Below are positions 1 to 64,000 of a stretch of DNA of 64,000 bases, piece by piece. The position numbers and the translations under genes are program-made. The stretch comes from Mucilaginibacter tundrae (GTDB lineage Bacteria > Bacteroidota > Bacteroidia > Sphingobacteriales > Sphingobacteriaceae): positions 1-64,000 of the forward strand of contig NZ_JACCBZ010000013.1 of assembly GCF_013408825.1 (NCBI RefSeq). Direction: 5' to 3'. Under the pieces are notes generated by a model, which saw nothing but the letters and a program-made list of their open reading frames with translations, had not been told where the DNA came from and searched no databases. The number at the start of each line of letters is the position of its first letter. Positions within the stretch are counted from its first letter, which is position 1.

Positions 1-243
1 ACAGAAGCTGTACTATGTGGCATCTGGCAGGAACTCCTAGGCCTGGAAAAGGTCGGTGTCAATGATAACTTCTTTGAAATCGGCGGTGACTCGATAAGTA
101 TAATCAGATTATTTCAGCGATTAAATAAACACTTCGGAAAAATAATGAATGTTTCTGATCTCTTTAAACATAATTCCATTCAATTACAAGCTGCTGCAAT
201 AACTGGGAAATTTACCCCTGAAGACCAACAAATTGAAGTTTAA
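1..243 (+). CDS. NRPS C-terminal carrier-protein domain (partial)
   Basis: The frame is open from the first base, so only the last 80 residues are in the window. They form a peptidyl carrier protein domain: the core motif FFEIGGDSI is present, with the phosphopantetheine-accepting serine at residue 31 of the fragment, followed by the usual helices. The gene ends about 45 residues after the domain with no thioesterase, so product release must depend on another protein. The hydrolase gene two genes downstream (1458) or the stand-alone condensation domain (2365) are candidates by position. The glycosyltransferase gene starts 29 nt later on the same strand. The domain call is firm; the modules upstream are unseen. 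Confidence 0.85.
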   Translation, partial: TEAVLCGIWQELLGLEKVGVNDNFFEIGGDSISIIRLFQRLNKHFGKIMNVSDLFKHNSIQLQAAAITGKFTPEDQQIEV

Positions 244-272
244 CAAATTAAATAATGTGATCAGTAGAAGTC

Positions 273-1406
273 ATGACAAAAAAAATTAAAGAGAAGGCAG
301 TTATTAATTGGATATCCGGTGCTCCTGTCTCTGAAGCAAAATTTGCATTGCTAATTCCGCAGTATAATGAGTCTTCCAACAGCGATATGGACAAACGGCT
401 TATGTATTTTAATAAAGTAGCTACAAAATACAAGGATGTTATCGACGTCATACTGATAGATGACGGATCAACTGATAATAGTTTAGTGAAAATCCTCCAG
501 TATTATAATGAGAATATAGCACGATTTTACCTAGCGTCAGTCAGGCCCAATGCTAAAAAGGTAGGTGCACTTCATTTGGTGGCTCAAAATATTGCTAATG
601 AATTTGTTATTCTTTCTGATTTCGATACAGATATAGATGACCCTGGAAAAGTGCTAAAAATGATTGAGGAAATGCAGGGGAATGACAGTTTAATGGGCTG
701 TTACTTCCGAATGATGCCATATGAGGGCGATGGTCATGTGTTCTATTTTCAGCAGCTTGAATACTCGCTGATCAGAAGTCTGTATCAGTTCCATGTTAAA
801 GAACGTACAGTTTTAGTAATGCCAGGGGCAGGATGCTGTTATAAAAGAAAAATACTTTTATCAATTTATCAGGAACATAGCGGGCTTCATAGCGGCGAGG
901 ACAGGGAAGCTACCCAAATAGGACATCGGTTAGGGTACAAGGCATTGTATGCCAGTCATATAAGGACACTTACCAGGCCGCCGCTGTCGCTTAAAGCATT
1001 GATAAAGCAACGCGTACGCTGGAATTTAGGGTATCTGGAGACTTTTGATAAAGAAAAGAAGTATTATTTTCAACAAATATCTAAATTTTCAAGAGTGGGT
1101 ATAAGGGCCTTATTTGATGGTGTAATACTATTTTTCCTTTGCATGTTTCCTTTCCTGGTATTCTCACTGGCCATTGTTAATGTAACTTATTTGATAGTAC
1201 TACTGCTGACCACCTATTGTCTCTGTTTAGTTTGGTGCCTGAATCTAATGCTTATCGCCCCGGGTGAAACTAACGAATTAAAAGGTAAAAGACTGTCATT
1301 GATCCTACGGTATCCATTTATGAAACTTACTGTCGATTATTTGAGCTGGATGGGTGCCCTGTTGAAAATGTTTAAAAATAAAAGGGCAATGTCAGCCGGT
1401 CTTTAG
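273..1406 (+). CDS. Membrane glycosyltransferase, family 2 (processive type)
   Basis: This 377-residue protein has a GT-A glycosyltransferase domain followed by membrane segments. Visible motifs are the nucleotide-binding LIDDGSTDNS near residue 62, a DxD-like DFDTDID near residue 117, a GEDREAT acid motif and QRVRWNLG, which matches the QxxRW signature of processive GT2 enzymes such as chitin and cellulose synthases and NodC/PgaC. Strongly hydrophobic stretches at about residues 280-335 are probable transmembrane helices. It lies inside a peptide-synthetase cluster, so it may glycosylate a peptide or lipopeptide, perhaps with an N-acetylhexosamine, because a LmbE-type deacetylase is encoded downstream. 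The sugar and the acceptor are inference; the family assignment is solid. Confidence 0.8.
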   Translation: MTKKIKEKAVINWISGAPVSEAKFALLIPQYNESSNSDMDKRLMYFNKVATKYKDVIDVILIDDGSTDNSLVKILQYYNENIARFYLASVRPNAKKVGALHLVAQNIANEFVILSDFDTDIDDPGKVLKMIEEMQGNDSLMGCYFRMMPYEGDGHVFYFQQLEYSLIRSLYQFHVKERTVLVMPGAGCCYKRKILLSIYQEHSGLHSGEDREATQIGHRLGYKALYASHIRTLTRPPLSLKALIKQRVRWNLGYLETFDKEKKYYFQQISKFSRVGIRALFDGVILFFLCMFPFLVFSLAIVNVTYLIVLLLTTYCLCLVWCLNLMLIAPGETNELKGKRLSLILRYPFMKLTVDYLSWMGALLKMFKNKRAMSAGL

Positions 1407-1457
1407 TACTGGTATTCATTAATACATCATTCACCAATAACCTAATCACAACAATAA

Positions 1458-2336
1458 ATGAAAAGTCATCATCTGTTAAGTTTTTTAATTGCCCTAAACA
1501 TATTTAGCGGTTACAATTGCTCGGCCCAAAATAGTTCACCATTGACAACCGTAGCCATTGATAGTACGAATTATGGACAGAACGACAAGGCAGGGAAATA
1601 TTATAACATTCGCGGCTTCAAAATGTACGTAGAACAATATGGAACAGGCGTACCACTCTTACTTATTCACGGGAATGGCGGTTCTATTAATAGTTTTAAA
1701 AACCAAATTCCTTTTTTTGCTGGGAAATACCGCGTTATTATTGCTGATAGTCGCGCGCAGGGGCGTTCGGTGGATTTGACTGATTCGCTTAGTTATGAAA
1801 TGATGACCGACGATTATGCTGCTTTGCTCTCGATATTAAAAATAGATTCCGCCAATGTAATTGGTTGGAGCGATGGCGGTATAATAGGCTTGATGCTCGC
1901 AATGAAATATCCCGAAAAAGTGAAGAAGTTAGCCGTTAGCGGGGCAAATCTATGGCCGGATACATCAGCGATAAACCCCGACGTCCTACAACTGGTGAGG
2001 CCTGATTACCTGAGACTGCTAAGTAATAATCACAAGACTTCTGAGGAAAAAAATTCCGAAAAGCTACTTAGGTTATTATTTGAAGAACCGAATATACAAG
2101 TGGACAGTCTCAGTAGAATTCAATGCCCCACACTGGTGATCGGCGGGGATCACGATATTATTAAGGAGAAACATTTGATGCTTATAAGCAATCATATAGC
2201 CAGATCATACTTATGGATAGTGCCAGGATCTGGACACAGTGTGCCTGTTGTCTTTAAAGATTTTTTCAATAATGTTACCTACTCTTTTTTCACTAAAGAT
2301 TACAGAACAATTACCGGGGATAAAAGATTTAATTAA
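1458..2336 (+). CDS. Secreted alpha/beta hydrolase
   Basis: The 292-residue product starts with a hydrophobic signal-like segment ending near a Cys-Ser-Ala-Gln, so it is probably exported to the periplasm. The mature part has an alpha/beta hydrolase fold: the oxyanion segment LLIHGNGGS, the nucleophile elbow VIGWSDGG (G-x-S-x-G), a late acid in LVIGGDHDII and the histidine in PGSGHSVP. The catalytic triad therefore looks complete. It sits between the glycosyltransferase and the condensation-domain gene in a same-strand run, which suggests a role in hydrolysing or releasing the cluster product, or in self-protection. Substrate cannot be read from sequence. Confidence 0.8.
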   Translation: MKSHHLLSFLIALNIFSGYNCSAQNSSPLTTVAIDSTNYGQNDKAGKYYNIRGFKMYVEQYGTGVPLLLIHGNGGSINSFKNQIPFFAGKYRVIIADSRAQGRSVDLTDSLSYEMMTDDYAALLSILKIDSANVIGWSDGGIIGLMLAMKYPEKVKKLAVSGANLWPDTSAINPDVLQLVRPDYLRLLSNNHKTSEEKNSEKLLRLLFEEPNIQVDSLSRIQCPTLVIGGDHDIIKEKHLMLISNHIARSYLWIVPGSGHSVPVVFKDFFNNVTYSFFTKDYRTITGDKRFN

Positions 2337-2364
2337 GCTCAGGCTAAATATAAAAGCTAATAAT

Positions 2365-3765
2365 ATGATTATCAGTAATGCCAGTTACGCACAGCGCAGA
2401 GAATACATGCTATATAGATTAAGAGATGATCATTATCCTTTTAATATGCAGCAGCACTTTACGATCACCAATTTTGAAATCGATAGATTTCAGAATTTTA
2501 TCGACTTTATAATTAAACGTCATGAAATTTTAAGAACTACTTTAGTGCTTCATGGAAATATATTAAAACAGATCATTCATGACCCGGAAAAATTTAAAGT
2601 TAAATATCAGTATTTTGATCTTAAACCCCTAGATGATAAGGCTCAGGAAGACTTTGTAAAGAAGCAAAAGGCATTTCAAAAATGTCTTTCGTTTAATTTC
2701 GAATTAGGGCCCATGTTCAGGATTATTGTTTTTTCAATAACAAATACTCTTCACGTAGTTTTGATTACCGGGCACCACGTTGTATTTGACGACTATTCTT
2801 TTAAAATCTTTAACAGGGACCTGCAATTGTTTATGTCCGAGACTGATAGAACTTTAACAAAACCTATTTATCCGGATATGACTCAATATCGATTTTTCGC
2901 TGAATGGGAAGAGCGTTTAATTCAGAGCGAAGATGGCCGTCGCTACAAGGAATATTTTCTAAATGAGATGCGTTCGGGTATTCCTAAATTCGAAATCATA
3001 CCAGTTGAAAGACGAGAATTACGCGACCGATTATATTTAGAGCGTATCGCTGAAGTCAGAAAAAAAATGGAGTCCATTAAACATATTGACCTGAATGTAC
3101 TGGCACCTGTGGTACGCAGGATAAGCGGTGAAGATGGCGGATTGATTACGTCTTATTTCGATTTGGAGATAAAAGAAGGTTTATGGAATCTTAGTCGGGA
3201 TCAGAATATTTCATTATCGTCTCTTTTTATTGGTTTTTTTATAAAAATGCTCAATAATGCTTCAGGACAGATCGGATTTGCAGTTGACGTGCCTGTAAGC
3301 CATCGATACAGCAAGACATATCAGAATACGATTGGCTGGCTGGCAATGCAAGGTCTTTGCTTTCTCAAGATAACGGATGATATGGATTTGTGTCAGATTT
3401 CTAAATATGTAAATGAACGATTATTTGACCTTTATGAGAACAGTATCTTTCCAAGCGAATTGATCGGGTCGCACGAAACGCCTGTGGTGGGAGGGGATAT
3501 GCCGTTTTTTTTCAATCTTTCCTATATTGACGGCAGGCTCGAAAATGTAAAATTAGACGAATGTATATATACCGACTATGGAGCTACATGCCACCAGCAA
3601 CTGGCTTTATTTATATCTGTATATGACAATGCTATCTCTGTAGACCTATCTTATAATAATCTCCTGTTTGATATTGCACAAATGAAACAGCTTACCGCAG
3701 AATACAATGGCTTACTCCGGCTATATGCTTCCAGTCATCTTACTTTATTAAAGGCAAATTTATGA
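2365..3765 (+). CDS. Stand-alone NRPS condensation domain protein
   Basis: The open frame extends back to 2239, but that part overlaps the hydrolase gene, so the ATG at 2365 is preferred, giving 466 residues. The protein is a single condensation domain, starting with a typical N-terminal segment (SNASYAQRREYMLYRL) and carrying the active-site motif HHVVFDD at residues 137-143. This matches HHxxxDG except that the final glycine is aspartate. The second histidine is the catalytic residue in this family. Length fits one whole C domain without adenylation or carrier domains. It may catalyse a trans condensation or release step on the upstream carrier protein. The stop overlaps the start of the next gene (ATGA), which indicates translational coupling. 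Confidence 0.8.
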   Translation: MIISNASYAQRREYMLYRLRDDHYPFNMQQHFTITNFEIDRFQNFIDFIIKRHEILRTTLVLHGNILKQIIHDPEKFKVKYQYFDLKPLDDKAQEDFVKKQKAFQKCLSFNFELGPMFRIIVFSITNTLHVVLITGHHVVFDDYSFKIFNRDLQLFMSETDRTLTKPIYPDMTQYRFFAEWEERLIQSEDGRRYKEYFLNEMRSGIPKFEIIPVERRELRDRLYLERIAEVRKKMESIKHIDLNVLAPVVRRISGEDGGLITSYFDLEIKEGLWNLSRDQNISLSSLFIGFFIKMLNNASGQIGFAVDVPVSHRYSKTYQNTIGWLAMQGLCFLKITDDMDLCQISKYVNERLFDLYENSIFPSELIGSHETPVVGGDMPFFFNLSYIDGRLENVKLDECIYTDYGATCHQQLALFISVYDNAISVDLSYNNLLFDIAQMKQLTAEYNGLLRLYASSHLTLLKANL

Positions 3766-4559
3766 TTACAATAGAACGTGTTTCAATATATATAGTCGCT
3801 CACCAGGACGACTGGCAGCTTTTTATGAACCCGCAGGTGGGACAGGATATAAATGACAAACGGTGTAAAACCATCATCATTCATACAACAGCCGGAGATG
3901 CCGGAAAAGGAAAGGCGTACTGGAAAGCCAGGGAATACGGGGCTATAGCCTCTGTCCGCTTCAGCCTTTCCGCAAACAGGATGATAAAGAGGGTAGACGA
4001 AGCTGTTCAGATCAATGGGAGGTTTATCCACCGCGTTACAAACGGAAACTGTGTCTGCTATTTTATGCGTATTCCAGACGGAGGCTATAAAGGCGCGGGG
4101 TTCAAAAAGTATAATTTTCAAAGTCTTGAAAAACTTCGGACGTTTAGTAAAGCCATCGATACAGTTGATAAAAATCTTACTTATGAATCATGGGAGCAGT
4201 TGGGGCATACCGTAAATATGCTGATTGAGAAAGAAATTGAAAGTGTAGGTGACAATGTAGTGCTTAATATGCTGGATTTTGACAGAACACTAAATCCCAA
4301 AGATCACTGTGATCATCTCAATTCTTCTCTTTTACTGACGGCAACATCGGCTTATGAAAAATTCCCTAAAAGAGCTTTCCTTACTTATTGTACTTTTTTC
4401 AAAGATGAAAATCTTATTGGGGAGGAACTTGTGCGTAAGGTTGGTATGTTTACTGCTTATGATTATGCGCTTTACGAAAAAAACGGGCATTCCACCTTCA
4501 CTGAAAGTGCTGAGTATTTTGTTTGGGCTACCAGAAGATCCTTTTTTCGCAACCTTTAA
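3762..4559 (+). CDS. LmbE/PIG-L-type deacetylase
   Basis: The 265-residue protein belongs to the LmbE-like zinc deacetylases that remove acetyl groups from N-acetylglucosamine-type substrates (mycothiol, bacillithiol and teicoplanin pathways). The N-terminal motif is AHQDDW at residues 13-18, a variant of AHPDDE in which H14 and D17 should bind zinc and D16 act as base. The glutamate is replaced by tryptophan. Further signatures are TTAGDAGKG and the late DHCDHLNSS, which supplies the third metal histidine. The start codon overlaps the condensation-domain stop by four bases. Together with the GT2 gene it suggests an amino-sugar is added and deacetylated on the peptide product; that pathway is inference. 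Confidence 0.75.
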   Translation: MITIERVSIYIVAHQDDWQLFMNPQVGQDINDKRCKTIIIHTTAGDAGKGKAYWKAREYGAIASVRFSLSANRMIKRVDEAVQINGRFIHRVTNGNCVCYFMRIPDGGYKGAGFKKYNFQSLEKLRTFSKAIDTVDKNLTYESWEQLGHTVNMLIEKEIESVGDNVVLNMLDFDRTLNPKDHCDHLNSSLLLTATSAYEKFPKRAFLTYCTFFKDENLIGEELVRKVGMFTAYDYALYEKNGHSTFTESAEYFVWATRRSFFRNL

Positions 4560-4620
4560 GTAGTTTATTTGTAAATACGGAAGTGACAAATCTTGCAATA
4601 TTAATGTAGGATTAACAACG

Positions 4621-4646
4621 AATAGGGCAACAACTGTTGCCCTATT
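4621..4646. terminator. Intergenic hairpin between convergent genes
   Basis: A perfect inverted repeat (arms of AATAGGGCAAC type, 11-12 bp, loop of 2-4 nt) lies between the deacetylase gene and the oppositely oriented regulator gene. It has no clear T-run on either side, so it may be a weak bidirectional terminator or only an mRNA 3' end stabiliser. Confidence 0.5.
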
Positions 4647-4689
4647 ACACTCACTAAACATACTCAAACCACCACTAACGTGGGAGTAA

Positions 4690-5370
4690 CTAATTAAGAG
4701 ACAATTGGTCAACAGATATTATGTTGTGATTAATAGCATATTTAATCAACCCCACAATGCTTTTGACTCCAAGCTCTTCTTTTAAATATTGTTTCATTTT
4801 TTCTATCGAACTTACACCTAAGCAGATTTCGTCAGAAATCTCGGCCGTAGTTTTCTCCTGCCAAAGCAGCACCAGTAATCTTTTATGTTTGTCAGAGATA
4901 CTGTTTATAGGTTCGGGTTTTCTTGCTGCATTTGTTTTCCAGTATAGCGCTTCCGTAAATAAGATGTTCTGGTAAATCTTCTTGTGATGGGCACATCTCA
5001 AAGCGAATATCAGCTCTGCTGGTTCGGACGTCTTTGAAATACACCCATAAATGCCTGTATCAATCAGCCGCCCAATAAGTCCCGGATCTTTGCGGTTAAT
5101 TATTAATACAGTTCTGATATTTGGAAACTTAGTTTTCATGTTCTCAAGAAATGTGATAGTAGTCGATATCGAAGAGAATACGTTGATTAAAAGAACATCA
5201 ATTTGACAGGTATCCTTTAATGTTTTAAATAGTTCTTCTGATGTTCCTACATCTATCAATACATTTAAGTCATTTGTATTATTGATTAAATTAACAATAG
5301 CTTTTCTTATTAAGGTGTCTTCATCGAGAATCGCCATGTTTATAGAATTGCCGGTTGCGCTGTCTTTCAT
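4690..5370 (-). CDS. LuxR-type regulator with degenerate receiver
   Basis: The 226-residue protein has a receiver-like domain (about residues 10-130) and a C-terminal LuxR/NarL helix-turn-helix (about 155-220, with TTAEISDEICLGVSSIEKMK as the recognition region). The acidic pocket DED (residues 16-18) and the late lysine in CISKTS are present. However, the phosphorylation aspartate is replaced by Asn63 in IDVLLINVFSS, and the usual Thr/Ser after strand 4 is missing (VLIINRK). It is therefore probably an atypical receiver not controlled by phosphorylation. It is convergent with the peptide-synthetase genes and lies downstream of the outer-membrane receptor gene on the same strand, so either could be its target. 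Confidence 0.75.
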   Translation of the reverse strand: MKDSATGNSINMAILDEDTLIRKAIVNLINNTNDLNVLIDVGTSEELFKTLKDTCQIDVLLINVFSSISTTITFLENMKTKFPNIRTVLIINRKDPGLIGRLIDTGIYGCISKTSEPAELIFALRCAHHKKIYQNILFTEALYWKTNAARKPEPINSISDKHKRLLVLLWQEKTTAEISDEICLGVSSIEKMKQYLKEELGVKSIVGLIKYAINHNIISVDQLSLN

Positions 5371-5483
5371 AAGGTGGGTATTTTAGGCTTAGGTATATAA
5401 ATTTCAATTATGTTTAAGCTATCTGGCTTAACGATAGGTCAGGCTTGTTGATTTTTTAACCTTGCTGCCCTGAAAATAAGTGG

Positions 5484-7895
5484 TTAATGTAAACGCTCAT
5501 TTTCTTCTTTCGAGCCTATATCATGCGACTGAGTTGGATTTGAATTACTGCCAAAGGAATAACTGAATGTTAACCGGAAATTTCTGGAGTCATCTCTATA
5601 GAAATATTGTGTATCAATATTTTGATATTTCACAGTACTCACAGTTCCGTTCTGATAGAATATATCGTTAGCACTGAAACTGATTTTACCTTTATTTTTT
5701 AATACTGATTTCTGCAGCCCAAGATTTACACCAGAAAATGAGTTTACAGTCATAAATTCATTTAAAGAACCCGAAGTGTAAAAACCATTGACCTCTGCTT
5801 TAATTGATGAGGATAGCTTTATATTCAGGTCTAAATTTACCTGATAGCTGAACTTGTCCTGATCATATGTGCCGCCAAGATAGCTTGTATTATATTTATT
5901 ATAAATTCCCTGAACGTCACCATAACCACTTATCCCGGACCCTAATGTCAACGGAATATTCAGCTCGGTCACAATGTTATTATGTACGCCTAAATTATCA
6001 GGTTGAGTATAAGTGATATCGCCAATTTGCTCAGGAGCCTGTTCGTAAATAGTATTTGTAGTGCGGCTGTAGTTAACGGATAGGAAATAAGCATTTTCAT
6101 AATGCAGTGTTAACTTTGCAGTGTTGGTGACCTGCGGTAAGAGCCCCGGATTTCCTTTACTATAGGTAAGCGAATCTATGTAATATGAGAAAGGGCTCAA
6201 CAAAACAAATTGCGGACGATCAACTCGTCTGCTGTATGCAAAATTCAAGTCCCATTTAGCGTCGAGTTTTTTACTTAATAGTATGCTTGGAAATAACTGG
6301 AGATACTTCCTGTTTAGCACCGTATTACCTTCCAGCTCGCCATTGGTCGAAGTGTTCTCTGCCCTTATTCCAATCTGGTATTCAAATGTTTCATATTTCT
6401 TACCCAGGCTTACGTACGCTGCCTGCACAGCCTCATTGTATTTGAATTGATTAGTTTGAGCGGTGTCTACAATATTGTTCCTGGTAAATAACAAATTATT
6501 GTTAATGTCAACCTTAGATATCTTGAAACCGACGTCTAACTTTGCACCCCCGGGAAATGGATGCGTGTAATTTGCTTTTAATGTATAATAATTCAATGGA
6601 TTCTGGCCCAATTGGTAATAACTGGTATTGCTCGTAGGAATATTGATATTTTCAGTATTTGTATACTTATAATCAGAGTAATCCAGATCGGTTGTGAATA
6701 GATTTCCTATAGTATCAATTTTGTAGGTATAGTTTAAATTACCCGTTAAATTAAACCTGTGAATATTAGTAAGGTTCGTGGTAACGAAACTGTCTATAGG
6801 GCTATTGGTGTGCACATTGTTTTCATTGGTGTAAGTCGTTGATGTGCCATACCCGTTTCGCTGATTTCCTGCGATTAAGATGCCAATAGTGCTTTTCTTA
6901 TTAATTTGGTAATCGGTTCCAAAACGATAATTGGTGGTGTTATAAAAATATGGGTATGAATTTTTCTGAATAAAAATGTCATCACCGATAACTCGATCAT
7001 AGTTATTTACCTCGAAAACGTTGCGGTGAAGAAAGTCTACGTTGCCAAAAAAGTCCCATTTTGTTGTCTTGTAGCTTAAATTCAGTGATCCGCTGTAACG
7101 GTAATAAGCATGATCATTGGAGTTAACGTCTTGTTGGCTATAATAGCTGTAACCAGAACCTAATATATAAGAACCGGTAAGCCCGTATTTCTTGTTTTTT
7201 TTCAGTACAAGATTTATTATACCAGCACTGCCGGAAGCATCATATTGTGCCCCGGGATTGCTGATAACCTCAATCTGGTCTATATTGCTTCCAGGGATAT
7301 CCTTTAACAGTGCTTCCATATCTGTGTAAGGAGACGGTTTTCCGTCAATCATGATAACGACGCCTGTTTTACCCGCCAGACTAACATGGTCATCCACAAT
7401 AATTACACCCGGCACTTTTTGTAATAATTCTAAAGCTGTTGCACCGGCACCGGTCGCGCTATTAGAGACATTAACCACCAGTTTATCGACCTTTTGCTCA
7501 ATAAACGGACGAGACGCGACAACATTCACCACGTTTAGCATCTTTTTATCAGTAAGCAAAACAATTGGCGCATTAACCATCACATTTTGCTTTCCCACCC
7601 CGATGTTTTGAAGCAGGTATTCCAGGTAGCCTACTGCAGTGACCCTTATTTTATAAACGCCCGAATCAAGCCCAACAAAAGAAAATTTGCCGGTAGAGTC
7701 GGACCCGGTTGATTTAATGGCACTGGAATCATTCTGTTTATACAGTTGCAAGGTCGCATAGCCGACCGGCAGGTGCTGCTCGTTCCTGATTTCCCCGGAT
7801 ACAGATACCTTATTCTGCGCGAACGCTGTAAATCCCATACCCGATAGGGTTAAGGCTAATATACAATTGACGACTCTGAATCTTACTGTTGACAT
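5484..7895 (-). CDS. TonB-dependent-receptor-like outer membrane protein
   Basis: The 803-residue protein has a signal peptide (cleavage after FTAFAQ), then a carboxypeptidase-regulatory-like beta-sandwich (about 28-110, VSGEIRNEQHLPVGYATLQL), a plug-like region (about 135-235, with VPGVIIVDD and GSAGIINLVLKKN), and a long beta-barrel with alternating aromatic strands, ending in a strand rich in F and S. This is the outer membrane beta-barrel family of Bacteroidota, related to SusC/TonB receptors but shorter. No TonB box is obvious. The substrate is unknown. It is divergent from the LytS-like kinase gene at 8100, and such pairs are often regulated together. It could export or take up the peptide made by the upstream cluster. 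Confidence 0.8.
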   Translation of the reverse strand: MSTVRFRVVNCILALTLSGMGFTAFAQNKVSVSGEIRNEQHLPVGYATLQLYKQNDSSAIKSTGSDSTGKFSFVGLDSGVYKIRVTAVGYLEYLLQNIGVGKQNVMVNAPIVLLTDKKMLNVVNVVASRPFIEQKVDKLVVNVSNSATGAGATALELLQKVPGVIIVDDHVSLAGKTGVVIMIDGKPSPYTDMEALLKDIPGSNIDQIEVISNPGAQYDASGSAGIINLVLKKNKKYGLTGSYILGSGYSYYSQQDVNSNDHAYYRYSGSLNLSYKTTKWDFFGNVDFLHRNVFEVNNYDRVIGDDIFIQKNSYPYFYNTTNYRFGTDYQINKKSTIGILIAGNQRNGYGTSTTYTNENNVHTNSPIDSFVTTNLTNIHRFNLTGNLNYTYKIDTIGNLFTTDLDYSDYKYTNTENINIPTSNTSYYQLGQNPLNYYTLKANYTHPFPGGAKLDVGFKISKVDINNNLLFTRNNIVDTAQTNQFKYNEAVQAAYVSLGKKYETFEYQIGIRAENTSTNGELEGNTVLNRKYLQLFPSILLSKKLDAKWDLNFAYSRRVDRPQFVLLSPFSYYIDSLTYSKGNPGLLPQVTNTAKLTLHYENAYFLSVNYSRTTNTIYEQAPEQIGDITYTQPDNLGVHNNIVTELNIPLTLGSGISGYGDVQGIYNKYNTSYLGGTYDQDKFSYQVNLDLNIKLSSSIKAEVNGFYTSGSLNEFMTVNSFSGVNLGLQKSVLKNKGKISFSANDIFYQNGTVSTVKYQNIDTQYFYRDDSRNFRLTFSYSFGSNSNPTQSHDIGSKEENERLH

Positions 7896-8099
7896 AATGA
7901 GCTATTTAATGAAACAAATATGTCGGGAATGGAATCTGAAAAAAAAAGTGATTGGTGAAATGCCTTTTTTTGTCCGCCAATAAGGAAGTTTAAAGAACAA
8001 CTCTTGAATTCAAAGAAATGAGCCGTTTGCGGATGAAATTCGGGCGGCGGCGGATTTGAATTTCAAAATAATTTTTATAATGTTAATTTAGATGGATTT

Positions 8100-9128
8100 A
8101 TGAAACGAAAATTAATCATAAAAATTCATATCGCTTTTTGGACACTGTTCATTACGCTAGGTATCTTGTATAACGTCGCCGAACATAACAACTTGAAGGT
8201 AACCTATGAGCTATATATAAAGGATTTATCTGACCCGCTGACTTGGATAGGCTACGGACGGACAATACTTAGCTGCTATATTAGCCTTTGGCTGTTTAAT
8301 TTTCTCTTTTCACGGAAACTTTATTTTCTTGGTATTCTTTCAATAGTCCTTTTAATCAATTTTGATATTTTTTTACGTTATTCGATTGAACAACTATTCG
8401 TCGGACCGCTCTTTAATATCTGGCAATTTCAGCAGGGGGTAAACATAGAACAATATTATATGGACACTGTATTTTACAGTGCAATGGGTATATTTTTATG
8501 TTTCGTGTTAAAAATTATAAATGACTTCTTTATCAATGAGCAGGTAACCCAGGAAAAGATTAGTATGGAACTACAGTTTTTGAAATCCCAGGTTAATCCT
8601 CATTTCTTATTCAATTCTTTTAACAATCTTTATGGATTGTCGCTTTCAGACCCGCAGAAAACGCCAGATGCGATCTTAAAGCTGGCTGAACTGACAAGAT
8701 ATATGATTTATGAAAGTAATGAAGTCAAAGTAACATTATCGAAGGAAATAGCTTATCTTAATAACCTGATAGCGTTACAAAGACTAAGGTACGAAGAAGA
8801 CGTTTATATTGATTTTGATTCGGTTCCCCAACTGGACGAATACACGATAGCTCCGCTTTTATTAATATCTTTTGTTGAAAATGCGTTTAAACATGGTGAA
8901 GTTAATGAGTCCGAAAGCCCGGTTATCATATCGCTGACAATTGCAAAGAATATCCTCTGTTTCTACGTTGCAAATAAAATCAATCACCGAAATAAGGATT
9001 TTTCAGGCGGAATTGGGTTGAAAAACGTTCGCCGGAGGCTTGAGTTGCTTTATCCAGGTAAATACGATTTACAAATTTCTAATGATGGTATGAGTTATCA
9101 CTCCACCTTAAAGCTTACCTTATCCTAG
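8100..9128 (+). CDS. LytS/YehU-type sensor histidine kinase
   Basis: The 342-residue protein has about four hydrophobic helices in the first 140 residues, then a short coiled segment and the His-kinase domain typical of LytS/YehU proteins. The phosphorylated histidine is H168 in the motif VNPHFLFNSFNNLYGL. The ATP-binding part follows, with the N box FVENAFKHG and a G box in GGIGLKNVRRRLELLY. There is no separate periplasmic sensor domain, so the signal is probably sensed within the membrane. It lies 4 nt from the LytTR regulator gene, so the two form a two-component pair. A T-rich leader precedes the ATG at 8100. Confidence 0.9.
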   Translation: MKRKLIIKIHIAFWTLFITLGILYNVAEHNNLKVTYELYIKDLSDPLTWIGYGRTILSCYISLWLFNFLFSRKLYFLGILSIVLLINFDIFLRYSIEQLFVGPLFNIWQFQQGVNIEQYYMDTVFYSAMGIFLCFVLKIINDFFINEQVTQEKISMELQFLKSQVNPHFLFNSFNNLYGLSLSDPQKTPDAILKLAELTRYMIYESNEVKVTLSKEIAYLNNLIALQRLRYEEDVYIDFDSVPQLDEYTIAPLLLISFVENAFKHGEVNESESPVIISLTIAKNILCFYVANKINHRNKDFSGGIGLKNVRRRLELLYPGKYDLQISNDGMSYHSTLKLTLS

Positions 9129-9132
9129 CTAT

Positions 9133-9867
9133 ATGAAGATTTTGAAAGCTATCGCTATTGATGATGAACCGTTAGCATTAAGGGTAATCGAAAGCCATTG
9201 CCAAAAAGTACCTTTTTGTAATTTAGTCTATTCTACAACCAAGGTACTGGAAGCTTTGTCTTATCTTCAATCCAATAAGGTAGATCTTATTTTTTTAGAT
9301 GTGCAGATGCCGGAACTGACCGGTCTTCAGTTTATCGACGTCATGGGCGGCCAAATCAAAGTGATTTTAACCACAGCATATGAGCAGTATGCATTAAGTA
9401 GTTATGAATATGATGTGGTAGATTATTTGTTGAAACCTATTTCATTCGAAAGGTTATTAAAAGCCGTACAAAAAGCCCTTAACCAAACGCTTATAGCAAC
9501 CTCCAATAATTTGCCTGCAAATCTACCGGAAACATCTGCAGAAAATGAAAATCCGATAGATTGCATATTCATTAAAACAGAATATAAACTTCAAAAGATA
9601 TTCTACGACGATATCCTGTATCTCGAAGGGGGTAAGGACTATGTAACTATTTATACCAAACATGAAAAATTTTTAAGCCTTGCAGGCTTAACCAAGATAC
9701 AGCAAAACTTACCTTATCCCAGGTTTATGCGTGTTCATAAATCTTACGTAGTTGCTTTAAACAAAATTGACTCAATTGAGCGACAGCGAATTTTTTTAGG
9801 TAATGAAGTTATAGCTATTGGGGACATGTATAAAGAAGAGTTTGCCAAAAATGTAAAAGGTGTATAA
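9133..9867 (+). CDS. LytTR-family response regulator
   Basis: This 244-residue regulator has a receiver domain (residues 1-120) with the acidic pocket IDDE (10-12), the phosphorylation site D56 in LIFLDVQMPE, a conserved threonine in LTTAYE and the lysine in LLKPIS. A linker of about 20 residues leads to a C-terminal LytTR DNA-binding domain (about 145-244), with the signatures IFIKTEYKLQKI, YLEGGKDYVTIY and RFMRVHKSYVVAL. It is the partner of the adjacent histidine kinase. Likely targets are the divergent outer-membrane protein gene or the cluster upstream, but no binding repeat could be assigned with confidence. Confidence 0.9.
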   Translation: MKILKAIAIDDEPLALRVIESHCQKVPFCNLVYSTTKVLEALSYLQSNKVDLIFLDVQMPELTGLQFIDVMGGQIKVILTTAYEQYALSSYEYDVVDYLLKPISFERLLKAVQKALNQTLIATSNNLPANLPETSAENENPIDCIFIKTEYKLQKIFYDDILYLEGGKDYVTIYTKHEKFLSLAGLTKIQQNLPYPRFMRVHKSYVVALNKIDSIERQRIFLGNEVIAIGDMYKEEFAKNVKGV

Positions 9868-9879
9868 CATAACATTGCA

Positions 9880-10013
9880 AATTAAGATAGACATAAAGTG
9901 GACATTCCGGAGCCATTGACCACCACGTTCCGGAATATGGAACAGTTAGTTCCGCTACACTTTGACCATATCAATACATTGATTCTTAATTGACATTTTA
10001 AAAGTCAACTACA
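9880..10013. mobile_element. Possible IS21-type insertion sequence end remnant
   Basis: No gene is seen here. On the minus strand the stretch contains a GGTGGTCAATGG block next to repeated CCGGAA motifs (inverted copies near 9905 and 9940), then a run that ends in TGTAGTTGAC at about 10013. That arrangement resembles the end regions of IS21-family elements in Bacteroidota as I remember them. No istA or istB gene is present, so it would be a solo end left after deletion. It marks the edge between the two-component genes and the accessory island. Identification is tentative. Confidence 0.4.
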
Positions 10014-10063
10014 CAAATCGGTGCTCTAAATCCTACGGAATCGCCTGGTCAGGCGTCCCGTAA

Positions 10064-10552
10064 TATTCACACTATGGTCGAAATCACGTAGAAATAGATT
10101 TTTTTCGCTCTCTTGGGCGGTCGCCAATGAATTTTTTAGAAGCCACTTGGTATTGTGACGAGGACGGAAACCATAGTCCGTACGCGTCGCATTTGTACGA
10201 GCAAACTGAAACTTGGCGTAAGGCATACTGGGCGAATTTTGAACAAAGCCTGGCTATAAAAACCAAAGAATGGGAATACGAACAAGAGTATAGATTAACT
10301 ATCAGCGGCCATTTTACCGACTATAAAGAGCGAGACAGTCGCAAGCTGCAATACAGGTTCGAGGACTTGAAAGGCTTAATTTTTGGTATAAAAACAGCGT
10401 CCCTTGACAAATTGAGGATCATGCGCATTATCAATGAAAAATGTAAATCTACTGGTCGCACCGATTTCAAGTTTTGCCAGGCCTATTATTCACGTGCGAC
10501 GAAGCAAATCGAACACCAGGAGATTCATTCTTTTGACCTCGGAGCTAAATAA
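10064..10552 (+). pseudogene. C-terminal remnant of a DUF2971 protein
   Basis: The open frame after the stop at 10061 reads YSHYGRNHVEIDF and then, from the ATG at 10127, 141 more residues including EWEYEQEYRLTISG and LKGLIFGIKT. These match the second half of DUF2971 proteins, whose hallmark is a W-x-H-Y-x-x-x-H block followed by WxYExEWR. Normal members are about 250-300 residues, and the N-terminal half with the start codon is missing. The gap upstream holds the possible insertion-sequence end, which could explain the truncation. A 141-residue protein from 10127 could still be made. DUF2971 genes are frequent in defence islands; their function is not known to me. Confidence 0.55.
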
Positions 10553-10608
10553 TATCACCATGATTAATTACTAAGGTTCTGATTACATTTGTAATAGAAC
10601 GCTTAACT

Positions 10609-12495
10609 ATGATCAGATTTACACCGCCTGCGCTTCGTAGTGATTTTATTATCGTGGTTCGCAGGGGCGAATCGGAATTGGCAGCGACGGCTTTGTCCTT
10701 TCTTTTTCAGTCCGGTAGTTATTTGCCGATGTTCGCTTTCACGGATGTCGATGTCCCGGCGGATGCGCCGGTGGTTGAACCGGACATTTATGGTATTCAG
10801 CGGCGGCGTGCCGAACATTTTTCCATTTTCCTGAACAATGTCATCATCCAAAATGGCGGCTGTCAAAATTTAATTTTACTTGGGTTGACAGATAATCAAT
10901 TGTCTTATTTAGATTATCTCGATCACTACAATGTACTGCAAATTGGGTCGGCTGCTGACTTAGATGCATATCTGGGAGGCTTCGCGTTTGATAAGCAAGC
11001 CCCTTTAGTATGTTCTTCTGAACAATATCATCAAGGTTGTGTACTTGCCTTACAGCAAAATCGGCTTTTGCAGGTTGGCTTTCAAAATGTCGATTTAGAG
11101 ACGCAGGCTGATGGTCAGCAAGGTGTTGTCGTCATTGAGCGTATGGCTACCGTGGAAACGGTCATCGCCATCAATTATGCGGCCAGTATCGGGGCCAAAA
11201 TTATTCTGGTAGACGAAATGCAGGAGCGTGAGAACGAGAAAGTTTTGTATCTGCTGGAGGAGTGGCACACTGGCGATCAAAACGCCTTGGACCGATTGCA
11301 GGACCAAATCGGGTCGAGGATTGGCGGGATCAATTTTGACAAGTTTGAATTTGCCACTTTTTTCACGGAAGGTTTACCGTATTCCTTGTTCGTGCGCTCA
11401 ATCCCGGTATCATATGTCAACCTGGAATACCGTCCGGATTTTTTTATTCACAATTCTTTTAAATATGAGCGGAATAGAAAGTCAGGTTCGGCCGTAATTT
11501 TTTCGCCGGTATTCTTTAAAGATGAAGAAACATCAAACCTCCTTGGCCTGCTGGAATTTAAAAATTATTATTTACGCAAGCTGACCGCAGGTGCGGCTAC
11601 GAATTACAACCTTAAAAATACGATCGAAAGCTATCCTTTCGATCTGCTCCATATCTGCAGTCATGGCGGTGATGTCCGAGGTATCCGTTCAGAGGTGCGA
11701 TTTCGAGGGGCTGAGGGTGCGACTCATACCATCGAATTTGATTTTATCCTGACCATCGCCTTAACCCCTTACCAGGATATGCATTCGGTGGAAACCCTAT
11801 ATTTTTTCAAAAAACTGGATGGACTACCTTGGCGAAGTCCCGAATTACATGCTAAGGGCTACTCTCATGAATTATATGCAGGTATCTCTGGCGCTATTAG
11901 CACTGCATTTAAAAAGAAAACGGTCATCAGGAAACACGAAACTGCTCGGGTTACCAATGCTAACGCCATTAATTGCGTCGATTTTAATTACCTCGCCAAT
12001 TTTAGCCAAATAGCCAGCGACGACCATCCACCGCTGATTTTTAATAACACGTGCTGGTCTTGGATGAGCGTGTCTACCAGTTTTCTAACCGACGGTGCCC
12101 GCGCTTATATCGGTACCTTCTTTTCCGTCCCGAATTCCAAAGCCGTAGTTTTTGCAGAGACCTTTTATGACCAGGTATTTGATGCAAATATCATCGATGG
12201 TTTTCACACCGCAAATACAGAAGCACAACAAGATGGGACGACGCCATTTTACATGTTCTGGGGTTTGCACTTTTCTACATTAAATAATACCAACACGGTA
12301 CGCGCCAACCGAGAGTTTGTCCTTAAAGGCCTCAGCAGAAGTCATCAGATATGGCGGCGTAAGCGTGATGCCGGCGAAGGCGCAAAAGATCTTTTGGAGG
12401 GGAGAGTTTCAGATACCCTCTGGATGTTGAATGATGTTTTTAAAGGATCAATCGAAGGACATACACCTACCGGATTTCGTTCGAACCGCAAATAA
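10609..12495 (+). CDS. CHAT-type caspase-like protease
   Basis: The 628-residue protein has a C-terminal half that reads as a CHAT (caspase HetF-associated) peptidase. The histidine block DLLHICSHGG contains the predicted catalytic H352. The cysteine block PPLIFNNTCWSW contains C482, followed by the typical FLTDGARAYIGTFFSVPNSKA and a FAETFYDQVF helix. The first 280 residues look like an alpha/beta domain (VVVIERMATVETVIAINYAA) that I cannot name; it may be a sensor or adaptor. No TPR repeats or signal peptide are visible, so it is cytoplasmic. In known systems CHAT proteases are effectors cleaving a partner after infection sensing, but no obvious gasdermin-like or other substrate gene is adjacent. 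The gene is visibly richer in G+C than the operon at 20876. Confidence 0.7.
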   Translation: MIRFTPPALRSDFIIVVRRGESELAATALSFLFQSGSYLPMFAFTDVDVPADAPVVEPDIYGIQRRRAEHFSIFLNNVIIQNGGCQNLILLGLTDNQLSYLDYLDHYNVLQIGSAADLDAYLGGFAFDKQAPLVCSSEQYHQGCVLALQQNRLLQVGFQNVDLETQADGQQGVVVIERMATVETVIAINYAASIGAKIILVDEMQERENEKVLYLLEEWHTGDQNALDRLQDQIGSRIGGINFDKFEFATFFTEGLPYSLFVRSIPVSYVNLEYRPDFFIHNSFKYERNRKSGSAVIFSPVFFKDEETSNLLGLLEFKNYYLRKLTAGAATNYNLKNTIESYPFDLLHICSHGGDVRGIRSEVRFRGAEGATHTIEFDFILTIALTPYQDMHSVETLYFFKKLDGLPWRSPELHAKGYSHELYAGISGAISTAFKKKTVIRKHETARVTNANAINCVDFNYLANFSQIASDDHPPLIFNNTCWSWMSVSTSFLTDGARAYIGTFFSVPNSKAVVFAETFYDQVFDANIIDGFHTANTEAQQDGTTPFYMFWGLHFSTLNNTNTVRANREFVLKGLSRSHQIWRRKRDAGEGAKDLLEGRVSDTLWMLNDVFKGSIEGHTPTGFRSNRK

Positions 12496-12735
12496 CACTT
12501 ACTAAAAGTGCAAACATTAGCCTACTTTTAAGCCGCCCATATGGTCATTTTCTCTCTAACAAAATAATAGTTTATTACTTTTTGCTTACTTAGGTACTGG
12601 TTCCTTTGATAATCTATTAATTGAGATACAGGTTTATCAACAATAGATAACTATTTATTATCGCATCGCCGACAATATTAATTTTGAGCATACAAACTAT
12701 AATTTTGATTAAGTGTTTCTCGATAAACGCGTCTC
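12496..12735. other. Intergenic region, no feature seen
   Basis: This AT-rich gap of 240 nt separates the CHAT gene from the coiled-coil gene. I see no convincing ORF, strong terminator or promoter consensus. Confidence 0.5.
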
Positions 12736-13494
12736 ATGCCTAGCCAAAGCCTTTACTTTAGATTTCGAAATCGTTTTAATTTTTCCCCTCACCGGTATGA
12801 CATTGGCAGGGCGTTATTTTATAATCGAAATTTAGAAGATAATTTCTTTCTACTGAAGATATATAAAATAGGAGGATCAGAATATAAGCCATTTTATGAT
12901 TACCAGCTAAGTTTCTATTTGAAACGGAATCCTAATGGTGAAGAAACCTTTTTTAATCATGTTTATGATGTCGTAATTAGCCGCATCCGGCACTTTAAGC
13001 GGCAAGATCCATTTTCTTCAAAATATGCATCCGGTTTAGAATATGCTCGCAAGCTCGAAGCATTTTTAGCATTTCTAAAAACGATTGACCGTTGGCACAA
13101 GGTAGAACCTTTAGAATCAGTGATCGGGGAAAAAGATCAACTGATCGACCAATTAAAAGAACGCGTAGCAGAATTGGAAACCCAGCTAAAACTGGCGAAA
13201 GAATTTGATGCCAATGAAAAAATCGTTGTTACTAACGGCCAAATCGCGGCTTTCATGGATTTGATCGGCCAGTTACAAAACTTAACTTATAATAATACCA
13301 AATTGGTTAGTTCTCAAGGCCAAAGCCCCTGGTATAAAATGATCGCCAAATACTTTATGCACGGTGATAAACCTATTTCTATTGACACCGCGAAAAATTA
13401 TTTCCCCGCTAACAAGAGTGATAAGCCATCTAAGTACATCAACATAGCTGAAGAAGACAAGCTGTTTAGGATAGTCCCCAAAGAAAGCAAGTAG
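12736..13494 (+). CDS. Coiled-coil protein of unknown function, mobile-element linked
   Basis: I do not recognise a named family with certainty. The 252-residue protein has an N-terminal part with many aromatic and basic residues (RFRNRFNFSPHRYDIGRALF), a heptad-like coiled coil at about 133-160 (EKDQLIDQLKERVAELETQL), and a C-terminal segment WYKMIAKYFMHGDKPISIDT followed by a winged-helix-like end. Similar proteins are often found beside mobilisation genes in Bacteroidota, from memory. It starts 240 nt after the CHAT gene on the same strand, so it may be either a companion of that protease or the first gene of the mobilisation unit. Both options remain open. Confidence 0.6.
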   Translation: MPSQSLYFRFRNRFNFSPHRYDIGRALFYNRNLEDNFFLLKIYKIGGSEYKPFYDYQLSFYLKRNPNGEETFFNHVYDVVISRIRHFKRQDPFSSKYASGLEYARKLEAFLAFLKTIDRWHKVEPLESVIGEKDQLIDQLKERVAELETQLKLAKEFDANEKIVVTNGQIAAFMDLIGQLQNLTYNNTKLVSSQGQSPWYKMIAKYFMHGDKPISIDTAKNYFPANKSDKPSKYINIAEEDKLFRIVPKESK

Positions 13495-13579
13495 CATTCC
13501 CACTCTATTCGTGACCAAACGCCCCCAATGGTCATTTAATTCGCCCTTTTTGCCTTGACATTTGCTGCCGTACCATTCA

Positions 13580-13601
13580 GGCGGCTTTGTTTCATGCCGC
13601 C
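13580..13601 (+). repeat. GGCGGC hairpin upstream of excisionase-like gene
   Basis: GGCGGC and GCCGCC arms enclose a 10-nt loop (13580-13585 and 13596-13601). It lies about 40 nt upstream of the HTH gene and could be the terminator of the previous gene or a leader structure. There is no T-run. Confidence 0.4.
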
Positions 13602-13642
13602 CTTGAACAGGTTAGCATTTAATTAATGACAAGGAGGGAAAG

Positions 13643-13906
13643 ATGAATGTGGAAATGATCACGAAAGAAGATCTGAAAGAATTCAAGAACGAATTACTGA
13701 ATGAGCTAAAGCAGCTCATTAAAAGCGGGGAAGGCCAGTCAAAGAATGGGCTGAAAAGTAACGAGGTGAGAAAGCTGCTTAAAATATCACCAGGCACATT
13801 ACAAAACCTGCGCATCAACGGTACGCTGAGTTTCACGCGCATTGGCAGTATCATGTATTATAAGCTGGAAGACATTAACAAGTTACTGGAAGGGGGCTTG
13901 AAATGA
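13643..13906 (+). CDS. Excisionase-like helix-turn-helix protein
   Basis: This 87-residue protein has a charged N-terminal helix and a C-terminal MerR-like/HTH_17 DNA-binding domain (about residues 38-85: NEVRKLLKISPGTLQNLRIN, then SFTRIGSIMYYKLEDINKLL). This is the layout of Xis-type excisionase and mobilisation accessory proteins in Bacteroidota. A strong purine-rich ribosome site (AGGAGGGAA) precedes the ATG, unusual in this window. The stop overlaps the next start by four bases (ATGA), so the two are translated together. It probably bends DNA at the ends or transfer origin of the local mobile unit. Confidence 0.75.
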   Translation: MNVEMITKEDLKEFKNELLNELKQLIKSGEGQSKNGLKSNEVRKLLKISPGTLQNLRINGTLSFTRIGSIMYYKLEDINKLLEGGLK

Positions 13907-14223
13907 GATCGTCCGTTTCTAAGGTTGAACTGGTAGGTTATACGAAACTACTCAAGCGTATGAGCAATGACAGCCGGTTAATCGCAACGCATGTGAGCCT
14001 GTTTACAGGTTTGTTTGTCCACTGGCAGCGCAACGCTTTTGTTAGTCCGTTCCCGGTCACCAGGCGCACGCTAATGGCTTTCAGCAAGATTGCTTCTATT
14101 GCCACCTATCACAAATGCATCCGGGAACTGGATGCATTTGGCTACATCCGTTACCAGCCGTCATTTGATCCAAAAAGGGGCAGCCAGGCTTACTGGCCTG
14201 CAGGCTGGGAGCTGTCTTCGTGA
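13903..14223 (+). CDS. Small DNA-binding-like protein of mobilisation unit
   Basis: The 106-residue protein contains a helical stretch followed by a winged-helix-like block (SKIASIATYHKCIRELDAFG, then YIRYQPSFDPKRGSQAYWP). This resembles replication-initiator or transcription-factor winged helices, in which a recognition helix is followed by a beta wing ending in a proline-rich turn. It overlaps the excisionase-like gene by four bases and precedes the palindromic region and the BfmA-type gene. I know similar small proteins from Bacteroidota mobilisable elements but cannot name the function. It probably controls the mobilisation genes. Confidence 0.6.
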   Translation: MRSSVSKVELVGYTKLLKRMSNDSRLIATHVSLFTGLFVHWQRNAFVSPFPVTRRTLMAFSKIASIATYHKCIRELDAFGYIRYQPSFDPKRGSQAYWPAGWELSS

Positions 14224-14247
14224 AGCCGGTTTCCTGTCCTCGCGCTG

Positions 14248-14392
14248 AAAGCGGGGGGAGCAAGCGGAAGTCGGGCGAAGCCCGACTTTTTCCGCTTGCC
14301 CTGCGGGGCAAGGCCGATTGCTGTATACTGTCAGTATACTATTCCCCCCGCTTTATAGTAGATGAAAGAAAACAGTATACTTCGGAGTATAC
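14248..14392. other. Nested palindromes, candidate oriT/operator region
   Basis: Four inverted repeats are packed between the small DNA-binding gene and the BfmA-type gene. A 12-bp arm pair (AAAGCGGGGGGA at 14248-14259 and its complement at 14343-14354) encloses a hairpin at 14260-14299 (10-bp outer arms, 7-bp inner arms GTCGGGC). Two palindromes share a GTATACT core: 14323-14339 and 14375-14392, the second with a TCGG loop just upstream of the BfmA ribosome site. Such structure next to relaxosome genes is typical of transfer origins and of binding sites for the accessory protein. No nick site can be assigned. Confidence 0.55.
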
Positions 14393-14416
14393 CAATTGAG
14401 CAGAAAGGAGATTAAG

Positions 14417-14971
14417 ATGAGCAACGATGTAAATGTGAAGACAATCCGGTTCCCGGTTAAAACAGATGAGAAGCTGCAAAGCCTGGCTAATAAAAGCGGG
14501 CTGACGAAGCTGGATTTCTTTGTGCACATGGTGGACTATTTTTATAAGAGCAAGAAAGATCCCAGGGACTTGAATGATGAATTATTAAAGAACGCGATCA
14601 ATAAAAAGACCGATAATATAATTGCTTTTATCCGGACACAGGAAGGTGAGTTACTGATACCATTAAAGAAAGAAAGTGAGCGAATGATCGGGGCACAAGA
14701 GAATATCATTAACTTTTTTAACAACCATGTTATCGGGTTTAATGAAGACCAGCGAAAGGTCACACAATTGCAGTCTAACAATATCAATAAAATACTGGAG
14801 CTGCTGAAAAAACAGGAAGAATTTCAAAATGACAAAAAATTATTGAAGAACAGGTTTTCAGAGTTATTGGAATACTATATCAAGAACCGGGAACAAATGA
14901 CGATGCTGACCAAGCAGCAGGAAAAGGATGAGCTGAATAAGCATGTAAGGGAACAGTTGAAGTATTTGTAA
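14417..14971 (+). CDS. BfmA/BtgA-family mobilisation protein
   Basis: The ATG at 14417 is chosen over an upstream TTG because it has a good ribosome site (AAAGGAG at 14404-14410). The 184-residue protein has a short N-terminal ribbon-helix-helix-like segment (VKTIRFPVKTDEKLQSLANK, then SGLTKLDFFVHMV) and a long helical, coiled-coil-prone C-terminal part. This is the architecture of the BfmA/BtgA proteins of Bacteroides mobilisable elements, which bind the transfer origin and assist the relaxase. The relaxase-like gene follows 25 nt later. The palindromes immediately upstream are its likely binding sites, which would also make it self-regulated. Confidence 0.75.
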   Translation: MSNDVNVKTIRFPVKTDEKLQSLANKSGLTKLDFFVHMVDYFYKSKKDPRDLNDELLKNAINKKTDNIIAFIRTQEGELLIPLKKESERMIGAQENIINFFNNHVIGFNEDQRKVTQLQSNNINKILELLKKQEEFQNDKKLLKNRFSELLEYYIKNREQMTMLTKQQEKDELNKHVREQLKYL

Positions 14972-14996
14972 ATAATCATAATTATTAACTACCATT

Positions 14997-15896
14997 ATGC
15001 ATGTCAATATCACCAAAAGCGAAACCGGGAATAATAAAGGCAGCAGCAGCGCTTTGGTTTCCTATCTGGAAAAAGAGAATAAGTTAAATGAGCATATCGA
15101 ATACTGGTTCAACCAGGAACGGAGCGATATCCAGCCTTATGAAGTCAGGCAAACTATCGATGGTAACATTGCCAAGCTTGCTAAAGATGACGCGAAGTTT
15201 TTCCTGATCAATATCAGCCCGAGTGCAAAAGAATTGCTTTACCTCAAGGAACAATACGGCGAAGCGGGCGTAGAAGGTTACCTGAAAGATTATGCGAACC
15301 AGGTGATGGATGCTTACGCTAGAAACTTCAAGCGGGATGGAGTAACCGGGAACAGTGACTTGGTTTACTTTGGTAAACTGGAGCATTACAGATATTACAC
15401 TTACAAGGACTTAGAGGTAAGGAAGGGATTGGCAGAGAAAGGCGACCGTAAGCCGGGAGAACAAATGCATCTACAGATCATTGTTAGCCGTAAGGATAAA
15501 AGCAACAGTATTAAACTTAGCCCGCTGAATAACTCTAAAGGAAAGAACGCTGCACACAGCCAAAAGGTAGGTCAGTTTGACCGGGTGGCTTTTAAGCAGC
15601 AATCTGAAAGTTTATTTGACGGAATGTTTGACTACCAGAGAGAGATAAAAGAATCTTTTAAATATGCTAATACGCAGAAGCATGGTACTTATGAGGAAAA
15701 GCAGGAAATAAAACAGCAGCAGTTATTGCAGCAAGCTAACATTCATTTTCAACAGGGAGGACATTATCATGGCAAGGGCTTGCTTGAAATTTTACTGGAT
15801 GGCGAACAGCCTTATATTGCACCGCCAATGCCTGATGCACGCAGGCGAAAGAAAAAAAGAAGAGGTCCTGATCATAATCAGGGGTATCGAATGTGA
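14997..15896 (+). CDS. BtgB-type relaxase/mobilisation protein
   Basis: The 299-residue protein starts HVNITKSETGNNKGSSSALV and contains the central block GEQMHLQIIVSRKD, where a histidine-containing strand is followed by SNSIKLSPLNNSKG. This fits the BtgB/DUF5712 mobilisation proteins of Bacteroidota, which are thought to act as relaxases. The nicking residue is probably one of the tyrosines in LEHYRYYTYKD, not determined here. The C-terminus is basic (RRRKKKRRG), suiting DNA binding. It is the last gene of the mobilisation cluster. No coupling protein or integrase is adjacent, so transfer would need a helper element. Confidence 0.75.
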   Translation: MHVNITKSETGNNKGSSSALVSYLEKENKLNEHIEYWFNQERSDIQPYEVRQTIDGNIAKLAKDDAKFFLINISPSAKELLYLKEQYGEAGVEGYLKDYANQVMDAYARNFKRDGVTGNSDLVYFGKLEHYRYYTYKDLEVRKGLAEKGDRKPGEQMHLQIIVSRKDKSNSIKLSPLNNSKGKNAAHSQKVGQFDRVAFKQQSESLFDGMFDYQREIKESFKYANTQKHGTYEEKQEIKQQQLLQQANIHFQQGGHYHGKGLLEILLDGEQPYIAPPMPDARRRKKKRRGPDHNQGYRM

Positions 15897-16196
15897 AGGG
15901 CCTTTTGTTGACTATAATTATTTAATGACATATGGGCTGCGGCAAACCACTCCATTGCATCCGCGCTTCGGCGGGTTTCATTTCGTGGTTAGCCTCGCCC
16001 GCTATGCAGGAGTGAAATTTGCTTCGCTCATAACACACCTGCTTTTTTTGGAGAAGTCACCGCAACGCCGTCACAAAGATAGCCGCGCAGGGAAACCGTC
16101 AAGGGTACATAAACAACGGCTCTCGCCGTTGCCCTTGACAGTTCCCTTGCTTCAGGCTGCGGTTGTTTAAGCGTTGCAATGACCTGGTGTGAGCGG
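15897..16196. other. Gene-free gap with repeats
   Basis: No credible gene lies here; short frames run across repeats. The gap holds one copy of a 37-bp element (16006-16042) and, near 16108-16142, nested inverted arms (CAAGGG...CCCTTG around CAACGGC/GCCGTTG) that may end transcription from one or both sides. Confidence 0.5.
16006..16042 (-). repeat. 37-bp element, left copy of an inverted pair
   Basis: This segment is the reverse complement of 20641-20677 with a single mismatch over 37 bp. Its own ends are also inverted relative to each other (GCAGG...CCTGC), and the centre has a GCTTCGCTC motif. The pair brackets the WG-repeat, XRE and HEPN genes. Confidence 0.8.
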
Positions 16197-17984
16197 TCAA
16201 TAATCACCATCCTCTTCAACTCGTTTTCCTAAGCTATTAATGTTAAAAGTTTTTCCGTTTATACTGACCTCTGCTGAGTTTCCATCATAAGCGTTCGCTT
16301 TACTGAAAATCGCTGGGATAACCTCTTTACCTTTAAGATTTACAAAGCCATATTTACCATCTCGTTTAACCACTGCGAGGCCATAATGAAACCCCTCTAC
16401 GTTATCGTAAATGACTGGAATGATAACTTTTCCATAGCCATTGATTATGCCTTTTTTTCTATTGATCGTAATCTGCGCTAGCCCGTTTTGATAAGGATTC
16501 ATTCCTTCATTTTGGAATGGGCCTATCGCATCAAATTTGAGGTCAGAAATTATATTTCCGGTCTCATCTATGAACTGAAATTTGCCCCGTTCTTTGGCGG
16601 CTATCTTACCCGGAAAAATCGTTTCAAGGATTTGATACCTGACCGGGATCTTAACCCGGAAATTCGAGTCTAAGATCCCCATTTTGTTATCAACTGATAC
16701 AATAAAAGATATTTCGCTTTGGCTGAAGTCCCTGATCGTTTTATATTTTAAAGCGGCGATCTCTTTTCCTGAATAATCGAATACGTGTTGTATAGAGTCT
16801 TTTGTCCCAATAATGAATTTATCGTAATACCGCCTTAAATTGGCATGATCCATTGCCTGGAAATCTGGTGGTATGATCTCTTTTCCTTTCTGGTCAATGT
16901 AGCCGGTAAGTTGCCACCCGACCCAGACTTTGGCGATCCCATCTCTGAAAGGTTCCACTTTGTCGTACTTAAAATCTACGATAACCCTCCCGGTCGTGTC
17001 TATAAACCCATATTTCCGGTTTTGTGCCATTGCGGCTAATCCATCCCGGAAATTAGATATATGTTCGAGCCACTGGTAAATTACAGGTACGACTACTTTT
17101 CCTTCCTTATCGATTATACCAACCTTTATGTCACCATTTGTTTGATGTGAATGAACTAAAGCGTAATTATTTGCATATCGGTCAATACTGCTATAATCAG
17201 TATAAAAAAGTTCTTTGCCTTTTTCGTCAATCACACCATATTTGCCATTTTTCTTTACAATAGCCCGCCCGCAAAAGAAAATATCGATCCGTTCAAATAC
17301 ATGAGGAAGGATTTGTTTTCCATTTAAATCATACAGTCCCTCTAAATTATCATAGCCGCTACCCGGGCTGCCAAAGGCCGATGCAACACAAAATCCTTCG
17401 GGTAATAAATGTGTGTACCTGAACTTGAATGGTAAGATCGTGTCATTTTTAAAGTCGGTCATTCCATACACGTTGTCTCCTAAAGTCATACGTTGCTGGC
17501 GGGGCAGGATACCGGTTACACCAGAAGTCATCGGCACAACATCTTTTCCATTGGCATCAATAATAACAATAGGGCCATAACCTACTTCAAATGCAAAGAA
17601 GCCGCTTTTAGGCTGCATGATTTTATCAGGCGAATCGAATTGGGTTTCCACGATCACCTTTCCATTCTTATTAACTAATCCATACTTACCATTTAACTGG
17701 GTCATTGCGAACCCATCTTTGAACTCCCCTATTCTTTGATAGGTATAGTTTAAGACCAGTTTTCCGGTGACGGTATTTCTTAATCCCCAATAAATGCCAT
17801 TTGGATCTTGTTCAACAGCAACGTTTACCGAGGCGCGAGAAGTGTTCTGTCCGTTCGTCTCAACATTACCTGATCTGGTTTTATTATAAGTATGTGCGCT
17901 TTGAGCTGTACATGCAGGACGAGTAAAAAATAATACGGCTAAAATCAGTAAGAGGGAAAAAGCATTTTGAAGTTTAGGCGGCAT
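16197..17984 (-). CDS. Secreted WG-repeat protein
   Basis: The 595-residue protein begins with a signal peptide (hydrophobic core LLLILAVLFF, cleavage near ACTAQ), so it is exported. The rest is a chain of at least ten WG beta-repeats of 40-60 residues, each with a GKYGLVNKNGKVI-like hairpin (examples: GKYGVIDEKGKELF, RKYGFIDTTGRVIV, GKYGFVNLKGKEVI). WG repeats usually mediate protein or ligand binding; no enzyme domain is seen. It follows the XRE and 87-residue genes on the same strand (83-nt gap). A role in the mobile unit is unclear, and it may be cargo. Confidence 0.8.
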   Translation of the reverse strand: MPPKLQNAFSLLLILAVLFFTRPACTAQSAHTYNKTRSGNVETNGQNTSRASVNVAVEQDPNGIYWGLRNTVTGKLVLNYTYQRIGEFKDGFAMTQLNGKYGLVNKNGKVIVETQFDSPDKIMQPKSGFFAFEVGYGPIVIIDANGKDVVPMTSGVTGILPRQQRMTLGDNVYGMTDFKNDTILPFKFRYTHLLPEGFCVASAFGSPGSGYDNLEGLYDLNGKQILPHVFERIDIFFCGRAIVKKNGKYGVIDEKGKELFYTDYSSIDRYANNYALVHSHQTNGDIKVGIIDKEGKVVVPVIYQWLEHISNFRDGLAAMAQNRKYGFIDTTGRVIVDFKYDKVEPFRDGIAKVWVGWQLTGYIDQKGKEIIPPDFQAMDHANLRRYYDKFIIGTKDSIQHVFDYSGKEIAALKYKTIRDFSQSEISFIVSVDNKMGILDSNFRVKIPVRYQILETIFPGKIAAKERGKFQFIDETGNIISDLKFDAIGPFQNEGMNPYQNGLAQITINRKKGIINGYGKVIIPVIYDNVEGFHYGLAVVKRDGKYGFVNLKGKEVIPAIFSKANAYDGNSAEVSINGKTFNINSLGKRVEEDGDY

Positions 17985-18067
17985 ATATCAGGATTTTAAA
18001 AGGATGGTATTAAATTGTCCCAATGATCAGCTTTTATCATATCTGCTTGAATAGAACCAAATTGTCA

Positions 18068-18331
18068 TTAGTCCACAAAGTGACGGTTATAAAGCGTAAT
18101 AATATCCCGCTTAATTTCTATGGGATAATCATATCCTTCTTTCCAAATGAGTTTGCCGGTTACAGGTTCAGTAGATGGGTTTGGGATAATGTCGCAAGCA
18201 TCCATTAAGTTCTCAGTTTGGTGTAGATCGAGGTACGGCTCATATTTCTGATCCAAAACCTGAAGCTCCGGGTCCGCAATTATGTTTTGCATCCGGTCGC
18301 TGTAAGATAAAGAGGTTTCAGATTCAGCCAT
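18068..18331 (-). CDS. Hypothetical 87-residue acidic protein
   Basis: I do not recognise this protein. It has 87 residues, is acidic, shows no membrane segment or signal peptide, and carries a central YEPYLDLHQTENLMDACDII and a basic C-terminal end. It starts 2 nt after the XRE gene stop on the same strand, so the two are very probably cotranscribed. The tight arrangement with a regulator is reminiscent of small regulator-partner pairs such as toxin-antitoxin modules, but no toxin motif is visible. Confidence 0.6.
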   Translation of the reverse strand: MAESETSLSYSDRMQNIIADPELQVLDQKYEPYLDLHQTENLMDACDIIPNPSTEPVTGKLIWKEGYDYPIEIKRDIITLYNRHFVD

Positions 18332-18333
18332 TG

Positions 18334-18762
18334 TTAGTTTTTGGTATTACCTTTTAACAGCTCAACTTTTTCGCGTTCACTATTTAATAGTTGCTCATAA
18401 AGCTTTTTGTTTTCTTCAAAAAGCTCAACCACCTTATCAATAGGATTAAAGTTAAATGTTGACTGATAAGCTATTGAAGTGGAATTATCACTGCTATGAA
18501 ATGTATTATTAATTACATTTATCGCCGCCTCTTCGTCAAAGCTTTTTATTGATTCAACCGGAACCTTTAAAATCGCAGCCACTTGTGCAAGTAAATCTTC
18601 CTCAATTGTGTCCTTAGCTTCCAATAACGACACCCTTTTCTGACTCCAGTCATCACCTAAAGCTAACGCAAGTGCTTCCTGTTTAAGGCCAAGCATTTCA
18701 CGGAAACGTTTTACGTTGCGGCCTTGGTGGATATGTTTTGGGTTTTCAGTAGTTGCGCTCAT
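18334..18762 (-). CDS. XRE-type helix-turn-helix regulator
   Basis: The 142-residue protein has an N-terminal XRE helix-turn-helix (about residues 15-70: NVKRFREMLGLKQEALALAL, then DWSQKRVSLLEAK) and a C-terminal predicted coiled coil (VVELFEENKKLYEQLLNSER), which should mediate oligomerisation. On the minus strand a TATTTTTG sequence at 18782-18789 matches the TAnnTTTG promoter element just upstream of its start. It is divergent from the HEPN gene, so it may control both directions, and it lies directly upstream of the 87-residue gene. Confidence 0.8.
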   Translation of the reverse strand: MSATTENPKHIHQGRNVKRFREMLGLKQEALALALGDDWSQKRVSLLEAKDTIEEDLLAQVAAILKVPVESIKSFDEEAAINVINNTFHSSDNSTSIAYQSTFNFNPIDKVVELFEENKKLYEQLLNSEREKVELLKGNTKN

Positions 18763-18950
18763 GGTCTGTTACAGGTTTAAACAAAAATAGCAAAAAAATG
18801 CCTGCTTCAAAAGAAGCCTTTTTTAGTCAATTTTCAAGGATAATTTATCCCTTTATTTTTCTGCGATAGAACGCCGTGGAATAGGATAGAAATCGTAATG
18901 TCCTGTCCTTTGTTCTGCCGGTTAATACAGGCCGGTTTAATGAAAGCGTT

Positions 18951-20402
18951 ATGTATTGCGGTAAATATGCACCCTGGGATCACTTCCCCAAAAACTTAAG
19001 GTTTCCGGAATTACAAAACCCGTTATTGGTATTGATCGAGTTTTTCAGTACTGGCGACGTGGAAGACCATAATCTGGATTTGACCCAGTGGCGTGATCAC
19101 GTAGTGAATGAAGGCTACTATGAAGAGAAAAATCATGGGCCGGGTTCATTGCTGTTTATTTATGATTTTAATGTTAGGCTGCTGGAAGCAGGGTATTTGT
19201 TATTGCTTGCTCACAAGGAAAACGCATGGGAATATAAAGACCCTAAGCAGGAGCAACTGGAAAACGAAAAAGCGCCCTGGGCTTATTTCCCCGATAACCT
19301 GTCCAAAGAGGAACTGCTTAATCCTTACATAACGATAGAAAAGATCTTCGAGAAGATCAGCCCGCAGATGTATAGGGATTATTTGCATGAATGGTCACAT
19401 TCTGCTTTATATAAAAGCCCTATTGATGAAAGTACCATGGCAGGAGAGATCATCGCTGTCTATGAGAATATGCGTAAGCTTTATTTGGCAGCATGGCTCA
19501 TCTATCAAAGGGAAACAAAAGAAACACAGTATGGTGATACGCCGACTATTACAGGCATCGTAGAAAAGATCGATAAGACATTTAAGATCGGTGGTATCAA
19601 CCCTATCCCAACGGTAGGTGAAGAATCAGCTTTGAATGCGATTAAAAAGTTTATTTGCAAGCGCTTCAAATCGGTTCGGATGATCATGCACTTAGGGACA
19701 CATCAGCACCCGTTTACTTTTTTCCTCTTAATCTTAATTTCAGATGATGAGCAAATACCTGAAGGTAAGATTAGTAACAAGATAGAAGATCATTGCAGGC
19801 ATTTAACCAAAATGCTTACGCTGGTACATAAGTCATCAAGCGCCAAATCGGGCATTGAAGCAGGTAACCGTTTTTGGAATACGGCCTTAACAAAAGGCAA
19901 TATGGTTTACCGCTCGCCTGAGTTGCAATTACCGGAAGCACAGGAAATGACCGAGGAACATATCAAACAGCGGGCAACTTTTCATTGGGAACGCTGGGGC
20001 GTGCATGCAAACTCGTTCTTGGATGGTGCTGAATTCTATATTGGCAAAAAGGATTACCGTTTAGCAGCTTTCCTGCTGCACCAGGTAGTGGAAAGTACGT
20101 TGAAAGCGCTTATCCAAGCCATTACCGGTTACCGTGTACAAATGCACAATCTTGCACGGTTGCTTAAAATAAGTTTGATTTTTACCGATGACTTGAGAGA
20201 CGGATTTAAACTGAGTACGATTGAAGGCTCACAGCTGTTTAATTTATTGCAGGATGCCTATTCGCATTCGAGGTATAACAACGCTTTTGATCCGGATGAA
20301 CAGTCGGTTAAAAAATTATTAGTAACCGTCACTTATTTCCATCACATGGCATTTGCGATATATAAACAGTTTATTGATCAACATGAAAATGATACTGATT
20401 GA
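18951..20402 (+). CDS. HEPN-domain protein with duplicated N-terminal module
   Basis: The 483-residue protein begins with two copies of an approximately 100-residue helical module: APWDHFPKNL...NPLLVLIEFF and APWAYFPDNL...NPYITIEKIF. A middle part (about 225-320) looks like a degenerate nucleotidyltransferase fold (VRMIMHLGTHQHPFTFFLLI). The C-terminal 130 residues are a HEPN domain (FLDGAEFYIGKKDYRLAAFL, LHQVVESTLKALI, and AYSHSRYNNAF near the end). HEPN domains are often ribonucleases of toxin or defence systems, frequently paired with an MNT nucleotidyltransferase; here both seem fused. The canonical RxxxxH site is not clear (an R-Y-N-N motif is seen instead), so nuclease activity is uncertain. 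It is divergent from the XRE gene. Confidence 0.7.
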   Translation: MYCGKYAPWDHFPKNLRFPELQNPLLVLIEFFSTGDVEDHNLDLTQWRDHVVNEGYYEEKNHGPGSLLFIYDFNVRLLEAGYLLLLAHKENAWEYKDPKQEQLENEKAPWAYFPDNLSKEELLNPYITIEKIFEKISPQMYRDYLHEWSHSALYKSPIDESTMAGEIIAVYENMRKLYLAAWLIYQRETKETQYGDTPTITGIVEKIDKTFKIGGINPIPTVGEESALNAIKKFICKRFKSVRMIMHLGTHQHPFTFFLLILISDDEQIPEGKISNKIEDHCRHLTKMLTLVHKSSSAKSGIEAGNRFWNTALTKGNMVYRSPELQLPEAQEMTEEHIKQRATFHWERWGVHANSFLDGAEFYIGKKDYRLAAFLLHQVVESTLKALIQAITGYRVQMHNLARLLKISLIFTDDLRDGFKLSTIEGSQLFNLLQDAYSHSRYNNAFDPDEQSVKKLLVTVTYFHHMAFAIYKQFIDQHENDTD

Positions 20403-20434
20403 CAGCCGGGTGGTTTGGCGGGCGGTGTTTTTTA

Positions 20435-20541
20435 TGCCGCTTTGCCTTGCTGCCTTAACCTGCAACCTGAAGATAACACCGCTAGGCTCCCCTGGCTGGC
20501 TTGGCAGGCGGCGAGTTTCTTGCCGCTTTGCCTTGCTGCCT
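20435..20541 (+). repeat. 21-bp direct repeat (two copies)
   Basis: A 21-bp sequence beginning TGCCGCTTTGCCTTGC occurs at 20435-20455 and again at 20521-20541. Each copy is preceded by a similar GGCGG-containing stretch. The copies lie just after the HEPN gene in a GC-rich, gene-free segment. Confidence 0.7.
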
Positions 20542-20583
20542 GTTATGTTTTAGTAAAGTTCTTTTACACCTCGTTGGAACCAC

Positions 20584-20635
20584 GCAGCACGGCAGGCGGC
20601 TGCATTGCATTGCATTGCGCCGCCTGCCGTGCTGC
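20584..20635. repeat. Long perfect hairpin with repeated loop
   Basis: Two perfectly complementary 17-bp arms (20584-20600 and 20619-20635, GC-rich) enclose an 18-nt loop made of three TGCATT-type units. It immediately precedes the right 37-bp element. No T-run follows, so a simple terminator is unlikely; it may be part of a mobile-element end. Confidence 0.75.
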
Positions 20636-20640
20636 CTCTG

Positions 20641-20677
20641 GCAGGTGTGTTATGAGCGAAGCGAATTTCACTCCTGC
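20641..20677 (+). repeat. 37-bp element, right copy of an inverted pair
   Basis: This matches the reverse complement of 16006-16042 at 36 of 37 positions. It lies 5 nt after the long hairpin and about 200 nt upstream of the GHKL gene. Confidence 0.8.
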
Positions 20678-20743
20678 TTGGCCAACCTAACCCAATTGAA
20701 CTATTACTATTTCACAACAATAGATTATTAGTTTTATTTAGCG

Positions 20744-20774
20744 AATTGTTTATTTTTTTATATAATTGTTTATT
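20744..20774 (+). promoter_or_regulatory. Direct repeat AATTGTTTATT upstream of operon
   Basis: Two identical 11-nt copies of AATTGTTTATT start at 20744 and 20764, exactly 20 bp apart, roughly two helix turns. They lie about 100 nt upstream of the operon start codon in an AT-rich stretch and may be operator sites. No clear TAnnTTTG element was found nearby. Confidence 0.35.
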
Positions 20775-20875
20775 GCAACCTTGAATCTTAATACAAGTCA
20801 AATTTATTCTGACATATTAAAACCCTTTCGGAGAATCATTGAGAATTACAAAAACTTTTTTATAAAAATTTAAGC

Positions 20876-22108
20876 GTGGTTCAAGACAATTTCATAAAAA
20901 TAATTTCGAATAATGGAGGGACGTTCACATCTTTCCGATTTTATAATGAGCTCTTATATGAAGTTGCGGAATATTATAGATCCCCTAATTACCGTGCATT
21001 ACCGCCAACTTTTGTAATCGGTAAAAATCTGTTAATAGATCCACCAATATTGCCATTATTAATTACGCTGGGGGCTTACCTTAAACAATATCACAAACAA
21101 ACCCTTTCCCTCGTTCTGGAAAATGATTTGAATAACAATAACATAATCAATTTCTTATTAAGGTCCGACTTTTTATATATAGTCGGTGATAATACTAACC
21201 CAACATTTCCTATAGGAAAAAATATTTTTCATTTTGACAAAACTCAAATTGGCGGATTCATTAACAAACAAGAATACAGAACAGATCATAAGGTCAGGAT
21301 TTACTCTACAACAGATACTGGGGTTATAAGTGTTAATAATATAATTGGAGAGGAATCAAAAAGAGATTTCTTAATCGAGCATTTTTCCTTTACAGTCGAA
21401 AATCATTTTAAAGATTTACTACGGGATAGCATAACATCAATTGAGTTAAATAATAAGATTACCGACAGTTTATCGGAACTTATAACTAACGGGCTTTATC
21501 ACTCCGGTTCAGATGCTTATGTAATGATGTTTAGAAACAGGTATAAAACCACTTGTTCCATATCAGACAATGGAATTGGTTTGTATCAAACTATTGCATT
21601 GAAAACAGTGTCTGAATATTATATCCCTCTTAATTTATTTAATATTCTAAAAGAAAAGATCACTTTAAATATGTCTCAAGACATCAAAGATTGCGCATTT
21701 GCCATTTTTGAAACATTCTTTTATTCGATGCTTAAAGATAGGCAAGGATTATTTGATTTAATCCTAAACATTGTAATTGATTGCAAAGGCTATTTTAGGT
21801 TGCATTACGATTATGTACAATTAATTATATCAGGTAGAATGCTTCCCGAATTGAATGAATTAGCACAGATAAGAAATAAAATCAGACATGTTCATAACCG
21901 GATGAGTTTTGCTCAAATAGACAAAAAAGAACATGTTTCAACGATGATTAAATTATCTGCTGAAGCCAAAAACGCTGTTATATCGTTGGCTCAAAGCATT
22001 TTTCAAAAATATTCCCATGATGTTCAATACTCAGCTATCAGAATATACAGTGTCAAATTTAGGGGAGTACATATAGAAACCGAGATCCCACAAGAAATTA
22101 ATCAATAA
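20876..22108 (+). CDS. STAS-like/GHKL ATPase-fold protein
   Basis: The start is a GTG; no better start is seen. The 410-residue protein has an N-terminal part (about 35-115) that resembles a STAS-like domain (LLIDPPILPLLITLGAYLKQ ... FLLRSDFLYIVGD). A GHKL ATPase domain follows: the N box SELITNGLYHS contains E201 and N205, and the G1 box SDNGIGL contains D231. A long helical insertion replaces the usual lid and histidine-kinase parts, and the fold closes with a strand VKFRGVHIETEIP. No phosphoacceptor histidine helix is seen, so it is not a classical kinase. It is the first gene of a tight operon (1-nt gap to the next). I infer it is the sensor or switch of that system. Confidence 0.7.
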   Translation: MVQDNFIKIISNNGGTFTSFRFYNELLYEVAEYYRSPNYRALPPTFVIGKNLLIDPPILPLLITLGAYLKQYHKQTLSLVLENDLNNNNIINFLLRSDFLYIVGDNTNPTFPIGKNIFHFDKTQIGGFINKQEYRTDHKVRIYSTTDTGVISVNNIIGEESKRDFLIEHFSFTVENHFKDLLRDSITSIELNNKITDSLSELITNGLYHSGSDAYVMMFRNRYKTTCSISDNGIGLYQTIALKTVSEYYIPLNLFNILKEKITLNMSQDIKDCAFAIFETFFYSMLKDRQGLFDLILNIVIDCKGYFRLHYDYVQLIISGRMLPELNELAQIRNKIRHVHNRMSFAQIDKKEHVSTMIKLSAEAKNAVISLAQSIFQKYSHDVQYSAIRIYSVKFRGVHIETEIPQEINQ

Positions 22109-22109
22109 T

Positions 22110-23117
22110 ATGGTAATCTCGGCAATCAGACAAGCAGATTCTTTATACATTGATGTTCATGCGGAACAATCATATACAGGAACATTTTTAGCAGATAAAG
22201 GCGATGTCAACACCAATATTAACCTTGGGATTTTTGGTTATGAGTTAACCAGAGAAACGCTAATAAATATTAATAGTTATGTTAAAAGCATAGGTGAGAA
22301 ATTAAACGTTGTTTTGGACTTTTCAAATATCAAAGACATACAATCTAATCAACAGAAATTGATTGTTGAACTAAAAAACAACTCAAAAAAGTTAGTATTT
22401 ATTAACATTAATGAAGAAGTAGTAAAAAATTCAAACGTTGATATCTATACGCACAATAAGAAAATAGGGCAGGTTTATCCAACTTTTTACCTTACCGATA
22501 ATAAAGAAGATATCGAAATAAAAAATGCCGAATTTCTTTTTGACGAAGAGTTTATAAAAAGATTAAAAAATATCGTAATCGATCTCGAACCAGGTAAGGC
22601 TTACCGTCATAACTCGCCAATTTATTTGCCTAAGTTTATTGATATCAAAGGTTTAATGGTTGCAGATATAGGATTTTTCATGTACGTTATTTATAAATTG
22701 GCAAAGCGAGTTAGCGCTAAACCGGAATGGAACAATTTAACACAACAGCCAATTTTATTCTGTCAAAATTTGAACGGGGCATTTATTGCTTCGGTTCTAT
22801 CAAGTTTTTTAGACTGGGATATTCTGTCAATGGACCATATCGGACCCGTGAATAAAGTTTATAGTAATATTGGGAGTAAGATCAAATCTGATGCTTTGTA
22901 TGTTGTGGTTTCAGATGTGGTTTGCTTAGGTACTGAAATTCGTATCTGCCAAAACATTATCAATTATTCCGGAGGCAAGTATATCGGAAATGTATCAATT
23001 GTTAGGGTCGATACTCTTGTGCCTGAAGACCAAGCAAAAGATATGGTAAGTGTATTTAATTTATCGAAAAACAATAATCCGATTGATTACAAGATACTAA
23101 CGGCACTAGATTTATAA
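22110..23117 (+). CDS. STAS-like/phosphoribosyltransferase-fold protein
   Basis: The 335-residue protein has an N-terminal half (about 1-110) with a STAS-like pattern (LNVVLDFSNIKDIQSNQQKL, then KKLVFINI), similar to anti-sigma antagonists. The C-terminal half resembles a type I phosphoribosyltransferase of the orotate kind: YLPKFIDIKGLMVADIGFF corresponds to the N-terminal hood, PILFCQNLNGAFIASVL to the first substrate loop, and ALYVVVSDVVCLGTEIR to the PRPP loop. The PRPP motif is degenerate (SDVVCLGTE, D269, in place of DDxxTTGxT), so activity is uncertain. It begins 1 nt after the GHKL gene stop. STAS and GHKL proteins commonly bind each other, so a complex of the two is plausible. Confidence 0.6.
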   Translation: MVISAIRQADSLYIDVHAEQSYTGTFLADKGDVNTNINLGIFGYELTRETLININSYVKSIGEKLNVVLDFSNIKDIQSNQQKLIVELKNNSKKLVFININEEVVKNSNVDIYTHNKKIGQVYPTFYLTDNKEDIEIKNAEFLFDEEFIKRLKNIVIDLEPGKAYRHNSPIYLPKFIDIKGLMVADIGFFMYVIYKLAKRVSAKPEWNNLTQQPILFCQNLNGAFIASVLSSFLDWDILSMDHIGPVNKVYSNIGSKIKSDALYVVVSDVVCLGTEIRICQNIINYSGGKYIGNVSIVRVDTLVPEDQAKDMVSVFNLSKNNNPIDYKILTALDL

Positions 23118-23128
23118 ATGATCAAGAT

Positions 23129-24925
23129 ATGTCAAATAAAATAATTATTCATCTGTCAGATCCACATGTTAGTATTCATTTAGATGGTGATGGAAAACCT
23201 CTTGCTGAAATCAAATCCTGGCTGACTACTTTGCATGATGAATCTCAAAATAAAAATTTTATTGATGAATTTATTAGATACATTAATGAACGGTTTCCAG
23301 ACAATGAAAAGTTTATAGTAATTACTGGTGATCTCGCCGATCAATCTTTGCAACAAGAGTATGTATTCTTAAAGAAAATATTAGATCGCATTTTAGAAGG
23401 GCTTAAGGTCGAAATTGACCATGTAATGATTCTTCCTGGGGATCACGATGTAAATCGAGCAAAGCTAGCTCTAGCTTACGAAAAATCTGATAAATCAAAA
23501 TTTGCTTATGAGCTGTCAGAAGACAAATTCTTTTTCTTTTCCGAGTTCTACCGAGATTTTCTTAAGCGGGACTTTCAATATGATAAGGTAATTTGCGATA
23601 AATTGGTATTTGAGCAAGAAAAGTTAATAATGATTGGCTTGAATTCTAATGGAAGAATTGGCACTATGGGTGGCCTAGGTTATATTGACAATGATCAACT
23701 TAATGAGGAATTAAAAGCTTTAAATGCCGGCCTTGTGGATTATTCAAAAGTGGCTCTCTTTCATCATAATCTTTCGGGTCAATACGAATCAAATCCCGAT
23801 GGACAATGGGATCATCAAAATAAAATAGAAATTTTACGGACTTTAGAAAATCATCAATTTAAAGTTGTTTTTTTTGGTAATGAACATACCTCTGGTTCTA
23901 ATAGTAGTAATCAATTAGCGCAAATATCTGTTGGCTCTTTTGCTAAAAAGGGTTCGTTGGCAGGTTTCAAAACTTATACAATTGTTTCCAAAGATGAATC
24001 CCTTTCTTTCGAGCATCGCAGGTATTCTTTAGTAAGCGATAACGCTCGAACAGGCTTTCCTTTTGGAAGTTGGTCGGAGATTGAGTTGAATAAACAAAAT
24101 GAAAATATTCCCATAATTATTATCAGGAATCCGGCACCAAAAGAGGAAATAAAAGCTCAAAATCTGACAGCGGATAAGCAAGCCGATGAAAAAACAGTTG
24201 AGGCCGACGCTTTACCTAATGAAGTGTCTGCGGCTGTTCTGAAAACCCAATCTCCGCAATTTGACTTTAACAACAATGATTATCATAAAAAACTATTTGA
24301 AATTGTCAGAAAGTTAGAACTATTCAAATCAGGACATTTTCATTGGAGCGATTCATCAAAAGCACACAACTGGATAGATGTACCTATGCTGCTATCAAAC
24401 CGGGAGCACGTGTTTTTAGCTCAAAAAGCGATCTTAAATATCATTGAGCAAAATAATATTGAGTTTGATTTTGTAGTTGCGCTAGGGATTGAAGGAAATA
24501 TCATCGCCAGCTATACTGCGCTTAGAACAAATAAGCCATATTCTTATTTACCATACTCTTATCGTTACCAAGACCATGAGGAATACGAAAAAAACATTTC
24601 TTTAAAGAATGAAGGTCGTTATAAAAAAATTTTGGTAATCACAGATGTAGTAAATAATGGTAAAACTGTTGACAGACTTTTACAGAGTGAAACTGAATTT
24701 TTTTCTGGTGATTATGTAAATAAGATCTCGGTTGTTTGTCTCTTTTACACCGGAGAAAAAGATAGTGGGCTAATGGATTTAAATCCTAATGAGCGGATTC
24801 AGCATTACTTTGTCTCGCATATGAAAGTTGAACGTTGCCCCTATGGAAAAGATTTTAGGGATTCATGTATGATTTATAGAGAAAAATTGGCTTGTGTACA
24901 TGAATTTTATGATGCAAATATTTAA
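23129..24925 (+). CDS. Metallophosphoesterase fused to phosphoribosyltransferase
   Basis: The N-terminal 290 residues form a calcineurin-like metallophosphoesterase. The metal-site motifs are SDPH (D11, H13), TGDLAD (D68), PGDHDVN (D105, H106, with Asp in place of the usual Asn), HHN (H212) and GNEHTSG (H253). After a variable linker (about 320-375) comes an orotate-phosphoribosyltransferase-like domain, with a hood like FKSGHFHWSDSSKAHNWIDV, the loop DFVVALGIEGNIIASYTAL and a PRPP loop ILVITDVVNNGKT (D506, T513). The PRPP motif is closer to canonical than in the previous gene. The domain pair could make and break a phosphoribosyl compound. It is the last gene of the operon (11-nt gap). Confidence 0.7.
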   Translation: MSNKIIIHLSDPHVSIHLDGDGKPLAEIKSWLTTLHDESQNKNFIDEFIRYINERFPDNEKFIVITGDLADQSLQQEYVFLKKILDRILEGLKVEIDHVMILPGDHDVNRAKLALAYEKSDKSKFAYELSEDKFFFFSEFYRDFLKRDFQYDKVICDKLVFEQEKLIMIGLNSNGRIGTMGGLGYIDNDQLNEELKALNAGLVDYSKVALFHHNLSGQYESNPDGQWDHQNKIEILRTLENHQFKVVFFGNEHTSGSNSSNQLAQISVGSFAKKGSLAGFKTYTIVSKDESLSFEHRRYSLVSDNARTGFPFGSWSEIELNKQNENIPIIIIRNPAPKEEIKAQNLTADKQADEKTVEADALPNEVSAAVLKTQSPQFDFNNNDYHKKLFEIVRKLELFKSGHFHWSDSSKAHNWIDVPMLLSNREHVFLAQKAILNIIEQNNIEFDFVVALGIEGNIIASYTALRTNKPYSYLPYSYRYQDHEEYEKNISLKNEGRYKKILVITDVVNNGKTVDRLLQSETEFFSGDYVNKISVVCLFYTGEKDSGLMDLNPNERIQHYFVSHMKVERCPYGKDFRDSCMIYREKLACVHEFYDANI

Positions 24926-25030
24926 TTTATAGTCACCCTTTTATTAGCCAGACATGAGTGGTTTTATCTATGTAGCTGTGGCTGGTTGTAATAAAAAGTA
25001 CTTCGTTTGTTTAGTGGAAGATAAAACTGT

Positions 25031-25552
25031 ATGAAAGTTCACAATGGAATGCGGCCTCACGACGTAGTTGTGCTATTAAAGATTATTTCACAGGGTGACA
25101 AGTGGTTGAACAGAGACCTGTCTGAAGGCTTATACATAAGTTCATCTGAAATCAGTGAATCTTTAAACCGCTCAATGATCGCTCGTTTAATCAGTCCTGA
25201 CAAGAAAAAGGTGTTTAAAAGTGCATTGATTCGTTTTATTGAGAACGGATTACCGTTTGTTTTCCCGGTGAAACCGGGTGCTGTAGAACGAGGCATTCCA
25301 ACCGCCCACAGCGCGCCGATTTTAAAAGAATATATTTTATCAGAAGAACATTACGTTTGGCCAACTCCCCATGGAAAAGTCAGAGGGCAGTCGATTATGC
25401 CATTATATCCAAATCAAGTCAAAGCGGTTATGACTGACGACAAGCTGTATAATATGCTAGCTTTGGTAGACAGCGTTCGAGCAGGAAAGGTGAGGGAGTG
25501 TGAAAAAGCCATTGAATTGTTGAAACAAATTTTCGGATTGGAATATGTGTGA
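25031..25552 (+). CDS. Winged-helix-like DNA-binding protein
   Basis: The 173-residue protein starts MRPHDVVVLLKIIS and carries a MarR-like winged helix-turn-helix in the first 60 residues (WLNRDLSEGLYISSSEISES, then LNRSMIARLI). A second conserved part follows: LPFVFPVKPGAVERGIPTAH, VWPTPHGKVRGQSIMPLYP and a C-terminal helix KVRECEKAIELLK. I know this as a widespread uncharacterised bacterial family but cannot give it a function. It is followed at 100 nt by the AbiE-like pair on the same strand and could be part of the same defence module, or a lone regulator. Confidence 0.6.
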   Translation: MKVHNGMRPHDVVVLLKIISQGDKWLNRDLSEGLYISSSEISESLNRSMIARLISPDKKKVFKSALIRFIENGLPFVFPVKPGAVERGIPTAHSAPILKEYILSEEHYVWPTPHGKVRGQSIMPLYPNQVKAVMTDDKLYNMLALVDSVRAGKVRECEKAIELLKQIFGLEYV

Positions 25553-25604
25553 GCAATCGCCTGGAAGCAAATGATTCTTTAAATTATGGCTATATTTAAA
25601 AATC

Positions 25605-25643
25605 AAACTTTCGGCAATTTTTCATATTTATTGCCGTAAATTT
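25605..25643. promoter_or_regulatory. Palindromic operator/promoter of AbiE-like pair
   Basis: Arms of AAACTTTCGGCAAT type (25605-25618) face an imperfect complement (25630-25643, two mismatches of 14). The right arm overlaps TAAATTTG at 25637-25644, which matches the Bacteroidota -7 element, so a protein bound here would block the promoter. A closely related palindrome follows the operon at 27487-27525. In known AbiE systems the antitoxin represses its own promoter by binding inverted repeats. Confidence 0.6.
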
Positions 25644-25655
25644 GTTTAATTAAAA

Positions 25656-26414
25656 ATCAATCGTATAAAAGAATCAAATGACATAGCAAGGCTTAATGCC
25701 TATTTTGGAGAGCAACTTGAGCTTTCCCTGGATGCTCTGCGCTATTATTTTCGTGCAAACGAACCTCACATACCAGATGCTACAATTAAATGGCGCATAC
25801 ATGATATGGTAAATTCGGGTGTACTTAGCCGAACTGGTCGTGGCCTTTATCAGCTTGGAACCGGACATAATTATACACCCGAGCTTTCACCCCGAATATT
25901 AAAGATCAACAAGCTTTTAAAAAAGCGGTTTCCATTAATTTCGTACTGTGTGTGGGATTCCGGAATGTTAAATGAATTTGCACAGCACCTCAGTAGTTAT
26001 CATTTCATTTTGGTAGATATAGAACGTGATGTAGCAGAATCTGTATACTTCCAGCTTAAAGAGGAATTCAGCGGTGTTTTTCTTCGGCCTTCTGAAATGT
26101 TACTGAACAATGTACTGTCTGATTTTCGTTTGCCTTTGGTCGTAAGATATTTGGTTAGTGAAAGCCCGATTTCTATGCGTAATGATATGCCGGTTGTCAC
26201 TGTTGAAAAAATGTTGGTTGACATATTCTCCGATCCGGAATTTGGGTATCTTATCGGTAGTGAGCGGCGGGCAATATTTAGTAACGCTTATTATAAGTAT
26301 ATAATCAATGAAAATAAACTTTTGCGTTATGCCGCACGTAAAGGTAAGAAAGAGGAAATCCAAAATTATATACAAAAGGGTAACTTTAATAAACAACGAC
26401 CTAACCTAATTTAA
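25656..26414 (+). CDS. AbiEi-like antitoxin (DUF6577-type), start unclear
   Basis: The homologous frame runs from just after a stop at 25647: NRIKESNDIARLNAYFGEQL, LELSLDALRYYF, IKWRIHDMVNSGVLSRTGRG and LYQLG form a winged-helix of the AbiEi/DUF6577 antitoxin kind, followed by an alpha/beta part (HFILVDIERDVAESVYFQL). No ATG, GTG or TTG is in frame before 25806, and starting there would remove the recognition helices. Position 25656 (ATC) is therefore given as a hypothetical non-standard start, with 252 residues. The gene could also be partly inactive. The toxin-like gene follows 5 nt downstream, an arrangement typical of AbiE pairs. Confidence 0.6.
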   Translation: MNRIKESNDIARLNAYFGEQLELSLDALRYYFRANEPHIPDATIKWRIHDMVNSGVLSRTGRGLYQLGTGHNYTPELSPRILKINKLLKKRFPLISYCVWDSGMLNEFAQHLSSYHFILVDIERDVAESVYFQLKEEFSGVFLRPSEMLLNNVLSDFRLPLVVRYLVSESPISMRNDMPVVTVEKMLVDIFSDPEFGYLIGSERRAIFSNAYYKYIINENKLLRYAARKGKKEEIQNYIQKGNFNKQRPNLI

Positions 26415-26419
26415 CCAAA

Positions 26420-27484
26420 ATGATTTCCAAGGAAAGCCTTACACCGGAGTGGCTGGCGGGCGTATCTGCAAAAAACAATAGAGCCGACAAAATCTTAGTA
26501 GAAAAGGTAATTCGTGCATTACTACTTTTAGAAGGTCTTGTTAAATCCGATCTCAAGTTTGTTTTCAAAGGGGGGACGGCGCTTATGCTATTAATGAACA
26601 GCACTAAGCGTCTTTCAATTGACATTGATATTATTGTCAGCAAACAGCAAGGCCTTGATCAACACTTTACATCTTTTTTAACTGAACAGGGTTTTACGCG
26701 GTTCGAATTACAGGAAAGAAAAACAGCGACCGGTATTGAAAAGGCGCACTATAAATTCTTTTATGTGCCGGTCCATAAATCTAACTTGAACGAAGATTAT
26801 GTACTCTTGGATATCCTGTTCGAGGAACCTCATTATGCAAAAGTAATAGACTGGCCTATAGATTCCAGTTTTGTGCAACAGAATGGCGATCCGATAAAAG
26901 TGAAGCTACCTTGCCATGAAGATATTCTGGGCGATAAATTGACCGCCTTTGCACCTAACACCACAGGTATACCATACGAAAAGAGTGGAGATCTGAAGAC
27001 TATGGAGATCATGAAGCAACTATTTGATATTGGCAGCCTGGTGGATGTAGTAGAAGATATAGGCATTGTCGCTCAGACTTTTGATATTTTTGCTAAAACA
27101 GAGATTGGATATCGCAAATGTGATACTGATGTTAATGGTGTATTGGATGATATCTATGATACTGCTCTCCATATATGCAGTCGTGGCGTTGAGGGTAAAG
27201 GGGATTTTGCGGCCTTAACTCGTGGCATTACACAGATTAAAAGGTTTATCTTTTCTGAGAGTTATCATATTGACCGTGCTATCGTTGACGCAGCAAAAGC
27301 GGCGTATATGGCTACAGTCCTTCAAGAGCAACATACCGAGTTGGTAAGATACCAGGACGCCGCGCAAGTTAAAGATCTCGTGATAGATCAAACGTTTAAT
27401 TCAAAGCTGAATAAATTGAAAAGAGGAAACCCGGAAGCTTTTTTTTATTGGTACCAAATTTCTTTGGTTAAGAAAATAAAGTAA
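26420..27484 (+). CDS. AbiEii-type nucleotidyltransferase toxin
   Basis: The 354-residue protein carries the AbiEii/AbiGii nucleotidyltransferase signatures: KFVFKGGTALMLLMN (residues 46-60) with the GG(S/T) loop, the metal-binding pair in LSIDIDIIV (D68 and D70), and LPCHEDILGDKLTAFAPN, the motif with the conserved lysine. These toxins transfer nucleotides onto tRNA or other targets and inhibit growth; in type IV systems the antitoxin acts at the promoter rather than by direct contact. All key residues look intact. It is cotranscribed with the AbiEi-like gene. The likely role is abortive infection or stabilisation of the island. Confidence 0.85.
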   Translation: MISKESLTPEWLAGVSAKNNRADKILVEKVIRALLLLEGLVKSDLKFVFKGGTALMLLMNSTKRLSIDIDIIVSKQQGLDQHFTSFLTEQGFTRFELQERKTATGIEKAHYKFFYVPVHKSNLNEDYVLLDILFEEPHYAKVIDWPIDSSFVQQNGDPIKVKLPCHEDILGDKLTAFAPNTTGIPYEKSGDLKTMEIMKQLFDIGSLVDVVEDIGIVAQTFDIFAKTEIGYRKCDTDVNGVLDDIYDTALHICSRGVEGKGDFAALTRGITQIKRFIFSESYHIDRAIVDAAKAAYMATVLQEQHTELVRYQDAAQVKDLVIDQTFNSKLNKLKRGNPEAFFYWYQISLVKKIK

Positions 27485-27486
27485 AC

Positions 27487-27525
27487 AAACTTTCGGCAGT
27501 AAATTCATATTACTGCCCAAAGTTT
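27487..27525. repeat. Palindrome after AbiE-like toxin gene
   Basis: Two 16-nt arms with one mismatch (left arm AAACTTTCGGCAGTAA) lie 3 nt after the toxin stop codon. The core ACTTTCGGCA is the same as in the palindrome upstream of the pair (25605-25643). It may be a second antitoxin binding site, a terminator, or both. Confidence 0.65.
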
Positions 27526-27528
27526 AAT

Positions 27529-27750
27529 TCAATATTGTTTTACTGAAATGTTTTTGGGGTCTGTAGTCGATTGCAAAATATCAATAGATGCCAGTTTCTT
27601 TTTAAGCACTTCCATATCGGAGCTTATTTTATGATCCATCACTTTAGCATAGATCTGCGTGTAGGCGCAAAGGTGTGCCTGGCAATATAAAATGTAAGTG
27701 GGTTTTTAATTCCGCAAATGTCAGCGACTCTTCAAGATAATTATGCTATT
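27529..27750 (-). pseudogene. 3' remnant of a second tyrosine integrase
   Basis: Read on the minus strand, this stretch encodes TQIYAKVMDHKISSDMEVLK and then KKLASIDILQ before a stop at 27529-27531. It mirrors the C-terminus of the intact integrase at 28540 (TQIYAKVLDHKISSDMQLLR). Further upstream the similarity continues in nucleotide sequence, but with about 80 nt deleted around the second half of the catalytic domain and a shifted frame. It is clearly a decayed copy of a related integrase, so another element was once integrated here or the gene was duplicated and deleted. Confidence 0.75.
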
Positions 27751-27872
27751 TTACACAATAATTTTTACCGGCTCATAATACGGTCTTAATTATACAACTT
27801 GCACCTTACAAACAGTAACCAATAATCCATCCGGAAATCCTTTGTTCTTTCAACAATTTAATTTAAAATATT

Positions 27873-28253
27873 ATGAAATACTTACTCATTTTTATTTTTA
27901 TTCTTACGACTAAGATCTCATTTAGTCAATCTATTATAATCATTACAGGCAACGACGCTTATAAATATATTGGGCAAAAGGTTGATGTACTTGATAATCT
28001 TTATGATGGAAAGATTACCAGTGATTCTACTGCGGTTTTTCACATGGGTGAAAAAACAAGTTCACCCCGTATGACCATAATTTATATATCGAAAGACAGG
28101 GGAAGAAAATTTCCCATGGATCCGAGAATTGTTGAAAAGCTTCAGCGAATTAAACAACGCTTTTATGGTGCTGTTACAGGGACTGCGCAAGCGCCTCAAA
28201 TGATTATTACTGGTCATCCCGGCCCTATGCCACGTCAGCTTGGAAAAATGTGA
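27873..28253 (+). CDS. Secreted OB-fold-like protein
   Basis: The 126-residue protein has a signal peptide (MKYLLIFIFILTTKISFSQ, cleavage after FSQ). The mature part has a small beta-barrel pattern: DAYKYIGQKVDVLDNLYD, MTIIYISKD and RFYGAVTGTAQAPQMIITG, similar to the tOB/BOF-like OB-fold domains in Bacteroidota secreted proteins that may bind nucleic acids or ligands. No enzyme motif is visible. It stands alone between two integrase-related segments, so it may be cargo of the older element. No clear promoter consensus was found. Confidence 0.6.
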   Translation: MKYLLIFIFILTTKISFSQSIIIITGNDAYKYIGQKVDVLDNLYDGKITSDSTAVFHMGEKTSSPRMTIIYISKDRGRKFPMDPRIVEKLQRIKQRFYGAVTGTAQAPQMIITGHPGPMPRQLGKM

Positions 28254-28310
28254 AATAGGGTGAAATGAATTATTAGAAGGAGCCCGTTGACGCCAGTTAT
28301 TATTTAATTA

Positions 28311-28343
28311 CATTTAATTACATTTAATTACATTTAATTACAT
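28311..28343. repeat. 10-bp tandem repeat
   Basis: Just over three units of a 10-bp sequence (CATTTAATTA type) lie head to tail. It is an AT-rich microsatellite-like array with no spacers, so not a CRISPR array. Confidence 0.75.
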
Positions 28344-28500
28344 CCAAGCATATTAAAGAAGATATCAAACATACTTATAGCTTAAATCATTTAAGAGAAA
28401 AAGAAGCTCATTCTACCAACAGCCCAGCAGTATCGGCCACGTTGAAAATCTTGAATGGTATCGCAACCGGACATTTAAGGTTTAAGTTATTATCAAATTT

Positions 28501-28527
28501 CAACTACCGAGTTTTGCTCGGTAGTTG
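28501..28527 (-). terminator. Terminator of the integrase gene
   Basis: Perfect 11-bp arms (CAACTACCGAG and its complement) enclose a five-nucleotide loop. It lies 12 nt downstream of the integrase stop on the minus strand; only a short T-rich run (GAAATTTG) follows. Confidence 0.55.
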
Positions 28528-28539
28528 ATTTGCAACAGC

Positions 28540-29757
28540 TTAACCAATTGCTAATTTTTTTCTTAGCAGTTGCATATCGGAGCTGATTTTATGATCTAAG
28601 ACTTTTGCATATATCTGGGTAGTTTTTATACTGGTATGTCCCATCATCTTGGCAACACTTTCTATTGGAACACCATTGTTAAGCGTTACCGTTGTGGCAA
28701 AAGTGTGCCGCGCAATATGAAATGTGAGTGGCTTTTTAATTTTGCAAATGTCTGCGATCTCTTTAAGATAAGCATTCATTTTTTGGTTGCTCATTACCGG
28801 GAGCAGCGTGTCCTTAACAACGCATTGCGGGTGATCCTCGTAGGCGCGAATTACGGATAACGCAACGGGCAAGACTGGTATTCTCGAAATGGTATCCGTT
28901 TTTTGCCTACGGGTATATATCCATAAATCACCATCAATTCCCTTGACAAGTTCCGAACGTTTTAACTTATGAACATCTACATAGGCTAAACCTGTGTAAC
29001 AGCAGAACACAAACATATCTCTAACCGTATTTAACCGCTCTACACTGAATTTCTTTTTGCATAGCCGATGTAGTTCTTCGTTGTTTAATACTTCTCTGTG
29101 TACAGCCTTCTGTTTAGGCTTATAGTTCAGATAAGGATCAACCGTTAGCCAGCCATTGCCTAAGCATATACGCACGATCTTGCCAAGGTTCTTAATGTAC
29201 TTAATAGCTGAGTTATTTCCGCACTTGCGAACGCTTCGGAGGTAGTATTCAAAATCATTCAGGAATGCAAAGTTTATCCTTGTTACCGGGATATCAGAAA
29301 TGTTATGATGCAGTTGCATAAAGTCCCGGACATGCATTAAGCAGGTTTCATATCGCTGAAGTGTGCTTTTTTCAAACTCTTGGCCAACGAGGGATTTCAT
29401 CTTGTCGTTATGATCTTCAAATACAGATAAAAGTGTGCGTGCTTTTTCTGCTTTACCTGTAAAGCGATTTTTGAGTGTTTCGGCAGTTACCAACTCGTCT
29501 GCGTCAGACATTCTGCGTTGTAAGTCGTAGATCTTAAATTGAATATCATTTAAATAAGTATTCAACGTTTTTGCATCAGTTTTAGATCCAATGGCCCTGC
29601 CGCTTACTGCGTCCCATCCTTCGGGCAGATGTTTTCGTCCTACCGCAAGTTCTGCGCGGTGACCATCCAACGTGATGCGTAAATAAATAGGCATCTCACC
29701 TGATTGATAATTTTTTGGCTTTCTCAGGGAAAAAAGCAAAGAGAGTGTAGTCCTCAT
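28540..29757 (-). CDS. Tyrosine recombinase/integrase
   Basis: The 405-residue protein has the Bacteroidota integrase architecture: an N-terminal arm-binding segment (about 1-100), a SAM-like core-binding domain (about 105-205) and a catalytic domain (about 220-395). Catalytic residues are seen in FHIARHTFA (H347, R350), MMGHTSIKTTQIYAKV (H374, and the nucleophile Y383) and a lysine in RRQKTDT (K286). The first arginine position is Ala258 in YTGLAYVD, which is common in this group. The gene points away from tRNA-Asp, whose 3' end lies 254 nt upstream, so it probably inserted the island at that gene. No excisionase is next to it; the HTH gene at 13643 is far away. Confidence 0.9.
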   Translation of the reverse strand: MRTTLSLLFSLRKPKNYQSGEMPIYLRITLDGHRAELAVGRKHLPEGWDAVSGRAIGSKTDAKTLNTYLNDIQFKIYDLQRRMSDADELVTAETLKNRFTGKAEKARTLLSVFEDHNDKMKSLVGQEFEKSTLQRYETCLMHVRDFMQLHHNISDIPVTRINFAFLNDFEYYLRSVRKCGNNSAIKYIKNLGKIVRICLGNGWLTVDPYLNYKPKQKAVHREVLNNEELHRLCKKKFSVERLNTVRDMFVFCCYTGLAYVDVHKLKRSELVKGIDGDLWIYTRRQKTDTISRIPVLPVALSVIRAYEDHPQCVVKDTLLPVMSNQKMNAYLKEIADICKIKKPLTFHIARHTFATTVTLNNGVPIESVAKMMGHTSIKTTQIYAKVLDHKISSDMQLLRKKLAIG

Positions 29758-29858
29758 AACTTTTGATTAATTAAAAGTGAAACAAATTTGATCAATTAAT
29801 CATTTGGAATCAAGATGTTCAATGGTTGAACACGCTGTATATCAATTTATTATAGTAC

Positions 29859-29901
29859 AATTCGGGAGTTCAACAGCAGTCTTGTAAATGACTCCCGAAT
29901 T
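29859..29901. repeat. Inverted repeat between integrase and tRNA-Asp
   Basis: Perfect 11-bp arms (AATTCGGGAGT at 29859-29869 and its complement at 29891-29901) flank 21 nt. The position, between integrase and tRNA, suits recombinase arm-binding sites or part of the attachment region. Confidence 0.5.
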
Positions 29902-29952
29902 ACTCCCTTTTTATATGCGAAAAGATGAATAATTCGGTGTGCCCTTAAAATG

Positions 29953-29988
29953 AAAAACCCCTCAGATGACATCATCTGAGGGGTTTTT
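29953..29988 (-). terminator. Strong terminator downstream of tRNA-Asp
   Basis: A near-perfect palindrome with about 17-bp arms (CCCCTCAGATGA core plus A/T tracts) and a CA loop is bounded by T-runs on both sides. It starts 22 nt beyond the 3' end of tRNA-Asp and can stop transcription from either direction. Confidence 0.9.
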
Positions 29989-30010
29989 ACTGTTTTTGGT
30001 ATTGAAAAAG

Positions 30011-30084
30011 CGGAATGGACGGGACTCGAACCCGCGACCCCATGCGTGACAGGCATGTATTCTAACCAGCTGAACTACCACTCC
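30011..30084 (-). tRNA. tRNA-Asp (anticodon GTC)
   Basis: On the minus strand a full cloverleaf can be drawn. The acceptor stem is GGAGTGG with CCATTCC, the anticodon loop is CTGTCAC (anticodon GTC) on a CATGC/GCATG stem, and the T arm contains GGTTCGAGTCC. The CCA tail is not encoded. A good promoter lies just upstream (30096-30125). The 3' end faces the integrase gene, which makes it the probable attachment site of the accessory island. Confidence 0.95.
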
Positions 30085-30095
30085 GTTTGGGATGG

Positions 30096-30125
30096 CAAAT
30101 ATAAGGAGATTTTATATTTACACAA
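30096..30125 (-). promoter_or_regulatory. Promoter of tRNA-Asp
   Basis: On the minus strand TTG (30125-30123) and TATATTTG (30103-30096) are spaced by 19 nt, which is the Bacteroidota -33/-7 consensus. The -7 element ends about 12 nt before the tRNA 5' end. Confidence 0.75.
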
Positions 30126-30226
30126 GGGCTTATTTAAAAAAAGTTTTATTAGCGGTATATCACTTTAAAAATGAGGTTTTTAATTTAATAAAAGGCTATT
30201 TCTAATGCTTTTTATGCAGTGATGGG

Positions 30227-30880
30227 ATGAAACCGTTATCGCGCAAAGTTGTTAAACAAATAAAAAACATGAACAACGCATCTGACAATATTCCTCAACA
30301 ATTCGAGGGCGAGCATACCGACGTGATTCATTTTGTTGATTGCGAGAATAAGGAGAAGGCACATGAACTGTTTCAATTGGCTAAAAGCAGGTTAAAGGAT
30401 ATATCCAATTGGCACACCTTTAGCGGCCCGGGCTCATCTAAGTTTTCTATAACTGATACCAAAGGGAATGAAGACTATAAGCTGGCCGAAAAGGGAGATC
30501 ACTTCTATATTAATCTGCCTGCCCCCGGCTCTATTGCCGGCGGTGGACTGGAATGGGTACGCATAGAAAAAATAATTGACGTAGAGGACGCTAACGCTGA
30601 ATCTGAATACATCACTATGACGGTTAGGCCTGTTGCCAATCCGCGTACAAATGAAGGTTCAATAGCTCATTTTTTCAGTCATGACTCTACCAGCACTTTT
30701 ATCGTTGAACGTTACCTTAACCACGTAAGCGCAGCAGTGCATGGCCGGAATGAAGTGCCTAACAATACTGATGTTAATATTTATGATTCTGTACGTAATA
30801 CTATAGTAGCATTATCTGCACGAGCAGGCCTGTCAGGTCCACAGTGGAAAAAACTGGTAGTGGGACTGCTTAAAGAGTAA
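30227..30880 (+). CDS. Conserved hypothetical protein
   Basis: I do not recognise a domain with a known function. The 217-residue protein has no signal peptide or membrane segment, an N-terminal basic stretch (KVVKQIKNMNN), and a mixed alpha/beta centre with FHxVD-like and PAPGSIAGGGLEWVRIEKI motifs and conserved SHDSTSTFIVERYLNHV. The last 60 residues may be helical (RNTIVALSARAGLSGPQWKK). It is the first gene to the right of tRNA-Asp, so it belongs to the core side. It looks intact and expressed; function is not inferred. Confidence 0.7.
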   Translation: MKPLSRKVVKQIKNMNNASDNIPQQFEGEHTDVIHFVDCENKEKAHELFQLAKSRLKDISNWHTFSGPGSSKFSITDTKGNEDYKLAEKGDHFYINLPAPGSIAGGGLEWVRIEKIIDVEDANAESEYITMTVRPVANPRTNEGSIAHFFSHDSTSTFIVERYLNHVSAAVHGRNEVPNNTDVNIYDSVRNTIVALSARAGLSGPQWKKLVVGLLKE

Positions 30881-30970
30881 TTAACTATTGTTTGTAATAT
30901 TTATGTGATGATTAAACAATAGCGGTTTAATACAGTTTATATTTATAGTAATATTACAAAAAACAAAATT

Positions 30971-31087
30971 ATGAAAACAGTAAAAGTATTAGCCATCGCT
31001 ATGATAGCTTTGTTTAGCTACCAGGCAGTAAGTGCAAGTGGTTTAAATCATCATCATCACCGTCGTCACTGGCATCACCGCAGATAG
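30971..31087 (+). CDS. Small secreted histidine-rich peptide
   Basis: A 38-residue ORF too short for normal gene finders begins MKTVKVLAIAMIALFSYQ with a clear signal peptide (cleavage near VSA-S). The short mature end is His/Arg-rich (NHHHHRRHWHHRR). Eight histidines in 17 mature residues suggest metal (zinc, copper, nickel) binding, but this is inference. It is followed by two hairpins in succession, which supports it as a transcribed unit. A T/A-rich segment precedes it without an exact promoter consensus. Confidence 0.65.
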   Translation: MKTVKVLAIAMIALFSYQAVSASGLNHHHHRRHWHHRR

Positions 31088-31115
31088 TATATAACCTGTA
31101 GACAGGTTATATACT
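31086..31115. repeat. Palindrome overlapping the small-peptide stop codon
   Basis: Perfect 14-bp arms (AGTATATAACCTGT) with a two-base loop include the TAG stop of the His-rich ORF. It is followed closely by the strong terminator at 31119. Confidence 0.7.
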
Positions 31116-31118
31116 AAC

Positions 31119-31155
31119 AAAAAAGGCTGTTACAAATTTGTAACAGCCTTTTTTT
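31119..31155. terminator. Bidirectional terminator
   Basis: A perfect 24-nt palindrome (GGCTGTTACAAA and its complement, 31125-31148) lies between an A-tract and a T-tract, so it can end transcripts of the small peptide gene on the plus strand and of infB on the minus strand. Confidence 0.9.
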
Positions 31156-31174
31156 ATTTGCTTTAGGGTGCTAA

Positions 31175-34100
31175 TTACAGCTTCCTTTTTACTTCTACAT
31201 TTTCGTAAGCTTCAACAATATCGCCAACTTCAATGTTGTTAAAGTTTTGGATGTTCAAGCCGCACTCGTAGTTCGCGGTGACTTCTTTAACATCGTCTTT
31301 AAAGCGTTTTAACGAAGCCAATTCACCGGTATATATTACAACACCTTCGCGAATGATACGAATTTTGCTGTTACGGGTGATTTTACCGTCCAGAACCATA
31401 CAACCTGCAATAGTACCCACCTTGCTGATCTTGAATGTTTCACGGATTTCAACGTTAGCAACAATCTTCTCTTCAAAGGTTGGCGCAAGCATACCTTCCA
31501 TCGCGGCTTTTATCTCATTTATGGCGTCATAAATAATAGAATATAACCTGATGTCTATTTGCTCTGCTTCAGCAAGTTTACGCGCACTGCCTGACGGCCT
31601 TACCTGGAAACCAATGATGATCGCATCTGATGCAGAAGCAAGCAATACGTCGGATTCTGAGATCTGACCAACTGCTTTCGATATAATATTTACCTGTATC
31701 TGTTCGGTAGATAATTTCAATAATGAATCGGACAGCGCTTCAATTGAACCATCCACATCACCTTTAACAATAATGTTAAGTTCCTTAAAGTTACCAACCG
31801 CTAAACGGCGGCCAATTTCATCAAGTGTAATGTGTTTCTGTGTACGTAAACCTTGTTCGCGTTGTAACTGTAAACGTTTATTCGCGATTTCACGAGCTTC
31901 AACTTCACTCTCCAGCGCGTTAAATTTATCACCCGCTGTAGGCGCGCCCTGCATACCTAACACCTGTACAGGTGTAGATGGTCCTGCAGATTCAACTCTT
32001 TGTCCGCGTTCATTAGTTAATGCTTTAACACGCCCGCTATAACATCCGGCTAATATTGGGTCGCCTACCTTTAAGCGGCCTGCCTGTACCAATATGGTGG
32101 TAACAATACCACGGCCTTTATCCAAAGCGGCTTCAATAACGGTACCAATGGCTCTTTTGTTAGGGTTAGCTTTTAGTTCTAGTAATTCTGCTTCCAGCAA
32201 TACTTTCTCTAATAGCAAATCAATATTTAAGCCTGTTTTGGCTGATATTTCCTGGGTTTGATATTTACCACCCCATTCCTCAACCAATATGTTCATGGCA
32301 GATAGTTGCTCACGGATCCTGTCCGAATTAGCGCCCGGCCTGTCAATTTTATTGAAAGCGAAGATGATCGGTGCACCTGCAGCCTGCGCGTGGTTTATGG
32401 CCTCGCGGGTTTGCGGCATCACGCTATCATCAGCAGCAATAACTATAATTACAATATCGGTTACCTGGGCACCCCTGGCACGCATAGCGGTAAACGCTTC
32501 GTGACCCGGTGTATCTAAGAAAGTAATCTTTCCTTTATCATCAGGTAACGTTACCTCATAAGCGCCAATGTGCTGGGTAATACCACCTGCCTCGCCGCCT
32601 ATAACGTTTGTTTTACGTATAAAATCCAGTAATGATGTTTTGCCGTGGTCAACGTGGCCCATAATGGTCACAATTGGCGCACGTGGTACTAAATCAGCCG
32701 GATCATCAGGCTGGTCAAGGCTTCCCTCTTCATCCTGTGGTTTAACAAATTCTATCTGGTAACCAAATTCATCAGCCACAATAGCCAGCGTTTCCGCGTC
32801 AAGCCTTTGGTTGATGGATACGAACATGCCCAAACTCATACAAGTAGAGATGATCTGTGTTACCGGTACATCCATCATTGATGCCAGCTCATTGGCTGTA
32901 ACAAATTCGGTTGCCTTTAATATTTTTGATTGTGATTCCTGCTCTAATGCCAGTTCCTCTGCGGTTGCTGCAACATCATCACGTTTTTGACGACGGAATT
33001 TAGCGCGCTGTGCAAATTTACCGGATTTACCTGCCCCGCTTAAACGGGCAAGTGTAGCTTTGATCTGGTCTTGTATATCTTTTTCCGAAGGTTCTTCCTT
33101 AGGCCCTGAGTTATGGTGAGGCGTAGTATTCCTGTTACCTCTAAAATCAGGTCGGTTACCACCACCTTGTCCGCCACCGGCAGTTGGAGGGTTATTTCCC
33201 CTGTTCCTGAAATCCGGACGGTTTGGATTAACCGGTCCTGAAGGCGTAAGCGGCGCCTGGTTTTGCTGATTTCCACCACCACCACCTTGTTGATGATTTC
33301 CACCCTGGCTATCCTTGCGTTTGCGTTTACGTTTTTGGTCGGCGCTATTATTTGATGACGATGCAACCGGGTTACGTTTTTGCGCATCCGGCAATTGTAT
33401 CTTACCAATAATGTTCGGTCCGGTAAGGCGTTCCGCTTTGGCGCGTATCACTTCATTTTCCTGCGGCTCTTCAGCAGCAGGAGCAGGAGTAACGGGTTCG
33501 GCCACAGCAACCGGTGCTGCAGGCGGAGTAACCGGAGGTGCAACTACAGGAGCTTCAATTTTTGGAGCCTCTGCTACTTGAGTCTCAATTTTCGGTATTT
33601 CCACAACAGGAACCTCAACTTTCGGCGCTTCCGGAATTACTTCCTTCTTCACTTCGGCAACTGGCTCTGGTTTTATTTCTTCTTTCTTTGGTTCAGGTTG
33701 CGGCGCTGGCGCTTCTTCCTGTTTAACCACAGGTGTTTCTTTTTTCTCGCCAAACTGTGGTTTAGCGTTCAAATCATCAAGGTTGATGTTGCCAACAACT
33801 TTTACACCCGGCAAAGTAGGAGCTTGTTGCTCTTCCGACTTTTTAACTTCGGGTTCCGGTTTTGGTTTTTCGGTTTGCTGAGGCGTGTAGTTGCCAGCGT
33901 TTTTGATCAGAATCTCTTCATTCTCAAAATCGCGTGAACGGCGGGACTCAGCAGGTTTCGCCTGTTCTGGTTCATCCTTCCTGATCTTCCCGATGTTGAT
34001 CTGCTTGGCTTCTTCCTTAATGCTTTTATCAAAAGCAAATTCCTTCAACAATGCGTTGTACATGTCGCCATTCAGCTTAGCCATAGGTTGTTTTTCAACT

Positions 34101-34198
34101 TTATAGCCTTTGGTTGCCAAAAAATCAACAATAGTACCTGTACCAATGTTAAGCTCTTTTGCTGCCTTAATTAAATTTATGCTTTTGTCTTCTGACAT
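31175..34198 (-). CDS. infB: Translation initiation factor IF-2
   Basis: The 1007-residue protein places initiator tRNA on the ribosome in a GTP-dependent manner. The N-terminal 60 residues hold the conserved IF2_N helical module ([20 protein letters not shown]). A long low-complexity part (about 60-400) is rich in proline, glutamate, lysine and later GGG/QQ/NR stretches. The G domain starts with [10 protein letters not shown] (G1), then DTPGHEAF (G3) and NKID (G4), followed by the domains that contact the ribosome. It is larger than the E. coli protein because of the linker. It is the last gene of the rimP-nusA-infB run (61-nt gap after nusA), the usual order in bacteria. Confidence 0.97.
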
Positions 34199-34259
34199 TT
34201 ATTAATTTTTCTTCCCTTATTTATTTGCAAAAATACGATTTTAATTTGGGTTATTAACC

Positions 34260-35495
34260 TTATTCAAACTCCGCTTGCAGTATTGATAATACTTCCTTAA
34301 CAGTTTCTTCTTCTAAATCGGTACGTTTTACCAATTCGCCCACTGTTAATGCCAGTACTGATTTTGCCGTATCTAAACCAATGCGTTTAAATTCGTCCAA
34401 AATCCAGCTGTCAATTTCGTCTGAAAATTCTTCAATGTCCACATCCTCATCCTGTTCGTCAGCCTCACGGTAAACATCAATTTCATAACCTGTCAATTTG
34501 CCTGCCAGTTTAATATTATGGCCGCCACGGCCTATCGCTAGCGATACCTGGTCGGGTTTTAAATAAACTGCGGCAGTTTTTTTCTCATCATCTAACTTAA
34601 TAGAAGTGATTTTAGCCGGTGATAAAGCACGTTGTATATATAACTGTAAATTGTTAGTATAGTTTATCACATCTATATTTTCGTTCTTCAATTCACGAAC
34701 GATGCCATGTATACGTGATCCTTTCATACCAACACATGCGCCAACCGGGTCAATACGGTCATCATATGATTCTACAGCTACCTTGGCGCGTTCGCCCGGT
34801 TCGCGTACAATTTTCTTGATAGTGATCAAGCCATCAAAAATTTCAGGCACTTCCTGCTCAAACAAACGTTGTAAAAACTCAGGAGCAGTACGCGAGATAA
34901 TGATCTTAGGGTTGCTATTCATCATATCAACCTTTGATACTACCGCTTTTACGCTGTCGCCTTTTTTGAAGTAATCGGCAGGTATCTGCTCAGTTTTAGG
35001 TAATAATAACTCGTTACCTTCATCATCAAGCACCAAAGTTTCTTTTTTCCAAACCTGGTAAACTTCGCCTGTTACAATTTCGCCTACGCGGTCTTTATAT
35101 TTTTTGAAGATCTCGTCTTTCTCTAATTCTAAAATTTTAGAAACTAAAGTCTGGCGTGCTGCTAAAATGGCGCGGCGGCCAAAGCTTTCTAAAGTGATCT
35201 GCTCAATGTACTCATCACCAACTTCCAAATCCGGATCTATCTTTTGCGCTTCCGCTAATTCAATTTCCAGGTCATCATCCTCACTAAAACCGTCTTCCAT
35301 AACCACACGTGTGCGCCAAATTTCAAGGTCACCATTATCTGTGTTTACGATAACATCGCAATTTTCATCATTGCCATACTTTTTACGGATCATACTTCTG
35401 AAAACGTCCTCAAGGACACTCATCATGGTTGGACGATCGATGTTTTTGAAATCTTTAAATTCCTGAAAAGAATCAATTAAATTAATATTGCTCAT
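34260..35495 (-). CDS. nusA: Transcription termination/antitermination factor NusA
   Basis: The 411-residue protein has the N-terminal RNA-polymerase-binding region (IDSFQEFKDFKNIDRPTMMS), an S1 RNA-binding domain (about 130-200, VGEIVTGEVYQVWKK), two KH domains (for example GVCVGMKGSRIHGIVRELKN-like and LAIGRGGHNIKLAGKLTGY), and an acidic C-terminal part. It lacks a second acidic repeat, as is usual outside gamma-proteobacteria. It modulates pausing, termination and antitermination. It lies 80 nt from rimP and 61 nt from infB, so all three are presumably one operon driven by the promoter upstream of rimP. Confidence 0.95.
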   Translation of the reverse strand: MSNINLIDSFQEFKDFKNIDRPTMMSVLEDVFRSMIRKKYGNDENCDVIVNTDNGDLEIWRTRVVMEDGFSEDDDLEIELAEAQKIDPDLEVGDEYIEQITLESFGRRAILAARQTLVSKILELEKDEIFKKYKDRVGEIVTGEVYQVWKKETLVLDDEGNELLLPKTEQIPADYFKKGDSVKAVVSKVDMMNSNPKIIISRTAPEFLQRLFEQEVPEIFDGLITIKKIVREPGERAKVAVESYDDRIDPVGACVGMKGSRIHGIVRELKNENIDVINYTNNLQLYIQRALSPAKITSIKLDDEKKTAAVYLKPDQVSLAIGRGGHNIKLAGKLTGYEIDVYREADEQDEDVDIEEFSDEIDSWILDEFKRIGLDTAKSVLALTVGELVKRTDLEEETVKEVLSILQAEFE

Positions 35496-35575
35496 TTTTC
35501 ATTAAATTGTTTTTTTCTTCAATGGTAATAAGCTATCATGAGCTTGTTTGTTTAAGAGGCAGCTCATGATGGTTC

Positions 35576-36046
35576 TTACTTGAATGATATTAAAACCTTC
35601 GTTTCTGTTATTTTATCTATCGGGATAACGCTTTCAATTATTTCGGCCTTTTTCCCTTTTTGTTTAATTTGTTCTTCAATTACTATGGCGTCTTCTGCAA
35701 GGGCTGTTAATTTGCCTTCGCGCTTTACGCCGTCATCCATTTTAATAGCCAGATCCCTGCCTATGTTTTTGGTATACTGCCTTACTGATTTCAGCGGTGT
35801 ATCTAATCCCGGCGATGACACTTCTAAGTTATAAGCCTCTTCAATTACGTTGTCTTCTTCTAACTTAAAACCAACGTAACGGCTTATGGCTGCACAATCC
35901 GCAATGCCTATACCATTGTCGCCATCTACCAGAATGATCAGCTTTCTGTTAGCCTGCATTGTTACATCTACCACAAACAAATCGGGGCGCTCTAACTCCG
36001 CTATCTTCTCTTCTACCAGTTCTGTTACTTTATTTTCAATATTCAT
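35576..36046 (-). CDS. rimP: Ribosome maturation factor RimP
   Basis: The 156-residue protein has the two RimP domains: an N-terminal domain (KVTELVEEKIAELERPDLFV, and DGDNGIGIADCAAISRYVGF) and a C-terminal Sm-like beta-barrel (EAYNLEVSSPGLDTPLKSVR, IVIEEQIKQKGKK). It helps assemble the 30S ribosomal subunit. It is the first gene of the rimP-nusA-infB operon. A well-formed promoter and a GC hairpin lie in the leader, suggesting regulation at the start of the operon. Confidence 0.93.
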   Translation of the reverse strand: MNIENKVTELVEEKIAELERPDLFVVDVTMQANRKLIILVDGDNGIGIADCAAISRYVGFKLEEDNVIEEAYNLEVSSPGLDTPLKSVRQYTKNIGRDLAIKMDDGVKREGKLTALAEDAIVIEEQIKQKGKKAEIIESVIPIDKITETKVLISFK

Positions 36047-36080
36047 TATCCGGTTTGATAATTTTGATTGATAACTAAAA

Positions 36081-36101
36081 GAGGGGGCTCAGCGCCCCCT
36101 C
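36081..36101 (-). other. Leader hairpin of rimP operon
   Basis: On the minus strand GAGGGGGC and GCCCCCTC arms enclose TCAGC/GCTGA, and the RNA would continue with CUCUUUUAG. The hairpin lies between the promoter (36117-36146) and the rimP start (36046). It resembles a short attenuator terminator, but the T-run is only four bases long. Confidence 0.55.
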
Positions 36102-36116
36102 CATTTAATTTGAATG

Positions 36117-36146
36117 CAAATATAGTGTATATTATTTGATTTTCAA
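36117..36146 (-). promoter_or_regulatory. Promoter of rimP-nusA-infB
   Basis: On the minus strand TTG (36146-36144) and TATATTTG (36124-36117) are separated by 19 nt, an exact Bacteroidota -33/-7 arrangement. Transcription would start near 36110, giving a leader of about 65 nt. Confidence 0.75.
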
Positions 36147-36151
36147 AGCGT

Positions 36152-36574
36152 TTATTGCTTAAAAATCAAGTCGAGATACTGCTTTTTACCAGGTTTTTGG
36201 TGATTTTTAATATAATCCCAGGCATTGCTACCTTTATCGTACTGATAATAGCGCATAAAATAGGTTTGATGGGGATTGAAAGGAGTGTCAGGCATGAAAA
36301 CTACGGTGCTATCCCTAACTATATATCTGCCAGGTTGTACCGGTTGAAAATCCTTCAAATCCGTATCGGCTGGCATACGATATACTTGTATTAAGTTTTG
36401 CCAGATATTGATTGTGGTATCCCGGTTGATATCCTGTAAAATCGCGTAATCTAACCCTGATATTTTCAAATGCTTATCGCTGTCGACCAAAGCAATTTGA
36501 ATTGCAGGGTGATTATCATTGCGCTTGCAGCCAACAATCATCAACAACATAACTATGAAAACCAATTTTTTCAT
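36152..36574 (-). CDS. Small lipoprotein of unknown function
   Basis: The 140-residue protein has a lipoprotein signal peptide: hydrophobic segment then IVGC, with the cysteine at residue 16 as the lipidation site. The mature part is a mixed beta-rich domain that I do not recognise (YRMPADTDLKDF, YIVRDSTVVFMP, QTYFMRYYQYDKGSNAWDYI). It is 14 nt after the S9 peptidase stop on the same strand, so probably in the same operon. A periplasmic or outer-membrane location is expected. Confidence 0.75.
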   Translation of the reverse strand: MKKLVFIVMLLMIVGCKRNDNHPAIQIALVDSDKHLKISGLDYAILQDINRDTTINIWQNLIQVYRMPADTDLKDFQPVQPGRYIVRDSTVVFMPDTPFNPHQTYFMRYYQYDKGSNAWDYIKNHQKPGKKQYLDLIFKQ

Positions 36575-36588
36575 CGTGATAGTTAAAG

Positions 36589-38961
36589 TTAATTCTTCAA
36601 TGTTTCCTGAAAGAGCTTATAAATACGCTTGTATTCATCGGTCCAGCTACTGGGTTGTTCAAAGGCATGATCTTCTACAGGGTAAGGCGCCAGCCACCAG
36701 TTTTCTTTATGCAACTCGATCAGTTTTTGGGTAAGCCTAACAATATCCTGAAAATTTACATTCTGATCGATCATGCCGTGTAGCATCAGTAAGTTTCCTT
36801 TCAGCCCATCAGCGAAGTAAATTGGCGAACTTAAACGATAAGCTTTTTCATCATTGTAGGGCTCGTTCAAAATATCGGCAGTATACTCGTGGTTATAATG
36901 TGCCCAATCAGTTACTGAACGTATAGCGGCACCTGATTTAAATACATCCGGCGCGGTAAACATGGCCATTAAGGTCATAAATCCACCGTATGAGCCGCCA
37001 TAAATACCCACATGTTTAGGGTTTACACCGTAATTATCAACCAAATATTTAACGCCATCTACCTGATCACTCAAATCCTTGCCGCCCATGTGGCGATATA
37101 TGGCTGTGCGCCAATCCCGGCCATAGCCAGCACTGCCGGAATAATCGATATCTAAAACAGTATAACCCTGGTCGGTGAGCATGTTGTTAAACATCATCTC
37201 GCGGAAATAATAGCTCCAGGCATACATTACGTTTTGTAAATATCCCGCGCCATGCACAAATACAACAGCCGGTTTGGCTGGATCAGGGTTTTTAGGCAGA
37301 TATAATCTTGCATAAACGTCGCTGCCATAACGGTTTTTAAAAGTGATGATAGGTGCATCCCGCCAGGCGTAAGAATTAAATTCCGCAGAAGTTGAACGTG
37401 TTACCTGTACAGCTTTTGCACCCGGCTTATTGAGTTGCAGATATAATTCCCAAGGTTTGTTGGTATAAGAGTATCGTATAGCCAGCCATTTTTCATCCGG
37501 AGAAAGCGATACATCATTGTCGCCTTTAACAGAGGTTAATTTAACCGGTTCACCGCCGCTTACCGCCAACCTATAGTACTGGTAATCTCCGGGATGATCA
37601 ATATTGGCATTGAAATAGAAAGTTTTTTTGTCATGTGATAATTGCAGGTTTTGTACTTCCCATTTGCCATTGGTCAGTTGTTTTTTATCGCCGTTACTAA
37701 TATTGCAAACATAAATGTGACTATAGCCGCTTGCTTCGCTCTGGTAATAAAAATGGTCATTATCCAGCCAATCGATATTACCGGTAGAGTACCAATCATC
37801 CGCAATGCCCGGCGCGCCACCAACCCAAGCATCATTATGCTGCCTGTCTAGCAAGCTTAATGCGCCATTTTCAGCATCAAGCGACATGATCCAGCGATCC
37901 TTGTTATCAATAGCGTTTACAACAACAAGCGCGTGTTTGCCATCTTCGTTCCAAACTGGCCCGTTGATAACCACTTTACGGTCTTCATTTAGCTTAGTGC
38001 GTCCTGCTAATTCAGCAGGATAATCTTTTACATAATCGGGCAAATCCTTTATGCCGGCAATGTTTTTTGTGTTAACACCGTAAACAGAATCGCGCTGTGT
38101 ATCATAAATAAAAGATTCGCAAACCGGTTGTGGGCCACCAACCTTGGTGCGGTTTGTTATATCTTCTGTATAACCACTCGCGGTTACATAATTGGGCACA
38201 ATCGTGTTTTTATCCTCCGGCGATTTTATCAGGCGATAAGTAATATATCTACCATCGGGGCTTAGCTCTACATTGTCAATATCCCGGCCATCGGTTACGA
38301 GTTCTTTTATTTTTTTAGGCTGAAATTTCTTTTTCTCTTCAGCATCGAGCTTTTTATTTTTATCGTCCAGTTTAATAATGTCGAATAACTCCAATTGCTG
38401 TTGTTTCAGCCATTTTGCCTGTTCGGTTCCATCATCGGTTTTATCTTTTTTGGCAGATGCTACAAAATTGGTTAATTGTGTTAATTCTCCTCCATTAAGT
38501 TTTAACGCAAATAGGTTATCGGCTTTAATAAATAAAACCTCGGTTCCATCAGCATTAAAAGTTGGGGATGTTTCGTTATCAGTAGTGCGGGTAAGCTGTA
38601 TAGTTTTGCCCGATTTTATATTTTCCAGGTAGGTATCACCACCATGCGAATACACTTTTAAAGTATGTGCCTGGTTCCATTTGCTGCCATAAATGGGTGC
38701 AATTTCGGATTGTTCTTTATCACTTACCTTTTGCGGGGTGAGGTTGTTAGTTGTAATGGAATATAATTCATCCCTAAACGTGTTATCAGGGTTCCACTTA
38801 AAATAGATTTTTTTACCGTCGTCACTCCACTTAATATCAGAAGGCGCTACACCGATCCATTTTGGGTCGCGCATGATCTTTTCGATGGTGAGCGTATCCA
38901 GCTTTTGAGCGAAAGCATTACAGGAAACAGCTATCAACAATAATGGGAGTAGTTTTTTCAT
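36589..38961 (-). CDS. Secreted S9 family prolyl-oligopeptidase-like peptidase
   Basis: The 790-residue protein has a signal peptide (ending NAFAQ), an N-terminal seven-bladed beta-propeller (about 40-540, with WSDDGKKIYFKW and LSPDGRYITYR repeats) and a C-terminal alpha/beta hydrolase domain. The catalytic serine is in GIYGGSYGGFM, the aspartate is probably in MLHGMIDQNV, and the histidine is in PVEDHAFEQP. This layout matches DPP-IV/S9 peptidases, which cut short peptides after proline or alanine. It probably works in the periplasm to degrade or process peptides. The start at 38961 is the signal-peptide methionine. Confidence 0.9.
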   Translation of the reverse strand: MKKLLPLLLIAVSCNAFAQKLDTLTIEKIMRDPKWIGVAPSDIKWSDDGKKIYFKWNPDNTFRDELYSITTNNLTPQKVSDKEQSEIAPIYGSKWNQAHTLKVYSHGGDTYLENIKSGKTIQLTRTTDNETSPTFNADGTEVLFIKADNLFALKLNGGELTQLTNFVASAKKDKTDDGTEQAKWLKQQQLELFDIIKLDDKNKKLDAEEKKKFQPKKIKELVTDGRDIDNVELSPDGRYITYRLIKSPEDKNTIVPNYVTASGYTEDITNRTKVGGPQPVCESFIYDTQRDSVYGVNTKNIAGIKDLPDYVKDYPAELAGRTKLNEDRKVVINGPVWNEDGKHALVVVNAIDNKDRWIMSLDAENGALSLLDRQHNDAWVGGAPGIADDWYSTGNIDWLDNDHFYYQSEASGYSHIYVCNISNGDKKQLTNGKWEVQNLQLSHDKKTFYFNANIDHPGDYQYYRLAVSGGEPVKLTSVKGDNDVSLSPDEKWLAIRYSYTNKPWELYLQLNKPGAKAVQVTRSTSAEFNSYAWRDAPIITFKNRYGSDVYARLYLPKNPDPAKPAVVFVHGAGYLQNVMYAWSYYFREMMFNNMLTDQGYTVLDIDYSGSAGYGRDWRTAIYRHMGGKDLSDQVDGVKYLVDNYGVNPKHVGIYGGSYGGFMTLMAMFTAPDVFKSGAAIRSVTDWAHYNHEYTADILNEPYNDEKAYRLSSPIYFADGLKGNLLMLHGMIDQNVNFQDIVRLTQKLIELHKENWWLAPYPVEDHAFEQPSSWTDEYKRIYKLFQETLKN

Positions 38962-39070
38962 TGATAAATAATGAGGTAATTAATTTGCAATATAGCAGTT
39001 TCGTGAGATTTTTATTTTACAGTATTGCCCGACATTAGAATTATGCTTAATTTGATTTTTTTAACAACCT

Positions 39071-39595
39071 ATGACAGACGAACAAATGAAATACCCGGTG
39101 GGTAAATTTACCCCACCGGCATCATATACTGATGAGGATATCAGGCATTGGATAAACGAAATTAAAATGTTGCCCGGCCAAATGCGCCAGGCTATCATCA
39201 GTTTAAATGATAAGCAGTTGGATACCCCATACCGCACCGGCGGCTGGACTTTAAGGCAGGTGGTGCATCATGTAGCCGATAGCCACATGAACTCGATTGT
39301 TCGTTTCAAACTGGCATTGACCGAGTATAACCCCACTATAAAACCTTACGAAGAAGCTTATTGGGCATTACAGCCCGATTATCGTTTACCGGTAGAATCA
39401 TCATTAAGAATTTTGGAGGGTATACATATTCATTGGGTTAACCTGCTGGAAAGCTTTACCGAAAACGAATGGAGCCGAACTTTTACCAACCCGGAATCAG
39501 GCCAAACCATATCACTTAAACGCGCGCTTGGCTTATATGCCTGGCACGGCAGGCATCACTTGGCACATATAACCGAAACGGTGAAGAGGTTTTAA
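39071..39595 (+). CDS. DinB-fold thiol transferase (YfiT/BstA-like)
   Basis: The 174-residue protein has the four-helix DinB fold with three metal histidines: HHVADSH near residue 65 and WHGRHHLAHI near residue 158. The N-terminal PVGKFTPPASYTDEDIRHWI and QLDTPYRTGGWTLRQVVHHV are close to YfiT/BstA, which uses bacillithiol to detoxify electrophiles in Firmicutes and Bacteroidota. The presence of a YtxJ-type gene elsewhere in the window agrees with a bacillithiol-using host. Activity is inferred from the family only. Confidence 0.8.
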   Translation: MTDEQMKYPVGKFTPPASYTDEDIRHWINEIKMLPGQMRQAIISLNDKQLDTPYRTGGWTLRQVVHHVADSHMNSIVRFKLALTEYNPTIKPYEEAYWALQPDYRLPVESSLRILEGIHIHWVNLLESFTENEWSRTFTNPESGQTISLKRALGLYAWHGRHHLAHITETVKRF

Positions 39596-39619
39596 ATAGA
39601 AAAGAGAACAATAGGTGAT

Positions 39620-41011
39620 TTACATATCCATTCCATCCATTTTATCACTCTTTTTCATCTTTAACAAAGCAGGCGAGATCCTGATATAAACCTCAAACCC
39701 AATTGGCGCGCTACCATAAAGCGGGTGCAATGCTGTTGGCGAGATATTGGCCGTTGCCTGTATCCCGCCTGTGATATTAGTTTGCTTAATTGTACTGAAA
39801 ATGCGGCTGATACCTAAAGTAATAGCATTGATATTAAAGTTAGGGTTAGCAGGAAACTCGCCTGTTAAATCCAGTTCATCAGCATCTTTGGATACATATT
39901 CATACCGGTCGTAAATCGCGACTTTGTGCCACTGGAAACTATTTTCCAATAATATAGATGGCAGTGTTTTTTGATTGTCGGAATAATGGTTTTGCCCATA
40001 TACCAATGTTGTAGCTATGTAACTATCTTCATTAAGCATTTTAGTATGGATAACTGATGCCGTAGACCGGATCACATTTTGCAATGGCTCAAGCGCCTCC
40101 GTGCTTTTTATCCAGCCATTTGAAACCTGCAATGCCCATTCTTTTGATGGGTTATAGGAAAGGCGAACAGAGTAGGAATCAAACCGCATAGCGTCAAAAT
40201 TATATCGGTACTCATCGGGCTCGCGTCCGGTGAATATTGAGCCTTCCAGTTTTACGTTACTTATCCTCAAACCTAAAGTAGCCACTCCGAAAGTAATATG
40301 CGTAGCATCTTGGTAATGATGGCCCAACGGTGCATCCGGGTCATTCATGGCGGATAACCGGTGCATAAACACCGGCGGGCCTAAAGCAGGTTCACCCGGA
40401 TCTCCAAAAGAGAAGGATAGGTCAGCATCTTTAGCTATTTTTTGCGTGTAGTTCACACTTAGTTCCGCGAAAAGATCATGCGGATGTTGAATATCTACCA
40501 GTTTTTTTCCTTTATATGATTCGCCTGTTTGGTAAAGCAGCGGGTAGCCGCCCGGCCCAACCAGAAAAGGATCAAAAGAAAACATGGTATTTACTGAAAA
40601 TAAACCCCCGCTGCCAACTTTATGCTGAGTCATCGCCATTATCCAATCAGGTGCGTCGAATGCTTTACCGCCGCGGCTTCCTTGTTTAAAAACATCCTGG
40701 TTGTCATACCTTGCAAAAAAGCTTCCGTGTATCATGGTCATCCAGCCCTCAGCGGGAATCATATAGGCATAAATAGGTGTTTCATCTGGTACCCATGATG
40801 TGCCCGAACCGTCACGGTTCATGGGCACATCCGGTGAGTATTGGCTGTTCATTATGGGTTTGGAATTATCCATTTTCATGCCGCCCATATCCATCCCATC
40901 CATATCTTTGGTTGCTGATGGCTTCTTTTTAGTGGTGTCCATCTTCATGGGCTGCTGCGCGAAGGAAGAATGGGCAACGACCATCAGCATTAATAAAAAA
41001 AATGTTCTCAT
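39620..41011 (-). CDS. Met-rich outer-membrane-like protein, copper operon
   Basis: The frame extends to 41086 but overlaps the upstream gene, so the ATG at 41011 with a signal peptide (LLMLMVVAHSSFAQ) is preferred, giving 463 residues. After cleavage a Met/Asp-rich stretch (KDMDGMDMGGMKMDNSKP) occurs, and the extreme C-terminus repeats KMDGMDM, suggesting copper(I) or silver binding. The middle resembles a beta-barrel with many aromatic strands (EGWMTMIHGSFFARYDNQDV) and no enzyme motif. It ends a four-gene minus-strand run with metal-binding proteins, so a role in copper handling is inferred. Confidence 0.65.
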   Translation of the reverse strand: MRTFFLLMLMVVAHSSFAQQPMKMDTTKKKPSATKDMDGMDMGGMKMDNSKPIMNSQYSPDVPMNRDGSGTSWVPDETPIYAYMIPAEGWMTMIHGSFFARYDNQDVFKQGSRGGKAFDAPDWIMAMTQHKVGSGGLFSVNTMFSFDPFLVGPGGYPLLYQTGESYKGKKLVDIQHPHDLFAELSVNYTQKIAKDADLSFSFGDPGEPALGPPVFMHRLSAMNDPDAPLGHHYQDATHITFGVATLGLRISNVKLEGSIFTGREPDEYRYNFDAMRFDSYSVRLSYNPSKEWALQVSNGWIKSTEALEPLQNVIRSTASVIHTKMLNEDSYIATTLVYGQNHYSDNQKTLPSILLENSFQWHKVAIYDRYEYVSKDADELDLTGEFPANPNFNINAITLGISRIFSTIKQTNITGGIQATANISPTALHPLYGSAPIGFEVYIRISPALLKMKKSDKMDGMDM

Positions 41012-41075
41012 ATCATTTGCTTTCGAAAATTTTAAATATGTTATTCGATTCTTATAAAAAGGGAGAAGCTCTACA

Positions 41076-41879
41076 TTAAAAAACATTAAATATATTATAC
41101 TCCAGCCTTACCAGATAGGTGTTTTTACTGTTGCGTACCATATCATTATATATAGGTGTACGATAAGAAAAATCCAGGCGGCATATGCTGTTAAATATTA
41201 GCTGCACCGCCGGGGCTACATCCAGATAGCTTTGGCTATAACCGGGATTATCTTTTCCCAACAGCTCCACATATAAATTTAAATTTACCTGGTTATAGTT
41301 TGTATATGATTTCGGGAGTAATAAATAACCTGCCGAAAAAGTATACGCCACCGCATCTCTTGAATTTTGCTGCGGCAGGTCGTAACCACCCCGGTTATCA
41401 AATGCTTGCAAATAACTGGTAGATGCAGACAATGCTAACTTGTGCAGTAATTGCGTAAATACCACACCGCCCTGTGCCCCGCTGTTATCACCTTCTAAAG
41501 ATATTTCCTGGTTGGGTAAGGGATTGTTAATACTTGAAGCCTTTACAAAAAATGCCCCGCGAAAATGTTTCTGTACAGAATCTATCGACAAAAACCTATA
41601 CTTGACGTAAACACTTCCTCCCTCAAAATGCTGGTCGGCCTGGTAATAGTTCGACTCATACAGCGCGCCATGTATCATCCAGTTTTTGCTGGCGCCATAC
41701 ATTACCTCCAGTGTGCTGCGGTCTTTATAATTAGGATTAAAATATCCCTGATTTTCCAGGCGGATGCCGATAGAGTGGGTAGCCATATTACTGGCCGGCT
41801 CGGTATTTACATATAATTCCTGGGCAAATGCCGGGCACCACCAAACCATCAGGCTTAAAACCCAATATAGCTTTTTCAT
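41076..41879 (-). CDS. Outer-membrane beta-barrel protein, copper operon
   Basis: The 267-residue protein has a signal peptide (WWCPAFAQ) and a series of alternating beta-strands with aromatic ends (TLEVMYGASKNWMIHGALYE, GSVYVKYRFLS) finishing in a strand ending in F. This suits a 10-14-stranded outer-membrane barrel. No domain with known function is recognised. It sits 19 nt from the HMA-domain gene and 64 nt before the Met-rich protein in the same direction, so it is probably part of the same metal-responsive operon. Confidence 0.65.
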   Translation of the reverse strand: MKKLYWVLSLMVWWCPAFAQELYVNTEPASNMATHSIGIRLENQGYFNPNYKDRSTLEVMYGASKNWMIHGALYESNYYQADQHFEGGSVYVKYRFLSIDSVQKHFRGAFFVKASSINNPLPNQEISLEGDNSGAQGGVVFTQLLHKLALSASTSYLQAFDNRGGYDLPQQNSRDAVAYTFSAGYLLLPKSYTNYNQVNLNLYVELLGKDNPGYSQSYLDVAPAVQLIFNSICRLDFSYRTPIYNDMVRNSKNTYLVRLEYNIFNVF

Positions 41880-41897
41880 AATAAGAATGATTGAAGC

Positions 41898-42392
41898 TTA
41901 TATAGTCAGATGATATACTTTGCCGGGCTTGCCGCTATCTGTTGCCGCTGGCTGATACTTTTTATAAACGTTGGGCGGAGAGAAACCTTTGTCAACCACA
42001 GTAACGGCTACATCTCCACTTAAAGGATGATTAGCATTCATCAGCTTGTAAGTATTGCCCTGGTAATTAAAATAATTATCAGCCAGCTTTACATTATTAA
42101 AGTTGAAATTAAGTTTCAGGTTATTTACAAAAAAGCCAGCATTTTGCACTTTTTTGCTAATCATATCGATATTAACCGGAACATCCTTTTTAAAAGTTAT
42201 TACAAAAAGGTTTTTGTTAAGGTCGACTTTTATATCACTGATAAAATCAAGCGTACGTAATGACTTTTCCGTAGCTTTTGAACACATGGAGCAGGTTAAG
42301 CCGCTAACTTGTAATTCGGCTTTGGTAAATTGAGCATTGGCAACGCCAACAGATAATACCAGTATGGCTATAAATAATTTTAAAGTTTTCAT
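41898..42392 (-). CDS. Heavy-metal-associated (HMA) domain protein
   Basis: The 164-residue protein has a signal peptide (ANAQF cleavage) and an HMA domain (about 22-95) with the metal-binding motif GLTCSMCSKATEK (C-x-x-C). The last 60 residues form an extra region (FNNVKLADNYFNYQGNTYKL). HMA domains deliver Cu+ or similar ions to partners, and a secreted form implies periplasmic copper capture. It is the second gene of a putative copper operon after the HYC_CC_PP protein. Confidence 0.85.
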   Translation of the reverse strand: MKTLKLFIAILVLSVGVANAQFTKAELQVSGLTCSMCSKATEKSLRTLDFISDIKVDLNKNLFVITFKKDVPVNIDMISKKVQNAGFFVNNLKLNFNFNNVKLADNYFNYQGNTYKLMNANHPLSGDVAVTVVDKGFSPPNVYKKYQPAATDSGKPGKVYHLTI

Positions 42393-42470
42393 TTTGAATA
42401 AAAATTAATCGTAAATAAATAAACAAGCGGTAAGCTTCACCGCGATAAATGTGGAAATACGATTAATTGA

Positions 42471-42860
42471 TCAAATACGGAAAGTGCAGTTCTTTACAAA
42501 GACCGCTACGCTGGATTGCCCGGGTTCGGGTGGTGCTTCATAAAAAGATTTTTGAAACAATGCCGGGTGGGCGATGAAAGAAAAATTGGTAAATAATGCG
42601 ACTGGTAACTGAAACGCGAAAACCTTTGCTAAAATTGATACCGCGCCACTTTCATGCGCATCTTTAATTTTAATATCAAAATGCTTTTGGGTGCAGCATT
42701 TCATTTTTGCTGCCATGGGGCTTTTAATGCAACCATGTAATGGTGCATTAATTTTAACATCGGTAATAACCTTGCCGCAGTACTGCAAATTAAGCGCGAA
42801 ACCAACTACCGTAATTATATACAGCATGGTTAACAATAAAGCGCCTGATTTTTTTAGCAT
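42471..42860 (-). CDS. HYC_CC_PP family protein
   Basis: The 129-residue protein has a hydrophobic N-terminus and the family pattern: LQYCGKV, KMKCCTQKHFDIKIKDAH and APPEPGQ near the end (the motif name refers to H/YC, CC and PP). These small Bacteroidota proteins occur beside copper/heavy-metal genes, but their function is unknown. A Bacteroidota-type promoter (42865-42895) lies immediately upstream, with the start only a few bases from the expected transcription start. It begins the four-gene run. Confidence 0.75.
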   Translation of the reverse strand: MLKKSGALLLTMLYIITVVGFALNLQYCGKVITDVKINAPLHGCIKSPMAAKMKCCTQKHFDIKIKDAHESGAVSILAKVFAFQLPVALFTNFSFIAHPALFQKSFYEAPPEPGQSSVAVFVKNCTFRI

Positions 42861-42864
42861 GCAA

Positions 42865-42895
42865 CAAAGTTAATGCATAAACATGTTGATTACAA
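42865..42895 (-). promoter_or_regulatory. Promoter of the copper-type operon
   Basis: On the minus strand TTG (42895-42893) and TAACTTTG (42872-42865) are spaced by 20 nt. The ATG of the first gene is at 42860, so the mRNA would be nearly leaderless. Confidence 0.6.
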
Positions 42896-42910
42896 GTCAC
42901 AAAAAATAAA

Positions 42911-42936
42911 AGCCCCTGTTAAACTAACAGGAGCCT
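42911..42936 (-). terminator. Terminator after OmpA-like gene
   Basis: On the minus strand a 10-bp stem with one G-T pair (GCTCCTGTTA/TAACAGGGGC) is followed by a TTTTATTTTTT tract, 22 nt downstream of the OmpA-like gene. Confidence 0.8.
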
Positions 42937-42957
42937 CAAACTATTCACTATTTTATT

Positions 42958-43629
42958 TTAATGATTGTTTTTAGCAGCCCGATATTTTATGTTTTTATTT
43001 ATAAGTATTGCTACACGACGATTTTTTGCCCGGCCTTCTTCTGTACTATTATAAGCAACAGGTTCGGTTGTGCCTTTAGCTATTGCGGTTAATCGACTAT
43101 CATTTACGCCGGCTGAAACTAAAGCTTCCTTAACTGTTTGGGCACGTTTAAGGGACAGCGCCATTGGGTCTATGGTTTCTAAACTATCGGCATGTCCAAT
43201 TATTGTGATGTTTAATTGCGGATTTTCCTGCAGTGCTTTTGTTAAGTTAACTACATCCTTCTGTCCCTGGTCTTTTAGGTCAGTACTATCTGGTGCAAAT
43301 AGGATGGCATTTGTAAATTTTATATATAAATCATCGCCCAGGCTAACTACTTTAGCGCCAGGGATAGCTGATTTTAAGTTACCCGGCTGATTGCCCATCT
43401 GGTGGGCAATATATGCACCGGCAGTACCACCGACAGCGCCGCCAATAATAGCGCCTAACGCAACATTGCCTGCGGTTTTCCCAATTACAGCACCCACAGT
43501 CGCACCTGCGCCGGCACCTATAGATGCGCCTCGCTGCGTTCTATTAAACGGACTGCAACCGCCAACCATAATACCAAGCATGATTATAGCTATACCGAAT
43601 GCTGCAGGTTTAATTTTGTAGATATTCAT
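42958..43629 (-). CDS. OmpA-family lipoprotein with glycine-zipper segment
   Basis: The ATG at 43629 is preferred over one at 43653 because it starts the signal peptide directly, giving 223 residues. The lipobox is MVGGCSP. Next comes a glycine-zipper-like Gly/Ala stretch (GAGAGATVGAVIGKTAGNVA, then LGAIIGGAVGGTAGAYIA). The C-terminal OmpA domain (about 115-220) binds peptidoglycan with motifs LNITIIGHADS and SLKRAQTVKEALVSAGV, ending NRRVAI. The protein should anchor the outer membrane to the cell wall. A single gene with its own terminator. Confidence 0.9.
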   Translation of the reverse strand: MNIYKIKPAAFGIAIIMLGIMVGGCSPFNRTQRGASIGAGAGATVGAVIGKTAGNVALGAIIGGAVGGTAGAYIAHQMGNQPGNLKSAIPGAKVVSLGDDLYIKFTNAILFAPDSTDLKDQGQKDVVNLTKALQENPQLNITIIGHADSLETIDPMALSLKRAQTVKEALVSAGVNDSRLTAIAKGTTEPVAYNSTEEGRAKNRRVAILINKNIKYRAAKNNH

Positions 43630-43824
43630 TTTTTTGGGTGGATGTATGTACACGTAATTGCAAAGCGGATGCCAAATGTATATAACTGATCATCAATGAC
43701 GCATAAAGCACCCATTAATTACTATAGCAACATTTTTTTAAGATTAAGGAAAGTTTTGTCTTTTGGAAAAGGAAAGATATTTACCTTATTGCGATTAGTT
43801 GCATCGTTTTTAGTACAAAAATAA

Positions 43825-44991
43825 TTAAGCGGACTGATTGAATTGTAATATAAATTCTGTGCCCTCACCAAGTTTGCTTTCAACATTTATGGAGCCACCG
43901 AGTGCGGAAACTTGCGTTTTTACCATAAACAAGCCCATGCCTTTCCCCTCTACACTGGTATCAAAGCGTTTATATAAACCGAAAACATCTTCAGCGTTTT
44001 TATCCAGGTCGATGCCCTTGCCATTGTCTTTAAAATGGAGCTCGATCTTATCATCTACTTTCTTACTTGTTATGCTAATAAGAGGGGCGACATCAGCTTT
44101 ACGGTATTTAATGCTATTGGAGGTAAGGTTATAAAAAATACTATACAAATAGCTACGGGTGGTAAATATCGAGGCGACAGAAGTGAAGTCGCAGTCGATC
44201 TTTACTTTCTCTAAGGCTATGGTATTGCGGAGGCTTGTTTTAACAGCATCAACCATACTCTCAAATTCAATTTTCTCCTTTTTGCTACCTACGGGCTTAC
44301 GTGTCTGTAGTATCTGGTTCAGATCCTTTATTGTGGTATCGATGTTTTTGGTTGAGGTAAATATGCGGTCAATTACTTCTTGTTGTGTTTCTGCGTCCAT
44401 GCCTTGTCCGTGGTCCTTCAAAATATTGGTTAGTCCTAATATATTGGCTACAGGCGCACGCAGGTTATGTGATATGATGTAGGTAAATTGTTCCAGGTCC
44501 CGGTTATGCTGCGTTAAATCATTGGTTATACGATCACGCTCCAGTGTTGCTGTTTTGATTTCGGTAATATCTTTATTTTCTAAAATAAATCCCCAGTTTT
44601 TATTGCCGCTATTTTTAACATTTAGCCAGCGTACCTGATGCCATTTGGTAACACCGTTATTGCCCGCTATACTCAATTCGTAACTAATGGTTTCCCCTTT
44701 TGATAATTTTTTCAGCATCTCCATAATTTGAGGCCATCTTTCTGCCGAAAAATATTCGTTGATGTACTTGCCAATCGCGAGTGATTTTTTATTGTTCTCC
44801 TCGGAATATTGTTGGGCCAATAAATTAAATGAAAGGATCTGGAGGTCTGTGCCAAATAAAATATAAGCGGAGTCCGTATTATCAAAAATGGTACGCAGGT
44901 TAGCTTCCGACTTTTTTAAGGCTTCGTCATTCGGGTTATGATTTTCAACATTAGTTACCCACGAAAGCGAACGTTTTTTGCGAAAAGACAT
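43825..44991 (-). CDS. PAS-domain sensor histidine kinase
   Basis: The 388-residue protein starts with a short basic leader and a PAS domain (about 25-150, LRTIFDNTDSAYILFGTDLQ), with a PAC end in GNKNWGFILENKDITE. The dimerisation/phosphoacceptor helix contains SHNLRAPVANILGLTNIL (phosphorylated histidine in SHN). A HATPase domain ends it (N box FYNLTSNSIKYRK, G boxes DNGKGID and GKGMGLFMVK). No membrane segment is seen, so it is cytosolic. No response regulator is adjacent, so the partner is unknown. Confidence 0.9.
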   Translation of the reverse strand: MSFRKKRSLSWVTNVENHNPNDEALKKSEANLRTIFDNTDSAYILFGTDLQILSFNLLAQQYSEENNKKSLAIGKYINEYFSAERWPQIMEMLKKLSKGETISYELSIAGNNGVTKWHQVRWLNVKNSGNKNWGFILENKDITEIKTATLERDRITNDLTQHNRDLEQFTYIISHNLRAPVANILGLTNILKDHGQGMDAETQQEVIDRIFTSTKNIDTTIKDLNQILQTRKPVGSKKEKIEFESMVDAVKTSLRNTIALEKVKIDCDFTSVASIFTTRSYLYSIFYNLTSNSIKYRKADVAPLISITSKKVDDKIELHFKDNGKGIDLDKNAEDVFGLYKRFDTSVEGKGMGLFMVKTQVSALGGSINVESKLGEGTEFILQFNQSA

Positions 44992-45086
44992 TTAAATTAA
45001 TTATTCAGCAGATTTAATATGTATTAAATTGACACGCACATCATTAAGAGCATAATTTTAATTAAAAAAAATCGCATAAAAAATAA

Positions 45087-45129
45087 AAATCTGCAAAAAC
45101 AAAGCTTTAAAGCTTGTTCTTGCAGATTT
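45087..45129 (-). terminator. Terminator after Gly-rich gene
   Basis: Arms AAATCTGCAA and its complement (45087-45096, 45120-45129) enclose a second palindrome (AAGCTTTAAAGCTT). It lies 22 nt downstream of the gene on the minus strand, followed by an AT-rich run. Confidence 0.65.
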
Positions 45130-45151
45130 ATAAGGGAATCGATCTGAAGGA

Positions 45152-45955
45152 TTAGTTACCCTGATCCTGGTCGTTATTATCGGGTACACTTGCAATGCGG
45201 TAACCTACGTTCCCATTTTGGTCGGTGTAAGCCTGGTAGTAAATATCATTTGGAGATACATAGTATTTCTTACCGTTCAAAGTTACTCTGTGGCAACCGT
45301 CAGGCAATTCATTTACAATATCACCAACTTGAGGCGCTGCAACTTCATCAGTTTGGCCAGCTGTACTGCCGTCGGTATTTAACACACCATCTCGGCCTGC
45401 AACTACGTAAACGGTTTTTTGCTGATCATTAATAACAGCTTTGTAATACACGCCGTTCAATTCATAGAATTGCTGACCATCGATCATGATAGATTTTGCA
45501 CCTTGTGGCAAACTTGGAATTGCCGCGCCAACCGGTGGAACGGTAACCTGGTAGCCACCACCATCATACGGGCTATAAAATACGCCACCATAATAGTAAT
45601 ACAAATCATCACCCCAATAAAATGGGTAATAGCCAAAAGGCAATACGCCTAAATAAAAGCCAAGGTGCGGATACCCATAATAGCCAAAGCCGGGCCTGTA
45701 AAAACCGCCACGGTTGTAACCATATGCACCTCGAACCGCCACAGCGCGGGCGCCAACACCTCCGCGGTATGCGCCAGCGTATGAAGAACCACGGAATCCA
45801 CCGCCGCTGCTAACGCCGCCGCCATGGAAGCCACCGCCCCCACCACCGCCGTGGAAACCACCGCCGCCATGTTGTGCACTTGCAGTTGTAACAACTGCTA
45901 CCGAAAGTATGCCGGCTAAAGCTAAACCGGATACGTATTTATATAACCTTTTCAT
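45152..45955 (-). CDS. Secreted Gly-rich DUF6515-like protein
   Basis: The 267-residue protein has a signal peptide (ASAQ cleavage), then a strongly Gly/His-rich region (HGGGGFHGGGGGGGFHGG), then a Tyr/Gly-rich region (YNRGGFYRPGFGYYGYPHLG). A repeated domain follows with motifs SIMIDGQQFYELNGVYYKAV and RVTLNGKKYYVSPNDIYYQA, which are two copies of a similar unit. This is typical of the DUF6515-type proteins of Bacteroidota. Location is periplasm or cell surface; function is unknown to me. Confidence 0.7.
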   Translation of the reverse strand: MKRLYKYVSGLALAGILSVAVVTTASAQHGGGGFHGGGGGGGFHGGGVSSGGGFRGSSYAGAYRGGVGARAVAVRGAYGYNRGGFYRPGFGYYGYPHLGFYLGVLPFGYYPFYWGDDLYYYYGGVFYSPYDGGGYQVTVPPVGAAIPSLPQGAKSIMIDGQQFYELNGVYYKAVINDQQKTVYVVAGRDGVLNTDGSTAGQTDEVAAPQVGDIVNELPDGCHRVTLNGKKYYVSPNDIYYQAYTDQNGNVGYRIASVPDNNDQDQGN

Positions 45956-46100
45956 AATAAAAATTAAACATGTATTAAACTAACATTTAACATATAAAGT
46001 ATTTAACAACTCTAATTTAAATATTAGACTAAAAGTAGGACAAAAAGTTTAATGTATTGTGTAATATTTATGTTGTGATTGTGAACCTGACACAAGTGTG

Positions 46101-47234
46101 TTACTCCGCCGGAACAAACTTTAAACAAACCGGGTTTCCGACTTCTATATGTGAAACAGGATTAGCTGGTTTACCTGTTGCCGGGTCGAGGCGGTAAACG
46201 AATATGCTGTCGCTGTTTTGGTTGGCTACTACCAAGAATTTGCCGCTTGGGTCTATCGCGAAATCACGTGGGCCTTTACCTAATGATGGGGTGCGTGATA
46301 CAAAGGTCAACGTTCCATTATTTGGGTCGATGGCGTATTGCACAATATCATTTGCGTTGCCGCGATTTGAAGCATACAGAAATCTTCCATCAGGAGAAAT
46401 TTTGATCGCTGCCGAGCCGATATTGCCTTTCATCGCTGGTGTAAGCATACTTAATGATTGGAGTTGTTTCAGGTTGCCGTTGTCATAAGCATAGGTATTG
46501 ATAACACCGCCTATTTCCTGAACCAGGTATAAATATTTATCACCCTCAGAAAATACCATGTGGCGTGGGCCATTGCCAGCAGCCACACTTACCGAAGCGG
46601 GATCGGCTGGCGTAAGCGGTGGGTTTTTAGATGCTTTGTAGCGCATGATGTTTACCTTATCAGTACCCAAGTCGGTATATAGCAAGTATTTCTCGTTATT
46701 TGTTAATATCGCGTTATGGACATGCGGGCCTTGTTGCCTGTCTTTAACAATACTGCTGCCTGAATCCTGAATCAATTGTGATAGCGGCGCAATAGAACCA
46801 TCTTTATTGATAGGGAACACCGCCAAACTTCCGCTGGTATAGTTAGCTACAAACAAGTTGCGTTGTTCTTTATCCTCCAAAACGTGGCATGGATCAGCGC
46901 CCTGGGTTAGCTGTTTATTGATCAATACCATTTTGCCGGTATTGCCATTAAAAGTAAATGAACTTACGCCGCCTTGCGGGCCTTCATTAACCGCGTATAA
47001 AAATTTATTATCTGCCGATGTAGTTACATATGATGGATTTGTAACATCATCAATCTCATTTAAATAGGCTACTCTGCCCCTGTCTTCATAAAAACGGTAA
47101 ACATAAATTCCCTTACTGGTGCCAGTGGTGTAGGTGCCTATAACCAGGTCAAAAGTTGAGGGAAGTGGTTTTTTATGCTGCGCGAAAGTTAATGCAGGAG
47201 ATAGTAGGGCAATAATCAGCAATAATTTTTTCAT
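46101..47234 (-). CDS. Lactonase family beta-propeller protein
   Basis: The ATG at 47234 is preferred since it begins a signal peptide (LLLIIALLSPALTFAQ); an upstream ATG at 47258 is possible. The 377-residue protein has a seven-bladed propeller of the YbhE/Pgl lactonase type, with blade motifs LVIGTYTTGTSKGIYVYRF, DPCHVLEDKEQRNLFVANYT and GPRHMVFSEGDKYLYLV, and a final GPRDFAIDPSGKFLVVANQ. Related enzymes hydrolyse 6-phosphogluconolactone, but a secreted form may act on other lactones. It is a single gene. Confidence 0.85.
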   Translation of the reverse strand: MKKLLLIIALLSPALTFAQHKKPLPSTFDLVIGTYTTGTSKGIYVYRFYEDRGRVAYLNEIDDVTNPSYVTTSADNKFLYAVNEGPQGGVSSFTFNGNTGKMVLINKQLTQGADPCHVLEDKEQRNLFVANYTSGSLAVFPINKDGSIAPLSQLIQDSGSSIVKDRQQGPHVHNAILTNNEKYLLYTDLGTDKVNIMRYKASKNPPLTPADPASVSVAAGNGPRHMVFSEGDKYLYLVQEIGGVINTYAYDNGNLKQLQSLSMLTPAMKGNIGSAAIKISPDGRFLYASNRGNANDIVQYAIDPNNGTLTFVSRTPSLGKGPRDFAIDPSGKFLVVANQNSDSIFVYRLDPATGKPANPVSHIEVGNPVCLKFVPAE

Positions 47235-47281
47235 GGTATTATATTTAACGAAGCGCAAGTTAGTAATTAGGCGCTAAAAGC

Positions 47282-47322
47282 AAAAAAGTTCAATTTAAAA
47301 GGTGTAACTCTTAAATTGAACT
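47282..47322 (-). terminator. Terminator after pseudouridine synthase
   Basis: Perfect 12-bp arms (AGTTCAATTTAA) with a 12-nt loop; on the minus strand a TTTTTTG run follows. It is 25 nt after the rluB-like stop. Confidence 0.8.
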
Positions 47323-47346
47323 TTCAACGTTAAATATATCTTAAAA

Positions 47347-48867
47347 TTATTTGATCAGATGTTTCAGTTGAATTATCTCTTTTTCATCAAGGTATCTCCA
47401 ACGGCCTCTGGTCAAATCCTTTTTAGTTAAGCCTGCATAAATCACACGATCAAGTTTTACTACTTCGTAACCCAAGTGCTCGAATATACGGCGCACAATG
47501 CGGTTTTTACCACTGTGTATCTGTATACCGATCTCGCGTTTTGAACCGCCGGTTACGTATGAAATAGAATCAGGTTTAATTAAACCATCCTCCAACTCCA
47601 AACCGTATTGGATCTTATTCATATCGCCCTGGGCTAAACTTTTATTCAGCTCAACTTGGTATAGTTTGGTGATATTGCTGCGCGGATGTGAAAGCTTGTC
47701 GGCAAGATCGCCATCATTGGTCATTAATAATAAGCCAGTGGTGTTCCTATCTAAACGGCCGATAGGATAAATACGTTCACGGCTTGCTTTTTCAACCAAA
47801 TGCATAACTGTGCGGCGTTCCTGCGGATCTTCCGTTGTGGTGATGTAGTCCTTTGGTTTATTTAATAATACATAAACCATTTTTTCACGTTTCAACAGTT
47901 CGCCATTATAGCGGATCTCGTCTTTTATTGGGTCGATCTTATGGCCCAATTCATTTATTACTTCACCATTTACTGAAACTACACCTGCTTCTATCAGCTC
48001 ATCAGCCTTACGGCGTGAACAGATACCAGCATTGGCTATATAACGGTTTAGGCGTATAAGGCCTGAATCGTCTTTTGGTTTTTCCTTACGGCTACGCATG
48101 GTTTTAGCAGGCGCGTCCCTATCCGGGGTTATTTTATTGTATGATGATTTTGCTGATTTACGGAAAGGCTCACTTGTCGCGCCTTCACGTTTTTTGAAAG
48201 GAGCGCTCGCTGAAGTTTTTGGCGCGAATTTGCGTTCGCCAGATCTTGTTCCTTCACCTGTTTTTCTTTCGCCACCTTCACTGTCACCGGTTGGCCTGCC
48301 TGAGTACGAAGTTTTACGGGTTGATGAATATGGTTTTTTATCACCTGTTGCATCGCCGCCAAAACTTCTCTTAGGCCTGTCGTCTGATGAACCAGCCCTG
48401 CCTGAGTATGATTTATTGCGTGGTGCTGAGTATGATTTCTTTTCGCCACCTTCATCGCCACCAAAATTTCTTTTTGGGCGATCACTGCTGCTGTCTGCCG
48501 AACTTACCCTGCCTGAATATGGTTTGCTGCGCCCTGCCGGCCTATCGCCGCCATCACTTGGCCTGCCAGAATATGGTTTTTTAGGAGCGTATGCTTTTTT
48601 CTCACCACCGGTAAAGCTGCTTTTAAAATCGCCGCCTTCGCTTTTGCCTGCTGATGGCCTGCTACCTGCTGTTCTTCTTCTTTCGCCGGGGCGTTCTGAT
48701 GCGCTTTCTTTTTTGGGAGGTTTGTTCCAATCTGTTTTATCGGAACCTGATGATGATTTTCCTCTTGCCGAGGGTGATCTTTTTGGCCTGTCATCAGACT
48801 TTTTCGTCCTGTTTGATGATCTGCCCGGAGCGCTGTCGCGGCCGGTAGCTTGTTTCTTAAATGCCAT
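47347..48867 (-). CDS. RluB-type rRNA pseudouridine synthase with long basic tail
   Basis: The last 240 of 506 residues are a standard RsuA/RluB enzyme: S4 domain (IRLNRYIANAGICSRRKADE) and catalytic domain with GRLDRNTTGLLLMTNDGDLA (catalytic Asp in GRLD). It converts uridines to pseudouridine in 23S rRNA. The first 260 residues are low complexity, Arg/Ser/Lys/Gly-rich, with repeats such as KPYSGR, KSYSGR and TSYSGR, likely a disordered RNA-binding tail. Such tails occur in other Bacteroidota homologues. It uses its own terminator at 47282. Confidence 0.88.
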   Translation of the reverse strand: MAFKKQATGRDSAPGRSSNRTKKSDDRPKRSPSARGKSSSGSDKTDWNKPPKKESASERPGERRRTAGSRPSAGKSEGGDFKSSFTGGEKKAYAPKKPYSGRPSDGGDRPAGRSKPYSGRVSSADSSSDRPKRNFGGDEGGEKKSYSAPRNKSYSGRAGSSDDRPKRSFGGDATGDKKPYSSTRKTSYSGRPTGDSEGGERKTGEGTRSGERKFAPKTSASAPFKKREGATSEPFRKSAKSSYNKITPDRDAPAKTMRSRKEKPKDDSGLIRLNRYIANAGICSRRKADELIEAGVVSVNGEVINELGHKIDPIKDEIRYNGELLKREKMVYVLLNKPKDYITTTEDPQERRTVMHLVEKASRERIYPIGRLDRNTTGLLLMTNDGDLADKLSHPRSNITKLYQVELNKSLAQGDMNKIQYGLELEDGLIKPDSISYVTGGSKREIGIQIHSGKNRIVRRIFEHLGYEVVKLDRVIYAGLTKKDLTRGRWRYLDEKEIIQLKHLIK

Positions 48868-49029
48868 AATTTTTTGCTTAGCGCTTTCGCAGCGTGAGGG
48901 TCAAAGTTACGATTTTTTAAACAATTTTTTTATTTTTTTGTTAATGATCAGAATCTGCGTTTAAACGGTTTAAACACCGATTTTTGAGGGTTTTCAACCA
49001 CCTCAAAACACCATGGTTTTGGTAAGTAT

Positions 49030-49059
49030 TTGATAATGTGATTAATATACTTACCTTTG
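49030..49059 (+). promoter_or_regulatory. Promoter of the lytic transglycosylase gene
   Basis: TTG at 49030-49032 and TACCTTTG at 49052-49059 are 19 nt apart, an exact Bacteroidota -33/-7 pair. It places transcription start near 49066, which rules out a TTG start at 49057. Confidence 0.75.
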
Positions 49060-49086
49060 CAGCGAGTTTTCACTTACATAATAAAT

Positions 49087-49863
49087 ATGATAAAAACAGG
49101 AATGATTAAAAAACACCTAATTACGTGCTCCGTAATGTTCGTGCTGGTTATCATCTCCCGGTTTGCAATTAGCGATTCAGCGGTGTCAAAACCCATCATT
49201 ATTGCAACTGAACACTCAACTAATTTTCTATTTACAAAAACCAGGCCATCTACCGATTACAACTTTGCCAACGAGGCATTGCCGGTAAACGATGCCCGCG
49301 TAAATACCAAGTTGAGGCACTCCATTAAACAGCATAATTACTTATCGATTCAGTCGAATGTATTGCAATTTAAAGCACAAAAGCTTTTTCCTATTATCGA
49401 GCCCATCCTCAGGATGTATGGTATCCCGGAAGACTTTAAGTACATCCCTTTAGTTGAATCGGGATTGTGCAGTGGTACATCGCCAAAAGGGGCAGCAGGT
49501 ATCTGGCAGTTTATGCCCGGTACAGCGCGTACTTACGGTTTAAAGGTCGGCCATGGTATTGATGAACGCTTAAACGTTCGTAAATCAACCATCGCGGCAT
49601 GTAAGTATATTAAAGAGCTTTACGGCGAATTTAATAGCTGGACCTTAGCTGCAGCGGCCTACAATAACGGAGAGATTAAATTACAAAGACAAATTACAAA
49701 GCAAAATCAAGACAATTATTTCCGCATGCATTTAAACCGCGAAACCGGGGTATATGTATACAACCTAATTGCCATGAAAGAGGTTATCAGCAAACCTGTA
49801 GCTTACGGTTTTAAACCCGTTTACGCGCACACGCCAACCTCGCAATTGCTGGCATATAATTAA
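49087..49863 (+). CDS. Lytic transglycosylase (SLT domain)
   Basis: The start at 49087 is chosen because the promoter lies between it and earlier in-frame starts; 49102 is also possible. The 258-residue protein has a membrane/signal segment (MFVLVIISRFAI) and an SLT domain (about 110-240). The catalytic glutamate is in VESGLCSGTSP, followed by GAAGIWQFMPGTARTYG and AAAAYNNGE, all typical of MltD/Slt70-type enzymes that cleave peptidoglycan between sugars. No LysM repeat is seen. A strong terminator follows at 49892. Location: periplasm, membrane-anchored or secreted. Confidence 0.9.
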   Translation: MIKTGMIKKHLITCSVMFVLVIISRFAISDSAVSKPIIIATEHSTNFLFTKTRPSTDYNFANEALPVNDARVNTKLRHSIKQHNYLSIQSNVLQFKAQKLFPIIEPILRMYGIPEDFKYIPLVESGLCSGTSPKGAAGIWQFMPGTARTYGLKVGHGIDERLNVRKSTIAACKYIKELYGEFNSWTLAAAAYNNGEIKLQRQITKQNQDNYFRMHLNRETGVYVYNLIAMKEVISKPVAYGFKPVYAHTPTSQLLAYN

Positions 49864-49891
49864 TTTGTAAAAAGATTACGGAGCACTTATC

Positions 49892-49927
49892 AGCCCGGTC
49901 CGCGCTAAGCGAATCGGGCTTTTTTTT
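49892..49927 (+). terminator. Terminator after lytic transglycosylase
   Basis: AGCCCG and CGGGCT arms (49892-49897, 49915-49920) with an inner CGC/GCG pair are followed by at least seven T residues. Confidence 0.85.
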
Positions 49928-49930
49928 GCG

Positions 49931-49938
49931 TATATTTG
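49931..49938 (+). promoter_or_regulatory. Candidate -7 element of uvrA
   Basis: TATATTTG matches the Bacteroidota -7 consensus and lies about 100 nt upstream of the uvrA ATG, just after the preceding terminator. No clear -33 TTG is at the usual distance. Confidence 0.45.
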
Positions 49939-50039
49939 CGGTTTGGTTGATTAGGTTGGATTAAGTGAGTAGTTGATTGAGTTAAAAGTACTTAATCAAT
50001 CAGTTTGAGCCAGCTTAAATCAATATATCTAAATAAAAT

Positions 50040-52886
50040 ATGATTGAAAAACCTCTAGATCTGGGCGAGCAAAGTGAAGTTGAAGTTTACGGGGCCCGGG
50101 TACATAACTTAAAAAATATTGATGTTTCTTTTCCACGTAACCAGCTGGTGGTAATTACCGGTTTAAGTGGCAGCGGAAAATCCTCACTGGCATTTGATAC
50201 CATTTACGCCGAAGGTCAGCGCCGTTATATGGAAACATTTTCGGCCTACTCCCGCCAGTTTATGGGCGGAATGGAACGGCCGGATGTCGACAAGGTTTCA
50301 GGACTAAGTCCGGTTATCGCTATCGAGCAAAAAACAACCAGTAAAAACCCAAGGTCGACTGTTGGTACTATTACAGAAATCTATGATTTTATGCGTTTGC
50401 TTTTCGCCCGTACGGGTGAGGCGTATTCGTATGAAACTGGCGAGAAAATGGAGCGTATGTCTGAAGATCAGATATTGAAAACCATTTACGAAAGGTTTGA
50501 TGGTCAGCCAATAAATATTCTTGCCCCCGTGGTTAAAGCCCGTAAAGGCCACTACCGCGAATTGTTTGAACAGATACGTAAACAAGGCTATTTAAAGGTT
50601 TGGATTGACGGCGCTATTGCCGATGTGGAGCCGAAAATGCAGGTAGACCGTTACAAGATCCACGATATTGACATTGTGGTTGACCGATTGCAGGTAAGTG
50701 ACGAAAATAGTAAGCGTTTATACACTTCGATACAAGCTGCATTAAAAATATCCAAAGGCATCATCAGGATTGGTGACAAGGATAACAATGTATCCTATTT
50801 CAGTAAGTTTTTGATGGATCCGGTTTCGGGTATTTCTTATGATGAGCCTCAGCCTAACACCTTCTCATTCAACTCGCCTTATGGCGCTTGCGAAAAGTGT
50901 AATGGCCTGGGTTATATTTTTGAGGTTGATGAAGCCTCGGTAATCCCTAACCCAAAACTGAGTATCCTGAATGGTGGTTTAGCGCCTTTGGGTGAATTTC
51001 GCGAAACATGGATATTCCAGGTGCTGAAAGCGCTTGCCAAAAAATATGAGTTCAGTTTATCTGTGCCGATCGAGAAATTGGAGCGGGAAAAACTGGATAT
51101 TATTTTGAACGGTACACCGGAAATGATCACCGTCGCGGTTGAATACAACAAGTGGAATGTTCAAAGCTACCAGATCACGTTTGATGGAGTGATCCGTATG
51201 CTGGAAGAGCAGCAGGAACGCCGCAGCGACGAGGGGATGGACGACATGGAAAATTACCGTGTGCTAAAGACCTGCCCAATATGTGATGGCGCGCGACTTA
51301 AAAAAGAATCATTACACTTTAAAGTAGATGGCAAGAATATATTCGAGCTGGCTATCATGGATATAAATGATCTGCAGGATTGGTTCAACAACCTGGAAGA
51401 CCGCTTAACCGAACGCCAGAATGTTATTGCTAAAGAAATATTAAAAGAGATCCGTGCACGTATTGTGTTTTTGCTGGATGTTGGTTTGAGCTATTTAACG
51501 CTTGACCGTACTGCCAAAACATTATCAGGTGGAGAGGCTCAGCGTATCAGGCTGGCTACGCAGATAGGTTCACAATTGATGAATGTAATGTACATTTTGG
51601 ATGAGCCAAGTATTGGCCTGCATCAACGTGATAATGCCCGGCTCATCACCGCCCTAAAAAACCTGCGCGATTTAGGTAATACCGTTTTAGTGGTTGAGCA
51701 CGATAAAGATATGATACTGGAAGCCGACCATGTAATTGACATGGGCCCGGCAGCCGGCGTACACGGCGGGCAAATTGTTGCCCAGGGCACCCCCGCTGAG
51801 CTAATGAAAGTTCACACCCTTACTACATCTTACATCAACGGTGAGCGCGAGATCGCTATCCCAAAAAAGAGGCGTGAAGGGAATGGTAAAGTCCTCAGCC
51901 TGAAAAAAGCGACCGGGCATAACCTTAAAAAGGTAAGTGTTGAATTTCCTTTGGGTAAGATGATCGGGATAACCGGGGTATCGGGCAGCGGTAAATCAAG
52001 TTTAATTACGGAGACTTTGTATCCTGTTTTAAATCACCACTTCTTCAGGGCGAAGAAACAGCCTTTACCTTATGATAAGATCGAGGGGTTGGAGCATATT
52101 GACAAGGTGATCGAGATCGATCAGACGCCTATCGGCAGAACCCCACGTTCAAACCCGGCTACTTATACCAGTGTATTCTCTGATATCAGGAATTTGTTTG
52201 TGGCTCTACCCGAATCAAGGATCAGGGGGTATAAACCGGGCCGTTTTTCGTTCAACGTAAAAGGCGGCAGGTGTGAAACTTGCCAGGGCGCGGGTATGAA
52301 AGTGATAGAGATGAACTTTTTGCCTGATGTATCCGTTCCTTGTGAGGAGTGCGGCGGCAGGAGATATAATCGTGAAACTTTAGAAGTGCGTTATCGCGGG
52401 AAATCTATTAGTGATGTGCTGGATTTGAGTATTGAAGATGCCACGCCATTTTTTGAGCATATCCCGGCTATTTACCGCAAGGTGAAAACTTTGCTGGATG
52501 TTGGTTTGGGATATATCCGTTTAGGGCAGGCATCAACCACCCTATCGGGCGGTGAAGCACAACGTGTTAAACTGGCAACGGAGCTATCTAAAAAAGATAC
52601 CGGTAATACTTTCTATATTTTAGATGAGCCAACTACAGGTTTACACTTTGAGGATATCAATGTATTACTTGGTGTGTTAAATCAATTGGTTGATAAGGGA
52701 AATACCGTGTTGGTTATTGAACATAATCTGGATGTAATTAAGACAGTTGATCATGTGATAGATCTTGGTCCGGAAGGTGGCTCGGGTGGTGGTAAAATTC
52801 TGTTTAGCGGCACGCCGGAAGGTTTGTGTAAGGTGAAAGAAAGCTTTACCGGGCAGTTTTTGAAAAAGGAGATGGGGGTAAAGTAA
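50040..52886 (+). CDS. uvrA: Excinuclease ABC subunit UvrA
   Basis: The 948-residue protein is the DNA damage sensor of nucleotide excision repair. Both ABC modules are complete: the first Walker A GLSGSGKSSLAF (about 39-50), the second GVSGSGKSSL, and the signature LSGGEAQRIRLA twice, with D-loops LDEPSIGLHQRD and LDEPTTGLHFED. Zinc modules are visible as CEKCNGLGY, CPICDGARL and CETCQGAG...CEECGGRR. Length and order fit the family. A perfect 44-bp palindrome follows the gene (52921-52964). The start is the first ATG after a -7 candidate at 49931. Confidence 0.97.
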   Translation: MIEKPLDLGEQSEVEVYGARVHNLKNIDVSFPRNQLVVITGLSGSGKSSLAFDTIYAEGQRRYMETFSAYSRQFMGGMERPDVDKVSGLSPVIAIEQKTTSKNPRSTVGTITEIYDFMRLLFARTGEAYSYETGEKMERMSEDQILKTIYERFDGQPINILAPVVKARKGHYRELFEQIRKQGYLKVWIDGAIADVEPKMQVDRYKIHDIDIVVDRLQVSDENSKRLYTSIQAALKISKGIIRIGDKDNNVSYFSKFLMDPVSGISYDEPQPNTFSFNSPYGACEKCNGLGYIFEVDEASVIPNPKLSILNGGLAPLGEFRETWIFQVLKALAKKYEFSLSVPIEKLEREKLDIILNGTPEMITVAVEYNKWNVQSYQITFDGVIRMLEEQQERRSDEGMDDMENYRVLKTCPICDGARLKKESLHFKVDGKNIFELAIMDINDLQDWFNNLEDRLTERQNVIAKEILKEIRARIVFLLDVGLSYLTLDRTAKTLSGGEAQRIRLATQIGSQLMNVMYILDEPSIGLHQRDNARLITALKNLRDLGNTVLVVEHDKDMILEADHVIDMGPAAGVHGGQIVAQGTPAELMKVHTLTTSYINGEREIAIPKKRREGNGKVLSLKKATGHNLKKVSVEFPLGKMIGITGVSGSGKSSLITETLYPVLNHHFFRAKKQPLPYDKIEGLEHIDKVIEIDQTPIGRTPRSNPATYTSVFSDIRNLFVALPESRIRGYKPGRFSFNVKGGRCETCQGAGMKVIEMNFLPDVSVPCEECGGRRYNRETLEVRYRGKSISDVLDLSIEDATPFFEHIPAIYRKVKTLLDVGLGYIRLGQASTTLSGGEAQRVKLATELSKKDTGNTFYILDEPTTGLHFEDINVLLGVLNQLVDKGNTVLVIEHNLDVIKTVDHVIDLGPEGGSGGGKILFSGTPEGLCKVKESFTGQFLKKEMGVK

Positions 52887-52920
52887 TCCCTATATTTATC
52901 TGTAAAAATTATTTTTTCAT

Positions 52921-52964
52921 TAGGCACGCTAATTAACTAAATATTTAGTTAATTAGCGTGCCTA
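52921..52964. repeat. 44-bp perfect palindrome
   Basis: A perfect inverted repeat without a spacer (arms of 22 bp, beginning TAGGCACGCTAATTAACT) lies between uvrA and the next gene. It has no T-tract of terminator type and could be a cruciform, a strong mRNA end or an operator of the downstream gene. Confidence 0.85.
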
Positions 52965-52976
52965 AAATATTACAGT

Positions 52977-53918
52977 ATGAAAAAAATAATTTTGCTTATT
53001 GTTTTCCTTACCGCTTTATCTAATGCCTTCGCGCAGAATAAAGCATTATCAGCTTATAAATCTTTATCTAAGAAAGGAGATTCGCTTTATCTTGCCAAGG
53101 ATTATAAAGCATCAGCCCTTGCGTTCTCCAACGCTTTTAAGCGTTATCATAAATTAGCTACAACTACTGATCGTTATGATGCCGCTTGTTCATGGTCTCT
53201 GGCGCATTGTCCTGATAGTGCATTTAATAACTTACAATTAATTGCGAATAACGGCAGCTATAACAATTACGATCATATTATTGAAGATGAAGACCTGGTC
53301 AGTTTGCATTCGGATAAACGCTGGTTGCCGTTATTGGTTGTCATTCAAAAAAATAAAGAAAAGGCTGAGGCGCATTACAACAAACCATTAACCCGGGAAT
53401 TGGACAGTATATATGATGCCGATCAAAACGGCAGGCAGCAAATCATGGCAACTGAAAATAAATATGGCGATGATTCGAAGGAAACGAAAGCTTTGTGGGA
53501 AGCGATGGGTAAACAAGACGACATCGACCTTGTAAAGATTAAAGCTATTTTGGATAAATATGGCTGGGTTGGACCGGATGTGGTTGGGGGCAAAGGGAAT
53601 GCTGCCCTGTTTTTAGTGATACAACATGCTGACAGTTTAACGCGGGATAAATATTTGCCAATGATGCGGGCAGCAGTTAAAAAAGGTAATGCACAGCCAT
53701 CGCAGTTAGCTTTAATGGAGGACAGATCGGCGCTGGAGCATGGCAAAAAGCAAATTTACGGCAGCCAGATTGCCAAGGATGAAAAGACCAATAAATTTTA
53801 TGTGAGACCGATTGAGGATGAAGCTAATGTGGATAAGAGGAGGGCTTCGGTTGGACTGGGTTCGTTAGAAGACTATGCGAATGAATGGGGTATTGATTAT
53901 AAGTTGCCGAAACAATAA
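52977..53918 (+). CDS. Secreted TPR-like/DUF6624 protein
   Basis: The 313-residue protein has a signal peptide (FAQ cleavage) and, at about 25-120, a helical region resembling a tetratricopeptide pair (SKKGDSLYLAKDYKASALAF). The C-terminal half (about 130-300) fits the DUF6624 family of Bacteroidota, with KYGWVGPDVVGGKGNAALFL and VIQHADSLTRDKYLPMM as the conserved block. Function is unknown. It follows uvrA on the same strand but beyond the palindrome, so cotranscription is uncertain. Confidence 0.7.
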   Translation: MKKIILLIVFLTALSNAFAQNKALSAYKSLSKKGDSLYLAKDYKASALAFSNAFKRYHKLATTTDRYDAACSWSLAHCPDSAFNNLQLIANNGSYNNYDHIIEDEDLVSLHSDKRWLPLLVVIQKNKEKAEAHYNKPLTRELDSIYDADQNGRQQIMATENKYGDDSKETKALWEAMGKQDDIDLVKIKAILDKYGWVGPDVVGGKGNAALFLVIQHADSLTRDKYLPMMRAAVKKGNAQPSQLALMEDRSALEHGKKQIYGSQIAKDEKTNKFYVRPIEDEANVDKRRASVGLGSLEDYANEWGIDYKLPKQ

Positions 53919-53958
53919 TTCCTCAAAACAAAAAGCATAAATCATAACTTTATGCAAT

Positions 53959-55461
53959 ATGCTACCGTTACTCACATCCCCTCAAATTCGCGAAGCTGAT
54001 GCTTATACCATTGCTCATGAACCCATAAGTTCTGTTAATTTAATGGAACGGGCATCAAAAGCCTTTGTTGGTTGGTTTGTGAACCATTTTCCTGATAAAA
54101 GGCAGGCTATCTCTATCTATTGCGGAACCGGTAATAATGGCGGCGATGGTTTAGCTGTCGCGCGGATATTACATGGGCATCATTACAAAGCGATAAATAT
54201 TAAAATTACCCGGTTTTCTGATAAGACATCCGATGATTTTAATGCCAACCTGAAAAAGCTGCAAAGCACCATTGCTGTAACAGAAATTAAGCCGGGAGAT
54301 GATTTCCCAGACGAAGATAGCCCGGTGTTAATTGATGCTATGCTGGGCAGTGGTTTAAATAAACCCTTGCATGGCGATTACGAAAAGTTAGTAAAGCATC
54401 TCAATTTATTAGAAAAAACCGTTGTTGCTGTTGATATTCCGACGGGCTTTTTTGCTGAGGGGGAGATTAAACCTGAAAGTACAGTGTTAAAAGCCAAACT
54501 GGTTATTACCTTCCAGCAGCCTAAAATCAATTTCCTGTTGCCAGAATCAGGGCCGGTGATGGAGTGCTGGGAGGCGGTTAATATTGGGATTGATGATAAG
54601 TTTGTAATGTCTCTTGATTCGCCATATCAGTTTATAACTGAAAAGGACATCAGGCAACTAATGAAACACCGCCATAAATTCAGCAATAAAGGAACATTTG
54701 GCCATGCGCTTATTGTAGCGGGTCAGGCTAAAACTATGGGCGCGGCTTTACTTTGTTCATCCGCTTGCGCGCATGCGGGAGCTGGTTTAACTACGGCTTG
54801 TGTGCCTGAAAGTGGGCTGACCGCGCTAAATAGTTATCTGCCCGAAATTATGGCTGTAGTAAGGGAAGGAAATGATTTGCCAGAGATTAGTTGGGATAAA
54901 TTTAGCACGATGGGCATTGGCCCGGGATTGGGTAATGACGAGAATTCGCTCAACCTAATTTGCGATATTTTAACCAATTATAAAAAGCCTATTGTTATTG
55001 ATGCCGATGCATTGAATATTTTAGCAGAGCATAAACAGCTTTGGAGTATGATACCTGAAGGCAGTATTATAACCCCGCACATGAAGGAGTTTGACCGCCT
55101 ATTTGGGGAAAGTACCAGTTGGTGGCAACGCCTACAAACGGCCATTGAAAAAGCTAAGGAGCATAAAATATGCATCGTGCTAAAAAACGATTATACGATA
55201 ACCGCTACGCCGGATGGTAAAGCGTATTTTAACTCTACCAGCAATGCATCTATGGCAAGCGGGGGTATGGGTGATGTACTTACAGGGATAATAACTGCTT
55301 TATTGGCTCAGAAATATTCATCACGGGATGCTTGTATTATTGGCACTTATATTCACGGAAAAGCTGGAGATGAACTGGCTTTGCCTAACCGGATGCATGT
55401 GGTATTGCCGGGTAAATTGATTAGTCAGTTGCCTATGACCATAGCTAAATTTACGGCATAA
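53959..55461 (+). CDS. nnr: Bifunctional NAD(P)H-hydrate repair enzyme
   Basis: The 500-residue protein fuses the epimerase and the ADP/ATP-dependent dehydratase that repair hydrated NAD(P)H. The N-terminal YjeF_N domain (1-210) has GNNGGDGLAVARIL and DAMLGSGLNKPL. The C-terminal domain (about 230-495) has the ribokinase-like GTFGHALIVAG, AGLTTACVP and the signature NASMASGGMGDVLTGI. Both active sites look complete and the length is typical of the fused form. A strong terminator follows directly (55461). Confidence 0.93.
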   Translation: MLPLLTSPQIREADAYTIAHEPISSVNLMERASKAFVGWFVNHFPDKRQAISIYCGTGNNGGDGLAVARILHGHHYKAINIKITRFSDKTSDDFNANLKKLQSTIAVTEIKPGDDFPDEDSPVLIDAMLGSGLNKPLHGDYEKLVKHLNLLEKTVVAVDIPTGFFAEGEIKPESTVLKAKLVITFQQPKINFLLPESGPVMECWEAVNIGIDDKFVMSLDSPYQFITEKDIRQLMKHRHKFSNKGTFGHALIVAGQAKTMGAALLCSSACAHAGAGLTTACVPESGLTALNSYLPEIMAVVREGNDLPEISWDKFSTMGIGPGLGNDENSLNLICDILTNYKKPIVIDADALNILAEHKQLWSMIPEGSIITPHMKEFDRLFGESTSWWQRLQTAIEKAKEHKICIVLKNDYTITATPDGKAYFNSTSNASMASGGMGDVLTGIITALLAQKYSSRDACIIGTYIHGKAGDELALPNRMHVVLPGKLISQLPMTIAKFTA

Positions 55462-55495
55462 AAAAGGGTTGTCAGTATTAAACAACCCTTTTTTT
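55461..55495 (+). terminator. Terminator after nnr
   Basis: AAAAAGGGTTGT and its complement (55461-55472, 55482-55493) form a 12-bp stem with a 9-nt loop, followed by T residues. It starts at the last base of the stop codon. Confidence 0.9.
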
Positions 55496-55656
55496 ATTAA
55501 CTATTAACTGATCTTATAAAGAACTAAATACTCGAAGTTAGTGTATATAAGACGCTAAGCGCGCCATATAGTTACAAAAACGACGGATAAAGTTTATTGT
55601 TTTATAAGGGGTAGTGTTTTTAACAAAGTTTTAACATTGTAACAGGGATGTTCGTG

Positions 55657-56490
55657 TTATAATGTGCCTACAACCATCATTTCGCTCATTGTAGGATTGA
55701 TACTGCCGCCTCTTGGTTCGCGTGTTACAGCAAATGCATTTGCGAATTCAACTGATTTCATTTCTTTCATCACTGTGCTATCCGCATCAGTTTTATCAAA
55801 CACACCCAGGCTAACCGGAGTTTTACCCACTATAGCCCAAAGCTGGTATTGGTGCGCTTTATCATTAACCGGCATATTTAAATCGGCCAGATCAATCACT
55901 ACTTTATTTTTGGCTGGGCTAAACGCTACAAGGGCTAATCCCTTAGGTAGATTGGCGGTGCCTTTTAATCTGATGACTTTAAATGATGTATCGCGGTAAA
56001 TGCTCAGCTGGCGGTCCATAAAACGAACCGTTGTGCTGAATTTTTGATTACTTGAATTTAATGCGACTAACTGTGTGTTAGCGTCCTGCAATTTATTGTA
56101 TACACTAAATAAGGTTACAACGCTTGCTATTAACAAAGCAAGGCAAGCGGCAAATGCATATTTATAAAAGTTGTTAGCCTTTGGTGCAGGCATAGCAATA
56201 ACATTATCCTTAACAGGTTGCGGATGTTTAGTGGGAAAATTATTATCGTCGCTAAAATTGGTAAGCAGGCTGTTTAATACCCTGTCGCGTAATTGCGCAG
56301 GTGGTTCCACTGCATTTACTGCAGCAAATAATTCCATTGAACGCTCTATCTCTTCCAACTCGGCTTTAATAACCGGGTGTTTGGAAGCCATCTCCTCCAC
56401 TTGCAACTTTTCGCCGGGAGTAACATCCCCTACAACGTAAAGTTCCAATATGCCTGATTCAATATATGATTTGATGTCTTCCACTTTCAA
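55657..56490 (-). CDS. Anti-sigma factor, RskA-like
   Basis: The 277-residue protein has an N-terminal anti-sigma zinc-finger-like or helical domain (SYIESGILELYVVGDVTPGE), one transmembrane helix (about 105-125, FAACLALLIASVVTLFSVY) and a C-terminal RskA domain (about 150-275, HQYQLWAIVGKTPVSLGVFD). It should hold the adjacent ECF sigma factor inactive at the membrane. Its start overlaps the sigma stop by four bases. The signal it senses is unknown. Confidence 0.85.
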   Translation of the reverse strand: MKVEDIKSYIESGILELYVVGDVTPGEKLQVEEMASKHPVIKAELEEIERSMELFAAVNAVEPPAQLRDRVLNSLLTNFSDDNNFPTKHPQPVKDNVIAMPAPKANNFYKYAFAACLALLIASVVTLFSVYNKLQDANTQLVALNSSNQKFSTTVRFMDRQLSIYRDTSFKVIRLKGTANLPKGLALVAFSPAKNKVVIDLADLNMPVNDKAHQYQLWAIVGKTPVSLGVFDKTDADSTVMKEMKSVEFANAFAVTREPRGGSINPTMSEMMVVGTL

Positions 56491-57038
56491 TTAAAATGTT
56501 TTCTAAGTTGCTGTATCGCCATTCTTAAGCGGGTTTTAATGGTGCCCAATGGTATGCCTAGTTCATCGGCAGCTTCCACATGGGTGTAACCTTTAAAGTA
56601 AACCAATTCAAGAATTTCTTTCTGGTCGGCCTTTAGTGTTTGTACTAAATCCTTAATACCAAGCAACTCAGGTTTGTAAACTGTGTTCCTTTGTTCGTCT
56701 ATGAAAGTTACGTTAATTTCTAGTTCTTGGTTTTTGTTCTGGTTCTTAAAGTCCTTTGAACGAAGTTTATCAATAGCCAGGTTTCGGGCAATATTTACCA
56801 TCCATGTAAATAAACGGCCTTTTTCTGTGCTATAACTGGCAAAAGAATGCCATATTTTTACAAAAGTTTCCTGTAAAACGTCTTCTGCCACGGCAGTGTC
56901 AGTAATTATGCGCGATATAACTCCATACAACGACGAAGAATACATGTCATATAACGCCTCTACCGCGATCTTTTCGTGGCGCCTTAGTGCAAGCACTAGC
57001 TCATCTTCCGATAATGATATTTTACTGCGCTTGCTCAA
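56487..57038 (-). CDS. ECF RNA polymerase sigma factor (SigK-like)
   Basis: The 183-residue protein has region 2 (ALYDMYSSSLYGVISRIITD, then FVKIWHSFASYSTEKGRLFT and WMVNIARNLAIDKLRSK) and region 4 (LKADQKEILELVYFKGYTHV, EAADELGIPLGTIKTRLRM), with an extended linker between. The size and motifs fit the SigK/RpoE ECF group. The adjacent RskA-like gene overlaps its stop codon, so the two form a sigma/anti-sigma pair. The promoter and regulon are not evident from this window. Confidence 0.92.
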   Translation of the reverse strand: MSKRSKISLSEDELVLALRRHEKIAVEALYDMYSSSLYGVISRIITDTAVAEDVLQETFVKIWHSFASYSTEKGRLFTWMVNIARNLAIDKLRSKDFKNQNKNQELEINVTFIDEQRNTVYKPELLGIKDLVQTLKADQKEILELVYFKGYTHVEAADELGIPLGTIKTRLRMAIQQLRKHFN

Positions 57039-57062
57039 TCCGGTGAAGATATAAAGGAATTA

Positions 57063-57941
57063 TCAGATTTCAAATAAGTGTTTTTCAGCATGATATGATG
57101 AACGGACAAGCGGCCCGCTTTCTACATATCTAAAACCCTTATCAAGGCCAATTTGTTTATAAAAACTAAATTGATCCGGATGAATCCAATCAATCACCGG
57201 GTGATGGTTGCGTGTTGGTTGTAAATATTGGCCCAAGGTTAATATTTGGACACCTGCATTTAACAGATCGTCCATCGCCTCCAAAACATCTTCTTCCTTC
57301 TCGCCCAAACCAAGCATAATGCCCGATTTTGTACGCAAGCCCGATTTTGATATGCGGTTAAGGGCTTCTAAACTACGATCGTATTTTGCCTGGATGCGTA
57401 CTTCTTTGGTTAAACGACGAACAGTTTCTAAATTATGTGAAACAACCTCAGGTCTGGTTTCCAGTACACGTTCAAGGTTTTCCCAAACACCACGAAAGTC
57501 GGGTAATAAAGTTTCTAAAGTAGTTTCAGGGCTTTCCCTGCGGATAGCATTAATGGTTTCAGCCCAGATAATTGAACCGCCATCTTTTAAATCGTCCCTG
57601 TCAACCGAGGTAATTACACAATGTTTTACCTGCATTAATTTAACCGAATTTGCCACACGATTAGGCTCATCCAAATCAACAGCTAATGGCCTGCCGGTTG
57701 CTACCGCGCAAAACGAGCATGAACGGGTACAAATGTTACCCAATATCATAAACGTAGCTGTGCCGGCGCCCCAGCATTCGCCCATATTTGGGCAATTGCC
57801 GCTTTCGCAAATTGTGTGTAGCTTGTGTGTATCAACCAAACTACGAACCTGTGCATACTCTTTTCCCACCGGAAGTTTAACCCTAAGCCAATCAGGCTTG
57901 CGGTTAACTGGCTGTGCAGGAATTACTGGCAGATCAATCAT
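57063..57941 (-). CDS. lipA: Lipoyl synthase
   Basis: The 292-residue radical-SAM enzyme inserts two sulfurs into octanoyl chains to make lipoyl cofactors. Both iron-sulfur clusters are seen: [14 protein letters not shown] (auxiliary cluster, C-x4-C-x5-C) and [15 protein letters not shown] (C-x3-C-x2-C). The SAM-binding and C-terminal parts follow ([20 protein letters not shown], ...[12 protein letters not shown] with the conserved RSSYHA). Length is normal. A TACATTTG element (minus strand, 57946-57953) immediately precedes the start, so the mRNA may be leaderless. It has its own transcription unit. Confidence 0.97.
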
Positions 57942-57959
57942 AATACAAATGTAGGTAAA

Positions 57960-58095
57960 AACCCTCTAACCCCCTAAAGGGCGAACAATATGTTAAATTT
58001 ATTACTGCCAAATTACAGATAGGAATTTCTGCATTAAAAATGATAAAGCTAAATTTGCTTACCCAAGCTTCCACTTTAGGGGCGCGGGTGGTAAA
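57960..58095. repeat. Intergenic repeat element
   Basis: The ends are complementary (CCCCTAAAG at 57971-57979 and CTTTAGGGG at 58074-58082), flanked by ACCCTCTAAC and GGGGCGCGGGTGG blocks. The layout resembles dispersed intergenic repeats of Sphingobacteriaceae, from memory. Confidence 0.45.
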
Positions 58096-58098
58096 ACT

Positions 58099-58500
58099 AT
58101 GGCAACAATTGAAACTACTTATTTAGGCGATCTTCGCACTGAGGCTACCCACTTACAATCAGGCACTAAAATTTTAACTGATGCGCCAACTGATAATCAA
58201 GGGAAAGGTGAAGCATTTTCGCCAACCGATTTGTTGGCGGAATCATTGGCTGGGTGTATATTAACCACCATGGCCATCGCAGCACGTACACATAATATCA
58301 ACATGGACGGTACTAAAGCTGAAGTAACCAAGGTAATGGCTGCCAACCCGCGCCGTGTGGGTGAAATTATTGTGAACATAAAATTCCCTGCTGAGTACTC
58401 GGATAAAGAAAAGAAAATATTAGAGCTTGCTGGTCTCGGTTGCCCGGTACATGTAAGTTTGCATCCGGATTTGAAGCAAACGATTAATTTTGGGTGGTAA
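58099..58500 (+). CDS. OsmC/Ohr family peroxidase
   Basis: The 133-residue protein has an OsmC fold with two redox cysteines: LAESLAGCILTTMAIA (peroxidatic cysteine) and AGLGCPVHVSL (resolving cysteine). An N-terminal strand pattern (DNQGKGEAFSPTDLLAESL) and NPRRVGEIIVNIKF agree. The enzyme reduces organic hydroperoxides using a thiol partner. It is a single gene, convergent with the YtxJ gene. Confidence 0.87.
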   Translation: MATIETTYLGDLRTEATHLQSGTKILTDAPTDNQGKGEAFSPTDLLAESLAGCILTTMAIAARTHNINMDGTKAEVTKVMAANPRRVGEIIVNIKFPAEYSDKEKKILELAGLGCPVHVSLHPDLKQTINFGW

Positions 58501-58502
58501 TG

Positions 58503-58583
58503 AGCCCCCTCTAAATCTCCCCCGGTAGGGAGACTTTAAATTCTTATCAAGCCCTCCCTTCAGGGGAGGGTTTGGGTGGGGCT
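58503..58583. repeat. Repeat element acting as bidirectional terminator
   Basis: Outer ends AGCCCC and GGGGCT are complementary, and an inner hairpin CCCTCCC/GGGAGGG with a TTCA loop lies inside. It separates the convergent OsmC and YtxJ genes. The sequence resembles dispersed repeats in related genomes. Confidence 0.55.
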
Positions 58584-58911
58584 ATGCTAATACTTCCATA
58601 GCTTCATCCACAGAGATACCTCCGTGAGATTGGTCGAGTATGCAGTCACCATCTTTTATCAGCAGCATTTGCGGTGATTCGTGGTGAACCTGAAAATCTT
58701 GCGCCACTTTGCTTGAAAGGTCGCGGTATTTTATGAGATCTAAAAAATATAAAGGCATATCGGCAGGCAATTTATCCATATCCATTTCAAAGCGCCTTTT
58801 TGCCATCATGCTGATAGAGCAGCGTGTGCTGTGCTTAAAAATTAAGCTGTAGCCTGTTTGCTGCTTGATCGCATCTATCTGATTCGCCGAGTCTAACGAT
58901 GTCCAATTCAT
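58582..58911 (-). CDS. ytxJ: YtxJ-type bacillithiol redox protein
   Basis: The 109-residue protein has a thioredoxin-like fold with a single active-site cysteine in FKHSTRCSISMMAKRRFE, where the usual CxxC is replaced by TRCSIS. This matches YtxJ, a proposed monothiol bacilliredoxin in Firmicutes and Bacteroidota. HHESPQMLLIKDGDCI corresponds to the cis-proline region. A TACTTTTG promoter-like element (58916-58923) lies just before the start, so the mRNA may be leaderless. It agrees with the BstA-like DinB gene at 39071. Confidence 0.8.
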   Translation of the reverse strand: MNWTSLDSANQIDAIKQQTGYSLIFKHSTRCSISMMAKRRFEMDMDKLPADMPLYFLDLIKYRDLSSKVAQDFQVHHESPQMLLIKDGDCILDQSHGGISVDEAMEVLA

Positions 58912-59006
58912 GTTACAAAAGTATTGTATTTAAGCTCCTTTAACGTAATTACAGTGTAAAGCTGCATTTAGTTTTAAGCTTTTGATAAAAAAATGACAAG
59001 CTAAGA

Positions 59007-59117
59007 CTAGCGGGGGCCACGGGGATAAGTATTATAAGCAGGGCAAAGTTTGCTTGAGCAAGAAGCAAGGCTACCTAATGTTAAAGCTATAACAGCTATA
59101 TAAAGTATTTTTTTCAT
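59007..59117 (-). CDS. Very small lipoprotein (36 residues)
   Basis: This short ORF encodes MKKILYIAVIALTLGSLASC with a lipobox LASC (Cys20), followed by 16 residues containing PAYNTYPRGPR. The position just downstream of ribH on the same strand (about 28-nt gap) suggests cotranscription. Small lipoproteins of this type occur in Bacteroidota next to unrelated genes; no function is inferred. Confidence 0.6.
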   Translation of the reverse strand: MKKILYIAVIALTLGSLASCSSKLCPAYNTYPRGPR

Positions 59118-59144
59118 TTTATAACTTTTTAGTTTTAACGTAAA

Positions 59145-59639
59145 TTAAGCCTTCAAGGTTACAGCTAAGTGGGCCATTTTTATAGCAGTTACCGCAGCCT
59201 CATCGCCTTTGTTGCCAAGCTTGCCGCCGGCACGGTCAAATGCCTGTTGGTGGTTATCTGTAGTTAATACGCCAAATATAACAGGTTTTGAGTATTTTAT
59301 AGAAACGTTGCTCACGCCATTTGCTACCGCGTTACAAATAAAATCAAAATGCCTTGTTTCACCCTGTATCACGCAGCCTAAACAAATAACAGCGTCTAAA
59401 TTCCCCTTTTGTAATAACAGATCGGCTCCGGATGTTAATTCAAAACTGCCGGGAACTGGATAAGTGAAAATATTTTCGGCAGGGGTGCCATATTTAAGCA
59501 AGCTTTCATAAGCACCCTGGTATAAAGCATTGGTTATCTCAGCATTCCATTCGGCTACTACAATACCAAAACGGAAAGAAGCACCCGAAGGTACTTCGCT
59601 ATTAGAAAAATCGCTTAAATTTTTATGTTTACTGGACAT
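59145..59639 (-). CDS. ribH: 6,7-dimethyl-8-ribityllumazine synthase
   Basis: The 164-residue enzyme makes the riboflavin precursor lumazine from the pyrimidine and the butanone phosphate. Family motifs are GIVVAEWNAEITNALYQGA, PVPGSFELTSGADLLL, CLGCVIQGETRHFDFICNAV (active-site His in TRHFD) and FGVLTTDNHQQAFDRAGG. Length is typical. The 36-residue lipoprotein gene follows. A repeat-rich region separates it from the tetratricopeptide gene upstream on the same strand. Confidence 0.95.
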   Translation of the reverse strand: MSSKHKNLSDFSNSEVPSGASFRFGIVVAEWNAEITNALYQGAYESLLKYGTPAENIFTYPVPGSFELTSGADLLLQKGNLDAVICLGCVIQGETRHFDFICNAVANGVSNVSIKYSKPVIFGVLTTDNHQQAFDRAGGKLGNKGDEAAVTAIKMAHLAVTLKA

Positions 59640-59642
59640 TTG

Positions 59643-59728
59643 GGATTTCGGATTTAAGATTTAAGATTTCGGATTTAAGGATTTACAATTCTATAAATCC
59701 GAAATTGAACATCCGAAATTCGAAATCA
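59643..59728. repeat. Short intergenic repeat cluster
   Basis: GATTTCGGATTTAAG occurs twice (59644-59658, 59665-59679), and its complement TAAATCCGAAAT occurs at 59694-59705, so a hairpin can form. It lies between ribH and the tetratricopeptide gene. Confidence 0.65.
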
Positions 59729-59729
59729 A

Positions 59730-60410
59730 TTACAACTTCGCTTCCGCACGGGCTATGTATTCGTCAATATTTTGTGCTTCGGCGCTACCAAAATAATCAG
59801 ATTTGATTTTTTTATAAGTTTCGTCAGCTGATTTATTGTCGTTTTCAGCTTCGTAAACCAAGCCTAATTTTTTAAGGTATATTGGGGATAAAAACTTGTT
59901 TTTAGCCATGTCAGCCGCTTTTTTGAAATAGGTTTCTGCTTTATCGTAGTCTTTCAATTCTACATAAGCATCACCTGTGCAGCCTAAAGCTTCAGCAGCA
60001 ACCATGGTATCATCACCATGATAGTTGGTTAGGTTATCAATAGCTTTATTGTAATCGCCTTTGTTTAAATAGGCGGTGCCTAAGTAAAAATAAGCCAGGT
60101 TAGCAGCTTTAGTGTTGCTGTATTCGCTTAAAATTTTGGCGAAACCGGGATAGCCGGCATCACCGTTGATGGCTTTATCCCAGTCTTTTCTTTCCCAAAA
60201 ATCCTGTGCTACATGCATTTGATTAGCGGCCTCAACTTCACGAGGGGCAAGGTACATTTTAAGGTATAAAAAATAACCTACAGCCATTACAACTATCGCT
60301 GCAACTATAAATAATAAGCTTTTTTGATTTTCGCGTACAAATTTACCTGTCTGTCCCAGATCGTTGTTAGTATTTGCAACAATCTTTGTGTTATCCTGCT
60401 TTTTGGCCAT
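59730..60410 (-). CDS. Membrane-anchored tetratricopeptide protein
   Basis: The 226-residue protein has a cytosolic N-terminus, one transmembrane helix (about 33-52, LLFIVAAIVVMAVGYFLYL) and several TPR units (about 100-225: KAANLAYFYLGTAYLNKGDY, NKAIDNLTNYH, YDKAETYFKKAADMAKN). This is YfgM-like, an inner-membrane protein thought to work with the secretion machinery. A good promoter lies at 60433-60462. Confidence 0.85.
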   Translation of the reverse strand: MAKKQDNTKIVANTNNDLGQTGKFVRENQKSLLFIVAAIVVMAVGYFLYLKMYLAPREVEAANQMHVAQDFWERKDWDKAINGDAGYPGFAKILSEYSNTKAANLAYFYLGTAYLNKGDYNKAIDNLTNYHGDDTMVAAEALGCTGDAYVELKDYDKAETYFKKAADMAKNKFLSPIYLKKLGLVYEAENDNKSADETYKKIKSDYFGSAEAQNIDEYIARAEAKL

Positions 60411-60432
60411 TTCTGTTCTAAAATTAAGTTTG

Positions 60433-60462
60433 CAAACTTACGGTTTTATAAATTTCTCGCAA
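60433..60462 (-). promoter_or_regulatory. Promoter of the tetratricopeptide gene
   Basis: On the minus strand TTG (60462-60460) and TAAGTTTG (60440-60433) are spaced by 19 nt. The gene starts at 60410. Confidence 0.7.
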
Positions 60463-60630
60463 TAGCTTTTGTATTAAATATTTAGTGAATGAGCGAGTGT
60501 GTGATTTAGTGATTAAATATTTATAAAAAAGGTAAGTTATCAAGTGTAATAAGTTTGATTTTCTCACATACTCTTTAACAGTACTTGATACAATCTGTAT
60601 ATAAATCTGGCACAAATGGCTTCCAAATTA

Positions 60631-61635
60631 TTATGTATTAAAGTGACAATACTTATTGGTAAGGGTTTTGATTAACTCAACGCGCTCAAGCACAAATTTT
60701 TGATTGAAAAAGGTATTTGAAAAGTCGTCGAAGTGCTCAATATGATAGCCCATATAAAATATCCAAAATGCAAAGCTTAAATAAGGGATGGCAGCTATTT
60801 CATCTTCTGATAGTTGCCTTACCTCTCTATAACTTTTAATCAAAATATTAAATGAATGATCAGCTTCTTCCTGGCTCATCTTGTTAAATGTTACGCTAAG
60901 GGAGAGATGGAGCCAAAATGTCATAATATCATTAACCAAATAACCTTTACCCAAAAAGTCAAAATCGAAAAAAGTAATGTTGTCTTTATTATCAAAATGG
61001 AAATTTTTAGGTAAAAGATCATAGTGGCAATAACCATAGCTAAATTCTGAAAGCTCAAAACTTTCAAGTTTATGGATAACTTTATCTATCGTATCTTTAA
61101 TCCACAGCCCTTTATCTGGAATATTTTCAAAAATTGCCTTGAAAGATTGTAATGGCTGACGCATAGTCGTATTTAAATCATACGATTTGCGTTCATAAGG
61201 TAGTTTAATACTAATGGCAATATTGTGAATACGAGCCAACTCTTTGCCAAAGTTAGCTAACTGAATATCGCTTAGTTGGCTAACAGATAAACCTTCTGCA
61301 TAGCTGAACAAAACGCCATACCTCGTTCCTTCTGCAGCATCGAATGCTAAAATTAGATCCTGATTTATGGTAGATATTGGATATGAAACACCAATTCCCT
61401 GTGAACTAAGAACTTCCAGAAAAGTTATCTCAGAGCGTATTTCTTCAAGAGACCTATGACTTTTACGATATATTCTAAAGACGAATTTTTTATCTTTAGT
61501 TTCTACCAAATAATGATCGTTTACACCTCTCAATAAATATTTGCACACTAAAATTGCAAACCCATATTTATTTTGCAAATAGTTCTTCAATTCTACCGAA
61601 GATAAAGTAGAATATTGTGTAGGGAAAATAGGCAT
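60631..61635 (-). CDS. Aminoglycoside-phosphotransferase-fold kinase
   Basis: The 334-residue protein has a protein-kinase-like APH fold. The N-lobe contains LRGVNDHYLVETKDKKFVFR, the catalytic loop is GYCHYDLLPKNFHFD (the histidine and aspartate of HxDxxxxN), and the metal-binding DFD is in ITFFDFDFLGKGYLVND. It resembles YihE/SrkA-like and homoserine kinase type II proteins, which phosphorylate small molecules or regulate stress. The substrate cannot be read from sequence. It is a single gene, divergent from recF. Confidence 0.82.
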   Translation of the reverse strand: MPIFPTQYSTLSSVELKNYLQNKYGFAILVCKYLLRGVNDHYLVETKDKKFVFRIYRKSHRSLEEIRSEITFLEVLSSQGIGVSYPISTINQDLILAFDAAEGTRYGVLFSYAEGLSVSQLSDIQLANFGKELARIHNIAISIKLPYERKSYDLNTTMRQPLQSFKAIFENIPDKGLWIKDTIDKVIHKLESFELSEFSYGYCHYDLLPKNFHFDNKDNITFFDFDFLGKGYLVNDIMTFWLHLSLSVTFNKMSQEEADHSFNILIKSYREVRQLSEDEIAAIPYLSFAFWIFYMGYHIEHFDDFSNTFFNQKFVLERVELIKTLTNKYCHFNT

Positions 61636-61751
61636 GGCTGCTAAAATATGAATAAATGCGTTAAATTACTATTGAGCTTTGCTCTAAAAAGTTTGTTTCA
61701 AACTGAGCCCTACTAATAATAACTAATCTCAAATCTCTAAACTCAAATCAC

Positions 61752-61759
61752 TAACTTTG
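61752..61759 (+). promoter_or_regulatory. Candidate -7 element of recF
   Basis: TAACTTTG lies about 12 nt before the ATG at 61772, so the start codon would sit just after the transcription start. The 3' part of the motif overlaps a TTG that could otherwise be taken as an earlier start. Confidence 0.5.
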
Positions 61760-61771
61760 GAACACCTCAAT

Positions 61772-62872
61772 ATGTATCTGCAGCAACTATCCGTAATCAA
61801 CTTTAAAAATTATTCCGAAGCCGAACTAGCCTTCAGCGAGGGAGTAAACGCGTTTACCGGTGATAATGGCGCGGGTAAAACCAATTTGTTGGACGCGATA
61901 CATTACCTGTCGTTATGTAAGAGTTATTTTAACCCGATTGATACCCAACAGATCAAACAGGGAACGGATTTCTTTATCATCAATGGCAACTTCAATAAAA
62001 ATAATAAGCATGAGAAAATTGCCTGCGCGGTAAAACGTAACCAGAAGAAGCAATTTAAGCATAATAAAAAGGATTACACCCGCCTGGCCGACCATATCGG
62101 GTTGTTTCCTTTGGTGATGATCTCGCCCTATGATACCAGCATAATTACCGAGGGCAGCGAGGAACGGCGTAAATTTATTGATAATGTATTATCACAAACC
62201 GATAATCATTACCTGGATGAAGTAATAACTTATAATAAGGTATTAAATAACCGCAACGCTTTTTTAAAGCTAATAGCCGATACAGGGAGATACGACCCGC
62301 ATTTGTTGGAGGTGATGGATGAGCAATTGATTGAGGCTGGCAATAGCATATTTAGCAAGCGCAAGCTTTTTATGCAGGGCTTTACTGAAATATTTAACAA
62401 ACACTACCAATTTTTGACCGGCGATGCTGAGAAAGTAGATCTTATCTATGAATCGCAATTATTGCAGGATGATTTCGCGGCTTTACTAAAAAAGAGCATC
62501 GAGCGCGATAGGGCACTTGAACGAACTACCGCAGGCATACATAAGGATGATTTGCAATTTGCTATACATGGCTTGCCCATGAAGAAATTTGGCTCGCAGG
62601 GGCAACAAAAATCGTTTTTAATAGCGCTTAAGTTGGCGCAGTACACCTTTTTAACACAACAAAAAGGGTTTAAGCCTTTATTATTGCTGGATGATATTTT
62701 TGATAAGCTGGATGATAAGCGCGTTACCAAGCTGATGCAGATGGTTAGTGATAATGATTTTGGACAGGTTTTTATTACTGACACCAGTTTAAGCCGCGTG
62801 CAGGCCATATTTAACGATATGGGTGTGGCAATTAAATTATTTAAAGTTACCGGAGGGGAAATTGATGCGTAA
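61772..62872 (+). CDS. recF: DNA replication and repair protein RecF
   Basis: The ATG at 61772 is preferred over a TTG at 61757 because that TTG is part of a promoter-like TAACTTTG. The 366-residue protein has the RecF layout: Walker A GDNGAGKTNLLDAIH (about 30-45), a central region, a signature-like FGSQGQQKSFLIALKL, and Walker B KPLLLLDDIFDKLDDKRV. It loads RecA at gaps in damaged DNA. The DUF721 gene overlaps its end by eight bases, which is a frequent neighbour in Bacteroidota. Confidence 0.95.
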   Translation: MYLQQLSVINFKNYSEAELAFSEGVNAFTGDNGAGKTNLLDAIHYLSLCKSYFNPIDTQQIKQGTDFFIINGNFNKNNKHEKIACAVKRNQKKQFKHNKKDYTRLADHIGLFPLVMISPYDTSIITEGSEERRKFIDNVLSQTDNHYLDEVITYNKVLNNRNAFLKLIADTGRYDPHLLEVMDEQLIEAGNSIFSKRKLFMQGFTEIFNKHYQFLTGDAEKVDLIYESQLLQDDFAALLKKSIERDRALERTTAGIHKDDLQFAIHGLPMKKFGSQGQQKSFLIALKLAQYTFLTQQKGFKPLLLLDDIFDKLDDKRVTKLMQMVSDNDFGQVFITDTSLSRVQAIFNDMGVAIKLFKVTGGEIDA

Positions 62873-63155
62873 AGCCAACGATAAATCATTAAAAGAAGCT
62901 ATTGAGCAAATGCTTAACGTTTATAAAATCAAAAAACGTTTTGAAGAGACTGGTATCGTGGCACACTGGCCCGAGTTGGTTGGCAAGTCGGTAGCTAACC
63001 GTACTAAGGAAATTTTTATCCGGGATAAGAAACTTTACCTGCGTATAGAATCATCAGTAATAAAGAACGAACTGATGCTGATGCGCAACCAGATCATAAC
63101 GAAGATAAACGATAAAGCGAAAGAGATATTAGTTGAAGAGATTATCTTCCTCTAG
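62865..63155 (+). CDS. DUF721 (DciA-like) protein
   Basis: The ATG at 62865 is chosen because a GGAGGGG ribosome site lies 6 nt upstream; this gives 96 residues. The protein has the DUF721 domain (SLKEAIEQMLNVYKIKKRFE, VAHWPELVGKSVANRTKEIF, KNELMLMRNQIITKIN). Members related to DciA load replicative helicase. It overlaps the end of recF by eight bases, indicating translational coupling. Its last 14 bases overlap the small membrane-protein gene on the other strand. Confidence 0.85.
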   Translation: MRKANDKSLKEAIEQMLNVYKIKKRFEETGIVAHWPELVGKSVANRTKEIFIRDKKLYLRIESSVIKNELMLMRNQIITKINDKAKEILVEEIIFL

Positions 63156-63342
63156 CCATACGTAAACGTACGGGCAGGCTTACATAAACTTCGTCCCTGA
63201 TTTTTGAGTAAATGAAAATGAATATGCCAGGGATCAGGAAAGATAGCTGAACTTCGGGATGGTTTTTAAACAGCAAAGTAACAGAAACGCATAATGATAC
63301 TACTATTGCCGAGTATATCATTAATTTGAATATGCTTTTCAT
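63142..63342 (-). CDS. Small membrane protein
   Basis: The ATG at 63342 gives 66 residues with two hydrophobic helices (about 8-26, LMIYSAIVVSLCVSVTLLF, and 36-50, FLIPGIFIFIYS) and a basic C-terminus (LPVRLRMARGR). No family is recognised. It lies between the DUF721 gene, which it overlaps in antisense by 14 bases, and the ndk terminator. It may be an authentic small protein. Confidence 0.5.
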   Translation of the reverse strand: MKSIFKLMIYSAIVVSLCVSVTLLFKNHPEVQLSFLIPGIFIFIYSKIRDEVYVSLPVRLRMARGR

Positions 63343-63388
63343 AACTTGTTGATTTAAAATCCGTTTAGAAAAGTAAATGTAAATATAT

Positions 63389-63445
63389 AAATCTGATAAA
63401 ACAAAATATCGGATCAATATTTCCTCAATTTGTTTTATCAGATTT
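63389..63445 (-). terminator. Terminator of ndk
   Basis: Perfect 17-bp arms (AAATCTGATAAAACAAA and complement) enclose a 23-nt loop. It begins 17 nt downstream of the ndk stop on the minus strand. A short AT run follows. Confidence 0.7.
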
Positions 63446-63462
63446 AAAACGTTAACCGAGGG

Positions 63463-63882
63463 TTAAAATTGTTCGAAAGCCGAAAAGAAAAAGCTTCCTT
63501 CGATCTGCGCGTTTTCGTCAGAATCAGAACCATGTATCGCATTCGCATCAATTGATTTTGCAAATTTATTACGAATTGTTCCTGCTTCAGCCTTAGTTGG
63601 GTCAGTAGCACCAATTAGCTTGCGGAAATCCTCAATCGCGTTATCTTTTTCCAAAATAGCCGCTACAATCGGGCCTGATGACATGAAATTAACTAAGTCC
63701 TTGTAAAAAGGGCGCTCGCTGTGTACAGCATAAAACTGGCCTGCTTTTTCAGGGCTTAAAAAAGTGTATTTAAGGGCAACTAGTTTAAAGCCGCTTTTTA
63801 TAATCTGGTCAATAATCGCACCTGTGTGCCCTGCAGCAACCGCGTCAGGCTTAACCATTGTGAATGTTCTGTTACTTGCCAT
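63463..63882 (-). CDS. ndk: Nucleoside diphosphate kinase
   Basis: The 139-residue enzyme transfers the terminal phosphate between nucleoside di- and triphosphates. Motifs are [10 protein letters not shown] at the N-terminus and [20 protein letters not shown] with the active-site histidine in the I-H-G-S-D motif. The length is normal. A TACTTTTG promoter-like element lies at 63905-63912 just upstream. It is a single gene with a terminator at 63389. Confidence 0.96.
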
Positions 63883-63904
63883 ATTTGTTTTTTAAAAATT
63901 GCTG

Positions 63905-63912
63905 CAAAAGTA
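63905..63912 (-). promoter_or_regulatory. Candidate -7 element of ndk
   Basis: On the minus strand TACTTTTG matches TAnnTTTG and lies 22 nt before the ndk ATG. No matching TTG at the -33 position was seen. Confidence 0.5.
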
Positions 63913-64000
63913 GCGTTTTTAATTAAAGTATAAAGCTGTGGGTTTATTATTGGGTTATATACTATATGTACAGCTTTAACGTTTATAAACACCTGTACAA

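What the first reader, a model, noticed from the sequence alone, without database searches (positions are those of the whole stretch)
20876..24925. Three-gene STAS/GHKL - PRTase - metallophosphoesterase/PRTase operon
The genes are almost touching (1 and 11 nt gaps) and combine a STAS-like/GHKL ATPase-fold protein, a STAS-like/phosphoribosyltransferase-fold protein and a metallophosphoesterase fused to an orotate-phosphoribosyltransferase-like domain. I know of no named system with this set. It sits in an island with a CHAT protease, a HEPN protein and an AbiE pair. A possible logic (inference): the GHKL and STAS proteins sense a signal, and the transferase and phosphoesterase domains make or destroy a nucleotide. 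The PRPP loop of the middle protein is degenerate, that of the last is near canonical, so the first may be a regulator of the second.
Basis: partly seen in the sequence, partly recalled or inferred. Interest (0 to 1): 0.85.

Follow-up and report, generated by a model that had tools for sequence, protein, structure and literature searches.

The report
Conserved three-gene GHKL–PRTase–phosphoesterase module
Three genes that stay together across distantly related Bacteroidota, often in mobile islands among anti-phage genes, build an unnamed switch-plus-enzyme machine that probably alters nucleotides when the cell is attacked, although its function has not been tested.

The parts
20876..22108 (+). 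Gene A, 410 aa: N-terminal alpha/beta domain (STAS-like not shown) and C-terminal SpoIIAB/RsbW-type GHKL ATP-binding domain (about residues 137-408)
21473..21505 (+). A: GHKL N-box SELITNGLYHS; E201, N205, H209, S210 invariant in 55 of 55
22110..23117 (+). Gene B, 335 aa: N-terminal STAS-like domain (moderate support) and PRTase-fold domain (residues 139-335)
22899..22937 (+). B: PRPP-loop equivalent YVVVSDVVCLGTE; D269, C272 and E276 in 55 of 55, G274 in 54, T275 in 53
23129..24925 (+). Gene C, 598 aa: metallophosphoesterase fused to PyrE-like PRTase, with two invariant C-terminal Cys (570, 580)
23144..23890 (+). C: metallophosphoesterase domain (residues 6-254); metal-site motifs kept, GNEH in place of GHxH
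24314..24685 (+). C: PyrE-like PRTase domain (residues about 396-519), invariant GHFHW hood, G-x-E/D-G PPi-loop equivalent
24629..24667 (+). C: PRPP loop ILVITDVVNNGKT (D506, V507, G511 in 67 of 67; first acidic position is T/S/A)
28540..29757 (-). Context: tyrosine integrase of the island, beside tRNA-Asp (30010-30084, -)
27589..27728 (-). Context: remnant of a second integrase copy (matching residues 334-356 and 380-403)

Best explanation
ABC is a horizontally spread three-protein conflict (most likely anti-phage) module of Bacteroidota. SHOWN: the conserved gene unit, the GHKL and PRTase folds (predicted models), conserved active-site-like residues, patchy distribution, mobile and defence neighbourhoods at a part of the loci. 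INFERRED: A is a SpoIIAB-like ATP-dependent switch that binds B, probably through B's STAS-like domain. B's PRTase-like domain pairs with the PRTase half of C (PyrE-type PRTases are commonly dimers with shared active sites; recalled) and holds C off or selects its ligand. On an infection cue the switch releases C, whose phosphoesterase and PRTase halves act on a nucleotide or PRPP-derived metabolite, depleting it or making a signal. Optional CinA and RES genes suggest, weakly, a nicotinamide/NAD+ nucleotide. Since the usual STAS phospho-serine position in B is a conserved Asn, I expect control by ATP-state-dependent binding, not classical serine phosphorylation. The confidence below is for 'conflict module with C's chemistry controlled by A and B'; for the details of the mechanism it is about 0.3.
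For: A-B-C order in 22 loci (gaps) plus L092 = 23 of 23; subtype II 2 of 2. Starting from A alone, 7 of 7 strong hits among 399 family genomes have B adjacent. Distance matrices of A, B and C correlate (r 0.90-0.95, 0 of 2000 permutations as high). Folds. Metal-site and PRTase motifs kept in 67 C rows. MPE domain hits DS9_1 anti-phage at 2.4e-19, in subtype II at 7.2e-13 and 1.7e-15, and DS8 at 1.9e-8 in one; a PADLOC effector model at 5.8e-7. In DS-8 and DS-9 the catalytic residues of that domain are needed for defence (PMC13092281, passages). PRTases are probable effectors in retrons and in a DprA-PRTase anti-phage system (PMC9122126, passages). Neighbours include type I restriction, RT-SLATT, AbiE (the window's own), AbiJ, a TIR-type model and, at one subtype II locus, Cas6/Cas8b. 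Integrase-like ORF in 9 of 25 module loci against 2 of 20 control regions. Transfers between families on the C tree. CinA 4-37 nt after C in 5 loci, as an extra copy in 5 of 5 genomes.
Against: No function has been tested for any homologue that I found. PADLOC tallies are not a clean statistic: 36 and 32 families near the module, 29 in the control, with overlapping models that hide distinct-protein counts. Several loci adjoin ordinary metabolic genes (sulfatases, TonB receptors, rhamnosidase), and 16 of 25 had no integrase-like ORF in the stretch examined. STAS in A not supported, and A and B N-termini show no detectable kinship. No A-B or B-C complex was modelled. CinA next to C was seen only in Flavobacterium; short CinA genes also lie away from the module in three of the twelve genomes searched (G563, G781, G1516); RES is one case. 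The first acidic residue of the PRPP motif is absent in B and C, so PRTase catalysis may be lost. Low GC is weak evidence, since other kilobases of the window are as AT-rich. No match in viral contigs or phages and only one partial MPE hit on a plasmid.
Confidence: 0.5

Rival explanations
1. Addiction module that stabilises islands: C is a PRTase/phosphoesterase toxin, B (a PRTase-like decoy) and A form the antitoxin; phage defence is secondary.
For: Tight or overlapping genes and integrases at part of the loci; PRTase-type probable effectors are known (PMC9122126 passages).
Against: A last, large enzyme with two large regulators is unlike common two-gene TA pairs (recalled); both regulators keep ATP-site or PRPP-loop residues, which a plain antitoxin need not.
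Confidence: 0.2
2. Signal-making module: C (with B) makes or destroys a nucleotide messenger that acts on other proteins, such as the CinA or RES product encoded next to some copies.
For: Transferase-type (PRTase) and hydrolase-type (MPE) halves in one chain; CinA next to C in 5 loci, RES in 1; PRTase plus phosphoesterase signal synthesis proposed for Ter systems (PMC7824862 passages).
Against: Fourth-gene candidates tested by tblastn were not shared by the other loci, CinA apart, so a dedicated effector is not general.
Confidence: 0.15
3. Accessory nucleotide salvage or metabolic regulation unrelated to conflict; the B and C PRTase domains sense PRPP, as in PurR.
For: PurR is among B's structural matches (1p4a, 7rmw); hits of subtype II C include regulator-type PyrE-like models; some loci adjoin metabolic genes.
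Against: Rare (own genome alone among 395 class genomes), transferred between families, no DNA-binding family matched in A, B or C.
Confidence: 0.15

Closest known systems
DS-8 and DS-9 (DefensePredictor systems, PMC13092281)
   Same: Metallophosphoesterase domain related by profile (DS9_1 2.4e-19; one subtype II C also DS8 1.9e-8) and, there, needed for defence
   Different: DS-9 pairs the enzyme with a HAD phosphatase, DS-8 has a NACHT domain; the paper's main text has no occurrence of STAS or GHKL and names PRTase only in a figure legend, for a system I could not see; our score is 69.6 bits against a cut-off of 420
SpoIIAB/RsbW anti-sigma kinases with SpoIIAA/RsbV STAS partners
   Same: A's GHKL domain is closest to these structures; B has a STAS-like N-terminus
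   Different: A is a large protein with an extra N-terminal domain and an insert; no sigma factor lies in the three-gene unit; the STAS phospho-Ser position is Asn in 51 of 55 B proteins
PRTase effectors of retrons and the DprA-PRTase system
   Same: PRTase-fold protein in an anti-phage setting (PMC9122126 passages)
   Different: No reverse transcriptase or DprA in the unit; PRTase fused to a metallophosphoesterase and accompanied by a second PRTase-like protein
Ter-associated PRTase and phosphoesterase modules
   Same: PRTase with a phosphoesterase, proposed nucleotide signalling (PMC7824862 passages)
   Different: Ter uses HAD-fold phosphoesterases and Ter proteins, which are not in this unit
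PyrE and PurR
   Same: Fold and motif arrangement of the PRTase domains
   Different: Non-canonical PRPP loops, GHFHW hood in C, extra domains

Membership tests
DS-9 anti-phage system | DS-9A-type phosphoesterase over the NCBIfam equivalog cut-off | tested here: not met
   69.6 bits against a cut-off of 420; model positions 192-452 of 486 matched
DS-9 anti-phage system | Second gene encoding a HAD phosphatase | tested here: not met
   The adjoining genes are B (PRTase fold) and, downstream, a PDC-M21A protein with no Pfam match
SpoIIAB/RsbW kinase family | GHKL fold with invariant Glu and Asn of the N-box and G1 box D-x-G-x-G (motifs recalled) | tested here: met
SpoIIAB/RsbW kinase family | Phosphorylatable Ser on the STAS partner (recalled) | tested here: inconclusive
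   Asn in 51 of 55 B proteins at the aligned position, but the register rests on a 46% hhalign match
STAS domain (A N-terminus) | Profile similarity to STAS | tested here: inconclusive
   hhalign probability 0.4% against 25 STAS rows; fold not searched as a separate domain
STAS domain (B N-terminus) | Profile similarity to STAS | tested here: inconclusive
   hhalign probability 46%, E 2e-4, over 53 columns; subtype II 1.5%
Type I PRTases (PyrE/APRT) | PRTase fold | tested here: met
   B; C: TIGR00336 2.8e-8, 33.7 bits, under its cut-off of 106.8; C was not modelled
Type I PRTases (PyrE/APRT) | Two adjacent acidic residues in the PRPP loop (motif recalled) | tested here: not met
   T/S/A-D in 67 C rows, S/A-D in 55 B rows
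Calcineurin-like metallophosphoesterase | Five metal-site motifs (recalled) | tested here: met
   D68, H106, D107, H212, H253 in 67 of 67, D11 and H13 in 66 (1 gap); 105 is D in 61 and N in 6, 251 is N in 63 and H in 4; canonical GNHD in both subtype II C proteins
Anti-phage defence system | Protects against phage | not testable with these tools
   needs phage challenge

The most novel reading that the evidence does not exclude
A new class of bacterial immune system in which a SpoIIAB-like partner switch (A with the STAS-like part of B) governs a hetero-dimeric PRTase (B with C) whose phosphoesterase and transferase halves rewrite a pyridine nucleotide pool (NMN/NaMN/NAD+-related), with exchangeable add-on enzymes (CinA, RES) tuning the product.
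Probability: 0.17. Interest if true: 0.9.

Novelty: categorically new. Interest (0 to 1): 0.72.

Why it matters
I found no named system in PADLOC-DB, NCBIfam, Pfam or the papers searched that combines these three parts. If it defends cells, it would bring partner-switch signalling, known from sporulation and stress sigma factors, into bacterial immunity, and give a tractable three-gene handle on what metallophosphoesterases and PRTases do in defence, which the DefensePredictor paper leaves open for DS-8 and DS-9 (passages). The novelty lies in the assembly, not the folds.

Tried and rejected
Chance grouping: rejected by synteny in every locus that holds all three genes. B as a decaying copy: rejected, its altered loop is invariant. 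Phage or plasmid cargo: no relative of C in 50,697 phage records; one partial MPE hit in 72,556 plasmid records; none there for B or subtype II B; none confirmed in viral contigs with three alignments, though 12, 55 and 20 stretches matched a pattern. att repeat from the tRNA-Asp end: no convincing copy in the window, so the island is not delimited. Kinship of the B and C PRTase halves by profile: hhalign aligned them at 1.6% probability, so a recent duplication is not shown. A and B N-termini as one domain: not supported. RES in L020: one case, 27.0 bits against a cut-off of 23.2, and no NCBIfam RES match. (ShosT) matched unrelated words. No control was run for the Pfam neighbour tallies. Weak A hits (E 5.8e-8 to 9.9e-4) in 8 of 395 class genomes, in 8 further family genomes and as second hits in two of the strong ones were taken as other GHKL proteins; their short flanks held no B or C. 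Rows left out of the count of loci holding all three genes: L021, L022, L023 and L070 (cut by contig ends). Kept in the count: L017, whose C is interrupted by a stop, and L019, whose A is called short (313 aa). On re-reading I corrected the GC statement, the CinA E-values and the PDC-S02 count, added the CinA copies away from the module, and lowered the novel-case odds from 0.20 to 0.17 for that reason.
Full report
OBSERVATION. Genes A (20876-22108), B (22110-23117) and C (23129-24925) are open as described, with gaps of 1 and 11 nt. The window is C13 of a 4.83 Mb, 24-contig genome; its nearest module relatives are in Mucilaginibacter and Pedobacter. The four kilobases of the cassette have 31-35% GC; the five kilobases before it have 38-42% and 25001-27000 has 39%, but 27001-28000 (35%) and several distant kilobases (34-35%) are as AT-rich, so GC alone says little. 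It lies in an island beside tRNA-Asp (30010-30084, -) with a tyrosine integrase (28540-29757, -) and a remnant of a second one (27589-27728, -). Neighbours include a HEPN protein, a PDC-M21A protein and an AbiEi/AbiEii pair.

A CONSERVED UNIT. Searching genome contigs of 84,980 species with C gave 22 loci; 19 held all three genes, and in all 19 they were adjacent, in order, on one strand; in the other three the contig ended within or beside the module. In 19 of these, L017's C is interrupted by a stop and L019's A is called short (313 aa). In 399 genomes of the window's family A had 7 strong hits (E under 1e-100, own genome included), 7 of 7 with B adjacent; fetched regions added L071 and L072. 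With the window these make 22 loci, with gaps of -20 to +6 nt (A-B) and -86 to +11 nt (B-C) for mechanically chosen starts; G1438 (L092) makes 23. Pairwise-distance matrices correlate at r 0.914 (A-B), 0.902 (A-C) and 0.950 (B-C), with none of 2000 permutations as high; this does not separate co-evolution from shared descent. Prevalence is low: the own genome alone among 395 class genomes, 7 of 399 family genomes, 3 of 397 in the family of G780, that genome included, and 3 of 395 phylum genomes, the own one and one of the second subtype included. An A relative is also listed from Bacteroides thetaiotaomicron (P0102, 44% identity).

SECOND SUBTYPE. Flavobacterium hydatis holds a second, distant B (E 3.3e-21). 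Around it lie, in the same order, a GHKL-type protein, the B relative and a 534-aa MPE-PRTase with canonical GNHD (L083). Subtype II B is 17-25% identical to the 14 subtype I B proteins aligned with it. The three subtype I profiles detect the L083 genes at 1.8e-17 (A), 4.1e-24 (B) and 8.9e-34 (C) in a small ORF set.

NEIGHBOURHOOD AND MOBILITY. Three genes on each side in 23 loci (the 22 plus the contig-cut L070) gave 69 upstream and 63 downstream proteins; two loci had no downstream gene. PADLOC at E 1e-10 listed 36 and 32 families (25 of each shown), among them type I restriction, RT-SLATT, AbiJ, a TIR-type model, several candidate (PDC) families and the window's own AbiE pair. 120 genes from 20 control regions listed 29, 19 of the 25 shown being one candidate family, PDC-S02, the rest DndA, SspA, CARF_2OG, PD_DExK, SduA and PD-T4-6. 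The numbers of families hardly differ; the kinds do, and I treat this as qualitative. Pfam found PF00589 integrases in 7 of 63 downstream proteins. In a controlled count, 9 of 25 module loci and 2 of 20 control regions hold an integrase-like ORF. On the C tree (25 rows) L071, from the window's genus, pairs with Flavobacterium psychroterrae (100/98), and a Sphingobacterium copy sits among Weeksellaceae (98/97): horizontal spread. No phage or viral-contig record was found to carry it.

OPTIONAL FOURTH GENES. In L004, L005, L007, L021 and L022, all Flavobacterium, a short CinA-family protein (PF02464, 5.3e-34 to 2.4e-31) starts 4-37 nt after C. All five genomes also carry a CinA in a longer frame (420-454 aa) elsewhere, so the module copy is an extra. 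Two of them (G781, G1516), and G563, whose module has none next to C, hold a further short CinA elsewhere, so short CinA is not exclusive to the module. Four of the five loci are in the tree: L004 and L005 pair (99/98), L021 pairs with L071, which has no CinA after C, and L007 is unresolved; so the gene was gained or lost more than once. L020 has a RES-domain protein 2 nt after C (PF08808 5.3e-6). NMN deamidase activity of CinA and NAD+ cleavage by RES are recalled; the pyridine-nucleotide idea rests on these neighbours alone.

RELATION TO KNOWN SYSTEMS. The MPE domain's best NCBIfam match is DS9_1, and in subtype II DS9_1 in both and DS8 in one, far under the equivalog cut-offs. Passages of PMC13092281 state that catalytic residues of this domain are needed for defence by DS-8 and DS-9 and that its target is unknown. 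Passages of PMC9122126 describe a DprA-PRTase anti-phage system and PRTases as probable retron effectors. Passages of PMC7824862 describe Ter systems with PRTases and HAD phosphoesterases as signal makers. Paper searches for the combination led to no description of it: I read passages of those three papers, and the other papers listed I saw only as listings. The library holds open-licence PMC papers only, so prior description elsewhere is not excluded.

VERDICT. A real, conserved, unnamed three-gene module (near certain), probably a conflict system (about 0.6), with a switch-controlled nucleotide enzyme as the leading mechanism (about 0.3 for its details).

Noticed in passing
L091 3290-5936: Cas6 and Cas8b/TM1802-type genes within about 2-5 kb of the subtype II module, in a genome outside the window's class
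   Followed up: partly
L091 12936-14555: ThiF-type protein (PRK06153 family) with a small partner gene; a transposase-like fragment (my reading of the ORF) lies at 11900-12433
   Followed up: no
L083 7260-7793 (-): 177-aa protein directly after subtype II C, with a relative (38% identity) next to the subtype I C of Mucilaginibacter hurinus (L023 776-1312), on the opposite strand; no Pfam match
   Followed up: partly
L017 9998-11824; L023 and L070: C is interrupted by a stop in Chryseobacterium candidae and lies on two contigs in Mucilaginibacter hurinus
   Followed up: no
window 27589-27728: Fragment of a second integrase copy near the intact one, suggesting stacked islands at tRNA-Asp
   Followed up: partly
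window 10609-12495 and 14997-15896: Weak CHAT-domain protein (PF12770 1.8e-4) and a DUF5712 protein (1.5e-91) in the same region
   Followed up: no
L011 11880-13355; L015 11911-12621: Unknown proteins 10 and 83 nt after C in two loci, no Pfam match
   Followed up: no
G563:C1:2873584-2874027, G781:C21:1001221-1001667, G1516:C113:44130-44585: Short CinA genes away from the module; their neighbourhoods were not read
   Followed up: no
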